Assembly: GCA_946630315.1 (NCBI GenBank)
Contig: CAMOYT010000007.1
Coordinates: 1 to 46,353, forward strand
DNA from: an uncultured Bacillota bacterium
Lineage (GTDB): Bacteria > Bacillota_I > Bacilli_A > RF39 > UBA660
Reading direction: 5' to 3'
Length of the DNA: 46,353 nucleotides
Positions 1-46,353 of the stretch are shown in pieces; the stretch's first letter is position 1, and every line of letters starts with the position of its first letter. A program made the position numbers and the translations under genes. Below the pieces are notes generated by a model, which was not told the origin of the DNA, made no database searches, and saw only the letters and a program-made list of their open reading frames with translations.

Positions 1-2112
1 AGCAATGGCATCTCTTACATCCTCATTTGTTACTTTTTCTTCTTCAGCTTGAGGTTCTTCCAATTCAATGCCATCCATTTCTGAAGCAATTGCATCTCTT
101 ACATCTTCAGCTGTTGCTTGTTCCTCTTCTTCTACTCCTACTATAGGTGGAGGTGTAACTACTTCTTCTGATTTTTCAGGTTCTTCTAATTCAATACCAT
201 CCATTTCTGAAGCAATAGCTTCTCTTACATCCTCATTAGTTACTTTTTCATCTGCTTTTTCTTCTTGTACTACTAATTCTCTTGCGATTTCTGCTACATC
301 TTCATCAGTTAATACATCAAAACTTGTTGGTTTTGAATCTACTGATTCAACAACAGCATCAATTGCTTCTTGTGGTACTTCATCTATTTTTATATCTAAT
401 ACATCAGAAATTCTTTCTCTAGCTTCTTCATCTAGATTTCTTTCTTCTATCTCAACATTTTGCATTTCTTCTGCAACTGTTTCAGCTACTTCTTTTGGAG
501 TAACTTTTGTTTCTTCAGTATGCTCTGGTAGTCTTGGTACATCTTCTTTTCCAAATCCTACTCTTTTTCCATCTATTGATTCTCCTGGAAGAGCCATTGT
601 ATTTGAAGTAGAAGGTGGAAGTTCTTTTACTTTTTCTTTTACTTCTTCCTTTTCAGCTTCTTTTTTAGCTTCTTTAGGTACTTTTTCAATAATACTATAT
701 GTTGAATATACATCATCATCTGATACTACTCCACTAGCATCATGATTATATACTATTTCATGTATTTCTGGATCAAACTTCTTACCAGATGCTTTTTCAA
801 ATTCACTTATAATATATTCTTCTTCTGTCATTCCTCTTGCTTCATACATAATCCTATCTGGTTCATAGTCAGTATGAATAGTTACTAAGTCATATTCAGG
901 CTCATCAGGAACGATAGGTTTTGGTTTTTCAATAATACTATATGTTGAATATACATCATCATCTGATACTATTCCACTAGCATCATGATTATATACTATT
1001 TCATGTATTTCTGGATCGAATTTTATACCTGAAGTTCTTTCAAATTCACTAATTATATATTCTTCTTCTGTCATTCCACGAGATTCATACATGATTCTAT
1101 CAGGTTCATATTCATGATCTACTAATACTTTAGTTCTTACCATATCTTCTGGAGCTTTTGGAGTGTCCTTTGTTACTTCTTTTTTAGGTTCGTCTTTCTT
1201 TGGTAAAGCTCGTGGTTGTGCATCAATTCTTGCTTGAATCTTGTCATAAGTTTTTGGTGGAATCTTTAATGTACGAGCAGCTTCTTTAATAGATACTTTA
1301 TTATCACTCATATATAAAATATTAATAGCATCCAATATAGTAATTTTCTTATCTTTCTTTTGAAGATTTAATATTTCATTAACTATTTGATTCTTAGCTT
1401 CTTGTAATAATTCTCTTTCTTTATTACTACGTCCACCACGTTTATGAATAATATCTCCTAAACCTTTTTGTTCTAAGATAGTAGTTAATCTCTTTCTACT
1501 CTCTAGTGTTTTTATTATTTCTAAGTATTCTGAATAACCTAATTCAAGGTTTGTTGCTTCTACATAGTGTTCTTCAAGAATTTTATTTTTTCTTTCTAGT
1601 CTTTGAATTTTTCTTCTAAGTCTAGTCATTTCACTTCTATATTCTTTCCAAACAGCTTCATTACCATACATAGCTGCATAATAATCATCATATACTTCAT
1701 GTATTTCATTATTAGATAATGGTCCTTTTTGAAGTTTATTATTAGAATAGCTATAAACTTCTTGCATTACTTTTGTATAATGTTCAAATTGTCTACGAGC
1801 GACTTCTAATTCTTTTTTAGCTTCTTCTATTTTTAAATTATTTTCTTCTTGAGCTTTTAATACTTCTTCTGGTAATTCTACTTTTGTATCTTCTAGCTTA
1901 ATACTTTTCTTATCTAATTCTATTTTATATTCAGTTAATTCTTTACTATGTTTACTTAATAATCCTTGCAATTCTTTTTCTGCTTCTTTAAATTGTTCTT
2001 CAGATATTGCTCCTGAATCTTTTTGCTTTATTAGATTAGATAATTCATAGGAAATATTATCTATTTCTGTTTGAGCAGCTTTTATTTTTTCTCTTAATTC
2101 TTCATCTGTCAT
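1..2112 (-). CDS. Large acidic coiled-coil repeat protein, C-terminus off the left edge
   Basis: An unbroken reading frame runs from an ATG at 2112 to the window edge (704 codons seen, no stop). An AGGTG ribosome binding site lies just upstream. Residues about 1-230 are charged and heptad-like, predicting long coiled coils. Residues about 230-310 are basic and include a segment (SIKEAARTLKIPPKTY) that could be a helix-turn-helix. Residues about 333-396 and 414-477 are near-identical copies of one unit containing EPDRIMYE and MTEEEYIISEFE, with an 81-residue period. The tail is Glu/Pro/Val rich with repeated NEDVREAIASEMDGIELEEP-like blocks. There is no signal peptide or membrane segment, so it looks cytoplasmic and scaffold-like. 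I do not recognise a family and infer no enzyme activity. It is the last visible gene of the operon starting near 4267. Confidence 0.8.
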   Translation of the reverse strand, partial: MTDEELREKIKAAQTEIDNISYELSNLIKQKDSGAISEEQFKEAEKELQGLLSKHSKELTEYKIELDKKSIKLEDTKVELPEEVLKAQEENNLKIEEAKKELEVARRQFEHYTKVMQEVYSYSNNKLQKGPLSNNEIHEVYDDYYAAMYGNEAVWKEYRSEMTRLRRKIQRLERKNKILEEHYVEATNLELGYSEYLEIIKTLESRKRLTTILEQKGLGDIIHKRGGRSNKERELLQEAKNQIVNEILNLQKKDKKITILDAINILYMSDNKVSIKEAARTLKIPPKTYDKIQARIDAQPRALPKKDEPKKEVTKDTPKAPEDMVRTKVLVDHEYEPDRIMYESRGMTEEEYIISEFERTSGIKFDPEIHEIVYNHDASGIVSDDDVYSTYSIIEKPKPIVPDEPEYDLVTIHTDYEPDRIMYEARGMTEEEYIISEFEKASGKKFDPEIHEIVYNHDASGVVSDDDVYSTYSIIEKVPKEAKKEAEKEEVKEKVKELPPSTSNTMALPGESIDGKRVGFGKEDVPRLPEHTEETKVTPKEVAETVAEEMQNVEIEERNLDEEARERISDVLDIKIDEVPQEAIDAVVESVDSKPTSFDVLTDEDVAEIARELVVQEEKADEKVTNEDVREAIASEMDGIELEEPEKSEEVVTPPPIVGVEEEEQATAEDVRDAIASEMDGIELEEPQAEEEKVTNEDVRDAIA
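682..1118 (-). repeat. Two direct repeats of about 190 bp inside the large acidic protein gene
   Basis: The segments at about 682-875 and 925-1118 are nearly identical at the nucleotide level and offset by 243 bp (81 codons), so the reading frame is preserved. Most differences are single bases, which points to a fairly recent in-frame duplication. A second, more diverged set of short repeats lies at 1-260: the block encoding SEMDGIELEEP recurs 126 bp apart (42 codons). Confidence 0.85.
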
Positions 2113-2121
2113 AATATTCAC

Positions 2122-2391
2122 CTACTTTCCTTCACTATCTACATATTCTAAGAAATCTCTTATCATATCTAATTCTTTTTCATCTTCTATATCTTCTAAT
2201 GTATTGCTTGTAAAAGGACTTATAGCAGATACATAGATATTTTTACGACCATTTTTGGCTATTTCATTATCTGTATAGCCAATATATGTTTTTAGCGTAT
2301 CTTCTGAATCAAATGTAAATAATACTGTGTATTCTTTATCTTCACCATCTTTATTAATTATTATTTTTTCTTCTTCAATTTCGTATTTCAT
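2122..2391 (-). CDS. DUF1292 (UPF0473, YrzB-like) protein
   Basis: This 89-residue acidic protein matches the small DUF1292/UPF0473 family of Firmicutes. The features are an N-terminal strand pair (IIINKDGEDKEYTVLFTF), a conserved YTDN-like segment, then an acidic helix ending in FLEYV. It has no membrane segment and no catalytic motif, and the family's function is unknown. Its stop lies 10 bases before the start of the large repeat protein and its start lies 6 bases after the preceding gene, so it is the third gene of the operon starting at 4246. Confidence 0.7.
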   Translation of the reverse strand: MKYEIEEEKIIINKDGEDKEYTVLFTFDSEDTLKTYIGYTDNEIAKNGRKNIYVSAISPFTSNTLEDIEDEKELDMIRDFLEYVDSEGK

Positions 2392-2396
2392 ATTAT

Positions 2397-2867
2397 CTAT
2401 TTACTAGAAATATCTAAATCTAGTGTATCTCCTTCCTTTATATTTCCTGATACTGTTATTTTATAAGTATCTATTCTCTTTTCATTCTCTTTGAATTTTT
2501 CTGTAATAGTAAATTCTTTTTTACTATCTGCTAGATTCTTAGTATCATCATTTTTATTAATTACTATTTTTCCTTCTGAATTATTTTTAAAAGAAAGTGT
2601 ATAAGTTATATCTTCTGCTGCTACATCGTTAGCATGATAACTAGGTATTTCTAAGATGTATGCATTGTCCTTTTCTTTTAATTGATATAGATCAATACTT
2701 AATCCAGTACTCATTTTAGTATCAACGATTGGTATTGAGAAGTTTGTAGCAGCTTTATTAGGCTTGTTTGTAATTACTTTAATTAATAATACTAATACAA
2801 TGATTGCTAAGACTATGAATACTCCTAATAGTGCATAGTCTGCAAAAGTTAATTTTTTCTTTTTCAT
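2397..2867 (-). CDS. Membrane-anchored protein, unknown function
   Basis: This 156-residue protein has a Lys-rich cytoplasmic start, one membrane helix at about residues 9-31, and an extracytoplasmic part of about 120 residues that is predicted mostly beta and contains alternating Thr/Ile/Lys strands. There is no lipobox, cleavage site or catalytic motif. It lies 11 bases downstream of the 455-residue membrane-anchored protein and has an AAGGAG ribosome binding site. The architecture is that of an immunoglobulin- or DUF4352-like extracellular domain on an anchor, but I do not recognise the family. Confidence 0.65.
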   Translation of the reverse strand: MKKKKLTFADYALLGVFIVLAIIVLVLLIKVITNKPNKAATNFSIPIVDTKMSTGLSIDLYQLKEKDNAYILEIPSYHANDVAAEDITYTLSFKNNSEGKIVINKNDDTKNLADSKKEFTITEKFKENEKRIDTYKITVSGNIKEGDTLDLDISSK

Positions 2868-2878
2868 ATTTTTCTCCT

Positions 2879-4246
2879 TTACTTACTTATCTCATTTAAA
2901 TAATTTACTAAATAATTATCTATCTTATCTTTTGTTTCATCTGTTAGTTTCTTTTCTAAGACAGCATTATCTATATTTTCTTTTATATCTACTTTAGTAG
3001 TTATCTTTGATGTTGCTTCTACTTTTAAATCTATTCTTGTTGTTTTATCTTTAATATATTTAAAAGTTAGTGTATCTTTTCTATCACAAGATGTTTTCTT
3101 TTGATTTGATTTCTTTACTTGATAACTAGCTAAGTATTTATCTGTATCATTATTAATATCAGCATTAAACTTAATTCCACTACTATCATTACTATAACTA
3201 ATAGTTCCTATATTTGTATCTTTACTATCTTGTATTTTAATTTGTAATTCTTTATCTTTAGTAGTTATTCTTAATGTATATAACATCTTATCATTTTTTC
3301 TAATAGTAATTATTGAATTATCATTATTTCCTTTTTCATAAGAGATTATTTCTTTATCAGTATTATTTGAATACTCAAATTCTATTTTTACAACTTTCGA
3401 TAAAATAGTAGATGTATAGATATTAACAGTTAATCCTTCATCTTTAGTAAAGAATTTAATATTTTTTTGTTTCTTTTTAAAGAATTCATCATTATAACTT
3501 TCTATTATGTTTTTAGCTTTAGTATCATTTTTTAAATCATTATATAGCTTATCTTTATAATTATTTAATAAGTCATTTGTTAGTTTTATACTTAATTTAT
3601 TTACTTTTACATCTTTATCTAACACTGTTGTTGTTGCTGGATATTTAGTAATATCTTCTTCTTCAATATAAGTTCCTATTCTTGATGTTATAAAGTCATA
3701 TAAGTATTCATAATTTTCTTCTGATGTTGTATCATTTACTAATGATTCAAAGTAATTATTAGTACCACTATTTATATATCCTTCTGTTATATTACCTACT
3801 TTATAATATTCAGTAGCATTAGTTACTAGTAAGCTATAATCAAGATTTGCTTTATTTACTTTATTATTAATATTTAAATGTAGTTTTTTATTATCTAAAT
3901 CTTTTGCTATATGAAGAGTAGTTTCTGAGTTACTTAAGTTTTTAAACATTTGAGTTAGTGTTTTTGATTCAGGATCATTAGCACTTAATTTTTCTCTATA
4001 TTCACTACTTATTGTCGTTTTAATATCAGAGTCTATTGTAAAACTACCTGATAATAAGTTATCTTCTTTTACAAAAAAGTATGGTTTTAAATATGTACTT
4101 GTTTCTACAATTGTTTTTTCTACTATTTTAGTTGGTTTAGATAAATAATTAAAATATATTCCTATACCTATTAGTATTAAAGCACAAAATAAAAATAGTA
4201 GAGCTAGTATTAGTATTAACTTTTTTTTGGATTTAACATCTTCCAT
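2879..4246 (-). CDS. Large membrane-anchored extracytoplasmic protein, unknown
   Basis: This 455-residue protein has a short Lys-rich N-terminus (MEDVKSKKK), one membrane helix at about residues 10-34, then a long Asn/Lys/Thr/Ser-rich outside region of mixed alpha/beta character. It contains a single Cys at about residue 390, so no disulfides are expected. It is the first gene of its operon, with AGGAG 9 bases before ATG and a strong promoter at 4274-4301. It could be a cell-surface or envelope-stress protein. No known domain was recognised. Confidence 0.7.
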   Translation of the reverse strand: MEDVKSKKKLILILALLFLFCALILIGIGIYFNYLSKPTKIVEKTIVETSTYLKPYFFVKEDNLLSGSFTIDSDIKTTISSEYREKLSANDPESKTLTQMFKNLSNSETTLHIAKDLDNKKLHLNINNKVNKANLDYSLLVTNATEYYKVGNITEGYINSGTNNYFESLVNDTTSEENYEYLYDFITSRIGTYIEEEDITKYPATTTVLDKDVKVNKLSIKLTNDLLNNYKDKLYNDLKNDTKAKNIIESYNDEFFKKKQKNIKFFTKDEGLTVNIYTSTILSKVVKIEFEYSNNTDKEIISYEKGNNDNSIITIRKNDKMLYTLRITTKDKELQIKIQDSKDTNIGTISYSNDSSGIKFNADINNDTDKYLASYQVKKSNQKKTSCDRKDTLTFKYIKDKTTRIDLKVEATSKITTKVDIKENIDNAVLEKKLTDETKDKIDNYLVNYLNEISK

Positions 4247-4273
4247 TTAACCACTCTCCTATTATATATATTA

Positions 4274-4301
4274 ATTATATCAAATATAGAAATTATGTCA
4301 A
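4274..4301 (-). promoter_or_regulatory. Sigma-A promoter of the 4246-1 operon
   Basis: On the minus strand a -35 TTGACA (4296-4301) is followed after 16 bases by TATAAT (4274-4279), which is preceded by TGA to form an extended -10. The predicted start of transcription is near 4267, about 20 bases ahead of the ATG at 4246. The promoter sits directly behind the terminator of the dcw operon. Confidence 0.8.
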
Positions 4302-4307
4302 CAAAAC

Positions 4308-4331
4308 AAAAAGGAGTTTATGCTCCTTTTT
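4308..4331 (-). terminator. Intrinsic terminator of the dcw-linked operon
   Basis: A 9-bp stem AAAAAGGAG/CTCCTTTTT with a 6-base loop is followed on the minus strand by a U-rich run. It begins directly next to the stop codon at 4332-4334. The plus strand is also U-rich, so it may act in both directions. Confidence 0.85.
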
Positions 4332-5363
4332 TTATTCATTTAATAAGTAAAAATTTGTTATTTTTAAATCACTATTATTTGTAGTTTTTTTAGTAATATT
4401 TATGCTTGTAGTAGCATTGGGTAGAAGATTAATATCACTAAATATAATGTTGTTAATGGTATTATTACTATCTAATGTTATTTCTTTTGATATATCACCT
4501 ATTTTTATTATTAATATTTCATTATTAATAGTTAAATAATCAAAGTTAATATTTAGATTCTTTATAGTATTATTAGTTTTATTTAATACTAAGTAGTCTT
4601 TTTCTAATGATTTATTATCTAATTTATAGCAATCAGTTTTATCATTTGTTATGTTAAAGTCTATATCTATGTATTTAGCATATACTTCTTGATTTGATAA
4701 AACTGGATTATTTGAATTAAATGGTGTTATTAGGGACTCATTAGTATACCAACCAGAGAATAATAAATTATTATTAGTTGGTGTATATACTGTTCCATCT
4801 ACAATTATGTTTTCTTTACCATTAAAGTGATATTTAACATAATTTATATTAGATTCATCATTATATTTACCATTCATAGCATTATAAGTAATAGTATGAT
4901 AATAATCAGTAAAATTAAATTCTAATGTAGATTCTTTCTTACCTTGTCCTTTATAAGTAATTAGGATTTTTGTTTCATTATTACTAGGTAATTCATCATA
5001 AAGATTATAATTAGTTAATTCATATATTATATTACTATTATTATCAAGAGATTCTAAAATACTAGAAATCATCATTTTAGTAGTTGTATTATTTCTAATA
5101 GTTATTTCATAAGTGATTTTAGAATTATTATTATTTAATATAAAACCTGTTGATATGGTATTTTTAGTATACTTAGGACTATATAGTTCTGTTGCATCTA
5201 CTACTTCTTTTAATTTTATATCTACTACTCTAACAGATGATGGTGCTCTTACATTAGCTTCTCCTTTTACTTCTAGGGTTGTAGTTAAAGATGAATAAGC
5301 TATTGTTGTTAAAAGTGATAATATCATTATTGCTGGTATTAAGACTTTACTTAGATTAGTCAT
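4332..5363 (-). CDS. Secreted or anchored protein with InlB B-repeat (Listeria-Bacteroides) domain
   Basis: This 343-residue protein has an N-terminal hydrophobic segment (about residues 6-25) followed by an AYSSL cleavage-like site, so it is exported. A beta-rich domain follows. Residues about 150-230 match the InlB B-repeat/Flg_new fold: a YNAMNG start, a VDGTVYTPTNNNLLFSGWY core and a YAKYID end. The remainder is Asn/Ile/Thr-rich beta. It is the last gene of the mraZ operon, placed before a terminator. Adhesion or envelope surface display is inferred from the domain type only. Confidence 0.7.
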   Translation of the reverse strand: MTNLSKVLIPAIMILSLLTTIAYSSLTTTLEVKGEANVRAPSSVRVVDIKLKEVVDATELYSPKYTKNTISTGFILNNNNSKITYEITIRNNTTTKMMISSILESLDNNSNIIYELTNYNLYDELPSNNETKILITYKGQGKKESTLEFNFTDYYHTITYNAMNGKYNDESNINYVKYHFNGKENIIVDGTVYTPTNNNLLFSGWYTNESLITPFNSNNPVLSNQEVYAKYIDIDFNITNDKTDCYKLDNKSLEKDYLVLNKTNNTIKNLNINFDYLTINNEILIIKIGDISKEITLDSNNTINNIIFSDINLLPNATTSINITKKTTNNSDLKITNFYLLNE

Positions 5364-5374
5364 ATAATCACCTA

Positions 5375-5902
5375 CTATTCTTCAGGAGTTGCAGTTATTA
5401 ATGATAATTGATATTTAACATTCTTTTTAATATTTACAGAAGATTCATTATAAGTAGCTGACACTTTTAATTCAACTTCTTCTCCTGGATTTAGTATTTT
5501 ACCTACAATATCACTGTAAGATATAGTAATTGGATCTATTGATTCTTTTAATATATCATTTGAATAATCTGGATTTGCTTTTACATCTATTATTTCAGAT
5601 GGTAGAGTACCATCATTTCTAATTAGTATTGTATATAATACTTGATCATATGATGTAGATAAAGTCATATCAAGATTTATTTCTTTTCCTCTATTTGTTA
5701 TAGATGATTTTGCTGTTGGAGAGACTTTACCTCCTTTTACATATGAAATATCTTTTACTTTAATAAAAGATGTATCAAATATTGCATTTTTACTAGGATT
5801 AGTTAATTGCATTGCTAAAACAATAAAACCTATACCCATAAGTATTATTGTTAAGCATAATATGATTATTATTGAATTTCTTAATCTAATCATTTTTTTC
5901 AT
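5375..5902 (-). CDS. Membrane-anchored beta-sandwich protein, unknown
   Basis: This 175-residue protein has one N-terminal membrane helix (about residues 10-31). The extracytoplasmic domain resembles a beta-sandwich, with ILIRNDGTLPSEIIDV and NPGEEVELKVSATY strands of the kind seen in TasA/CalY- or DUF11-like surface proteins. Its start abuts the stop of the 288-residue gene, with GAGGGTG upstream. It is probably co-translated with its two neighbours as one envelope cassette. The function is not recognised. Confidence 0.65.
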   Translation of the reverse strand: MKKMIRLRNSIIIILCLTIILMGIGFIVLAMQLTNPSKNAIFDTSFIKVKDISYVKGGKVSPTAKSSITNRGKEINLDMTLSTSYDQVLYTILIRNDGTLPSEIIDVKANPDYSNDILKESIDPITISYSDIVGKILNPGEEVELKVSATYNESSVNIKKNVKYQLSLITATPEE

Positions 5903-6769
5903 TTAACATGCACCCTCTTTATATTCATCTATACTACCATTATAACAATAATCTACACTTTTTGCATCTACGTTTATTTTTATATAGGCATATACTTTAC
6001 TATCTTTAATATAATAATAACTACTTTTATCTGGGAATATTTTACTATCACTATCTGCTGCTATAGTAGTTATATCTAGTTTAGTTTGATTTTTTTCTTC
6101 ATTTAGTATTTTGTTTTCTCTTTGATATGATTCAATACTCATATAAATATTATTACAATATTTTTTTAAATCTTTTGTAGTTAATTCTACAGTTTCTTCT
6201 TCAGTTTCTTCTTTTATACTACTATGACTTTTAGATATTAAATCTATTTCTATTAAAGCTTTAGATGTATCTGTTGTGTCTACTTCTAATTCTTGAGCTA
6301 ATTCTAGAAGTGTTTTTGATTTTTCTACTATTTTTACATGGACTTTGTATTTATTTAATATTTTTTTTAATGACTTTTTAAAATCATTATAATATTTATT
6401 ATCATATTTAGTTAATGTAATAGTAGCATTTTCTTTTAAATAGTCTTTCTCTATTAATTTAGCTATTAATAGATCAGTACTTTTATCTAGTGTATTGCTT
6501 TCTATATTTTGATTATATAGAATCATACTATTTTCATCAAAGAAGAATAAGTGATATATCTTCTTTTTATTATTTAGTACTATACCAAAGTCTATTTTAT
6601 CATTTACATTTAATTCTATTAAATTAGCATAGTCACTAGTATTTATTATTTTATCACTACTACCAAATGTTTTTTTATAATTAGGAATAGAGTTTGTAAT
6701 TACATAATATCCTAACAATACTATGATTATTACTATTGTTAGGATATTTAGTATTTTTTCTTCTTTCAT
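5903..6769 (-). CDS. Membrane-anchored protein downstream of pbpB, unknown
   Basis: This 288-residue protein has a membrane helix at about residues 8-24 and an outside region rich in Lys, Asp and Thr. A Glu-rich linker lies near residues 190-205 and a C-terminal segment contains two Cys (YCYNG and EGAC), a possible disulfide pair. Its ATG overlaps the stop of pbpB by 4 bases, so translation is coupled to the septal PBP. A division or wall accessory role is suggested by position alone. Confidence 0.65.
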   Translation of the reverse strand: MKEEKILNILTIVIIIVLLGYYVITNSIPNYKKTFGSSDKIINTSDYANLIELNVNDKIDFGIVLNNKKKIYHLFFFDENSMILYNQNIESNTLDKSTDLLIAKLIEKDYLKENATITLTKYDNKYYNDFKKSLKKILNKYKVHVKIVEKSKTLLELAQELEVDTTDTSKALIEIDLISKSHSSIKEETEEETVELTTKDLKKYCNNIYMSIESYQRENKILNEEKNQTKLDITTIAADSDSKIFPDKSSYYYIKDSKVYAYIKINVDAKSVDYCYNGSIDEYKEGAC

Positions 6770-8925
6770 GATGTGAATTTAGGATTAAGTTTTAGAGTTA
6801 TTTCCATACCTTGTGTTATTTCAGTTCCGGCGGCAATAGATTGCTCTGTAACATATCCTACTCCATCTAGATTAACTTTTATATTTAATTGATTTAGTAA
6901 GTTTTTAGCAACTTTACTAGATAATCCCATTACATTTGGTACAGTAAGTTTTGAATCATTTGTTATTAAATAGATTGTATCAGTTGTTGTTATTTTTTCT
7001 TTAGGAGATGGTGTTTGTTTAATTACTTTTGTACCATTTCCTATTACTACATATTTAATACCATTTTTATTTAATGTATTTTGTACTACTTCTAATTTTT
7101 TATTTGTAAAATTAGGTACTTGATAATTAGTTATTTTATTTGTTGTAGTTGTATTTTGTTCTGCTGTTGTTGTGTAGAAATTAGCCATATTATTAACTAT
7201 TTCTTTTATAGCATTAGATATAGGTTTTTGAGAACCACCACTTGGTCGTTTTACTGATGCATAAATTATTATTTTAGGATCAGATTTTGGATAAATACCT
7301 GCAAAAGATGAGATAATATCAGCTTTACCTGATAAATATCCACCTCCACGTTCTTTAGCTATTTGGGCAGTTCCTGTTTTTCCAATTAATTCTCCACTAT
7401 CTATTCGATAACCACTTCCAGTATTTCCTTGACCATTTACACAGTCATCCATTAATTGAATCATTTTCTCAACTGTTGCGGTTGATGCTACTCGTTCTTG
7501 TTCATTACGTTTATTTTCTAAATCTACTTCTCCTGTTGATGGATCAACTATTTTACTTATTATATAAGGTTTTAGTAGCATTCCATCATTTGTTAAAGGA
7601 GTTAGAGCTTGAACATTTTGAATTGGTGTTGTTGTAATACCTTGACCAAATCCGGCATTAAATATTTCTGTTTCATATTTAAATCCTAAGTACCCAGGTA
7701 GTTCACCAGGTAATTCAATACCAGTTTTTTTACCAAAACCAAGTTTTTTGAAGTATTGTCTAAGCATAGTAGCATTCATATGACGATGAATTAAATTAAT
7801 AATTCCAACATTACTACTTAGGGCATATCCTCTATCAAATGAAATAGTACCCCATCCATTTCTATTCCAATCTCCTATTTCAGTACCATCAGTTGTTTTA
7901 TAGACACCTGAACGATATGTTTCTGAACCATTATAGACACCATTTTCCATGGCAGCCATATAAGTAAATGTCTTCATAGTACTACCAGGTTCATATGGGC
8001 TTGCTATCATCAAATCTAGATAATTTGTCATATCTCTTTTATTAGGATCAAAAGATGGAGATGTAGCAGTTCCAAGTACAGCTCCGGTATTAGCATCTAA
8101 TATTGTTATATTAAACCAATCCCAATCATAATCAATATCAGAATTATTAAGGGCTTGTTCAATGAAGAATTGAATATTATCATCGATTGTTAAATAGATG
8201 TCTTTTCCTTGAGTTGCTTCTTCTTCTATTACTGGAGTATCAGCAATACGATAGCCTTTACGATCTTTTTGATATTTGATGTAACCATCTTCTCCTTTTA
8301 AGATCTTATCGTATTTCTTTTCAATACCCATTTCTCCAGTTATTGTATTATCTCCATCAGTATCAGCTTTAGCATAGCCTACTGTATAGGAAGCAAAATC
8401 TCCTTTAGGATAATATCTTTTATAGCTTTCGATGAAGTCTAATCCTGGAAGGTTTAAGTCTTCTATTTTTTTCTTAGTTAATTCATTTAAACCTTTACCA
8501 ATTGTACCAAACTCTGTTTGGTAGACATTTTCTTTAGATAAGTATTTTAATATTTGGTCTTTTTCAGCGCCTAATATTGGAGCTAGTTTTTCTGCTGTTA
8601 ATTCTTTATCCACTACATGTTGAGGGTTCTTTTTATTAGTTGTTCTTTTAGCATCTAAATAAGCAATTAATTTGTATGATGAAACATTTAGAGCTAGTGC
8701 ATCACCAGATGATGTATAAATAGTTCCACGTTTTGCTTCTATTATTTTAGTTGCGGTTGTTCTTTGTTTTGCTAATTCTTTTAAATTAGTTCCATCGATT
8801 TCAGCAGAAAGTCCTAATTGAGCAACACGCCCAATCATTAGGCAAAATAAAAGAAGAGATATTAATATAATAACTCGTGGGTATTTTATATTATTTCTCT
8901 TCTTTTTCTTTTTCAATTGAATCAC
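6766..8925 (-). CDS. pbpB: Class B penicillin-binding protein (septal transpeptidase) with two PASTA domains
   Basis: This enzyme cross-links septal peptidoglycan outside the membrane and normally partners FtsW. It has one membrane helix (about residues 15-35), a dimerisation domain, and a transpeptidase domain with all three catalytic motifs: STMK (active Ser near residue 314), SSN, and KTGTA. Two C-terminal PASTA domains follow, each starting with a VPNF- or VPNV-type strand. The length of about 719 residues is typical of PbpB/SpoVD. It follows ftsL by 3 bases. The longest frame begins at a GTG (8925) that touches the AGGAA ribosome site; a TTG at 8916 is better spaced and may be the true start. 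Confidence 0.95.
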   Translation of the reverse strand: MIQLKKKKKRNNIKYPRVIILISLLLFCLMIGRVAQLGLSAEIDGTNLKELAKQRTTATKIIEAKRGTIYTSSGDALALNVSSYKLIAYLDAKRTTNKKNPQHVVDKELTAEKLAPILGAEKDQILKYLSKENVYQTEFGTIGKGLNELTKKKIEDLNLPGLDFIESYKRYYPKGDFASYTVGYAKADTDGDNTITGEMGIEKKYDKILKGEDGYIKYQKDRKGYRIADTPVIEEEATQGKDIYLTIDDNIQFFIEQALNNSDIDYDWDWFNITILDANTGAVLGTATSPSFDPNKRDMTNYLDLMIASPYEPGSTMKTFTYMAAMENGVYNGSETYRSGVYKTTDGTEIGDWNRNGWGTISFDRGYALSSNVGIINLIHRHMNATMLRQYFKKLGFGKKTGIELPGELPGYLGFKYETEIFNAGFGQGITTTPIQNVQALTPLTNDGMLLKPYIISKIVDPSTGEVDLENKRNEQERVASTATVEKMIQLMDDCVNGQGNTGSGYRIDSGELIGKTGTAQIAKERGGGYLSGKADIISSFAGIYPKSDPKIIIYASVKRPSGGSQKPISNAIKEIVNNMANFYTTTAEQNTTTTNKITNYQVPNFTNKKLEVVQNTLNKNGIKYVVIGNGTKVIKQTPSPKEKITTTDTIYLITNDSKLTVPNVMGLSSKVAKNLLNQLNIKVNLDGVGYVTEQSIAAGTEITQGMEITLKLNPKFTS

Positions 8926-8928
8926 TTC

Positions 8929-9237
8929 CTACTTCTCAGCAGATACTGTCTTTATATTACTATTATTATAACTCAATCCTTGTTCTTCTGCAACTTCTTG
9001 AATTTTAGTTAAGGAAGCTAATTCGTCAATTGTCATAGCAAGACTTTCATTAGTCTTTTCTTGTTCCTCTATTTGTGCTTTTTGTTTTTCAACATCAAAG
9101 TTTATTTTAGCAAGTGTTGCTTTTGAGAAGATTATTGATACTGGTGCAATTACAAGCAAGAAAACAGCCAAAGAGTATAATAATCTTTCAAACTTTGACA
9201 TTTTAAGTCGCTTTTTTACCTTTCTCAATATCCTCAT
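8929..9237 (-). CDS. ftsL: FtsL-like division protein
   Basis: This is a 102-residue bitopic protein with a basic cytoplasmic tail (about residues 1-19), one membrane helix (about 20-40) and an extracellular heptad region (about 45-85). That is the FtsL/DivIC architecture. It sits between rsmH and pbpB, the usual ftsL position. FtsL forms a complex with DivIB and DivIC and activates septal synthesis by FtsW and the PBP. Sequence in this family is poorly conserved, so the call rests on topology and synteny. GGAG touches the ATG, so initiation could be at a codon slightly downstream. Confidence 0.85.
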   Translation of the reverse strand: MRILRKVKKRLKMSKFERLLYSLAVFLLVIAPVSIIFSKATLAKINFDVEKQKAQIEEQEKTNESLAMTIDELASLTKIQEVAEEQGLSYNNSNIKTVSAEK

Positions 9238-9240
9238 CTC

Positions 9241-10173
9241 CTATTTTATTCTTTCGATGACGCGAAGTTTAGCACTTCTAGCTCTTGGGTTATTTTCCAA
9301 CTCTTCTTTACTTGGCTCGATAGCCTTATTAACAACAAGTTTAAAATCTGGTAGATATTCTGCTGGAATATTAGGATCCCCACGTATTATGTCATCAATC
9401 TTTGTTTTTTCTTTAAATAATTTCTTTACTATTCGGTCTTCTAATGAATGGAATGTTATGACACATACTCTTCCACCTACATTTATTAGGTCTAAAGCTT
9501 GAAGAATAGCTGGTTCTATAACATCTAATTCATGATTAACTTCAATTCGAATAGCTTGGAATATTTGACGAGCCGGATGCTTTACTTTAGCAAATTTCAT
9601 TGGTACGGCTGTCTTTATAATATCAACTAATTCTAGTGTGGTTTCTATTGGTTTAGAGTTTCGATACTCTATTATCTTTTTTGCTATATTATTAGCAAAT
9701 TTATCTTCTCCATAGTCTCTAAAGATTCTTACTAAATCTTCTTTACTATAGTTATTTACTACTTCATAAGCAGATAGAGCTTGATCTCTATCCATTCGCA
9801 TATCAAGTTTAGCATCTTCATGAAATGAAAAGCCTCTTTCTTTATCATCTAGTTGTGGTGAAGAGACTCCTAAATCAAATAAAACTCCATCAACTTTATC
9901 TATATGATACTTTTGAAGTTCTTTTTTTAAATTGACAAAGTTACTCTTAATAATAGTGAAGTTAGTACCGATAGCACTTAGTCTATCGGTACTATGCCGA
10001 ATTGCTTCACTATCTTGGTCAAAGGCGAATAAATGCCCCTTTTTTATTCTATCTAAGATGTAACTACTGTGTCCGCCATAGCCGAGTGTACAATCTACTA
10101 TCATACTATTTTCTTTTAAATTTAGGGAGGAAATAGATTCTTCAAGTAAGACACTTATATGTTTTTCTTTCAT
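9241..10173 (-). CDS. rsmH: 16S rRNA (cytosine-1402-N4)-methyltransferase RsmH
   Basis: This enzyme methylates N4 of C1402 in 16S rRNA using S-adenosylmethionine. The 310-residue length is standard. Visible motifs are the SAM site [11 protein letters not shown] (about residues 27-37), [15 protein letters not shown] (about 95-109), the MRMDRD signature (about 125-130), [15 protein letters not shown], and the C-terminal SLEDRIVK. Its ATG overlaps the mraZ stop by 4 bases, indicating translational coupling in the mraZ operon. Confidence 0.97.
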
Positions 10174-10607
10174 AAGTTCACGCTTTCGTTAAACAAATTT
10201 TCAGCTATGTCTGACATATTGTCTTTTGCAGATTCGAAGAAATTGTCCCAATCTTCTTTAGACCATATTTCTAGCCTTGAGCCTGTACCAATTACAACAC
10301 AATCTTTTTGTAATTTGGCATAATCAATTAATGGTGAAGTAAGATTTACACGACCTTGTTTGTCGAATTCTGCGATAGTAGCTCCTGATAGGAAGAAACG
10401 TACAAATTGTCTGGCATCTCTCTTAGTGAAAGGTAAGGCTTCAAGTTTCGTTACAATTTTTTGCCATTCGTCATTAGGATATACAAATAAACAATTTTCT
10501 ATTCCACGAGTAACAATAAATTTTTCGCCAAGCATTTCTCGAAACTTCGCTGGAATAATAATTCTTCCTTTTTCATCAATCGTATGATGATATTCTCCCA
10601 TGAACAT
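10170..10607 (-). CDS. mraZ: Transcriptional regulator MraZ
   Basis: MraZ is a ring-forming AbrB-fold DNA-binding protein that controls the division operon. The protein from the ATG at 10607 begins [20 protein letters not shown], the canonical MraZ start, and has two SpoVT/AbrB-like halves, each with a D-x-(K/Q)-GR motif (DEKGRI and DKQGRV). A longer frame begins at a GTG at 10640, but this start is chosen because GTGGGGGA is correctly spaced before it and no MraZ homologue carries the extra residues. The length is 145 residues. Operator-like boxes lie directly upstream. Confidence 0.96.
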
Positions 10608-10611
10608 AGGC

Positions 10612-10641
10612 ATCCCCCACTTTTCACCACTATCAACCACT
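10612..10641 (-). promoter_or_regulatory. Three MraZ-type boxes at exact 10-bp spacing
   Basis: Read on the minus strand, three consecutive decamers each start with AGTGG: AGTGGTTGAT (10641-10632), AGTGGTGAAA (10631-10622) and AGTGGGGGAT (10621-10612). GTGG/TGGG direct repeats at about one helical turn are the known MraZ-binding arrangement. The third box also serves as the mraZ ribosome binding site. The array lies between the -10 and the start codon, which suggests autoregulation; binding here is inferred. Confidence 0.75.
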
Positions 10642-10651
10642 ACTTAATTAT

Positions 10652-10680
10652 ATATTACCCAATTAGGTACTAAAAGTAAA
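10652..10680 (-). promoter_or_regulatory. Promoter of the mraZ-rsmH-ftsL-pbpB operon
   Basis: A -35 TTTACT (10675-10680) and a -10 TAATAT (10652-10657) are separated by exactly 17 bases on the minus strand. Transcription would begin near 10645, just upstream of the first MraZ-type box. Confidence 0.75.
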
Positions 10681-10729
10681 CACCTAAAATCTTTTTTTAT
10701 TTACTTTTTACAATTGTTTACAAAAAAAA

Positions 10730-10749
10730 ATAAGTTCCGAAGAACTTAT
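10730..10749 (-). terminator. thrS terminator with UUCG tetraloop
   Basis: The stem ATAAGTTC/GAACTTAT closes a UUCG loop (minus strand) and is followed by a run of U. The TAA stop of thrS (10746-10748) is inside the stem. Stem closure by C-UUCG-G is unusually stable. Confidence 0.88.
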
Positions 10750-12509
10750 TTTCTTAAACTCTTATTATTGATTTCATCTAGAAGTAATTTTAGATACTCT
10801 TCTTGAGATACTGTAGTTGTATCTTTTTGTCCGAATAGACGATAACTTATTGTTTTAGCATCTCTTTCATTATCTCCTAAAATTAAAGTATATGGTACTT
10901 TAGATGTTTGAGTTTCTCTTAATCTATAACCTAATTTTTCATTACGATTATCTAATTTTACTCTTACACCATTTTTCTTTAACAATTCATATACTTCTTT
11001 AGCATATTCATCATGATATTCTGGATTTACTGGAATTACTGTTACTTGAGTTGGAGCAAGCCATGTTGGTAAGTTACCTTTTGTCTCTTCTAAGTAATAA
11101 GCAATAAATCTATCAATTGAACCAAAGATTGCTCTATGAATAACTACTGGAGTGATTTTTGCTCCTTTATCATCAATATAATTTAAGTCAAACTTAGCTG
11201 GTAGACAGAAGTCTAATTGGCAAGTAGATAGTGTAATTTCATTACCAACAGCAGGTTTTACTTGAACATCTAGTTTTGGCCCATAGAATGCTGCTTCTCC
11301 TATTTTTTCTACATAATCAATTTTTAAATCATTAAGAACTTGTCTTAACATATCTTCTGCTTCATTCCACATCTTATCATCTTGATGATATTTTACTTTA
11401 TCTTCTGGATCTCTTAGTGATAATTCAAAACGATAATTTTCAATTCCTAATTCTTTATAGCATTCAAGAATTAAGTCTACTACTCCTTTGAATTCTTGTT
11501 CTACTTGTTCAAGTGTACAGAATATATGTGAATCATTTTGACAGAATGTTCTAACACGTTCTATTCCTTTTAGGGCTCCACTTGCTTCATAACGACAGTC
11601 TCTTGCTATTTCAGCAATTCTTAATGGTAAGTCTCTATATGAATGCAATTCATTACCATAGATTACCATATGATGTGGGCAGTTCATTGGACGAAGAACA
11701 AATTCTTCTCCTTCTACTTCCATCTTAGGGAACATTGATTCTTGGTAATGATCCCAGTGACCAGATGTTTTATATAATTCAACATTACCTAGTGGTGGAG
11801 TTTGAACATGTAAATATCCTCTTGCTAACTCTTTATCACGAATATAGTTTTCTAATAGATTCCACATAGTAAATCCATTTGGTAAGTACATTGGAAGTCC
11901 TCTTCCTACTAAATCACTCATCATATAGATTCCTAAGTCTTTACCTATTTTTCTATGATCTCTTTCTTTGGCTTCTTCTAATTCTTTTAAGTGAGCTTCT
12001 AATTCTTCTGGAGTGTCAAAACATACTCCATAGATTCTTTGAAGCATTTTATTTTTTGAGTCACCTTTCCAATAAGCTCCTGATACTTTTAATAGTTTAA
12101 AGTTTTTTAATTCTTTAACGCTCTCTACATGTGGTCCTCGGCAAAGATCAGTAAAGTCTCCTTGAGTGTAGCAAGAAATAGTTACTTCATTTTCATCCAT
12201 TCTAGAAATCAAATCTACTTTATATGGATCATCTTTGAATCTTTCTAAAGCTTCTTCTTTAGATATTTCTTCTCTATAGATTCTTTTTCCATCTTTAGCA
12301 AGTTTTTTCATTTCTTTTTCTATTTTAGGTAAGTCTTCTTCAGTTAGAGTAACATCTCCTAAATCTATGTCATAATAGAATCCTTCTTCAATAACAGGTC
12401 CTACCCAAAATTTAGCTTGTGGATATAAGTGCTTTACTGCTTGCGCCATAAGGTGAGCACAAGAATGGTTTTTTACATTTAATTTTTCATCTTCTTTTAT
12501 ATTTATCAT
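10746..12509 (-). CDS. thrS: Threonyl-tRNA synthetase lacking the TGS domain
   Basis: This enzyme charges tRNA-Thr. The 587 residues begin directly with the editing domain: the HSCAH motif (HxxxH, about residues 15-19) and the downstream CRGPH motif are intact, so mischarged Ser-tRNA can probably be removed. Class II motifs follow, including RPMNCPHH with the zinc Cys, RYEASGAL with TFCQNDSHIF (motif 2 and a zinc His), and VVIHRAIFGSIDRF (motif 3). A C-terminal anticodon-binding domain completes it. Full-length bacterial enzymes of about 640 residues carry about 60 extra N-terminal residues (the TGS domain), absent here with no trace upstream. Its ATG overlaps the stop of the 72-residue gene, and a T-box leader controls both. 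Confidence 0.96.
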   Translation of the reverse strand: MINIKEDEKLNVKNHSCAHLMAQAVKHLYPQAKFWVGPVIEEGFYYDIDLGDVTLTEEDLPKIEKEMKKLAKDGKRIYREEISKEEALERFKDDPYKVDLISRMDENEVTISCYTQGDFTDLCRGPHVESVKELKNFKLLKVSGAYWKGDSKNKMLQRIYGVCFDTPEELEAHLKELEEAKERDHRKIGKDLGIYMMSDLVGRGLPMYLPNGFTMWNLLENYIRDKELARGYLHVQTPPLGNVELYKTSGHWDHYQESMFPKMEVEGEEFVLRPMNCPHHMVIYGNELHSYRDLPLRIAEIARDCRYEASGALKGIERVRTFCQNDSHIFCTLEQVEQEFKGVVDLILECYKELGIENYRFELSLRDPEDKVKYHQDDKMWNEAEDMLRQVLNDLKIDYVEKIGEAAFYGPKLDVQVKPAVGNEITLSTCQLDFCLPAKFDLNYIDDKGAKITPVVIHRAIFGSIDRFIAYYLEETKGNLPTWLAPTQVTVIPVNPEYHDEYAKEVYELLKKNGVRVKLDNRNEKLGYRLRETQTSKVPYTLILGDNERDAKTISYRLFGQKDTTTVSQEEYLKLLLDEINNKSLRK

Positions 12510-12724
12510 CTTTTCATTCCTCCTTGTTTTTCTTCCATTACTTGTTCAAATTTCATACGAGCTATTTCTCGTCTTAATATTTTAATTTCATTTTGCACAT
12601 TAGCTAACTCTTCTAAATAAGCTTCTTGAGCTTCTTTAGTCGTTTGTCTTAAACCTTCCATTTTAAGAGTCTTTTCTTGGAATCTTAAATTAAAAAGTTT
12701 GGTTCGTGCTTCTTCTTCGGTCAT
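12506..12724 (-). CDS. Small coiled-coil protein in the thrS operon, faintly L29-like
   Basis: This 72-residue charged, helical protein starts at the ATG at 12724, which follows a near-perfect AAGGAGGTG site; upstream in-frame codons lie inside the T-box terminator and are not used. It has no membrane segment. The segments KLFNLRFQ near the N-terminus and LRREIARMK near the C-terminus resemble the two conserved ends of ribosomal protein L29, but about 20 additional residues separate them, so this may be chance or a divergent paralogue. It overlaps thrS by 4 bases (ATGA), indicating coupled translation under threonine T-box control. Confidence 0.7.
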   Translation of the reverse strand: MTEEEARTKLFNLRFQEKTLKMEGLRQTTKEAQEAYLEELANVQNEIKILRREIARMKFEQVMEEKQGGMKR

Positions 12725-12743
12725 TATATGCACCTCCTTAAAT

Positions 12744-12940
12744 AAAAAAAACGACCTTGCAAGGAGCAAGATCGCGGTACCATCCTTAATTTACTTAATT
12801 TAAATAACGACTGTCGCCGGAAATACTTTTAATATTTCTACTCGAAAGGTAGTAATAAATTAACTAACTGTTCATTCTCACCTAACATGAACTCTCTTAA
12901 AGTATCATTAACTTATCGTGTCCTTTGTCAATGTATTTAC
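12744..12940 (-). ncRNA. Threonine T-box riboswitch leader
   Basis: A transcription-attenuating leader of about 197 bases. A short Stem I is closed by AAAGG (12926-12922) pairing with CCTTT, and contains an AGAGAG element and a GGTGAGA distal loop. The specifier is ACU (12853-12851), a Thr codon, followed by a purine. The T-box AAGGATGGTACCGCG runs over about 12789-12773. The terminator stem CGATCTTGC/GCAAGGTCG (12774-12752) has an 8-U tail. Uncharged tRNA-Thr should stabilise the antiterminator and switch on the 72-residue gene and thrS. Confidence 0.93.
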
Positions 12941-12946
12941 TAATTA

Positions 12947-12975
12947 ATTATATTACGAATAATACTTTTTGTAAA
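12947..12975 (-). promoter_or_regulatory. Promoter of the T-box/thrS transcript
   Basis: TTTACA (12970-12975), a 17-base spacer and TATAAT (12947-12952) on the minus strand place the transcription start near 12940, just ahead of Stem I of the T-box. Confidence 0.8.
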
Positions 12976-12989
12976 ATGTTTTTTTATTA

Positions 12990-13367
12990 CTATAAAAAAG
13001 ATTTGGTATTTTCATAATATACTTTTACATTATTAATATCAGTTTTAAATCGTATTGTTAGCTCTGGATATACAATCCATTCTGAACACATACCCTTGTC
13101 TACTTTATCTTTTATTTTAATAGTTACATTTTTGTTTTTATCAATTGATACACTTTTTAATTCTAAGTGATAACAACTATTTGGTTTAGGACCAATATTA
13201 ATTTTTACAACATTATTATCTACATTATATCCTTTTTTATTAGGTCCTGATGGATTTGACAAATTAGAAACTACTTCATATTTTGAAGCTTGTAATAAGT
13301 ATAGACCAATTCCTAATATTATCAGTGTAACTACTATTGTAATAATTATGGTAATTACTTTTTTCAT
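12990..13367 (-). CDS. Small membrane-anchored protein, unknown
   Basis: This 125-residue protein has a very hydrophobic N-terminal helix (about residues 5-25) after MKK, then an extracytoplasmic beta-rich domain. Two Cys (PNSCYHLEL and KGMCSEW) are spaced to allow a disulfide. There is no lipobox. It has its own promoter overlapping the end of the M23 gene and GGTGAT before the ATG. I do not recognise the family. Confidence 0.65.
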   Translation of the reverse strand: MKKVITIIITIVVTLIILGIGLYLLQASKYEVVSNLSNPSGPNKKGYNVDNNVVKINIGPKPNSCYHLELKSVSIDKNKNVTIKIKDKVDKGMCSEWIVYPELTIRFKTDINNVKVYYENTKSFL

Positions 13368-13382
13368 TATATCACCATATTT

Positions 13383-13411
13383 ATTATAATTTAATAAATA
13401 AAATAATTCAA
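13383..13411 (-). promoter_or_regulatory. Promoter of the 125-residue membrane protein
   Basis: TTGAAT (13406-13411), a 17-base spacer and TATAAT (13383-13388) on the minus strand, starting 2 bases after the stop codon of the M23 peptidase gene. Confidence 0.7.
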
Positions 13412-13412
13412 C

Positions 13413-14156
13413 TTATCTTTTACTCCATTCATATGGAACATATAAATGTACTCCTAAGCCATAGTAGTTTTCTTTTACTCTTCTATCTGAATATTTAAAC
13501 CAGGCATTTAAGTTAGGACAATTTGGATCATTGTTATTAAATAAATGACAATCTAGTACTGCTAGATGTAGATGTACTCCTGTTGAGTATCCAGTTGTTC
13601 CCATATAACCTAGAGCATCATTTATTGTGACATGTTGTCCTACATGAATATTAGCATATCTTGATAGATGAGCATATTGTGAAGTATAAGCTTTTCCATT
13701 TATATTATGATAGACAGTTACTACTAAGGCTCCTGCTGGATCTTTATAAATACTTGAAATTACTCCATTAGCAACTGGGAAGATTACTTCATTACTGCCT
13801 CTTGGACTAGTTATATCATAAGCATTATGTCCATAGTGTGGGTATTGTGAGATTCTTCCTCTTTCTGTTGGTAAATACCAAACTCTTGTTGGTGTTGTTT
13901 GAGTGGCTTTTGAATTTTCACTAGCAGGAAGGGATTCTTGAATAATAGTATCATTTGTTTCTGTTTCTAAATTGTTTTTACTAGCAACACTTACTGGTGC
14001 CATGTCTTTTATATTAACATATTCATAATTTAAGGCATATGTATCAATACTTTCTTTATTAGAATCTAAATAAAATAGTATTCCTAGTACTAAGAAAGTT
14101 ATAGATATTATTATAAGGCCTTTATTTCTTATCATGTACCTATTATTCTCTCTCAT
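13413..14156 (-). CDS. M23 family metallopeptidase, membrane anchored
   Basis: A LytM-type peptidoglycan endopeptidase, 247 residues from the ATG at 14156. That start is chosen over one at 14198 because AAGGAG lies 8 bases before it. A membrane helix (about residues 13-29) is followed by a Thr/Ser-rich linker and the M23 domain. Zinc ligands are visible as HNAYD (HxxxD) and HLHL (HxH), with a second histidine in YAHL. All catalytic residues appear intact, so it is probably active outside the membrane. It may be transcribed separately from the upstream module, because a promoter lies at 14187-14215. Confidence 0.9.
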   Translation of the reverse strand: MRENNRYMIRNKGLIIISITFLVLGILFYLDSNKESIDTYALNYEYVNIKDMAPVSVASKNNLETETNDTIIQESLPASENSKATQTTPTRVWYLPTERGRISQYPHYGHNAYDITSPRGSNEVIFPVANGVISSIYKDPAGALVVTVYHNINGKAYTSQYAHLSRYANIHVGQHVTINDALGYMGTTGYSTGVHLHLAVLDCHLFNNNDPNCPNLNAWFKYSDRRVKENYYGLGVHLYVPYEWSKR

Positions 14157-14159
14157 AAA

Positions 14160-14186
14160 AACCACTCCTTGAATAAAGCAGTGGTT
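14160..14186 (-). terminator. Hairpin overlapping the M23 ribosome binding site
   Basis: The 7-bp dyad AACCACT/AGTGGTT with a 13-base loop is followed by TTTT on the minus strand. It could be a weak terminator for the module ending at 14220, or an element that masks the AAGGAG site of the M23 gene in readthrough transcripts. The short U run makes strong termination doubtful. Confidence 0.5.
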
Positions 14187-14215
14187 ATTATATCTCATTA
14201 TCTCTTAAAAGTCAA
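14187..14215 (-). promoter_or_regulatory. Promoter of the M23 peptidase gene
   Basis: TTGACT (14210-14215), a 17-base spacer and TATAAT (14187-14192) on the minus strand. Transcription would start near 14180, inside the dyad at 14160-14186, so transcripts from here would lack the upstream half of the hairpin. Confidence 0.7.
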
Positions 14216-14219
14216 TTTG

Positions 14220-15179
14220 TTATCTCCTTAGTACTTTTACACTATCTCTTATTATTTCTGTTTCTCTTTCCAAATCAATTATATTATCTAGTTTTAGATA
14301 ACAAACGGCATTTTCAAAGTCATTTCCTATCTCCCTACCATAAATTCCCATTTCACTTGGTTGATCAAAATAGATATCATTTTTATTAAGTTTTAATAGA
14401 CTCCTTAACATATCTTCATCCATGGTATGTCCGTATGAATATCTCCAACTTGTATTTTTTACTTCACATACTTCATTTAATCTAAAACAAATTCTTCTTA
14501 GAAATTCTATATCAACTAATGTTTTGTATAAAGCTTGATAGTTAGTTCTTTGACCTGGTTTTTTTATTTTAAATGTTGATTTTACTATTTCTCTTCCTTC
14601 ATATGATGTTTCGAAGGTATTAACATTTACAATATATCCTTTTCTTTCTAATGCATGAATTATATTTGTTACTATTACAGCTCTATTAAAAACTTGATAT
14701 TCATTTGTTCCTCCATGATAGGATATTTGAATATCTAATGTAATAAATTTTGGTTTATTTATTAGTCTAGATATACGATATGTTTCTGGAGATGATGTTG
14801 CATATGCTACTGGATCTATGACACCACCAGCAATATTTTTTATATTTTTATATTTATGGACAAGACTGCTTCTAGCTTTAATTTGTTTTTGGACATTTAA
14901 ATATTCTTGATAGCCAGGATCGGTATCTTGAATTAGTAACTCGACAGCATCTCTATATGGTCTTCCGTGAAATCTAGTATCAGAGTCAAGACTACTTAAG
15001 TCATTAATATCAAATACATCAGTATTAATAGCTGGATCTTGTTTTAAAAATTCATATAAGTCTTGTAGTCCATTAAAATTAAAACCATATACAATATATT
15101 CTTTATCATAATTAAATGTTGTTGGCTCTAATACATTGTTTGGAAATCTGCTCCTATTATTTAAATAATCACTTTTCAT
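14220..15179 (-). CDS. Putative VWA-like partner of the MoxR-type ATPase
   Basis: A 319-residue soluble protein. Residues about 143-195 show a hydrophobic strand ending LDIQIS (D149-x-Q-x-S153, a degenerate MIDAS-like DxSxS), a long helix and a second strand (YIVNVNTFETS), the layout of a von Willebrand A-type fold. The N-terminal half, with HGRPYRDAVELL and a GGVIDPVAYATSSPE segment, recalls phage-encoded DUF7192 proteins; this is from memory and unchecked. MoxR-family ATPases are typically encoded beside VWA proteins. Its ATG overlaps the ATPase stop by 1 base. The exact role is unknown. Confidence 0.6.
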   Translation of the reverse strand: MKSDYLNNRSRFPNNVLEPTTFNYDKEYIVYGFNFNGLQDLYEFLKQDPAINTDVFDINDLSSLDSDTRFHGRPYRDAVELLIQDTDPGYQEYLNVQKQIKARSSLVHKYKNIKNIAGGVIDPVAYATSSPETYRISRLINKPKFITLDIQISYHGGTNEYQVFNRAVIVTNIIHALERKGYIVNVNTFETSYEGREIVKSTFKIKKPGQRTNYQALYKTLVDIEFLRRICFRLNEVCEVKNTSWRYSYGHTMDEDMLRSLLKLNKNDIYFDQPSEMGIYGREIGNDFENAVCYLKLDNIIDLERETEIIRDSVKVLRR

Positions 15180-17428
15180 TATCTTGCACCATTTTTGCTG
15201 AAGTTTATAAACTTCTTAGCTAAAACTTTACTGCTAGCTTTTTTTAATGCTTGATTAAAATTAGGATTTGGACATGTTTCATAATCAATATTATACATAT
15301 CAGCAAGTTTTCTTGCTAGATTCTTACAATATTCATCTTCTTTTGTTTGTATGAACATCTCAAATATTATTTGATCTACTGATTTACTATTATGAGAAAT
15401 ATATTTTCTTAAGGCATTAGCATCTCTTGTAGATGTACTTCCTATAGCTTCAGATAAACCATTAGCTTGGGCATAAGAATTACATGCTTCTCTAAATTTA
15501 ATAAAGAAGTCGAACCATTCTGGATAATCATTTAAAATTAATTGTTCTACTCTAGGATCATAATCTATATAAATAGGAGTCCAACGTTCATGGATTGATT
15601 CATCTATTTTACCACGAGATGAGAACATTTCATTTTCTCCTTCACCATTAGTATTACCTATTCCGGCCATACGGAAGTTAATATTAATATCTACTGGAAT
15701 ATCTCCACCAAACAATACTTCACAAGGTTCATTTGGATTATCTAATTTATTAAGTAATTCACTATAAATATCATTTAATACTACTTGGGTGTCTGGATTA
15801 CCATTATCAAATTCATCTAATGTTAATAAATGACCATACAATGCTGCAACAAAGGTAGGACTAATCATATATCTACCTTGAGGATCATTATAACCAAGTA
15901 TTGAATATGGTTCAGTAATTTTACCAGCTTTTATTTGCTTCATTCCTAATAAATCAGCAACTTGCTTGATCATATAACTTTTACCAGTTCCTGATGGTCC
16001 CCAAAGATATGGCCAATCACCTTCCATTATATCTACAGCAATATCTACTATTTTTTTATGATATATCTCTCCAGCCTTTTCTTTTTGTTCTTTTCTTTTT
16101 AATAAATCTTCTTTTCTTTTAGAAAAACTTATATTTTCATCTAAAGATGGAATTGAAGCAGTAGAAATAGTTTCTGGTAATGTCATATGACGATATGGAA
16201 CCATTACTCTATCATAACCTGGTAGGACAATTTGATCTTTATTATTATTTTTCTCAGCTCTTTCTTGTTCTAATTCTTTTTTAGCTAATTCAACGATTTC
16301 TTCACGTGAGGCATTCTCTTCTTGAGCTCTTCTAATTAATTCACTTATCTTTGGTTCATTTTTAATATAGTCTTTCAAGCTTTGAAGACTTTCTTCTGTC
16401 GTTTTTTGAATTTTAATTAATTCTTTATTTGCTTCACTTGAATATGTAGTTAATAATTGTTTAAGATCTGTTATTTGATTCTTATAATTTTCTAGGATTT
16501 GTTTGAAAGTCTCATCACTTCTTTCAGTCATTAATCTTTCTAAATCTACTAAATGCTCATCTAATTTTTTTATTAAAGATAATTCTTCATTATGTATTTC
16601 TTGATGAATATCTCTAATAGATGAATTAGTAGAAGATTTTAGTTGGCGTTTTCCTTCTTCTATGCTATTAGCAATTTCTACTTGTTTACTATTGACTTTA
16701 TCTAGTGATAAATCTAATTCTTCCAATATGTCTTTAGCTCTTGTTAATTTAGTATCAACTTCGGCTAATTCTCTTGGAGTAATATCATATATTCCTATTC
16801 TTTTTTTGGCTTTTACTAGTTCTTCATGACTATAACCTTCATAATTATTATCTACTACATTAGAAAAGCCTGTTAAATATGATATTATATCTCTTTTTAA
16901 TACATCTTGATTTAGACAAAATTTGCTTACATCTTGAATGTAATTTTTTATAGTTTTAAAATTTTCTAAATATATATCATTACTATTTAATATATCCATG
17001 ATGTCAAAGAAATCTTCTTTATTTGCAAAGATTGAATAAAAAGAATCATCAAATAATTTGTTGTAGATTATTCCTTTTGTTCCAATGAAAGAATTTATAA
17101 ATCTATCTCTAGATTTTTCAAAATTACTTTGACTACTTTTATCTACTATAATCTTGAACAATCTTGATACTTCATTGAAATGAAAGATAAAGTCTTCATG
17201 ATCTATATAATTAGTTGATAGTAATTGAGATAATACTAAATACAAAGTATCTAAATCATTAAATGTATTGGGATATCCTCCTCTTATTTTATTTATATAA
17301 TCAGTTAAGAAAGACTTGCTTGAACTATCTATATTATTTGAATTGTTAATTTCATAGATCATATTACTTAATTTTTGTCTATCTTCTTCAGCTTTTATTT
17401 CTTCTGGTGTTTTTGTAAAAAGTCCCAT
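15179..17428 (-). CDS. MoxR/AAA_5-type AAA+ ATPase with long coiled-coil N-terminus
   Basis: A 749-residue protein. Residues about 1-210 are helical and unfamiliar, and residues about 220-400 form a long charged coiled coil. The AAA+ domain follows, with Walker A GPSGTGKS near residue 475, Walker B LLTLDEFDNG near 530-540 and a sensor-1-like GIGNTNGEG. The loop structure fits the dynein-related MoxR/CbbQ class, whose members remodel partner proteins and usually act with VWA-domain proteins. The upstream gene ends on the adjacent base and the downstream gene overlaps by 1 base, so the three proteins are probably made in step. The N-terminal coiled coil is unusual for stand-alone MoxR proteins, which are about 300-350 residues. 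Confidence 0.85.
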   Translation of the reverse strand: MGLFTKTPEEIKAEEDRQKLSNMIYEINNSNNIDSSSKSFLTDYINKIRGGYPNTFNDLDTLYLVLSQLLSTNYIDHEDFIFHFNEVSRLFKIIVDKSSQSNFEKSRDRFINSFIGTKGIIYNKLFDDSFYSIFANKEDFFDIMDILNSNDIYLENFKTIKNYIQDVSKFCLNQDVLKRDIISYLTGFSNVVDNNYEGYSHEELVKAKKRIGIYDITPRELAEVDTKLTRAKDILEELDLSLDKVNSKQVEIANSIEEGKRQLKSSTNSSIRDIHQEIHNEELSLIKKLDEHLVDLERLMTERSDETFKQILENYKNQITDLKQLLTTYSSEANKELIKIQKTTEESLQSLKDYIKNEPKISELIRRAQEENASREEIVELAKKELEQERAEKNNNKDQIVLPGYDRVMVPYRHMTLPETISTASIPSLDENISFSKRKEDLLKRKEQKEKAGEIYHKKIVDIAVDIMEGDWPYLWGPSGTGKSYMIKQVADLLGMKQIKAGKITEPYSILGYNDPQGRYMISPTFVAALYGHLLTLDEFDNGNPDTQVVLNDIYSELLNKLDNPNEPCEVLFGGDIPVDININFRMAGIGNTNGEGENEMFSSRGKIDESIHERWTPIYIDYDPRVEQLILNDYPEWFDFFIKFREACNSYAQANGLSEAIGSTSTRDANALRKYISHNSKSVDQIIFEMFIQTKEDEYCKNLARKLADMYNIDYETCPNPNFNQALKKASSKVLAKKFINFSKNGAR

Positions 17429-18742
17429 CTATTTTTCCTCCTTCTTGATGTATTTTTTTACATCGAATAGATCACTTTTATCTATTAAGCCTTTTTCTTT
17501 GTTAATAAACATTGCACTATCTTTTTTTAATTCTTTATATACTTGATAAAAATAATTACCTGATAAGTGGGCTTTATAGGAACCTGATGATATTGCTTCT
17601 TCAGCAAAGAATGTTTCTACTGTTATTGCATCTTTTCCTATTAGTCCTATTCTTCTTTTGTTTATAGCATCTAATGTAATATTTCCACCTAAAGTTCTAT
17701 CATCTATTTTGTTATGATATCTTTTACTTGCGATTTCTTTTAAATAAAATGTTTCTGGAGTTGGAGAAATGTAAATGACTCTATTTTCTACTACTCTACC
17801 TCTTTGTTCTTCATTAGTCTCTTCAAAAGAAGAGTCTACATATTTTTTATCTTCTTTTAATCCCAAATAACTATTCCATGGTAACTCATACCAAGTTATT
17901 CCTTCTGATGATGAATCTAATTCATAAATAGTACTTGGTGTATTTTTTGTTGTTTTTTTCATAATATCTTTTTGATAATGAATTAAACGATCTCTAAAAC
18001 TAACATCTTGTATTCTATTTAATTTGTCATTTTCAATTTTATAATCTGTTTCTTCATAGTATTCATATTCATTAATAGAAATACTTATTATTATACCATT
18101 TGCATCTATTCTTCCTGATAATTCTAAGGGAATAGAATTATTAAATATGTTTCCGACTGTAATTTTAAAACTATTTTGAGATGGTTCATAAAGTATTGGA
18201 AGATATTTTTCTGTGTTATTAATTGTTGATTTTAAATAATATACTCCATTTATACCATGAGATAATTCTAGATTATTAATAGTTATATCAAATCTTTTTA
18301 AAGATTCTTTTAAATGATAATATATGATAGGAAAAAGTGCTTTTAAGACATCTTCTTCCATTAATAATGATTCATTGTATGACTCTTTATTACAATATTC
18401 TTCATAACCATAATTTGTTTTATCTAATTCACCAGATAATAATAATTCTCTGGTTGTATTATCTATGTCTATATGAAGATCACCAAATAGTTCATCATGT
18501 ATTACATGATCTTTTTCTTCTATATATACTTCTCTTAATTTTGCTACAAACTCATTAAAATATGGATCTAGAGCAGTCATATATAAATATTTAGCTGGTG
18601 TACCATAAAATACCATAAAGCCAGGTACAACCATATTACTTTTTCGACCATTTGGAATAAGTAAGTCTCTATAAGTTATACTTACTAGTTCTTTTATTTG
18701 GTTAATTTCAATCAACCGATTGCTTGTTTCTTCAATTTTCAC
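17429..18742 (-). CDS. Unknown protein, first gene of the MoxR module
   Basis: A soluble protein of 437 residues from a GTG at 18742 (GAGGGAAGGG lies 5 bases before it); a longer frame reaches an ATG at 18790, but a TATAAT at 18762-18767 suggests that region is promoter. It has no membrane segment and no known motif. Residues about 150-300 are beta-rich, and the C-terminal part has a conserved-looking KRRIGLIGKDAITVETFFAEEA stretch. It abuts the AAA+ gene directly. By analogy with other MoxR operons it may be a substrate or a third complex subunit; this is inference. Confidence 0.6.
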   Translation of the reverse strand: MKIEETSNRLIEINQIKELVSITYRDLLIPNGRKSNMVVPGFMVFYGTPAKYLYMTALDPYFNEFVAKLREVYIEEKDHVIHDELFGDLHIDIDNTTRELLLSGELDKTNYGYEEYCNKESYNESLLMEEDVLKALFPIIYYHLKESLKRFDITINNLELSHGINGVYYLKSTINNTEKYLPILYEPSQNSFKITVGNIFNNSIPLELSGRIDANGIIISISINEYEYYEETDYKIENDKLNRIQDVSFRDRLIHYQKDIMKKTTKNTPSTIYELDSSSEGITWYELPWNSYLGLKEDKKYVDSSFEETNEEQRGRVVENRVIYISPTPETFYLKEIASKRYHNKIDDRTLGGNITLDAINKRRIGLIGKDAITVETFFAEEAISSGSYKAHLSGNYFYQVYKELKKDSAMFINKEKGLIDKSDLFDVKKYIKKEEK

Positions 18743-18823
18743 AAATACCCTTCCCTCTTGCATTATAAATAATGCGCACTGTGATTTCATATACTACCAT
18801 AGAATGTTTAAAAAAAAAAGAAA

Positions 18824-18844
18824 AAAGTACTTTATTTGTACTTT
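18824..18844 (-). terminator. Terminator of the dnaI-RNB operon
   Basis: A 7-bp stem AAAGTAC/GTACTTT with a 7-base loop is followed by a long U-rich tail on the minus strand. The stop codon at 18843-18845 overlaps the stem. Confidence 0.8.
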
Positions 18845-20780
18845 ATCTTCTTTTTCTATATACTTTACTAAACTCTTCTGTAAACCATTCTATCGGTTTA
18901 GCACGACTATTAATTAAATTTGTCTTTTCTCTTAATTCTTGTTCCAATAGAGCTATTTCTTGATCAGTTGGTGTTTTATCATAACAAACTTCTAGAGCAT
19001 GTTCTACTAAGATATCTGGTGCTCTTCTTAATTCTGATGTACAGTGACAATAATGATCTAGTCCTAAACCATTATGTGAGCCTTGTAAATCATACCAACC
19101 TCTTGGATATACTCCTGATAATAGCGAAGATAATTGTTTATATTGTTCTCCACCATAGTTATCTGTTAGAGACTTGACCATAGCTTGTAATTGATTGTTT
19201 AAGTTTTCATCAACTTCATGGACTCTATATACACAAGGATATCCTTCTTTAGAATTAGCAAAGAAGCTTGCTACTCTATGTCCTGTTAGCATAGAACATA
19301 AATAAACTATCTTTTCAGCACCAACCATTTTAACACGTAGGTCGGCACTATCATTTGAAGCTTCTTTTAATCCTTCATATAATTCATTTGGGTGATAACT
19401 TTTTTCAAGAGCATTTGCTACTTGATTTAGATTTGTTACTAATTCTTGTAATGGTTCATTTATAGTACCATTTTCTAAGACATCATTTATTTCTTGATAT
19501 GTTGCCTTTCTTTTACTATTTATTATTGATTTTAAGAATCTTTCATTTACTACTTCTCCAGATGGAGATATTTCATAATAATAACTTCTAGCTAACTTAG
19601 GTGCATTTGGTAGTAATGAAGCATGTTCTGCTGAGAAGCTATATGGCAAAATTGGAATAGTTTTATTAAAATCATTTTCACTATTTTGAAAAGGATGTGG
19701 TAAATAAATTGATGAATGCCTTGAAATTGCTTCTTGAACAGGAAGTGACTCATAAGGAAGATATCCTAAGACACTTGCTATATGAACACCTAATAAGTAA
19801 TTTCCATTAGGTAGTTTTTTACATGATAAAGCATCATCTATTTCAATTGCTCCTCCTCCATCAATAGTAATAATATAATCATCTATTATTACTCTATTTG
19901 GATACTTTGCTTCACTAAATGGAGTTGTATACATATTTAATTCTTCAATTAGTCTTTCATCAAATGATATAGGTATAGAATATTTAGTTGCTAGCATAGA
20001 TATATCTTTTACTTTCTCATCTGATGAGCGAAGTTTTTCTAACAATTCATTTAAGAATTCTATTTTTTCTGAATTAGCTTTAGCTTTTTTCTTTTTATAT
20101 GACAACTTATTTATTTCTTTAAATAATAATTGTTCACAGTTTCTAGTATCATTATTAGATATAGATAAGCTCTTTTGTCTTAAGATTAATGATATTAAAT
20201 TTGTATAGTATAATAAGTCTTCATCTTCATTATTCTCAATACTTATTATCAATCTTTTAATTATGTTTTCTAATAAACAAATATTATCTTTATCTTTAGC
20301 ATTTACAATACTAGGCATTTTTTCAAATACTACTTCTATTGAAGATAAGTTTTTAGTATTTTCTATTAGAGTATTAATAAAAGTATAAGCTTTTGGTTCT
20401 TTCTTATCTACTTCGTCAAATACTGTTTCTATTTTTGCTTGAACTTTCTCTAGTTTTTTAATACCTAATTTTCTATCAGGCCATTTATTACTATGTTCTA
20501 TAATTATGCGATCTATTTTAGATGATAGTTTTGAAAGTCTTCTTTCAACTGCTTTTTTATTAATATCTGATGTTTGAACTAAAACTCCATTTAAATGATT
20601 TAAATATCTATAAATACTATCTAAGTTTTCTGTGCCATTATATGTATCTAGTTCTTCATTAATCAATTTAAAAAGAATATCGATTATTTTTTCGCCATTT
20701 TTAGATGCCAAAGAAGCTAGCTCTTTGCTAGATATTGGATTACTTGATGTACCTTTTAAGCGATTTTCGATATTCTTCAT
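18843..20780 (-). CDS. RNase II/R (RNB) family ribonuclease with atypical N-terminus
   Basis: A predicted 3'-5' exoribonuclease of 645 residues. The RNB core begins near residue 300 with TIDGGGAIEIDDALS, carrying the metal-binding Asp cluster; one position has Glu instead of Asp, as in some RNase II/R subfamilies. GVHIASV and the distal HNGLGLDHYCHCTSELRR follow, including the conserved TSxLRR arginines. The first 290 residues are helical and charged and do not look like the cold-shock domains of RNase R, and no C-terminal S1 domain is visible. The substrate may therefore differ from that of RNase R. It starts 8 bases after dnaI, so the two are probably co-transcribed. Confidence 0.85.
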   Translation of the reverse strand: MKNIENRLKGTSSNPISSKELASLASKNGEKIIDILFKLINEELDTYNGTENLDSIYRYLNHLNGVLVQTSDINKKAVERRLSKLSSKIDRIIIEHSNKWPDRKLGIKKLEKVQAKIETVFDEVDKKEPKAYTFINTLIENTKNLSSIEVVFEKMPSIVNAKDKDNICLLENIIKRLIISIENNEDEDLLYYTNLISLILRQKSLSISNNDTRNCEQLLFKEINKLSYKKKKAKANSEKIEFLNELLEKLRSSDEKVKDISMLATKYSIPISFDERLIEELNMYTTPFSEAKYPNRVIIDDYIITIDGGGAIEIDDALSCKKLPNGNYLLGVHIASVLGYLPYESLPVQEAISRHSSIYLPHPFQNSENDFNKTIPILPYSFSAEHASLLPNAPKLARSYYYEISPSGEVVNERFLKSIINSKRKATYQEINDVLENGTINEPLQELVTNLNQVANALEKSYHPNELYEGLKEASNDSADLRVKMVGAEKIVYLCSMLTGHRVASFFANSKEGYPCVYRVHEVDENLNNQLQAMVKSLTDNYGGEQYKQLSSLLSGVYPRGWYDLQGSHNGLGLDHYCHCTSELRRAPDILVEHALEVCYDKTPTDQEIALLEQELREKTNLINSRAKPIEWFTEEFSKVYRKRR

Positions 20781-20787
20781 ATTTTCC

Positions 20788-21690
20788 CTAGTCCCTTCTA
20801 TTTTTACTAATTAACTCCATATTTATAGTTAATTGTTTTATTCTTTCTATTATTCTTCTTGCTTTTACTTTATCTACTCCAGATGTTGTGATTGAAAGAT
20901 TTTTTTCAAGTTCTTCTAAAGTTAGATTAGAAGTAAAGAAGGTTGGAAGATGTTCTTCCATACGATATTGAAGTATTGGTCCTAAGACTTCATCTCTTGA
21001 CCAACTTGATGTGTTTTCAGCTCCAATATCGTCTAATAATAAAAGCGGAACTTTCTTTATATAATTAAATTTTTCAGAATAGTCAGAATTAAAGGAAGCT
21101 TTTAGACTTCTTAAAAATTCTGGATAATAGATTAATGCACTTCTTATTTCTTTTTTTGCCATTTCATTGAATAAAGCTGCTATTAAATAAGTCTTACCAC
21201 TACCAAATGAACCATTTAGATATAATCCTTTTGGCTTTTCTTCTTTTTTATAATCATTTATAAACTCTTTGAAATATTTAATAATTGGTAAACGAGCTTT
21301 ATCATCTTTATATATATTTTTAAAATTAGCTTCTCTTATATCTTTAGGCATATCAAATAGCTCTAGATTCTTTTGATATGCTAGAGTATCTTCTTCTTCT
21401 TGTTTTTTAGAACACATTTCATAAGAAAAATTAATAATATCTTTTTCTTTTATTGGTGTGTATTTGTAACCTTTAATACTATTTTTACATGTTTCTAAGT
21501 TTTTACAATTTTTACAATTATGATATTCAATACTTGCTTCTTCTAATTGAGAAGTATATTTCATTAATGTTTCGTCTTTAATATCTAATGTTTCTCTGAA
21601 AGATTTAAAATCTTTATTTTTTAAAGAATTAATATAAGATTGTTGAAGTTTGGTATTATCTACTTCATAGAAATCATCTATTTTTTTCAT
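20788..21690 (-). CDS. dnaI: Primosomal protein DnaI (helicase loader)
   Basis: DnaI loads the replicative helicase at the origin and at restart forks. Its 300 residues match the family length. The N-terminal domain has a Cys cluster (C59, C62, C68 and probably one near 112) typical of its zinc-binding helicase-interaction domain. The C-terminal AAA+ ATPase has Walker A GSFGSGKT near residue 160, Walker B LLLLDDIGAE, a sensor FFTSN, and the arginine-rich RRIIERIKQL end. The ribosome site is AAAGAGGTGG. A promoter and a dyad lie upstream. The usual neighbour dnaB is not in the window. Confidence 0.92.
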   Translation of the reverse strand: MKKIDDFYEVDNTKLQQSYINSLKNKDFKSFRETLDIKDETLMKYTSQLEEASIEYHNCKNCKNLETCKNSIKGYKYTPIKEKDIINFSYEMCSKKQEEEDTLAYQKNLELFDMPKDIREANFKNIYKDDKARLPIIKYFKEFINDYKKEEKPKGLYLNGSFGSGKTYLIAALFNEMAKKEIRSALIYYPEFLRSLKASFNSDYSEKFNYIKKVPLLLLDDIGAENTSSWSRDEVLGPILQYRMEEHLPTFFTSNLTLEELEKNLSITTSGVDKVKARRIIERIKQLTINMELISKNRRD

Positions 21691-21705
21691 AATACCACCT
21701 CTTTC

Positions 21706-21733
21706 TAACCATATTTTAACGAAATTATGGTTA
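21706..21733 (-). promoter_or_regulatory. Perfect 8-bp dyad flanking the dnaI -10
   Basis: TAACCATA (21706-21713) and TATGGTTA (21726-21733) form a perfect inverted repeat with a 12-base spacer. One arm touches the -10 and the other lies in the -10/-35 spacer, the place expected for a repressor site. The spacing is too wide, and a U tail is missing, for a terminator. Confidence 0.5.
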
Positions 21734-21741
21734 AAAGTCTA
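21713..21741 (-). promoter_or_regulatory. Promoter of dnaI
   Basis: TAGACT (21736-21741), a 17-base spacer and TAAAAT (21713-21718) on the minus strand, about 20 bases upstream of the dnaI ATG. Confidence 0.6.
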
Positions 21742-21765
21742 GTTCTTTTACTATTTTATACATAT

Positions 21766-21793
21766 AAAAAAGTAATAATTATATTACTTTTTT
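21766..21793 (-). terminator. Terminator of comEC
   Basis: An 11-bp AT-rich stem (AAAAAAGTAAT/ATTACTTTTTT) with a 6-base loop lies 5 bases after the comEC stop, with A/T-rich flanks giving a U tail on the minus strand. Confidence 0.75.
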
Positions 21794-21798
21794 TTATA

Positions 21799-23787
21799 TT
21801 ATTTTTCAATTATTTGAGCATTTTTTAAATTAATGGTTATTGTTCCTACTCTATCTGTTCTTTGATATGGTATTTTATAATATCTTAATTTATCTATTAC
21901 TTCTTTATTTGGATGATTAAACTTATTATCTTTTCCTACTGAGATTATGGCTAAACTTGGTCTTGTTACATCTAATAAATTATTACTTGTACTAGTCTTA
22001 GAACCATGATGGCCTACTTTTAAGACATCTATATGTGGTAGATCATAATTATTTAGTATATATTCTTCTGTTTTAATTGATGCATCTCCTGCAAAGAGAT
22101 ATGTTTTATTATTATAAATACCTAACAAGACTAGACTAGAATCATTTTCATCATTAAAAGATTTGTTTAATTCATATAGAGTCATCTTACCACATGTAGT
22201 AATTGTTCCTTCTTTTAATTTTTTAATATTATTTGAATATTTAAATAACTGTTTTTCATTATAATTTATTCTATTACTGTTTATATAAATACTATCTACT
22301 TTTATATTTTTTATAATATTAATTGCTTCTCCTAAATGATCATAATCACCATGAGTTAAATACATTTTATCTATTCTTTTTATGCCATAAGCTTTTAATA
22401 ATGGTAATGTTACTTGATTAGATATGTGATAAGTAGAATTAGCTACTCCTCCTGTATCAATTAGACAAGTTTTATTATTACTTCTAATGAGTATAGAATC
22501 TCCTTGTCCGATATCTAATACTTCTATTATTTCATTATTTAATACAAGTGGTGATAAATAATGAATAGTTAATAATAATATTAATAAAATAATATACTTA
22601 TTATTAGTAAAAACTAAGATAATTATAATGATATATATTAGATAAAATAATATTGGTAATCTGGGAAAAATAAAAGTAAATATTTTTATTTTATTTAGTA
22701 ATAAAGATGTATTTTCTAAAATACTAGTTAATAAATTATATAGTGGTAATAATGGTTTATAGATTAATACTATAAGTGATAAAGGAAAGATAATAATACT
22801 AATAAATGGAACATAGAATAAGTTATAAATAATACCTAATATGTTTATTTCATTAAAATTATATAAAGATATAGGTAGACTTACTATAAATGAAATAATA
22901 GATACTTTTAGTAGAGATATAAAATAATTAGATGAAGATAGTTTATTAGAAAGAATTAATAATGATAAAGAAATGGAAAAAGAATATAAGAATCCTACAT
23001 CATATATATAATATGGATTAATCATTAGAGTAATTATTACTACTACAATAAAAATATTGGTTGGTTTTATATAAAAATAATAAATTTTATTAATTGAGAA
23101 TAATATAAAGAATAAAACTCCTCTTATAATAGATGCACTTGGATTACATATTAATAAGTATATTATTAAGAATATTGAAGTTATTAAATATCTTTTATTC
23201 TCTTCTATTTTTTTTAATAATTTTAATATTAATCCTGATAGTAGTGTTATATGCATACCACTGATAGCAAATAAATGGCTAATACCATTTTCTTGGTATG
23301 ATGTTAAAACTTCTTTAGATATTTTTGTTTTATCTCCAATTATAAAAGTATGAAGATAAGGATTATTATCTAGTAAATCTATTATTAATTGTTTTATTTT
23401 ATAATAAATATTTTTATTGTTTGAAATTAGTTTTATATCTTCTACAAAGACTTCATAATAGATATGTTTATATGATAAGTATTTTTGATAATCAAATAGA
23501 TTTTTAGTTTTTTGTTTTTCTACTTTTTTAAATTCACCTATTAGTATTACTTTATCACCTAATTTATAGTTATTATTATCTTTTAGATAACATAATAAGT
23601 TTTCTTTACTTTTTAAATATATTTTATTATCTTCTATTTTATAAATAATACCTTCTACTCTATGAGTATTTATATTATAGATAGATTTATAATTAATACT
23701 TAGTCTTAGTATTATTATAGGTATAAATATAATCAGGAAAAAAATATAAGTATAATTAGATAGTAATATTTTCCTTAATCTTAGCAA
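21799..23787 (-). CDS. comEC: DNA uptake channel ComEC/Rec2
   Basis: ComEC passes single-stranded DNA through the membrane during transformation. Its 662 residues have the family order: N-terminal helices and an OB-like segment (about 40-105), the multi-helix competence domain with GISHLFAISGMHI near residue 170, and a C-terminal metallo-beta-lactamase-like domain with DIGQGDSILI, LIDTGG, THGDYDHLG and GHHGSKTSTS. It is about 100 residues shorter than the B. subtilis protein but shows no missing motif. The start is a TTG with GGAG 10 bases ahead, inside the last codons of comEA (32-base overlap). Confidence 0.93.
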   Translation of the reverse strand: MLRLRKILLSNYTYIFFLIIFIPIIILRLSINYKSIYNINTHRVEGIIYKIEDNKIYLKSKENLLCYLKDNNNYKLGDKVILIGEFKKVEKQKTKNLFDYQKYLSYKHIYYEVFVEDIKLISNNKNIYYKIKQLIIDLLDNNPYLHTFIIGDKTKISKEVLTSYQENGISHLFAISGMHITLLSGLILKLLKKIEENKRYLITSIFLIIYLLICNPSASIIRGVLFFILFSINKIYYFYIKPTNIFIVVVIITLMINPYYIYDVGFLYSFSISLSLLILSNKLSSSNYFISLLKVSIISFIVSLPISLYNFNEINILGIIYNLFYVPFISIIIFPLSLIVLIYKPLLPLYNLLTSILENTSLLLNKIKIFTFIFPRLPILFYLIYIIIIILVFTNNKYIILLILLLTIHYLSPLVLNNEIIEVLDIGQGDSILIRSNNKTCLIDTGGVANSTYHISNQVTLPLLKAYGIKRIDKMYLTHGDYDHLGEAINIIKNIKVDSIYINSNRINYNEKQLFKYSNNIKKLKEGTITTCGKMTLYELNKSFNDENDSSLVLLGIYNNKTYLFAGDASIKTEEYILNNYDLPHIDVLKVGHHGSKTSTSNNLLDVTRPSLAIISVGKDNKFNHPNKEVIDKLRYYKIPYQRTDRVGTITINLKNAQIIEK

Positions 23788-24415
23788 ATAAACTATCTCC
23801 TATTCCTGATACTTTTTTAATATCTTCGATACTTTTAAATGGTTCTTTTTCTCGATATTTTATTATATCTTCAGCTTTTGCTTCTCCTATACCTGAGAGA
23901 GTCATTAATTGTTCTTTTGTTGCGGTATTTAGATTAATCTTAGAATTAGTAGTATTTTCTTCTATTTTAATGCATGCTCCATTTACTAATGTTTCATAAG
24001 CATTTTCACATTTTAATTCTACTTGTTTTTCTACTTCTTTTGTTTTAGCAAAATCTATTACTTCTTGTTTACTATAAACAATAATTACCATTTCATCTTC
24101 TATTTTTTTACTTAAATTAAGTACTGAAGTATCAGCATTTTCTGTTAGACCTCCAGCTTTTTCTATTACATCTATTACTCTAGAATTAACTTTTAATGTA
24201 TAAATACCTGGTGAAGTTACTTCTCCTTTGATATCTACTTTATATTCTTCTATCTCTTCTTTTTTAGTTTCTTTCTTTACAAAAGTGACTTTTGGAGTAG
24301 AAGTTTTTTTCTCATCTTTCTTGTTAGTAATAAAGAAGATAATAGTACTTATTATGATAATTATAATAATTGAAGATATTATTATTTCTTTTCTATGACG
24401 ATATGTAAATGTTAT
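23756..24415 (-). CDS. comEA: DNA receptor ComEA, apparently starting at ATA
   Basis: ComEA is the membrane-anchored receptor that hands double-stranded DNA to ComEC. Read from 24415 the frame gives 219 residues: a basic tail (TFTYRHRKE), one Ile-rich membrane helix (about residues 11-30), a charged linker, an SLBB domain (VDIKGEVTSPGIYTL to DEMVIIVY, about 65-115) and a helix-hairpin-helix domain (INLNTATKEQLMTLSGIGEA, about 150-218). No in-frame ATG, GTG or TTG exists upstream of 24091, and starting there would delete the anchor and most of SLBB. A strong AGGGGGTGA lies 7 bases before an ATA (24415-24413), so initiation at ATA, or an inactivating ATG-to-ATA change, is likely. Confidence 0.85.
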   Translation of the reverse strand: MTFTYRHRKEIIISSIIIIIIISTIIFFITNKKDEKKTSTPKVTFVKKETKKEEIEEYKVDIKGEVTSPGIYTLKVNSRVIDVIEKAGGLTENADTSVLNLSKKIEDEMVIIVYSKQEVIDFAKTKEVEKQVELKCENAYETLVNGACIKIEENTTNSKINLNTATKEQLMTLSGIGEAKAEDIIKYREKEPFKSIEDIKKVSGIGDSLFAKIKENITI

Positions 24416-24450
24416 AAAATCACCCCCTATTATATTATTCGAAAAAAAAA

Positions 24451-24469
24451 GAAAGATTATACATCTTTC
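24451..24469 (-). terminator. Terminator of the DHH phosphodiesterase gene
   Basis: A 7-bp stem GAAAGAT/ATCTTTC with a 5-base loop and a 9-U tail on the minus strand; the stop codon (24457-24459) is inside it. It separates this gene from comEA, whose own leader would be very short. Confidence 0.8.
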
Positions 24470-25587
24470 CTTACAAATTTTAAAACTTTTTTTCTTTCTG
24501 ATGGAATTGCTTTAGAATTTAATTCATCTTCTACTATACTCATTAAGGCTTCTTCTATTTCAAAAATAGATTCATATTCTCCTCCTTGTAAAGGAATAGT
24601 TCCTCCAGCAGAATATGCATTACCACCACAGTGATTTTCATCTAGTTTTTGAAGAATTGTTCCTGCTTCTATTTGACCAATTAATGGAAAACTTGCTTTA
24701 GGTTTTTTAAGACTTCGTGCTGAAACTATGATATTACCTTCTTTATTGTATCCCATTACGAAGGAAGCATCTACATCGAACTTTAACATTCTATCAGCAG
24801 CTTTTGCTATTTCTTCTCTTCGATATATTGTAGTTGGAGCTTCTCTATTAATGGTAAATGATACTTGTTTTGGAATAAGAGTTTCTTCAGCATATTTTTT
24901 AAATACTGTTCCATTTATTATTAAATTATTTATTCTACAATAGCTTTCAAATTCTTCTCTAAATAGTTCATTTACATAGTCAGAATCTGCTCCACGATTT
25001 ATTAATTTTTCTGCAATATCGTGTGTCTTAGATGATGTATTTTGTTTAAATCTTCTAGTATCTAAGAATATTCCAGCTAAAAGATAACTGGCTACTTTAG
25101 GATCTATTTTTATTCTTTCAGAAATAATAATATTTGATACTATTTCACAAGCAGAACTAACATCAGGATTAATATATAAATAATCTGACTTAATTGTATG
25201 CGAATCTTCTTCATGATGATCTATTACCATAACTTTACTAAATTTATCTAAGTCATCTTTAGTAGAAGTTAAATAATCTTTATTAGTATCAGTAACTACT
25301 AATAATGAATTATCATCTAATAAGTTTTTAGCTTCGGCCAAAGTTATAATATTATATTTTGCTTTATTTTCTTCAATTATCTTTTTTACACCTGGTTCTA
25401 AGTTAAGAGCATCATCATTAACAATGATATATACTTCTTTTCCTAATGATTTAGCAATAGTATGAATACCTATTGCTGAACCAATAGCATCGAAATCAGG
25501 CTCATTATGACCAACTATAAATACTTTGTTAGAATCTGTAATAGCTTTAATTAATATGTCTTTAAAAAACTTTAACTCAGTACCCAT
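24457..25587 (-). CDS. Soluble DHH-DHHA1 phosphodiesterase, GdpP/DhhP-like
   Basis: Probably hydrolyses cyclic di-AMP or short oligonucleotides. The protein (376 residues from the ATG at 25587, with GGAGG 8 bases before it) has the DHH domain motifs GHNEPDFDAIGS (about residues 26-37), TDTN, IDHH and LAGIFLDTRRF, and a DHHA1 end with CGGNAYSAGG. The DHH core resembles GdpP, but the two membrane helices, PAS and degenerate GGDEF domains of GdpP are missing, as in DhhP/Pde2-type enzymes. An alternative upstream ATG (25602) has no ribosome site. NrnA is the main alternative identity. Confidence 0.85.
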   Translation of the reverse strand: MGTELKFFKDILIKAITDSNKVFIVGHNEPDFDAIGSAIGIHTIAKSLGKEVYIIVNDDALNLEPGVKKIIEENKAKYNIITLAEAKNLLDDNSLLVVTDTNKDYLTSTKDDLDKFSKVMVIDHHEEDSHTIKSDYLYINPDVSSACEIVSNIIISERIKIDPKVASYLLAGIFLDTRRFKQNTSSKTHDIAEKLINRGADSDYVNELFREEFESYCRINNLIINGTVFKKYAEETLIPKQVSFTINREAPTTIYRREEIAKAADRMLKFDVDASFVMGYNKEGNIIVSARSLKKPKASFPLIGQIEAGTILQKLDENHCGGNAYSAGGTIPLQGGEYESIFEIEEALMSIVEDELNSKAIPSERKKVLKFVRKDV

Positions 25588-25618
25588 ACTAGCAACCTCC
25601 ATTAGTAATTCGAGCTAT

Positions 25619-25627
25619 ATTATACCA
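25619..25627 (-). promoter_or_regulatory. Extended -10 promoter of the DHH gene
   Basis: TGGTATAAT on the minus strand, about 30 bases upstream of the ATG at 25587. No good -35 is seen. Confidence 0.6.
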
Positions 25628-25638
25628 TAAGACATAAA

Positions 25639-25660
25639 AAAAAGCAATTTCTTGCTTTTT
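25639..25660 (-). terminator. Terminator of the MscS-phospholipase operon
   Basis: A 9-bp stem AAAAAGCAA/TTGCTTTTT with a 4-base loop and a U tail on the minus strand. The stop codon at 25659-25661 lies in the stem. Confidence 0.82.
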
Positions 25661-26246
25661 ACAAGTAAGAAGATAGTTCATTAGAAACTAGGAGTATTAA
25701 GACATTTATGTCTTCTTCAGTTTGATAAATTGATTGGTTTTCATCTAAATACTCATTAATTTTTTTATTTAGCCACTCTTCTTCTTTCTCTTTTGTAATA
25801 TTTAGTATTTCATAATATGTACTATTAGATTTTAATACATTTATTATTTCTTGCCAAGCACTAAATCGATATTTTTCCATATCTTCTCTTAGTATTTGAT
25901 GAGCTTTGTCATTATCACAATTATGATCTTTTTTTATTTGTTTTCTTTGTTTTAAATATAAGTAATCATCATGAACTATATCAGTTAATATATGAGTAAT
26001 ATATCCAAGGATAAAGTCTTTATTATAGTTATTTTTTTCTTTTTCATAAAACTCTTTTAATGACTTTCTCCATTCATTTCTATCTTTTCTTCGTATGTGA
26101 GATGTCCATCTTTCTTCTTTAGGAGCAAAGCCATAGACATTTACTGAATCAGGTGCTAGGTTTCCTAAAAAGAAGTCTCTTGAATATAAATTATGTTTTT
26201 TTGCTAGTTCATAAGCTACTTTTTCATGGATATTTATTTCTGGCAT
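25659..26246 (-). CDS. Zinc-dependent phospholipase C-like protein
   Basis: A 195-residue soluble protein of the Zn_dep_PLPC type. Metal-ligand motifs are an N-terminal HEKVAYELA, FFLGNLAPDSV, and YITHILTDIVHDDY with His and Asp ligands. The family includes phospholipase C and many uncharacterised bacterial hydrolases. No signal peptide is visible, so it is probably cytoplasmic, and the substrate cannot be told. Its ATG directly follows the TAA of a 31-residue ORF, forming TAAATG. Confidence 0.75.
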   Translation of the reverse strand: MPEINIHEKVAYELAKKHNLYSRDFFLGNLAPDSVNVYGFAPKEERWTSHIRRKDRNEWRKSLKEFYEKEKNNYNKDFILGYITHILTDIVHDDYLYLKQRKQIKKDHNCDNDKAHQILREDMEKYRFSAWQEIINVLKSNSTYYEILNITKEKEEEWLNKKINEYLDENQSIYQTEEDINVLILLVSNELSSYL

Positions 26247-26342
26247 TTAATCACTCTTTCCATCTATAAAATTTGTAAATGTTCCACTTTCATTTTCTGA
26301 TAGACCATATTTTTCTTTTCCTAAGTTAATAGCTTTTATCAT
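26247..26342 (-). CDS. 31-residue small ORF between MscS and the phospholipase gene
   Basis: ATG at 26342 and TAA at 26249-26247. AGGAG (26352-26348) is ideally spaced and overlaps the stop codon of the channel gene. The peptide begins MIKAINLGKEKYGLSE and is soluble and charged. Its stop abuts the next ATG, so it fills the gap exactly and probably couples translation of its neighbours. No family was recognised. Confidence 0.6.
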   Translation of the reverse strand: MIKAINLGKEKYGLSENESGTFTNFIDGKSD

Positions 26343-26350
26343 AAATACTC

Positions 26351-27151
26351 CTATTTGTTATGTATATCTAATTGATTATATGGAACTGTAATATTATGCT
26401 TTTCTAATCCTTTCATAATACAAGTTAGAGCATTTCTTCTTACTTGTGGTTTTTTGGATGGATTAGCAAATACTTTTATATGGTAGTTTATGCTTGATTC
26501 AGCAAAATCATTTATTCCACGATATTCTACATTTTCTACATCTTCTATTTGTTTTAAATCAACAATTATTTCTTCTAGTACTTTTTCTATTTTTTCTACT
26601 TTTTCTTCATATGGTAATGGTATATCTATATTTATCATATGAGATACTACTTCTACTTTTTCAATGTTACGATTAGAAATAGATACTTTATTCATTGTAT
26701 AAATATCTTCTACTTTAGTTGTTTTAATACCTATAGCTGTTACTTTTCCAGTAATATCTAAATATTTTATGACATCACCTACTTGATAATAATTATCTGA
26801 TATTATGTCTAGACCTTTTATGATATCTTTTAAAGCATCTTGGATAGCAAATCCTAAAATAATACTGATTATTCCTACTCCTGCTATCATTGAAGTTATA
26901 TTTACTCCATTAACTCGTAATATTACTAAAACCATTATTACTAAAAAGACATATTTTAATATACTTCTAATCATTTTTAAATAAGTTTTAGATTTTTTGC
27001 TGTCAAATAATTTTGCTTCATTTTTTTCTATTTTTTTTGTTATAAAATTACTAACTATACCATAAATAATACTACCTATTACTATAGCAATAATTGTATA
27101 AATAATATTTAGTATCCATGGATAATTTTTAATTAATTCTAACTCTTTCAT
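26351..27151 (-). CDS. Small mechanosensitive channel, MscS family
   Basis: A channel opening under membrane tension to release solutes. It has 266 residues from the ATG at 27151, chosen over a GTG at 27160 because AGGTGA is correctly spaced. Three membrane helices lie at about residues 10-30, 60-80 and 85-110. The pore-lining helix has the small-residue pattern AGVGIISIILGFAIQDALKD, then the beta domain (GDVIKYLDITGKV) and a C-terminal alpha/beta part. The length fits MscS. Confidence 0.92.
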   Translation of the reverse strand: MKELELIKNYPWILNIIYTIIAIVIGSIIYGIVSNFITKKIEKNEAKLFDSKKSKTYLKMIRSILKYVFLVIMVLVILRVNGVNITSMIAGVGIISIILGFAIQDALKDIIKGLDIISDNYYQVGDVIKYLDITGKVTAIGIKTTKVEDIYTMNKVSISNRNIEKVEVVSHMINIDIPLPYEEKVEKIEKVLEEIIVDLKQIEDVENVEYRGINDFAESSINYHIKVFANPSKKPQVRRNALTCIMKGLEKHNITVPYNQLDIHNK

Positions 27152-27167
27152 TTTAATCACCTATCTT

Positions 27168-27176
27168 ATTATAACA
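27168..27176 (-). promoter_or_regulatory. Extended -10 promoter of the MscS operon
   Basis: TGTTATAAT on the minus strand, 16 bases ahead of the ATG at 27151, so the leader is short. Confidence 0.6.
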
Positions 27177-27187
27177 TATAAATTAAA

Positions 27188-27209
27188 AAAGAGAATTTCT
27201 ATTCCCTTT
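27188..27209 (-). terminator. Terminator of the aldo-keto reductase gene
   Basis: A 9-bp stem AAAGGGAAT/ATTCTCTTT (one G-U pair) with a 4-base AGAA loop and a U tail on the minus strand, starting 1 base after the stop codon. Confidence 0.75.
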
Positions 27210-27210
27210 A

Positions 27211-28389
27211 TTAATATTTCATAAATGTTTTAGCAATCTTACTACCTATTTTAAATAATGGGTTTTCTAGTTTTTTACGAGCATTTTTTAATTCTTTTCT
27301 TATTTCTATATGTTGTGGGCAGTGCTTTTCACATTTACCACATTCTATACAGTTAGAGGCAGAAGTTGAGTCTTTTCTTAGTGCAGTGCACATAAAATAC
27401 TCTTTTAAACCAGTAAATTTTGAATCTGTATAGTATTTATTATAAGCTGAGAAAGTTCCAGGTATATCTACGCCTTTTGGACAAGGCATACAATATCTAC
27501 ATCCGGTACATGGTACTTTCATTTTTTCATTTATAGCTTCTACTACTTTTTTCAATAATTCTTGATCTTCTTCTGTTAATGATTCTACTTTAGCTTTATC
27601 AGCATACTTAGTATTTTCTTTTACCATTTCAAGTGAGTTCATACCTGATAAAACTGTTAGTATTTCTTTTTGATTCCATAACCAATTAAATGACCATTCT
27701 ACTGGAGTCATTTGTTTCTTATAAGATTTAAATAGTTTTTTTGCTTTTTCTGGTAGGCCATTTACTAGTCTTCCACCCCTTAATGGTTCCATAATATTAA
27801 CTGGTATTTTTTTGGAAGCAGCATATTTTAGTCCTGTTACTCCAGCTTGAGAGTTTTCATCTAGATAATTATATTGGATCATACAAAAGTCCCATTTGTA
27901 GCTATCAATTATTTTGCAAAACATATCAGAATTACCATGATATGAGAAACCTATTTGGCATATTTTTCCTTTTTTCTTTTTATCTTTTATCCATTTTTCT
28001 ATTCCTAAGTCTATTAATCTTTCCCATGATTTAATATCTGTTAACATATGCATTAAATAATAATCTATGTGATCTGTTTTTAATCTTTTTAATTCTTCAT
28101 TAAATTTATCTTCGATGTCTTGTAGTGACTTAATCATATAATGTGGTAGTTTTGTTGCGATATAGACTTTATCTCTTATTTTGTTTTTTTCTAATACTTT
28201 CCCTAATAATTCTTCACTACCTGGATAGATGTAAGCTGTATCAAAATAGTTTACTCCATTATGATAAGCTTCTAATATTTCTTGTTCAGCTTTTTCAAAA
28301 TCAAGTTTTGTTCCTTTTTTAGTAAAACGCATACAGCCATAACCTAAGACTGATACTTTATTACCATATTTATCATTACGATATTTCAT
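27211..28389 (-). CDS. Aldo-keto reductase with C-terminal ferredoxin-like domain
   Basis: An NAD(P)H-dependent oxidoreductase of the iron-sulfur AKR subgroup, 392 residues. The TIM-barrel part has GYGCMRF, the catalytic Asp/Tyr in NYFDTAYIYPGSE, the Lys in ATKLPHY and His in DYYLMHML. The C-terminal third has two clusters of Cys, CTGCRYCMPCPKGVDIP and CIECGKCEKHC, each typical of a 4Fe-4S centre. Electrons could pass between the clusters and the nicotinamide, but the substrate is unknown. It is a single-gene unit with its own promoter and terminator. Confidence 0.92.
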   Translation of the reverse strand: MKYRNDKYGNKVSVLGYGCMRFTKKGTKLDFEKAEQEILEAYHNGVNYFDTAYIYPGSEELLGKVLEKNKIRDKVYIATKLPHYMIKSLQDIEDKFNEELKRLKTDHIDYYLMHMLTDIKSWERLIDLGIEKWIKDKKKKGKICQIGFSYHGNSDMFCKIIDSYKWDFCMIQYNYLDENSQAGVTGLKYAASKKIPVNIMEPLRGGRLVNGLPEKAKKLFKSYKKQMTPVEWSFNWLWNQKEILTVLSGMNSLEMVKENTKYADKAKVESLTEEDQELLKKVVEAINEKMKVPCTGCRYCMPCPKGVDIPGTFSAYNKYYTDSKFTGLKEYFMCTALRKDSTSASNCIECGKCEKHCPQHIEIRKELKNARKKLENPLFKIGSKIAKTFMKY

Positions 28390-28404
28390 ATTATCACCAA
28401 GTTT

Positions 28405-28413
28405 ATTATAGCA
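28405..28413 (-). promoter_or_regulatory. Extended -10 promoter of the aldo-keto reductase gene
   Basis: TGCTATAAT on the minus strand, 16 bases ahead of the ATG at 28389. Confidence 0.6.
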
Positions 28414-28437
28414 TATATATCAATACAAAAAATAAAA

Positions 28438-28459
28438 AAAGTAGGTTTTTTCCTACTTT
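28438..28459 (-). terminator. Terminator of the nine-gene lipid-type operon
   Basis: An 8-bp stem AAAGTAGG/CCTACTTT with a 6-base loop and a U-rich tail on the minus strand, about 50 bases after the last stop codon (28512). Confidence 0.85.
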
Positions 28460-28511
28460 ATAATTGATTAAATATTTTAGGATTTTTCTTTTGTTGATAT
28501 CTTAAATCCTC

Positions 28512-29930
28512 CTATTGTTTTAATCTAGTATCTATTGAATCTTTATAGACATTTACATATTCTACTTGTTCAAAACGTGGAGCATTATTATTATATGAAT
28601 TTATTATATCTTCATAATCTCCATCTTCTAAGACATATAGATTGACTGCTATTTTATCATCTTTAACATAGGCTTTAACAGCATTAATATTATTACTTAA
28701 ATTAAGTATTTTATCTTCTATGTATGATGAGTCTACATTTTCTCCATTACTAGTAATTAGTATTTTCTTTTTTCTTCCTTTTACATATAATTTATGATCT
28801 TTTATATAACCTAAATCTCCGGTATGGAAATAATTATTATCATCAAAAGCTATTTTATTTAATTTAGTATTAGTATAGCCTTTAAAGACATTATCTCCTT
28901 TGACAATTATTTCGCCTATTCCATCTTTATTAGGTTTATCTATTTTTACATCAATATCTTCATATAACTCACCACAACTTTCATAGTCTTCACTATTAGG
29001 ATAAGCTAGAGTAAAACTAGATGATGTTTCTGTCATAGCATAAGTTTGTAGTAAAGTTAGTCCACTTTCTTTAAATACTTGGCGCATTTCTTTTGTCATT
29101 GGAGCTCCACCTGAGACAATATATCTAATATTTTTACCAAAGGCCATACCGATATTTTCTTTATAAACATCATATAATTTATTTAATACAAGTGGTACTG
29201 TACAAAAGATTGTTGGATTTACTTCTAATAGTTCACTGCCAATATTAGCAGTTGAACTCGAAAGATAAAGTCTATGACCAGTTAGAAGTGAATACATAAA
29301 ATGACAAATAGATGCATAAGTATGATGAAGAGGTAAAAACATATATACTCTATCATTATGATTAATATGTAATCTTCTTTGTAATGAGTTATAACCTGAA
29401 AAAATATTTCTTAGTGTTAATAATACGCCTTTACTTCTTCCTGTTGTTCCAGATGAGAAAACTATTTTAGCAACATCATCATATCTTTTTATATTAAAAT
29501 CTAAATATGATTTATTAAATGTATTTGGTATTTCATTCATTAAATAATAGGGAATATTCTTCTTTGTAGATAGTTCTTTAGCAATATTTTCATATTTATT
29601 AGAACAAATAATATATTCTGCATTTATCTCATCTATTCCATCTAATAAGTCTTTAATAGTCCATTCACGACAGGCAATAGCACTCTTTCCAACATAGAAA
29701 GATATTGCTAAATCACATTCCATTAAAGATATACTATTTTCACTTAATAATAAAGCAGTTTTATTCTTATAATTCTTTTGCAAAAGAAAAGAAGCAATAG
29801 ATAATGATTCTTCAATAAACTCTTTATATGATTTAGATTTATATATACCATTTTCATCTTTTTCATACATATATGGATCATTTTTCCAAGTATTATAAAT
29901 TCTTTTTATTTGTCTTTTTAAATAAATCAT
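28512..29930 (-). CDS. AMP-forming acyl-CoA synthetase/ligase-like protein
   Basis: An adenylate-forming enzyme (ANL family), 472 residues, activating a carboxylic acid with ATP. Motifs are the P-loop VFSSGTTGRSKGV (about residue 155), PLHHTYA, YAMTETSS, FHTGDLGY, and GRKKKILITSNGENV with the linker Lys/Asp region. The C-terminal domain is shorter than in most acyl-CoA synthetases but contains the hinge. It is the last gene of the operon and overlaps the GNAT gene by 4 bases. The acid could be a fatty acid or a modified precursor; nothing in the sequence decides this. Confidence 0.88.
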   Translation of the reverse strand: MIYLKRQIKRIYNTWKNDPYMYEKDENGIYKSKSYKEFIEESLSIASFLLQKNYKNKTALLLSENSISLMECDLAISFYVGKSAIACREWTIKDLLDGIDEINAEYIICSNKYENIAKELSTKKNIPYYLMNEIPNTFNKSYLDFNIKRYDDVAKIVFSSGTTGRSKGVLLTLRNIFSGYNSLQRRLHINHNDRVYMFLPLHHTYASICHFMYSLLTGHRLYLSSSTANIGSELLEVNPTIFCTVPLVLNKLYDVYKENIGMAFGKNIRYIVSGGAPMTKEMRQVFKESGLTLLQTYAMTETSSSFTLAYPNSEDYESCGELYEDIDVKIDKPNKDGIGEIIVKGDNVFKGYTNTKLNKIAFDDNNYFHTGDLGYIKDHKLYVKGRKKKILITSNGENVDSSYIEDKILNLSNNINAVKAYVKDDKIAVNLYVLEDGDYEDIINSYNNNAPRFEQVEYVNVYKDSIDTRLKQ

Positions 29931-30994
29931 TTAATTGTCCTTTCTAATAATACATATTCGTATTGATTGGTTATTTTGTCTTCTCCATATTTTAAATTAA
30001 TATTACCATCTCTTATTAAGGCATTAATACTTGGTAATTTATTTTTCTTTAATTCTTCTGATATTGAATAAGCAATAGCTTTTCCTAAGCCTTTATGATT
30101 TCTATCTACTCCAAGATAAGGCATTATATATTCTTTAGGATGGTTCTTTCTCCAAAGAATTTTAGGTATTGTTTTCATATTTACATGATAGACCATATTG
30201 TGATAATTAGGAACACTTATACAAAAACCTACGGCTTGATCTTTATAATATGCCATTCTTACCATATTCATGTTAAGAATTGTTTTATAGCTTTTAAATA
30301 CTTGCATAAAATCTTCTTTTTCTAATGGTTTAAATGTAGGAAAATCACTATATAAATCCATAATTAGTGTATATACTTCTTCCATACATTTATCAAAGTC
30401 TTTTGGATCTGGTTTTATTATTTTATAACCTAATTTTTCAAATTCCTTAAAATGTTCTGTGAACTTAGCATTATGATATGTTTCATCTACACTTTGAAAG
30501 ATATTTGATACATAATGCTCTACTACTTTATATTGATTATCTAAGAAGAATTTATAATAATATTTTAAATTGTATGGTTCTCCTGTATATGGACGTTTAT
30601 CAAATAGATTTATTTTTAGACGATATTTTATCCAAAATGATGCATCAACTGGACCAATTATTTTTTTATATTTCTTTTCTTTAGCAAACTTATAAGCATT
30701 TTCAAATATATATTTAGCTACTTTTTTATCATTAATACATTCGAAGAAGCCTATATAACAAGTCTTTTTATCATCAGGATATTCAGTAATTATGAATCTT
30801 CCTACAACTTCTTCATCTTTATAAATTAGAAATTTATTTAGAGTAAAATAATGACTTAATGGATGTTTTTCTAATAATAAATCTAAGATAGTATTAGAAT
30901 CTTCCATATTATCTTTTTTAGTATATAACTTTTTAGGTAAATCGATAAATTCTTTAAGATATTTTTCTTCTTTAGTAAATTTAATACATTTCAT
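29927..30994 (-). CDS. GNAT-like acyltransferase
   Basis: A 355-residue soluble protein with two acetyltransferase-like halves. The first contains VVGRFIITEYPDDKKTCYIGFFE and KKIIGPVDASFW, similar to YghO-type GNAT proteins. The second has QAVGFCISVPNYHNM and a possible acetyl-CoA loop LGVDRNHKGLGKAIAYS. It lies between the acid-activating enzyme and a dikinase-like protein with 4-base overlaps on both sides. A role in transferring the activated acyl group is inferred from this context. Confidence 0.72.
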   Translation of the reverse strand: MKCIKFTKEEKYLKEFIDLPKKLYTKKDNMEDSNTILDLLLEKHPLSHYFTLNKFLIYKDEEVVGRFIITEYPDDKKTCYIGFFECINDKKVAKYIFENAYKFAKEKKYKKIIGPVDASFWIKYRLKINLFDKRPYTGEPYNLKYYYKFFLDNQYKVVEHYVSNIFQSVDETYHNAKFTEHFKEFEKLGYKIIKPDPKDFDKCMEEVYTLIMDLYSDFPTFKPLEKEDFMQVFKSYKTILNMNMVRMAYYKDQAVGFCISVPNYHNMVYHVNMKTIPKILWRKNHPKEYIMPYLGVDRNHKGLGKAIAYSISEELKKNKLPSINALIRDGNINLKYGEDKITNQYEYVLLERTIK

Positions 30995-33234
30995 TTTTTA
31001 CCTCTTTTCAATATTTTTATTTTTCCAGTATGAGCATCCATTTCAATATAATCACCTGTATGGATTATCGTAGTTGCATCTTCTACTCCTACTATACTAG
31101 GTATTTTTATTTCTCTTGAAATAATCGCAGTATGTGAAAGAATTGATCCTTTTTCGGCAATGACACCTTTAGCACTAATAAGTAAGAATACCCATCCTGG
31201 ATCTGTCATTTTTGTAATTAGTATTTTATCTTTAACATCATATGTTTCATTTACATCTTCTATTACTAAAGCTTCTCCTTTAATCTTTCCATTAGATGTA
31301 GGAATACCTTCTAAGATATCTTTTTCTTCTTCTTTTACTACTTTGTTTATTTTTTTATGTCTTTTATCAAATTCTTTATTAGTAAATATTAATCTAGAAT
31401 AACTTGGAAGTGCATAATACATCTTGTAGTCTTTTTTACGTGTGCTGACTAATTCTTTTAGATTATATTTCTTATTATTAAATATTTCTTCTATTGTTAA
31501 ATAAAAGACATCTTCCTTCTTTCTTAGTCTTTTTTCTTTTACTAAGTTTTTAGATATTCCTAAGAACATACTTCTAACCATTCCATAGATACGGCTTCTA
31601 TTCAATCTTGATATTTCTCTATTTTTAATACCTTGCATTGCCCTTTTAGTAATAAATCTTGTTATGAAATCTTCTTTTATTACTATTTCTTTTTCTTTAT
31701 TTAAATCATTATAAATTACTTCTAATTTCTTTTTATCTTTACGATATTCAGATATCTTTTTATCTAATAATTTATGATTAGTTCTAAAAGTTTCACTTTC
31801 TAGTTTTAATTCTTCTAAGTTACGATCACCATATTTAAATATATAATTATCATATAGTAATTTATATTCAGCTTTAGTTAATTCATCTTTTCTATATGCT
31901 AGTTCTATTAAACTTTTAATTGGTTTTAAACTTTCTATATTAGTAATACCTGAAATATAATCATTTATCTTTTCTTCATTATATTTCTTTTTATTTAATC
32001 TTTTCTTTAATAATCCTGTAAAGATAAATGAATATAGGTCATTTACTAAAGTAATATCCCAACAAGATAATAATTCATCTTTTATTAGATTATATAATTT
32101 TATTATTTCTTTATTAGATAAATTATTATTAAAATGAGCATAGAAATAGTCATTTATTTCTATAAATTTATTATTTAATTTATCCATGTTTTTAGTTACA
32201 TTTTTTAATTCTTTAAAAGTATTATAATAAATCTTAATTTTTGTAGTTATAGGTATTTTAATACTAGTTTCATCATAAGTTTTATTTTTTACTCCTAACA
32301 TATCTTGCCATATAGGTATTATTATTTTACTAAATGGTAAGAACTTAATAAGAGTATACCAACTACTAATTTTATAATATAGTCTACCTGATGATGATGC
32401 GACCATATTATTAAAACTATTATTATTAGCTTCTACTAGTTTTTTATTTTTAGTTAAGCGATATGCTTCTTTTTTAAAGACATTACTATAGACAAAATGA
32501 ACAAATGATATAGTTAGTGGTAAACTTACACCAGGATAACTTTCTACTATATTACTATTATCTAGTATTACTAAATTATTAGTATCAATTGTTGTAATTG
32601 GTCTTGCTTGTAAGATATATATTTCATTATTTTTAATGGCAAATTCTATATCTAAGTATTCTCCTAATACTTCTTTTATTTGTTCTGATAAAACTACTAG
32701 TTTTTCTACTATGTCTTTAGCTAAGTAATCAATTAGTCCTTCATAGTAATAAACTTTATCTGTTCTATTATAGTAATATGTAGTAGTTAGTATTTTATCT
32801 TCTACTATGTTATTTCCTAGTCCTTTACCAACAACTATTACTGTTTCATTCAATAATCCTTGTGGGTTAGATGTAAAAATAACTCCTGAATATTTAGCAT
32901 TTATCATTTCTTGAATTATTACATCCATTTTTAAGTCATTTACTTTTATTTTTTTCTTTTTTAAATAATCTAATACACTCTTATTATTTATAGAATTAAA
33001 ACAATCTTGTACTTTTTTATTAATATTTCTTGGAGATACATTTAAATATGTATCAAATTGACCAGCAAAACTATTTAATTCTCCATCTTCTAAGTATGAA
33101 GAACTTCTAATAGCATATTTACCTTTATATTTACTTGTATCAATTTTATTATCTTTATTATTCCACTCTACTACATCAAATTTTGGTACATTAAAACCAT
33201 TTTCTCTTAATATTTCTAGATTTTTTCTTTTCAT
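30991..33234 (-). CDS. PEP-synthase/rifampin-phosphotransferase-like dikinase, paralogue 1
   Basis: A 747-residue protein. The N-terminal ATP-grasp (PPDK_N-like) domain has YAIRSSSYLEDGELNSFAGQ and the IQEM and ILQARPITT ends. A long helical middle domain follows. The C-terminal swivelling domain carries the phosphohistidine motif GSILSHTAIISRE (His near residue 690). In PEP synthase and rifampin phosphotransferase this architecture transfers the beta-phosphate of ATP by way of that His. The C-terminal PEP-binding barrel of PEP synthase is absent, so a small-molecule or lipid alcohol is a better guess than pyruvate. It abuts the UbiA gene. Confidence 0.85.
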   Translation of the reverse strand: MKRKNLEILRENGFNVPKFDVVEWNNKDNKIDTSKYKGKYAIRSSSYLEDGELNSFAGQFDTYLNVSPRNINKKVQDCFNSINNKSVLDYLKKKKIKVNDLKMDVIIQEMINAKYSGVIFTSNPQGLLNETVIVVGKGLGNNIVEDKILTTTYYYNRTDKVYYYEGLIDYLAKDIVEKLVVLSEQIKEVLGEYLDIEFAIKNNEIYILQARPITTIDTNNLVILDNSNIVESYPGVSLPLTISFVHFVYSNVFKKEAYRLTKNKKLVEANNNSFNNMVASSSGRLYYKISSWYTLIKFLPFSKIIIPIWQDMLGVKNKTYDETSIKIPITTKIKIYYNTFKELKNVTKNMDKLNNKFIEINDYFYAHFNNNLSNKEIIKLYNLIKDELLSCWDITLVNDLYSFIFTGLLKKRLNKKKYNEEKINDYISGITNIESLKPIKSLIELAYRKDELTKAEYKLLYDNYIFKYGDRNLEELKLESETFRTNHKLLDKKISEYRKDKKKLEVIYNDLNKEKEIVIKEDFITRFITKRAMQGIKNREISRLNRSRIYGMVRSMFLGISKNLVKEKRLRKKEDVFYLTIEEIFNNKKYNLKELVSTRKKDYKMYYALPSYSRLIFTNKEFDKRHKKINKVVKEEEKDILEGIPTSNGKIKGEALVIEDVNETYDVKDKILITKMTDPGWVFLLISAKGVIAEKGSILSHTAIISREIKIPSIVGVEDATTIIHTGDYIEMDAHTGKIKILKRGKK

Positions 33235-34133
33235 TAGATCTTACCTACTAATAGATAGATTACTACTGTTAATAACATGGTAGATTCTTGAAGATATGTA
33301 TATCTTTCTACTTTTTCTACTATTTCATATTTAGATGGATCTATCATATATTCTATAAATTTAATAGTCATCCATGTTACTAATAAAAGTAAGATTACAA
33401 CAGATAATTTACTTAGATTCCAGACTAGAATAAAATTAGTAATTATATCCATTATTGTTACTATTAAGACAAAACGTGTAGCTCTTTTATAACCAAATAA
33501 TTTTGAATATGTAGTATAATCATTTTCTTTCTTAGGATTTTTTATTTTTCTTGATACTTCCCAAATTAGAGCTGGAAAATATAGAGTGAATAAAGTCATT
33601 ATAGTAGTTAAATTAATAAAATTTAAATTATATTTAATTACTGTAAAACTAATAATATATAGGTTAACAAACATTTGAACAGGATTATGGGTAACTAGAG
33701 CAAGTGGTAAGCTTGGTTGGATTTTACTTCTTTGAAAGAACCATTTACTCATTAAAAAACCATATATGTATAAAACTATAAAGAAGATAAAATTAGGCAT
33801 AAATAAATAGTTTAATATGATTGCGATTAATTCTACTACTAAACATGATATTACTACATCTTTTATTTTTGTTTTACCTGCTGCTAGTGGTCTATCGGGA
33901 AATAATAATTTATCTGTCCTATGATCTTTTAAGTCATCAGCAACTCTTAACCATAATAGAAAAGCAAAAACTGTATAACTTCCAATTATTTCTTGTATTC
34001 CAATATTAAAATGAGTTACTCCTTGATTTAATAATACTATAAAATATATTTCGCCAAATACTATTAATCCAAGTAATAATCTTAAAAATATTGGATATCT
34101 TTCTTTATAATAAATATGTAATCTTTTTAACAT
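33234..34133 (-). CDS. UbiA-family prenyltransferase
   Basis: An integral membrane enzyme of 299 residues from the ATG at 34133 (GGTGA lies 5 bases before it; a GTG at 34154 is less likely). It has seven to nine hydrophobic helices. The first Asp-rich site is ADDLKDHRTD followed by DRPLAAGK, a UbiA signature for binding the prenyl diphosphate; the second acidic site is weaker (EVSRKIKNPKKEND). The family transfers prenyl groups to aromatic or glycerol-phosphate acceptors; the archaeal digeranylgeranylglyceryl phosphate synthase belongs here. The acceptor in this organism is not known. Confidence 0.85.
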   Translation of the reverse strand: MLKRLHIYYKERYPIFLRLLLGLIVFGEIYFIVLLNQGVTHFNIGIQEIIGSYTVFAFLLWLRVADDLKDHRTDKLLFPDRPLAAGKTKIKDVVISCLVVELIAIILNYLFMPNFIFFIVLYIYGFLMSKWFFQRSKIQPSLPLALVTHNPVQMFVNLYIISFTVIKYNLNFINLTTIMTLFTLYFPALIWEVSRKIKNPKKENDYTTYSKLFGYKRATRFVLIVTIMDIITNFILVWNLSKLSVVILLLLVTWMTIKFIEYMIDPSKYEIVEKVERYTYLQESTMLLTVVIYLLVGKI

Positions 34134-34134
34134 A

Positions 34135-34956
34135 TTATTCACCGACCCTCTCACCTACATGTACTATTGTTTCGATATTTTTCTTACTGTTTTCTAGAAT
34201 ATCTTTATCTACTTTTATATTTTTAACAATTATTATTACAGTACTTCCACCAGGTAGGAAGTATCCTTTTTCTTCTCCTCTTTTAAAAGTAGATTTATCA
34301 TAATTAATAATTTTACCTACAAGTAGTGCTCCTACTTCCATATAAATAATACTTCCATAATTCTTAGTTTGTAAAATACTATATTCTCTTTCATTTTCTT
34401 TATAGATTTTATAATTACTTGAGGAAGAACTTACAGTATGTAGTCTTCCTTTTATTTTCTTTCTTTTTAATCTTTTTCCATCATCTATATAATGAAATCT
34501 ATGATAGTCATCTAAAGCTAGACGATAAATAAATATATAACCATTTTTATAGTCTAATTTTTCATCTACTAATTCATTAATTTTATAAGTTATATTTTTT
34601 ACTTTTACTTCTAAATTTTTATTTATTTTATAAACTAATACTTTAGCATTACATGGACTAATAAAACCTTTTTTAGAAATATTTATTTTTTTTAATTTAC
34701 GAATAAAGAAATCATTAAATGACTTATAGTCTTTATCTTCATAAATAGTCATATCTATATTATTAGTATTAATAAACTTATTTATTTTATGTTTACTTAG
34801 GAATGTCCTATTATAAAATCCATATATTTTAGATAATGGTTTACTTGTAACTAACTTAGTTAGTATTGGTACTTGATATATCTTATTTAAGGTATTACCA
34901 CCAAAATGTTTTGTTTCTTCTACTTCTTTTGTTATACGATTATAGACTTGTGTCAT
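34135..34956 (-). CDS. psd: Phosphatidylserine decarboxylase-like enzyme
   Basis: This enzyme removes CO2 from a phosphatidylserine-type lipid to give the ethanolamine form. It has 273 residues. Catalytic elements are visible: RLALDDYHRFH (the Asp and His near 150-155) and the self-cleavage site PGGSTV, where Ser238 becomes the pyruvoyl group; GGST replaces the more common LGST. The N-terminal part is longer than in the short archaeal-type proteins. Its start overlaps the pssA stop by 4 bases, and the UbiA gene starts 1 base after its stop, so all three are made in step. Confidence 0.92.
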   Translation of the reverse strand: MTQVYNRITKEVEETKHFGGNTLNKIYQVPILTKLVTSKPLSKIYGFYNRTFLSKHKINKFINTNNIDMTIYEDKDYKSFNDFFIRKLKKINISKKGFISPCNAKVLVYKINKNLEVKVKNITYKINELVDEKLDYKNGYIFIYRLALDDYHRFHYIDDGKRLKRKKIKGRLHTVSSSSSNYKIYKENEREYSILQTKNYGSIIYMEVGALLVGKIINYDKSTFKRGEEKGYFLPGGSTVIIIVKNIKVDKDILENSKKNIETIVHVGERVGE

Positions 34957-35558
34957 ACTACAAATATATAAATTATTGTTACTATGATTGCGGTTAATAA
35001 AAGGATTATAGAAGATACTAATCTTGGTTTTGGTACTTTAATTTTTAATATAAATAAGATTGATACTATTAAGGTAATAATATTATAGATTATTATAAAT
35101 AGATTGTTTTTTACTAAATATGAAAGTAAAAATACTAATGGAAATATTAAAGCTGCATATGTTACAGGTAGTCCAATATAAGACTTAATTGTTTTTTCAC
35201 TATCTGCTGTTTTTATATTAAAGTATGCAAGACGAGCAATAGCAAAAATACTATAGATTATTCCTAATGGGATAAATAATAAAGAACTATTAATACTAAA
35301 TAGTATTACTAATGGTAGTGCAATAAAACTCATTACATCTACTAGCGAATCCAGTTCAATTCCAAATTCTTTTTCTTCTTTTGTTCTTTTGCATCTACGC
35401 GCTACTGTTCCATCAAATAAATCACAAATACCTGCTGCCATTAAGCAGATCATGACATATTTTAAATCAATACCAAATAAGACAAGTATAATTCCTACTA
35501 TACTTAGTGTTAATCCTATATAAGTTAATATTACTGATTTATTCCATTTTCCTATCAT
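34953..35558 (-). CDS. pssA: CDP-alcohol phosphatidyltransferase, phosphatidylserine synthase type
   Basis: A 201-residue membrane enzyme exchanging CMP of a CDP-lipid for serine. The CDP-alcohol signature is present at about residues 49-74: DGTVAR, then GIELDSLVD, with an 11-residue connecting loop rather than the usual 8, as I recall from other clostridial-type PssA. Six hydrophobic helices follow. The psd gene overlaps its stop, which supports serine as the alcohol. Confidence 0.9.
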   Translation of the reverse strand: MIGKWNKSVILTYIGLTLSIVGIILVLFGIDLKYVMICLMAAGICDLFDGTVARRCKRTKEEKEFGIELDSLVDVMSFIALPLVILFSINSSLLFIPLGIIYSIFAIARLAYFNIKTADSEKTIKSYIGLPVTYAALIFPLVFLLSYLVKNNLFIIIYNIITLIVSILFILKIKVPKPRLVSSIILLLTAIIVTIIYIFVV

Positions 35559-35570
35559 ATAAATTCCCTC

Positions 35571-38063
35571 TTACTTTCCTTTTTTTATTTCTCCTGTTGT
35601 TCCATTTATAGTTATTGTTTCTCCATCTTTTATTTCTTGCATGATGTTTGTTGCAGATACTATTGCAGGAATACCATATTCACGAGATACGATTGCGGCA
35701 TGGCATAGTACTCCACCATATTCTGTTACAATACCTTTTAATATGGCAAATTTAGGAGTCCAACCAGTATCTGTAAATTTAGTTACTAGAATATCTCCTT
35801 CTTGTAATCTATCAATCTCTTGGAATGATTCTATTACACGAGCAGTACCAGTGACAATTCCATTATTGGCTCCTAGTCCTTTCATATCAGAATTACCTTT
35901 TGTTGTATTAGAAATTCCTCCTATTTCATTTTCACTTATATAATTACGATATGAGTTATAATACTTTTTATTTTTGTAGATAATAGAGTGTAAGTCTTCT
36001 TCATCTAATTTTTCATCTAAATAGTCCCATAACTCTCCTACTTTTAAGAACCAAATATCATCTTCATCTGCTAAAACATTCTCTTTTACTAATTCTTTAG
36101 CAAGTTCAATAGTATAAATTCTAATTAGATAGTAGAATCTAGTAGATACATCTCTAAATTCTTCTCTCCACCATAGCATGTTTCTAATTTTAGTTATTTT
36201 CTTTTCTAAATCTTCGTAGTTACCTACTCCAATTTTTCTTTTTATTTCTCTTAGTTTTTTATCATACTCTTTCTTTCCTCTTTCTCTATCTTTATCTGGA
36301 GAATAGTCTTCTGATAAATTTACTAAGTCTTTAATATTAATAATAATTGGTTCTATATCTTCATAATAGCAAGGATATGTTACATCTAGTTCTTTATCTG
36401 AATGATATCCATATCTATTTATTACTTTTTTAACTTCATTGAAACAATAATTATCTATATTAGATTTAATATCTTCTACTATTTTATTTGGATTATTAGT
36501 AGCCCAATAATTAAATGTTTCTTTATCATTTCTTATTAATCTTGAGACATCCCACATTTCATAGAATGGTAATAAATGAGATATATCATTCATATTACTA
36601 ATTAGAGATAAATAATCTTTTTCTTCAATATATTTTAATAGGCTATCTTTGTTAAGGGACTGATGAACAGTATTAATAAATATTTGCCAGAAGTATGTAG
36701 ATTCACTTTGTAGATAATCATCATGAGTTAATACTTTCCATGTATTTTTAATATCTAAAATACTATTAGTATCATACATACCTTTATAATAATAATATTT
36801 ATGTAATAAATCATCTTTGTATTTTTCTTTGTTCTTTTCTCTTGTTTTTACTATTTTATTTTGAGCAATAGCCATACGAATAATGGCGATAATACTAGAT
36901 GGTGTAATACCTGTTGTTTCTCCATCTCCTTCATATGTTGGAGTTATACCATATTCATCATCAAAATCTCTTTCTTTATAACCAACTATTTTACTCATGG
37001 CCTTCTTTACTGTAGATAGATTCCAATAACATCTTCCATAGAACATATTTCCTACTTTTAGAGGTAATTCTAATTCATTTAATATTTTAGAATCTAATAT
37101 GAATTTACGTAGAGTATATTCCCAAATATATTCATATAAACTCCACATATAGGGTGTACAAACTGAAGCAGATACTCCTCCATCTTTGAAGTCTGCTGTT
37201 GACCATAAATCATTAAATCCCTGATACTCAATCTTAGTTATTTTACGTGCTTGTAAGATATATAATTCATTATTTACTAAAGCAAATTCTATATCACATG
37301 GATAACCAAAATATTCCATTATTTTAGAGAATTCTCTACCCATTTTCTTTAATAAAACGTCTGATAAGTATTTATTATTTTCATTTATTTCTACTTTATC
37401 TTCATACCAGTTATAGTAATATTGTTCTGGTTTATTTTGACCACTTACTATGTTTTCTCCTAGTCCTTCTCCTACTTCTATTAGCATAGTTTTATCATTA
37501 CCAGTTACTGGATCTACTGTAAAACATATACCACTATGAGTACTTGGTACCATCTCTTGAATAACTACACTCATAGCTAAATTATCTGTTGGAATATTAT
37601 TATTTACTAAATAACTTAGAATTACTTCAGAAAACATAGATTGGTAACATTCAATTACTTTTCTTAATACACTTCTTTTTTTGACATTAAGATAGGTATT
37701 ATATTGACCAGCAAAAGAATATTCTTCTAAGTCTTCTTTTGTTCCACTACTTCTTACGGCATATAAATTATTCTCTTTTAATCTTTTTTCAACTTCATCT
37801 ATAGTAGTTTTTGAGAAAGTAAAAGAATCAAATAAAGATATTATTTCTTTACTTATTTCAGAAATATTTTCAGTATTAAGTTTATTTAATAACTTATTAA
37901 TTTCAATATCTAAGTTATTATTTTTAATTTCTTCTAGATAAGTATCACTATCAATTACAAAACCATCTGGTACATTAAAACCATTATCTTTCATTTCCAT
38001 TAAGAATTTTGCTTTATTACCAACCTTACTTGTATTCTTTTTGTCTTTAAAATCTACTATCAT
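35571..38063 (-). CDS. PEP-synthase-like dikinase, paralogue 2
   Basis: An 830-residue protein from the ATG at 38063 (GGGGGA 8 bases before it; the longer frame begins at a TTG at 38078 inside that site). The domain order matches paralogue 1: ATP-grasp part with LYAVRSSGTKEDLEEYSFAGQ, VVIQEMVPS and ILQARKIT, a long middle region, and the phosphohistidine domain GGVLCHAAIVSREYGIP near residue 795. No PEP-binding barrel follows. The core motifs are intact. It lies between the CarS-like and PssA genes, so its phosphorylated product might feed the CTP-activation step. Inference only. Confidence 0.85.
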   Translation of the reverse strand: MIVDFKDKKNTSKVGNKAKFLMEMKDNGFNVPDGFVIDSDTYLEEIKNNNLDIEINKLLNKLNTENISEISKEIISLFDSFTFSKTTIDEVEKRLKENNLYAVRSSGTKEDLEEYSFAGQYNTYLNVKKRSVLRKVIECYQSMFSEVILSYLVNNNIPTDNLAMSVVIQEMVPSTHSGICFTVDPVTGNDKTMLIEVGEGLGENIVSGQNKPEQYYYNWYEDKVEINENNKYLSDVLLKKMGREFSKIMEYFGYPCDIEFALVNNELYILQARKITKIEYQGFNDLWSTADFKDGGVSASVCTPYMWSLYEYIWEYTLRKFILDSKILNELELPLKVGNMFYGRCYWNLSTVKKAMSKIVGYKERDFDDEYGITPTYEGDGETTGITPSSIIAIIRMAIAQNKIVKTREKNKEKYKDDLLHKYYYYKGMYDTNSILDIKNTWKVLTHDDYLQSESTYFWQIFINTVHQSLNKDSLLKYIEEKDYLSLISNMNDISHLLPFYEMWDVSRLIRNDKETFNYWATNNPNKIVEDIKSNIDNYCFNEVKKVINRYGYHSDKELDVTYPCYYEDIEPIIINIKDLVNLSEDYSPDKDRERGKKEYDKKLREIKRKIGVGNYEDLEKKITKIRNMLWWREEFRDVSTRFYYLIRIYTIELAKELVKENVLADEDDIWFLKVGELWDYLDEKLDEEDLHSIIYKNKKYYNSYRNYISENEIGGISNTTKGNSDMKGLGANNGIVTGTARVIESFQEIDRLQEGDILVTKFTDTGWTPKFAILKGIVTEYGGVLCHAAIVSREYGIPAIVSATNIMQEIKDGETITINGTTGEIKKGK

Positions 38064-38086
38064 TTTTATATCCCCCAAACTTTAAT

Positions 38087-38671
38087 TTAAAACATATTTT
38101 TTCTTAAATGCATAAAATATAGCAGCATATTTATAAGTAAATGTGTTACTGTACCTATTACTATATATAATAAATAAATCCATATACCTATTGGATAAAA
38201 CATCCAAACAACAAGTGCTACTCCAAATACGGAATCTGCTTGATCTAGGATTATAAATAATATTTTCTTTTTACCTTTAATAGTCTTTCCAGGTGTTATA
38301 TCTAATCTTCTTTTTAGAAAACTATTTGGTAATTCAAATAAAGCATAGAATAATCCTAATAAGAATCCAATTAGTAAGTTATATACTAATGTATTAGTAT
38401 GATTAATATAGAAAAAGTTTAAATGTTCTAACTTAGTATATTTCCATATGATTGAAAAAATAAGAGCAAATATTATATTAAAAATAATATAGCCAAAGAA
38501 ACCTTTCCAAGTTTTATGATCTCCAAATATTCTTTTATTATCTATAAAGTTCTTATTAAAATCCATTGGTTTCTTTAAAAAACTAAGAATATTTAATTTA
38601 CAAAATATAGAATTTACAATACCTGCTACTATGGGAGCAAGTAGTGTTATATACATCTTAACTATTAACAT
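38087..38671 (-). CDS. CDP-archaeol synthase (CarS)-like CTP transferase
   Basis: A 194-residue membrane protein of the CarS/DUF46 group, which is related to CdsA. In archaea CarS activates an unsaturated archaetidic acid with CTP. Visible motifs are GDHKTWKG (about residues 50-57), FELPNSFLKRRLDITPGKTI (about 112-131) and DQADSVFG (about 143-150), with about five hydrophobic helices. The start follows AAGGAGG. Bacteria normally use the longer CdsA; this short form sits 9 bases before the TTG of dikinase paralogue 2 and two genes before PssA. The lipid acceptor is unknown. Confidence 0.82.
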   Translation of the reverse strand: MLIVKMYITLLAPIVAGIVNSIFCKLNILSFLKKPMDFNKNFIDNKRIFGDHKTWKGFFGYIIFNIIFALIFSIIWKYTKLEHLNFFYINHTNTLVYNLLIGFLLGLFYALFELPNSFLKRRLDITPGKTIKGKKKILFIILDQADSVFGVALVVWMFYPIGIWIYLLYIVIGTVTHLLINMLLYFMHLRKNMF

Positions 38672-39767
38672 GATTTTCCTCCTTGAATATTTTGTTTTTA
38701 TTTATCCAATATGATTTAATATTACTTATTGTTTTATAATTATTTATATTTTTATATAATTCTTTTTCATATTTTAGAGAATCTTTAAAAGATATTTTAT
38801 TATTAATAATTTTATCTTCTAATAAGTCTTTTTCTTTATAGAAAGTATCTGGTATTTCTTTAGTAAATAGTTTTCTTTTTAATAATTCATTATTTATATA
38901 ATAATTATTAGTTACTTTAAAATTGTCTTTTCCAAATACTCCTTTTTTATAAATAGATAGACATGGAAGAGAACCTAGTGTTGTATATACTACTATTTCT
39001 TTTTCTTTTAATTCTACAATCATAGAATTAGTAGTATGATCTCCTATTAATTTACCTGCATGCATACAAACACTATCAACACTACCAGATAGATATTTAT
39101 TATTACTATGAGTTCTTAATATATCCATAGCTTCTTTTATATTCAAATTATCAGTTAATTTATCTGCTACTAGTTTTTTTCTTTTACTAGATTTTGAAAA
39201 ATACTTATATATTTTATTTTCTTTTATATTTGATTTTAGAGATAAGCAATTAGAAATATTAGCTTTTGTTGTTTCTTTTATAATACATTTATCTTTAGAT
39301 GTTTCTACAATAAAAATGTGATTACGATCCATTATTAAGTATGAATTATCATAATAAAAGTTATGATCATAACCACAATTGCCACCCATTTTATATTTCT
39401 TAATTATTCTTTTTATGAAGTCTACTGCTTCTTTTGCACTATTACATCTTTCTAAACATAGTCTTACTACATCCATACCAGTTAGACCTATTTTTTCATA
39501 TTTTAGTGAAGTAAATATAGCTTCATTACCTATTACTAGTCCATGTTCATTTACTCCCATTTCTGCTCCCCATAACCATTTAGGTCTTGAGATTAATATA
39601 GAATTTACTTCTTCTACTTCATCTATTTCGATATAAGATAGCTTTACTTTTTTATTTTTGTTTTTATGTCGTTTAATAAATTCTACTACTTGTATTTCAT
39701 TAGGAGAACGATCACTGTTTTTTCCGAATATTTTGTTTTTACCTATAATTCCAAAAGTATCGCACAT
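38658..39767 (-). CDS. Ntn hydrolase, peptidase C69/secernin- or C45-like
   Basis: A 369-residue protein starting MCDTFGIIGKNKIFGKNSDR, the hallmark of C69 dipeptidases and related N-terminal nucleophile hydrolases: Met is removed and Cys2 attacks the amide. Other matching segments are WLWGAEMGVNEHGLVIGNEA, GMDVVRLCLERC and GDHTTNSMIVE. There is no signal peptide. Family members cleave dipeptides, bile amides or other amides, or transfer acyl groups. As first gene of the lipid-type operon, with its own promoter, it may act on an amide-linked intermediate. It overlaps the CarS gene by 14 bases. Confidence 0.85.
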   Translation of the reverse strand: MCDTFGIIGKNKIFGKNSDRSPNEIQVVEFIKRHKNKNKKVKLSYIEIDEVEEVNSILISRPKWLWGAEMGVNEHGLVIGNEAIFTSLKYEKIGLTGMDVVRLCLERCNSAKEAVDFIKRIIKKYKMGGNCGYDHNFYYDNSYLIMDRNHIFIVETSKDKCIIKETTKANISNCLSLKSNIKENKIYKYFSKSSKRKKLVADKLTDNLNIKEAMDILRTHSNNKYLSGSVDSVCMHAGKLIGDHTTNSMIVELKEKEIVVYTTLGSLPCLSIYKKGVFGKDNFKVTNNYYINNELLKRKLFTKEIPDTFYKEKDLLEDKIINNKISFKDSLKYEKELYKNINNYKTISNIKSYWINKNKIFKEENHVNS

Positions 39768-39785
39768 CTTAATATCACCAATAAA

Positions 39786-39794
39786 ATTATAACA
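39786..39794 (-). promoter_or_regulatory. Extended -10 promoter of the nine-gene operon
   Basis: TGTTATAAT on the minus strand, 19 bases ahead of the ATG at 39767; the -35 position (TTTTAA) is weak. It lies just downstream of the terminator of the 103-residue gene. Confidence 0.65.
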
Positions 39795-39816
39795 TACCGC
39801 AATAATAATTAAAAAG

Positions 39817-39841
39817 AAAAAGACTATAAATTAGTCTTTTT
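39817..39841 (-). terminator. Terminator of the HD-103-residue operon
   Basis: A 10-bp stem AAAAAGACTA/TAGTCTTTTT with a 5-base loop and a U-rich tail on the minus strand. The stop codon (39824-39826) is inside the stem. Confidence 0.85.
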
Positions 39842-40135
39842 ATTATTATTTTTAATTAATATTTTTTCTTTTCTAGAATTTTTATATTCAGAATAGGCTT
39901 CTGCTACTTCTGGAAGTTTTCTCATGTTTTTAATAGTATTTTCAGTAAAGAAGAAGGCTTCTTCTAATGAATCAAATAGAAATAATAATTCATTCATTTC
40001 ACTATTTATTACTTTTAATGAAAATACAAGTTTTTTATTTTTAATTAATGGTTTTATTTCTACATATAAATTCATAAGAGATATACTCATTTTATTATCT
40101 TTTATAAACCAATGATTTAATTCTACTATTTTCAT
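39824..40135 (-). CDS. Hypothetical 103-residue protein
   Basis: A soluble protein with an N-terminal beta-rich half and a C-terminal helix plus basic tail (IKNMRKLPEVAEAYSEY then Lys/Asn-rich). It has no membrane segment and no known motif. It lies 8 bases after the HD phosphohydrolase gene and shares its terminator. I do not recognise the family. Confidence 0.6.
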   Translation of the reverse strand: MKIVELNHWFIKDNKMSISLMNLYVEIKPLIKNKKLVFSLKVINSEMNELLFLFDSLEEAFFFTENTIKNMRKLPEVAEAYSEYKNSRKEKILIKNNNKKTNL

Positions 40136-40143
40136 CTTATCAC

Positions 40144-41178
40144 CTATTCATTATTTCCTATTATTAGGCTAATTATTACTTTATCAAATTCTATTAAATA
40201 GACATCTTCTATAAAATAAAAGGGAGTATTTGATAGTTCTATATATTCTTCACTATAAATATTATAAATTTTACCAAATTTATCATTAAAAATATTATTA
40301 ATATAATCTATAGTTTCTTTATTATAAGAGTATTGTAATATGTCATTTATTGATTCTTTTAATTTTTTCTTTTTTATTTGCTCTTCTTTTATTTTATAAA
40401 ATTTAGAAAAGTATTTATTAAAATTATCTTTTTTAAAGCAAACTATGTCTATATAAGATGGTCCAATTATAGTTGATTCTTCTGTTAGTTTTTTAAATAC
40501 ATCATTTAAATATATTGTATCTTCTCTTAAGTAGTCTGGTTTATATTTTAGATTTATATTATTTACTTCACAATATACTTTTTTAAATTTTTCTTTGTCT
40601 TCTACTAATTTAGATATTTCCTTTAAAAACACTTTATAATCATTATCTTCAAAATACATTTTTTCAGTAGCATATCCACTACTTCCAAATTTCTTTTGGA
40701 TATGCATTCTAGATTCTTCTATTATATCTTCTATATTCTCTCCACTTTTATGAGCTATACGATATAGATAGGCTCTTCTTAGAGGTGCTTTTAGAGAAGT
40801 GTTTCTATCAGCAGATGAGACTATTTTTCCATAGATACTTCTTGGTTCTTGTTTTGAACTTGCTCTATGATCTTCAACTGCTTCTGCCATTATTTTTATT
40901 TCATCTTCTGTAAAAAATTCTTTTAAATTATTATCTTGTAATAACATTTCAGCTGATACTTTTTCATGGTTTTTAGCATCAATATAGTGACCTATATCAT
41001 GATATGAAGCTATAGTATAAACCATATCATAATTAATATTATCTATAGTTTTAGCAAACATAAAACTTCTTTTTATTACATATTTTATATGATCTAAGTT
41101 ATGTCCAGAATCATTCTTTTTATAACTTGGAAAAATATTATCTTCAATATATTTTTCTAATTCTTTATTTATTTTCAT
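40144..41178 (-). CDS. HD-domain phosphohydrolase with extra C-terminal domain
   Basis: A metal-dependent phosphohydrolase of 344 residues. The HD domain spans about residues 20-130, with the His before HIKYVI, the YHDIGH motif (H60-D61), ED-H near 107 (VEDHRAS) and the distal Asp in SSADRN. The C-terminal 190 residues are helical with an amphipathic Lys-rich segment and a beta-rich end; I do not recognise that part. Substrates of this family range from nucleotides to nucleotide second messengers. AGGTGGTGAGGT precedes the ATG. Confidence 0.8.
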   Translation of the reverse strand: MKINKELEKYIEDNIFPSYKKNDSGHNLDHIKYVIKRSFMFAKTIDNINYDMVYTIASYHDIGHYIDAKNHEKVSAEMLLQDNNLKEFFTEDEIKIMAEAVEDHRASSKQEPRSIYGKIVSSADRNTSLKAPLRRAYLYRIAHKSGENIEDIIEESRMHIQKKFGSSGYATEKMYFEDNDYKVFLKEISKLVEDKEKFKKVYCEVNNINLKYKPDYLREDTIYLNDVFKKLTEESTIIGPSYIDIVCFKKDNFNKYFSKFYKIKEEQIKKKKLKESINDILQYSYNKETIDYINNIFNDKFGKIYNIYSEEYIELSNTPFYFIEDVYLIEFDKVIISLIIGNNE

Positions 41179-41208
41179 ACCTCACCACCTAAGAAAATTA
41201 TTAATTTA

Positions 41209-41217
41209 ATTATAGCA
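41209..41217 (-). promoter_or_regulatory. Extended -10 promoter of the HD phosphohydrolase gene
   Basis: TGCTATAAT on the minus strand, about 30 bases upstream of the ATG at 41178. Confidence 0.6.
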
Positions 41218-41221
41218 TAAA

Positions 41222-41251
41222 AAAAGTAGTAAACAATTATTTACTACTTTT
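41222..41251 (-). terminator. Strong terminator between gene remnants and the HD gene
   Basis: A 12-bp stem AAAAGTAGTAAA/TTTACTACTTTT with a 6-base loop and a U tail on the minus strand. No intact minus-strand gene ends directly before it, so it may have served a gene that has decayed or it catches readthrough. Confidence 0.75.
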
Positions 41252-41258
41252 ATCTTGA

Positions 41259-41399
41259 TTAATAATTATATTTTTTAGCATTTCTGCTGTTTCTATTTAT
41301 AGAACTTGGTTTAAGGATAATAAGAGAATTTCAATGAATGAAATAATAAATATTAATAATAATTTAGTTATTAATGGAATAATAAAAAATACTAAGTAA
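41259..41399 (+). pseudogene. C-terminal remnant of a TetR-type regulator
   Basis: On the plus strand an open stretch of 46 codons without a start ends in TAA at 41397-41399. It reads FFSISAVSIYRTWFKDNKRI then SMNEIINI, which resembles the last helices of TetR C-terminal domains (hydrophobic helix, then a W-x-x-x-x-x-R/K-x-S-x-x-E turn). There is no N-terminal DNA-binding part, and an in-frame TGA lies directly upstream. It looks like the tail of a deleted gene, with its terminator retained. Confidence 0.5.
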
Positions 41400-41411
41400 C
41401 TTAGTATTTTT
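41385..41411. terminator. Bidirectional terminator
   Basis: A 12-bp stem AAAAATACTAAG/CTTAGTATTTTT with the 3-base loop TAA. The loop is the stop codon of the TetR-type remnant on the plus strand, and U runs flank it on both strands, so it can also end the cupin operon on the minus strand. Confidence 0.8.
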
Positions 41412-41490
41412 ATTTTATTTTACTAATCCAATTAATTATTTCCTCTTCAGATGTTAAATACTTTTTTTCATAATCTATTATATTCCTCAT
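41410..41490 (-). pseudogene. Small ORF or gene tail after the cupin gene
   Basis: A 26-codon frame from an ATG at 41490 to TAA at 41410-41412, overlapping the end of the cupin gene in another frame and lacking a ribosome site. Its end, TSEEEIINWISKIK, resembles the last helix of a flavodoxin-type protein. Flavodoxin, cupin, alpha/beta hydrolase and CMD genes often occur together, so this may be the remnant of a lost flavodoxin. Weak evidence. Confidence 0.35.
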
Positions 41491-41884
41491 CACTTACAGG
41501 TTCACACCATTCATTAGATGTTCCTTCACCTGGTACTTCAACTGCAATATGAGAAAACCAAGAATCTTTTTTAGCACCATGCCAATGTTTTACATTAGCT
41601 GGTATTGTTATTACTTTTCCTGGATGAAGAGATACTGCTTCTTTTCCTTCTTCTTGGTACCAACCTTCTCCATCAGTACAGATTAGTATTTGTCCTCCTC
41701 CTGATGTTGCATGATGGATATGCCAATTATTACGACATCTTGGTTCAAATGTTACGTTTGCTAAAAAGACTGGACATTCTCCATATTCTGTTAATGGATT
41801 TAAGTAGCTATTACCTACAAAGTACTCTTTATAAGCATCATTTGGATTACCTAATCCAAACATGCATTCATGTTTTTCTTTCAT
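41468..41884 (-). CDS. Cupin-domain protein
   Basis: A 138-residue single-domain cupin. The metal-binding motif is visible as HIHHATSGGGQILICTDGEG and the second motif as PGKVITIPANVKHWHGA, giving three His plus a Gln/Glu ligand. The pattern matches cupins found beside carboxymuconolactone decarboxylases and alpha/beta hydrolases, as here. The substrate is unknown. The ribosome site AAGGGG precedes the ATG; the lipoprotein gene ends 1 base before it. Confidence 0.88.
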   Translation of the reverse strand: MKEKHECMFGLGNPNDAYKEYFVGNSYLNPLTEYGECPVFLANVTFEPRCRNNWHIHHATSGGGQILICTDGEGWYQEEGKEAVSLHPGKVITIPANVKHWHGAKKDSWFSHIAVEVPGEGTSNEWCEPVSDEEYNRL

Positions 41885-41885
41885 A

Positions 41886-42326
41886 TTACCCCTTTACTAT
41901 TTCTACTTTTATATTATTACTATCTAAATCATCTAAATTATTAATATGACCTATTTTAGTATAAGGAAAAGATGTATCAAAATCTTTATAAAATATTACT
42001 AGGCAATTACTTCCAAATAACATGACATCACCTTTTTTTATTTCTTTAGGATTATATGAATTTGTTGTTAGTTCTTTATCTAAATAGGCATATTTTTCAT
42101 TACCATTTAATTCTTGCATATTTAGTTTTAATGGTAATAAGTTGTTTAATTCTTTGACTGTTTTATTATCTTCTAAATCGATATTATATTTTTTATTATT
42201 TATAATTATTATCATAGAAGAAGTCTCCTTATTTATTTTATTAGTTTTATTTATTGTATCTTTTTTAGTATTACATCCAGATATTAATAGTAATAAGGCA
42301 ATTAATAATACTAAATACTTTTTCAT
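41886..42326 (-). CDS. Lipoprotein with cyclophilin-like domain
   Basis: A 146-residue protein with a lipoprotein signal peptide: MKKYLVLLIALLLLISGC, lipobox ISGC with Cys18. Residues about 38-145 match the cyclophilin-like fold (DUF369 type): NKTVKELNNLLPLKLNMQEL, EKYAYLDKELTT, GDVMLFGSNCLVIFYKDF and YTKIGHI. These proteins have the barrel but not proven peptidyl-prolyl isomerase activity. It starts within the stop of the hydrolase gene (TAATG overlap). Confidence 0.85.
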   Translation of the reverse strand: MKKYLVLLIALLLLISGCNTKKDTINKTNKINKETSSMIIIINNKKYNIDLEDNKTVKELNNLLPLKLNMQELNGNEKYAYLDKELTTNSYNPKEIKKGDVMLFGSNCLVIFYKDFDTSFPYTKIGHINNLDDLDSNNIKVEIVKG

Positions 42327-43309
42327 TAGATGTGTTCCTTAATAAATTCTTCTATTTTATCAAATGGAATAATATCTTTTTTATCATATAAATCTGTATG
42401 TACAGCATTTGGTATTATTAATAATTCTTTATTATCTGTATGTTTACTATTATTTATCATATCTTTATAAGCATCTTTACTTAGATAGCATGAATGAGCT
42501 TTTTCTCCATGAATTATTAATACTGCACTTCTTATTTCATTTGAATAATGAAGTAGTCTTGTATTCATTAGTGATGTTCCTGCTGTTACATTCCAACCAC
42601 CGTTTGAATTTAGACTTCTTTTATGATAACCACGTTTTGTTTTATAGTAATCATAATAATCTTTTACAAAGAATGGAGCGTCTTCTGGTAATGGGTCTAC
42701 TACTCCACCTGCTAAAGCATAACTATTATTTTTAAAATCTATTGTTCTTTGATTATTAATATTTACTCTTGCTTCATGTCTTGCTTCTTCACTATCTTGT
42801 TCATCAAAATAACCATTGCCTGCTACTCTTGACATATCATACATTGTTGATGAAACTGTTACTTTTATTCTAGTATCAAGGCAAGCAGTTTGAAGAGCCA
42901 TTCCACCCCAACCACATATTCCGATAATAGCAATTTTCTCTTTATCTACATTATCTAAGTTTGATAAATAATCTATGGCAGCTTGATAGTCTTCTACATT
43001 GATATCAGGTGAATTCATATATCTTGGTTCTCCTCCTGATTCTCCAGTAAATGATGGATCAAAAGCTATTGTTAGAAAACCTCTTTGAGCCATTTCTTCA
43101 GCATATAATCCACTTGATTGTTCTTTTACAGCTCCAAATGGACCACATACTGCAATAGCACTTAGTTTTCCTTCATATTCTTTTGGTTCATATTGGTCAG
43201 CTACTAATGTAATACCAAAATGATTTTTAAATGTTACTTTTTTATGGTTTACTTTATCACTTAATGGGAAGACTTTATCCCATTCATTTGTTATATTTAA
43301 TTCTTCCAT
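42326..43309 (-). CDS. Alpha/beta hydrolase with Cys nucleophile (DLH-like)
   Basis: A 327-residue soluble hydrolase. The nucleophile elbow is GICGWGG with Cys132, as in dienelactone hydrolase and YcjY-like proteins. The acid is likely in LIIHGEKAHS and the base is His in IPNAVHTDLYD. The oxyanion region is VCGPFGAVKEQ. It probably cleaves an ester or lactone. It directly follows the CMD-like gene (AGGAGG ribosome site), fitting a small oxidative or aromatic-type detoxification cluster. Confidence 0.85.
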   Translation of the reverse strand: MEELNITNEWDKVFPLSDKVNHKKVTFKNHFGITLVADQYEPKEYEGKLSAIAVCGPFGAVKEQSSGLYAEEMAQRGFLTIAFDPSFTGESGGEPRYMNSPDINVEDYQAAIDYLSNLDNVDKEKIAIIGICGWGGMALQTACLDTRIKVTVSSTMYDMSRVAGNGYFDEQDSEEARHEARVNINNQRTIDFKNNSYALAGGVVDPLPEDAPFFVKDYYDYYKTKRGYHKRSLNSNGGWNVTAGTSLMNTRLLHYSNEIRSAVLIIHGEKAHSCYLSKDAYKDMINNSKHTDNKELLIIPNAVHTDLYDKKDIIPFDKIEEFIKEHI

Positions 43310-43630
43310 TTAATCCTCCTTATATACTTCTTCTACTAGTGGAAAAACACTCCAAGCTTTTGGCCAACCACAATAGAAGGCAAGTTGTGTTACTAGTTCT
43401 ACCACTTCTTCTTTAGTTACTCCATGTTCTTTACCTAATACTAAGTGAGCTTTTACTTGTGGATATAGTCCTTGAGCCATTAGGGCTGATATTGTAATTA
43501 AACTTCTGTCTCTTAGTGATAGTTTATCCTCTCTACTCCATACTTCACCAAATAATACATCATCATTTAGTTCAGCAAATTTAGGAGCTAATTTTCCTAA
43601 ATTGTCTCTTCCTGCAGTTTGTTTTTTCAT
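43310..43630 (-). CDS. Carboxymuconolactone decarboxylase-family protein
   Basis: A 106-residue AhpD-like all-helical protein. The family signature is LRDRSLITISALMAQG, followed by AHLVLGKEHGVTKEEVVELVTQLAFYCGWPKA. The CxxC redox pair of AhpD is absent, so it is of the decarboxylase type rather than a peroxidase partner. It is in an operon with an alpha/beta hydrolase and a cupin. Confidence 0.9.
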   Translation of the reverse strand: MKKQTAGRDNLGKLAPKFAELNDDVLFGEVWSREDKLSLRDRSLITISALMAQGLYPQVKAHLVLGKEHGVTKEEVVELVTQLAFYCGWPKAWSVFPLVEEVYKED

Positions 43631-43655
43631 ATAATTCCTCCTTATAATTTATATA

Positions 43656-44564
43656 TTATCTTTTTATTACTCCTTTATCAAGTCTTGGTTTTATTGTATC
43701 ATCACTTTCTATTTTACCTATTAATAATGATGAATTAGGATCATGATTATTGAAATTAGTAGTTACTTTTTTCTCATCAAAGTTAGCATAGCAATACTTA
43801 CAAAAGTGTTTACAAGTATTATATTCACCGATATCTACCATTGATATACAATGACATAATTTCTCTTTTCTAGCTTTCCATTCTTCCTTATAAATATTTC
43901 CAGTTAATTTGAAAGCTAATTCCTTAGACATACAATCTGCTTTAATAAAACCATATTCAGTTAAATCTCTTTTTTCAAAACAAGTATGTACTTCAATATT
44001 ATGAGCTTTTGCAACCTTCGAGAAATATATTCCTATTTCTTTATAGTCTTCATCAGTTATTGGTAAATATTTTAATATATGTCTATTATTTAAAACGTTT
44101 TTATATTCATCTAAGAATGATATTAATACTCTACTTACATAACCATCTAATAGAGTACATAATTTATTAAAAGCTTTTTTATGATATTCTAAATTATATT
44201 TCTTACTTAAGAATATTGGATCATATCTTATTACTATATTTTCTTTACCTATTATTTTAGATAATTCTTTAATTGCTTTTATTACTTCTTTTTTATCTGG
44301 TACATTTGGTTCTATATCTTTATTATATGAAGTTAATGTTATGTGAAAATATACTTTTTTATTTATATCTTTTATTTTATCTATAATTGGTATTGGATTT
44401 TTTGTACAAAAGAATATTAAGTCTACATCATCCATATTTATTCTACTAATTAGTTTTTTGTTAAAAGGATTTCTCACATCTATATAGCCTTCTTTTAGTC
44501 TATTCATAAACCAATCTGAATAAAAAGCTACTATATCTGTTCTTCCACTTACATTTAATATCAT
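43656..44564 (-). CDS. DUF1848 family protein (Fe-S, radical-SAM-like)
   Basis: A 302-residue protein with the family start NVSGRTDIVAFYSDWFMNRL and end signature LCHCISMVDIGEYNTC plus CKYCYAN, a cysteine-rich motif probably holding an iron-sulfur cluster. A TIM-barrel-like core with FCTKNP and VIRYDPIF segments lies between. The family is considered radical-SAM/SPL-like, and its reaction is unknown. It is the first gene of the likely five-gene operon ending with the cupin. Confidence 0.88.
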   Translation of the reverse strand: MILNVSGRTDIVAFYSDWFMNRLKEGYIDVRNPFNKKLISRINMDDVDLIFFCTKNPIPIIDKIKDINKKVYFHITLTSYNKDIEPNVPDKKEVIKAIKELSKIIGKENIVIRYDPIFLSKKYNLEYHKKAFNKLCTLLDGYVSRVLISFLDEYKNVLNNRHILKYLPITDEDYKEIGIYFSKVAKAHNIEVHTCFEKRDLTEYGFIKADCMSKELAFKLTGNIYKEEWKARKEKLCHCISMVDIGEYNTCKHFCKYCYANFDEKKVTTNFNNHDPNSSLLIGKIESDDTIKPRLDKGVIKR

Positions 44565-44579
44565 ATAACCACCTCTTTT

Positions 44580-44588
44580 ATTATAGCA
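44580..44588 (-). promoter_or_regulatory. Extended -10 promoter of the DUF1848-cupin operon
   Basis: TGCTATAAT on the minus strand, 15 bases ahead of the ATG at 44564 and directly behind the ftsW terminator. Confidence 0.6.
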
Positions 44589-44594
44589 TTAAAA

Positions 44595-44618
44595 AAACTT
44601 TGAAATAAATCAAAGTTT
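44595..44618 (-). terminator. Terminator of ftsW
   Basis: An 8-9 bp stem AAACTTTG/CAAAGTTT with a 6-8 base loop and a U7 tail on the minus strand, beginning directly after the stop codon at 44619. Confidence 0.82.
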
Positions 44619-45737
44619 CTATTGGCCATTTTCTACACTTACTCTTTGAACTAGAGTTAAGGCTGCTATTAAACAGATTGTAAAACTACCTCCATAACTC
44701 ATAAATGGTAGTGGTACACCAGTCATTGGCATCATTCCCATTATACCTAATAGATTAATAGCAATATGTAAGAAAATATAGAAAGCTACTGCGTAACACA
44801 TTGTTGCTCCTCTATTAGTGGTTGCATTTTTACCTATTTTTAGGATTCTATAAAGTATATAAATATAAGCAAGTATTATTATAATTCCAGTTACTACTCC
44901 TAATTCTTCTACAATAATAGCAAAAATAAAGTCAGTATATGGTTCTGGTAAATATAAATATTTTTGCGTTGAATTACCTAGTCCTACTCCGAATAATCCT
45001 CCATTATTAATAGCAATATAACAATTACATACTTGATTACCATTAGTAATTAGAGAATCACAAGGACGTGAGAAATTAAATCTATCTTTTTGTCTATCAA
45101 GTAATAATCCTTTTCCAGTAGACATAAATATGAAACCTGCAAAGATTGCTAATCCTACTAAGGCTATAATTGTTTTATATTTTATTTCTTTTTCTATTGG
45201 TACTAGTAAAAATATTAATCCTACTATTAGAGTAAATATTATAGTTGTACCTAAGTCTGGTTGCATAAAGATTAATAGTGCAATGAATGCACAAACTACC
45301 ATTGGAAAGAGACTTTTTCCATAAGTTTTTAATTTAGTTTTATTTTGTTCATAATAACCTGCTACCCAGACGATAGCTATTATCTTTATGAACTCACTTG
45401 GTTGAAAACTAACTGGTCCTAAGTCGAACCAACTTATAGCTTGGTTTTTAGCTTGTCCCATTACTAGTAATATTACGAGGGAGGCTCCTACTCCTAAGAG
45501 TAATAGCCAAGATAAGGCATAATAACCTTTCGATGGTATTTTTATCATTACTAAAAATAAGATAAAACCAAATACTAGAAAGGCAACTTGTTTAATAAAA
45601 TAATTATATGGACTTACAGCATGAGTCATATAAGCAGTAACATTAGATGCTGAAAAAACCATAACGGAACCTAATAAGAATAAAACAACTGTTACTAATA
45701 ATAATGGCTTATCTAAGTTTTTCCATATCTTACCCAT
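44619..45737 (-). CDS. ftsW: FtsW/RodA-type SEDS glycosyltransferase
   Basis: This polytopic enzyme polymerises lipid II into glycan at the septum together with a class B PBP. It has 372 residues from the ATG at 45737, chosen because GGAG lies 8 bases before it; the TTG at 45743 is too close. About ten hydrophobic helices are visible, with SEDS signatures FQPSEFIKI near residue 110, QPDLGTTI near 160 and PFMSYGGSF near the end. FtsW is favoured over RodA by length and the large loop; RodA remains possible. It is transcribed alone, away from the dcw operon, and divergently from def. Confidence 0.93.
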   Translation of the reverse strand: MGKIWKNLDKPLLLVTVVLFLLGSVMVFSASNVTAYMTHAVSPYNYFIKQVAFLVFGFILFLVMIKIPSKGYYALSWLLLLGVGASLVILLVMGQAKNQAISWFDLGPVSFQPSEFIKIIAIVWVAGYYEQNKTKLKTYGKSLFPMVVCAFIALLIFMQPDLGTTIIFTLIVGLIFLLVPIEKEIKYKTIIALVGLAIFAGFIFMSTGKGLLLDRQKDRFNFSRPCDSLITNGNQVCNCYIAINNGGLFGVGLGNSTQKYLYLPEPYTDFIFAIIVEELGVVTGIIIILAYIYILYRILKIGKNATTNRGATMCYAVAFYIFLHIAINLLGIMGMMPMTGVPLPFMSYGGSFTICLIAALTLVQRVSVENGQ

Positions 45738-45815
45738 ACGCAAGTCTCCTTTCTACTATAAAATATATCATAATTTTAAGAAGTTTATAAAAAATAGAGT
45801 TTAAATTTTTAAATC

Positions 45816-45877
45816 TTGACAATTCTTTTTAAAATAATTGACATTTTCTTTTCAAATTACTAATTATTTGGTAAAAT
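45816..45877 (+). promoter_or_regulatory. Divergent ftsW/def intergenic region with def promoter
   Basis: Two TTGACA hexamers (45816-45821 and 45838-45843) stand 22 bases apart, followed by an extended -10 TGGTAAAAT (45869-45877) on the plus strand. The distance from the nearer TTGACA to that -10 is 28 bases, too far for an ordinary -35; 17 bases after it lies TAATTA. Which combination is used is unclear, and the repeats may bind a regulator. Confidence 0.5.
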
Positions 45878-45901
45878 ATATGCAGCTGGGAGGTATGTAT
45901 A

Positions 45902-46353
45902 ATGTTAAAAACTAAAGATATATTAGATGAGAAGAATAAAATATTACATACAGTTAGTAAAGAAGTAGAATTCCCACTTACTAAAAAGGATAAAGAAACA
46001 ATAGATACTATGATTGAGTATTTACATAATAGTCAAATTGAGGAATTAAGTGAGAAATATGATTTAAGACCTGGGATGGGGCTTAGTGCTATACAATTAG
46101 GTATTCCTAAAAGATACTTTGTTGTTGTTGATGAAGTCAGTGAGGGAGAATTTGAAACTTATGTATTAATTAATCCTAAAATGATTAGTAATTCAGTTGA
46201 ACAAATATATGTTGAGATGGGTGAAGGATGTCTATCTGTTAATAGACCTGTTGAAGGTATTGTTCCTAGATATGCTAGAGTTACTTTTGAAGCATATGAT
46301 ATGGAAGGTAGAAAAATACATGTTAGAGCTCGTGAGGAGTTAGCAATTTGTTT
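45902..46353 (+). CDS. def: Peptide deformylase, C-terminus off the right edge
   Basis: The 150 codons seen start at an ATG with GGGAGGT 7 bases ahead. Peptide deformylase removes the formyl group from new proteins using Fe or Zn. Motif 1 (GMGLSAIQLG) and motif 2 (EGCLSV, with the metal-binding Cys) are present; motif 3 (HExDH) should lie just beyond the window. An insert near residues 45-60 (HNSQIEELSEKYDLRPG) matches the longer Gram-positive type 2 enzymes. Confidence 0.95.
   Translation, partial: MLKTKDILDEKNKILHTVSKEVEFPLTKKDKETIDTMIEYLHNSQIEELSEKYDLRPGMGLSAIQLGIPKRYFVVVDEVSEGEFETYVLINPKMISNSVEQIYVEMGEGCLSVNRPVEGIVPRYARVTFEAYDMEGRKIHVRAREELAIC

Follow-up and report, generated by a model that had tools for sequence, protein, structure and literature searches.

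Eight genes that form one operon in the genome of an uncultured Bacillota bacterium most likely build an ethanolamine phospholipid of an undescribed kind. The operon lies in the window, i.e., the whole stretch of 46,353 nt that was analyzed (contig CAMOYT010000007.1), and relatives of it were found at 88 loci. From gene content, catalytic residues and the exchange of parts between loci, we would give about an even chance to the reading that it encodes a complete pathway, spread by horizontal transfer, to an aminophospholipid not described before, and is composed of a core module and a head-group module. No description of the operon was found in the literature searched; the UbiA and GNAT operons to which the lipocone paper refers are different ones (PMC12419801).

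Organization of the operon

Reading of the window confirmed nine open reading frames on the minus strand between 28512 and 39767. Adjoining genes overlap by 1–20 nt or are separated by gaps of 8–12 nt. The features are:

38658–39767, minus strand: Ntn-fold (AAT/C45-like) amidohydrolase/acyltransferase, extra gene at the 5′ end (PF03417, 51 bits)
38087–38671, minus strand: CarS-like CTP:lipid-phosphate cytidylyltransferase (PF01864; PDB 5guf)
35571–38078, minus strand: DkA, rifampin-phosphotransferase-like with ATP-grasp, central and phospho-histidine domains, proposed lipid-alcohol kinase feeding CarS (PPDK_N and PEP-utilizers)
34953–35558, minus strand: PssA, CDP-alcohol phosphatidyltransferase, proposed CDP-lipid:serine transferase (PF01066, CDP-OH_P_transf, 46 bits)
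34135–34956, minus strand: Psd, phosphatidylserine decarboxylase type (PF02666, PS_Dcarbxylase, 140 bits; PRK00723, 241 bits)
33234–34154, minus strand: UbiA-superfamily membrane transferase (NCBIfam PRK13592)
30991–33234, minus strand: DkB, second rifampin-phosphotransferase-like enzyme, a constant companion of UbiA and putative alcohol phosphotransferase (PRK06241.2-3, 838 bits)
29927–30994, minus strand: tandem-GNAT acyltransferase (PF00583, 23 bits; fold)
28512–29930, minus strand: AMP-forming acyl ligase, proposed acyl supplier (PF00501, AMP-binding, 156 bits)
28438–28459, minus strand: intrinsic-terminator-like hairpin with T-run after the last gene (scan, 8-bp stem)

The first-pass annotation had described a tightly packed nine-gene operon, and the reading frames, their spacing and the recurrence in relatives bear this out. 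The terminator it had placed 3′ of the last gene was recovered as the hairpin at 28459–28438. Its promoter-like site carries little weight, since such sites are at chance level in this A+T-rich DNA: the scan yielded 95, with 110 expected. The unit of nine genes had to be reduced to eight, as the Ntn hydrolase, which begins with MCDT like its homologues, occurs in just 2 of the 88 other loci (L087 and L100, 51–54% identity, directly upstream of CarS there too). It was therefore ruled out as a core member and is regarded as lineage-specific. The downstream aldo-keto reductase gene (27211–28389) was also rejected as a member, because it is not linked to the operon across loci. Misassembly could be ruled out, since genomes of isolates carry the operon too and one copy lies on a contig of 3.6 Mb.

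Conservation and distribution

The order CarS, DkA, PssA, Psd, UbiA, DkB, GNAT, AMP-ligase is kept in most of the 88 loci, which derive mainly from rumen and gut Clostridia of several families and include cultured isolates; Butyrivibrio sp. XPD2006 and Lachnospiraceae P6A3 and AC2028 are among the carriers. CarS stands beside UbiA in 76 of these loci; among the remaining 12, the upstream DNA is limited to about 3 kb or less in 8. The distance between neighbouring operon genes very rarely exceeds 20 nt, and UbiA and DkB keep to this limit in 72 of 73 loci. Because of this co-occurrence and spacing, the operon is real, far beyond chance. Conservation as an operon, whose lack in related genomes had been named as a refutation, was thus found in many other genomes. 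The four enzymes originally named for the pathway (CarS, PssA, Psd and UbiA) were confirmed, but the equally conserved DkA, DkB, GNAT and AMP-ligase had been passed over. Clustering of all flanking genes across the loci revealed no further conserved member.

A search of 144 further genomes from the window's family gave no match to UbiA, and therefore the operon was probably acquired horizontally by this lineage. Close relatives of UbiA, CarS and GNAT were not present in the plasmid records searched, and the search with DkA retrieved generic PEP-synthase and RPH-like proteins only. Gene absences in draft genomes, here and below, are results of searches and of single stretches, not proofs.

Head-group genes

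The CarS-like protein scored 71 bits with PF01864 (cut-off 22) versus 26 bits with the general CTP-transferase model of Pfam, and its only relative in the PDB is the archaeal CDP-archaeol synthase 5guf (E 7e-7). This agrees with the earlier assignment to the CarS type rather than the CdsA type. With the archaeal equivalog NF003114 it reached 79 of 148 bits, below the curated cut-off. The motifs GDxKTWKG, KRR and DQxDS are invariant or nearly so. Likewise conserved are the CDP-alcohol transferase motif of PssA and the self-cleavage site GGST of Psd (G236 G237 S238 T239). Both proteins score higher with bacterial than with archaeal models, below the curated cut-offs of both; the values for PssA were 79 bits with the bacterial model TIGR00473 (cut-off 107) and 73 bits with archaetidylserine synthase (240 needed). 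The earlier proposal that the operon is dedicated to a phospholipid whose head group is first serine and then ethanolamine is supported.

An ordinary cdsA gene, which was to be looked for, is present elsewhere in the window's genome beside uppS and rseP. A second pssA or psd gene, also sought, was not found in this genome; the operon copies are the sole ones, and PssA is its only CDP-alcohol transferase besides PgsA. Two or three psd genes occur in 15 of 36 operon genomes, and because of these extra genes the operon psd looks like a dedicated paralogue there. A second Psd was detected in 6 of 7 genomes in which PssA has left the operon versus 9 of 25 that retain it there (Fisher p 0.03); a housekeeping PssA might substitute where the operon has lost its own. 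The co-existence of CdsA and CarS in the window's genome and the extra Psd in the 15 hosts are what would be expected of an operon that serves a separate lipid.

UbiA, the phosphotransferases and the acyl genes

UbiA scored only 29 bits with Pfam, below the cut-off, versus 396 bits with PRK13592. Its best solved match by profile and by fold is the archaeal DGGGP synthase 6m31; the predicted model (pLDDT 86) has the UbiA fold and aligned to 6m31 with Foldseek TM scores of 0.65/0.70. The first Asp-rich motif, DDxKDxxxD, is present in all 78 UbiA proteins read. The second Asp-rich motif of DGGGP synthases is missing from all 78 and is replaced by WExSRKxxxPxxE...TYS. The former description of UbiA as an archaeal-type enzyme is therefore correct for its closest solved relatives, but not for this second motif. 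Given the change, it is not certain that UbiA transfers its chain by the usual diphosphate chemistry.

DkA and DkB both contain the Pfam domains PPDK_N and PEP-utilizers, have 5hv2 and 5fbs as best PDB matches and possess an invariant histidine (His793 and His701, respectively). They show the hallmarks of rifampin phosphotransferases, i.e., ATP-grasp, central and His domains with the catalytic His, and Pfam detected no C-terminal PEP/pyruvate-binding barrel of PEP synthase in either. We infer that DkA is a lipid kinase. DkB pairs with UbiA also in the distant loci L106, L108 and L109. The GNAT protein is weak by sequence but clear by fold (AlphaFold2 pLDDT 88), and the fold search returned only generic tandem GNATs (best 5kf1/2wpw). 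The AMP-ligase is the least conserved member and is missing or replaced in several loci.

Natural exchanges of genes and modules

In the sister genomes of L033 and L060, whose CarS proteins are 86% identical, DkA is absent and a gene for a second DgkA (PF01219, 90 and 83 bits) overlaps CarS by 4–7 nt; both genomes encode another DgkA at a separate site. The alcohols that DgkA enzymes phosphorylate are prenols or resemble diacylglycerol. The exchange in these two genomes was probably a single event. DgkA is absent from the window's genome and from six others with DkA; against the exchange argument, the L087 genome has DkA together with two DgkA genes.

A second exchange involves the whole head module. 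Homologues of UbiA, DkB and GNAT and an AMP-ligase form one operon with BtaA (DUF3419, 225 and 189 bits) at L106 (genome G658) and L108 (a Roseinatronobacter plasmid), the two loci from which this cluster type is known. BtaA puts a homoserine head on diacylglycerol. The GNAT proteins of both operon types are homologous (hhalign E 1e-14), and UbiA of L106 and L108 likewise has ExxRKxxxPxxE in place of the second motif. As a caution against the comparison, this cluster has a further membrane protein, which was matched by no Pfam or PDB model; by its motifs, it may be a CTP-dependent lipid kinase.

The core also occurs without a head module (L081/L082 and L058), and these core-only clusters are without a known head-group route. 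L028 has kept CarS-DkA and lost PssA and Psd, and PssA-Psd is found at the end of the operon in L059, L065 and L100. Taken together, the two swaps, DkA for DgkA and head module for BtaA, suggest the putative function of the operon. More tentatively, with somewhat less than an even chance, the BtaA version would represent a switch from phosphoethanolamine to homoserine on a core shared across phyla, the altered-motif UbiA would always be joined by DkB as a phospho-histidine alcohol kinase, DkA would found a new ATP-to-AMP lipid-kinase family, and the product would belong to a new class of bacterial membrane lipids.

Proposed pathway and alternative explanations

The core module (UbiA, DkB, GNAT and AMP-ligase) is proposed to make a diacylglycerol-like lipid alcohol with two chains. 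One lipid chain would be attached by UbiA, to which DkB would provide an alcohol in activated (phosphorylated) form, and an activated acyl chain would be added by AMP-ligase and GNAT. DkA would then phosphorylate the free hydroxyl of the core, converting ATP to AMP and Pi via phospho-histidine as in rifampin phosphotransferase, CarS would activate the phosphate with CTP to a CDP-lipid, PssA would exchange CMP for serine, and Psd would decarboxylate the serine to ethanolamine. The sequence of these reactions is likewise inferred, as is a core of the diradylglycerol type.

The lipid had earlier been thought to be of the archaeal type, i.e., to have isoprenoid ether chains on sn-glycerol-1-phosphate and to be the product of UbiA (as DGGGP synthase), CarS, archaetidylserine synthase and the decarboxylase. 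The gene set CarS-PssA-Psd-UbiA fits this, as do the archaeal enzymes nearest to UbiA and CarS among solved proteins. However, GGGP synthase (PF01884, matching all 4 archaeal controls), which was to be sought elsewhere in the window's genome, was found in none of the 36 operon genomes tested, bar one match to a 50-residue fragment. This enzyme, which forms the first prenyl ether on sn-G1P and so opens archaeal lipid synthesis, is lacking in all operon-bearing genomes examined, and for this reason an archaeal lipid is unlikely. The family PF13685 of G1P dehydrogenase is too broad, as it matches E. coli and most controls; the window's genome has one partial 50-bit match. No E-type polyprenyl diphosphate synthase (PF00348) was detected in the window's genome or in four other operon genomes, so the former would be without FPP or GGPP by the usual route. 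Moreover, neither PssA nor Psd is of the archaeal type, UbiA lacks the second motif, and two phosphotransferases, GNAT and ligase would be left unexplained, which together make an archaeal lipid highly improbable. The missing polyprenyl synthase could instead point to salvage, in which a prenol from outside, e.g., phytol from chlorophyll in plant-fed guts, is phosphorylated by DkB and DkA (or DgkA) to become the donor for UbiA. Two phosphotransferases per operon, the constant UbiA-DkB pairing and the origin of most loci from rumen or herbivore gut are in line with this. Yet DkA and DgkA adjoin CarS rather than UbiA, loci that lack the head module lack DkA as well, and the habitat bias mirrors genome collections. 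A tie between the operon and the lack of polyprenyl synthase was rejected, because the enzyme is also absent from many operon-free relatives. Salvage thus appears unlikely.

Ordinary phosphatidylethanolamine (PE), made by CarS, PssA and Psd from phosphatidic acid with the other genes as unrelated passengers, would agree with PssA and Psd being sole copies in the window's genome and with the finding that CDP-lipid enzymes of bacteria and of archaea can substitute for one another (PMC7852524). But passengers would not keep the same order and coupling across families, CdsA co-occurs with CarS, a second Psd is present in 15 of 36 hosts, and UbiA-DkB-GNAT-ligase persist without PssA and Psd; we give this explanation a low probability. 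A similarly low one applies to GNAT and AMP-ligase N-acylating the head-group amine, rather than adding a second chain to the core, to N-acyl-PE, or to an N-acyl-homoserine lipid in the BtaA version, with the Ntn hydrolase removing the acyl group. GNATs usually acylate amines, both head groups offer a primary amine, and the Ntn protein is from a family of amide-bond enzymes, but L058 and L081 keep GNAT and ligase in genomes without Psd.

If the proposed aminophospholipid pathway is correct, a membrane lipid for which no report was found is produced by dozens of gut and rumen bacteria, both cultured and uncultured, through a portable pathway that copies the last archaeal phospholipid steps but whose enzymes differ in part. 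A new family of lipid kinases and a new reaction for UbiA would be gained, and unknown lipids in the lipidomes of rumen and gut could become easier to assign. As several isolates carry the operon, the proposal is directly testable.

Comparison with known systems

With the archaeal archaetidylethanolamine pathway, the operon has in common a UbiA-superfamily enzyme and CarS-type, PssA-type and Psd-type steps. It differs in the lack of GGGP synthase and of the second Asp-rich UbiA motif, in its bacterial-type Psd and in four further enzymes; in addition, the phosphate is apparently added late by a kinase, whereas it comes with glycerol-1-phosphate in archaea. Bacterial PE synthesis (CdsA, PssA, Psd) shares the PssA and Psd chemistry, but the operon has CarS instead of CdsA, a proposed dedicated kinase and the core module, and it coexists with a normal CdsA. 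DkA and DkB have the same ATP-grasp, central substrate and His domains as rifampin phosphotransferase (RPH) and the prodigiosin ligase PigC, in contrast to a low identity of about 30%, other central domains and the lipid operon context. For betaine lipids, whose head group is made by BtaA, the parallel is that Clostridia and Alphaproteobacteria combine BtaA with a related core module; the head module of the present operon consists instead of kinase, CarS, PssA and Psd.

The operon and its surroundings

The operon is a genuine, conserved and mobile lipid pathway that appears to be undescribed, and no description of it was found in the literature (open PMC papers). The nine genes are confirmed, and a family profile search placed each of them in its named family or near it. 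Their packing is that of one transcription unit with a terminator-like hairpin at the end. The promoter-like match in the first-pass annotation turned out to be uninformative, because such matches occur at chance level in this DNA. The window is a single contig of a 1.46-Mb draft genome, and the presence of mraZ-, rsmH-, ftsI- and thrS-like genes (named by eye) marks it as bacterial chromosome.

Features of the window
28512-39767, minus strand: Ntn hydrolase, CarS, DkA, PssA, Psd, UbiA, DkB, GNAT and AMP-ligase
41468-43630, minus strand, upstream of the operon: cupin, small lipoprotein-like, alpha/beta hydrolase and carboxymuconolactone-decarboxylase-like genes in a row (by eye)
27211-28389: aldo-keto reductase whose C-terminal part is an iron-sulphur segment, immediately 3' of the terminator and not co-conserved with the operon

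Conservation and distribution

The gene order CarS-DkA-PssA-Psd-UbiA-DkB-GNAT-AMP-ligase is conserved, with most neighbours overlapping or at most 20 nt apart, and no flanking gene is common to the loci compared. The Ntn hydrolase occurs in just two other loci, both times directly upstream of CarS. Catalytic residues are conserved in Psd (self-cleaving GGST), PssA (CDP-alcohol transferase motif), DkA (His793), DkB (His701), CarS (DQxD) and UbiA (first Asp-rich motif). In one MAG locus (L066, G546:C6:73533-76045), an in-frame stop codon divides DkA into two open parts.

UbiA had no match among 144 other genomes of the window's family. It was present in 3 of 392 genomes sampled across the phylum, the window's own included. 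The class to which one Lachnospiraceae carrier belongs gave 7 positive genomes out of 391, with one distant homologue left out of the count. A GTDB contig scan revealed at least 80 loci with a UbiA 63–94% identical; the best 80 were listed, and the true total is higher. These 80 belong mainly to Lachnospiraceae, Oscillospiraceae and Saccharofermentans-like bacteria of ruminant or other herbivore gut, a habitat link that may reflect sampling, as ruminant MAGs are heavily represented in the collection. The list also includes some Bacilli, two Erysipelotrichaceae and two MAGs that carry a Saccharibacteria label. The last two (L062 and L064, labelled Candidatus Saccharibacteria) have the complete operon, by cross-phylum transfer or through a wrong label. 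The absence of UbiA from the window's own relatives and its scatter over distant groups point to horizontal transfer; many searched genomes are drafts, in which gene absences are not proofs.

Variants and exchanged parts

The proposed function is argued from three comparisons: gene losses, a replacement of DkA and a change of head group. Some genomes contain UbiA, DkB, GNAT and AMP-ligase (the core four) alone, some lack PssA and Psd, and in others PssA-Psd has moved to the operon's end. All three variants are nested among complete operons on the UbiA tree and are thus probably derived.

Two sister genomes lack DkA entirely and have instead a DgkA-type lipid kinase overlapping CarS, plus a separate DgkA elsewhere. 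From this replacement we infer that DkA may be a lipid-alcohol kinase, the product of which CarS would activate. The exchange was probably a single event; the L087 genome has DkA and DgkA-type kinases together. For DkA and DkB, the best solved-structure matches are 5fbs/5hv1-3, filed as phosphoenolpyruvate synthase, which we take to be Listeria rifampin phosphotransferase. With these matches, and no PEP-binding barrel found in either protein by domain search, a role as PEP synthases was rejected.

A UbiA with the ExxRK motif has a DkB-like neighbour in all lineages seen. Streptomyces clavuligerus, with the sequence EFARK...TLYS, is one of them. On account of this pairing, we propose that DkB would make the phosphorylated donor used by UbiA. 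The GNAT bond would be an amide or an ester.

Clusters with relatives of the core genes
L109:5364-12042, Streptomyces clavuligerus megaplasmid: AfsA-like, ICMT-like methyltransferase, DkB-like phosphotransferase, UbiA with ExxRK, oxidoreductase
L106:9406-17364, Clostridia genome: UbiA-DkB-DUF3419(BtaA)-membrane kinase-like-GNAT-AMP-ligase
L108:523-8507, Roseinatronobacter sp. S2 plasmid: same six genes

In the Clostridia genome and the Roseinatronobacter plasmid, relatives of the core four share an operon with BtaA, and profile comparison with the operon proteins showed that UbiA (E 1e-17) and GNAT (E 1e-14) are homologous. These two loci represent a second pathway version with another head group. 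The substrate of BtaA is diacylglycerol, which suggests a diradylglycerol-like core as the product of the core four. The membrane protein is, from its motifs, presumably kinase-like; no library model supports this assignment.

Comparison with the archaeal pathway

The first-pass annotation had proposed a phospholipid pathway with archaeal-type steps. A dedicated phospholipid pathway, as predicted from the genes, is supported, whereas the archaeal label is not. The nearest relative of CarS is archaeal CDP-archaeol synthase, and that of UbiA, by profile (E 0.0017) and by fold, is DGGGP synthase. However, GGGP synthase, the entry enzyme of the archaeal pathway, was found in none of 36 operon genomes, the second Asp-rich motif of UbiA is replaced by ExxRKxxxPxxE in all 78 loci read, and for both PssA and Psd bacterial models give a better fit than archaeal models. 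In addition, searches of the window's genome and four other operon genomes turned up no member of PF00348, the family of E-type polyprenyl diphosphate synthases. Many relatives of the window's genome likewise lack a PF00348 synthase; the window's genome has UppS. Taken together, these differences in gene content and motifs place the predicted pathway outside the archaeal one, though its last steps would work somewhat like it.
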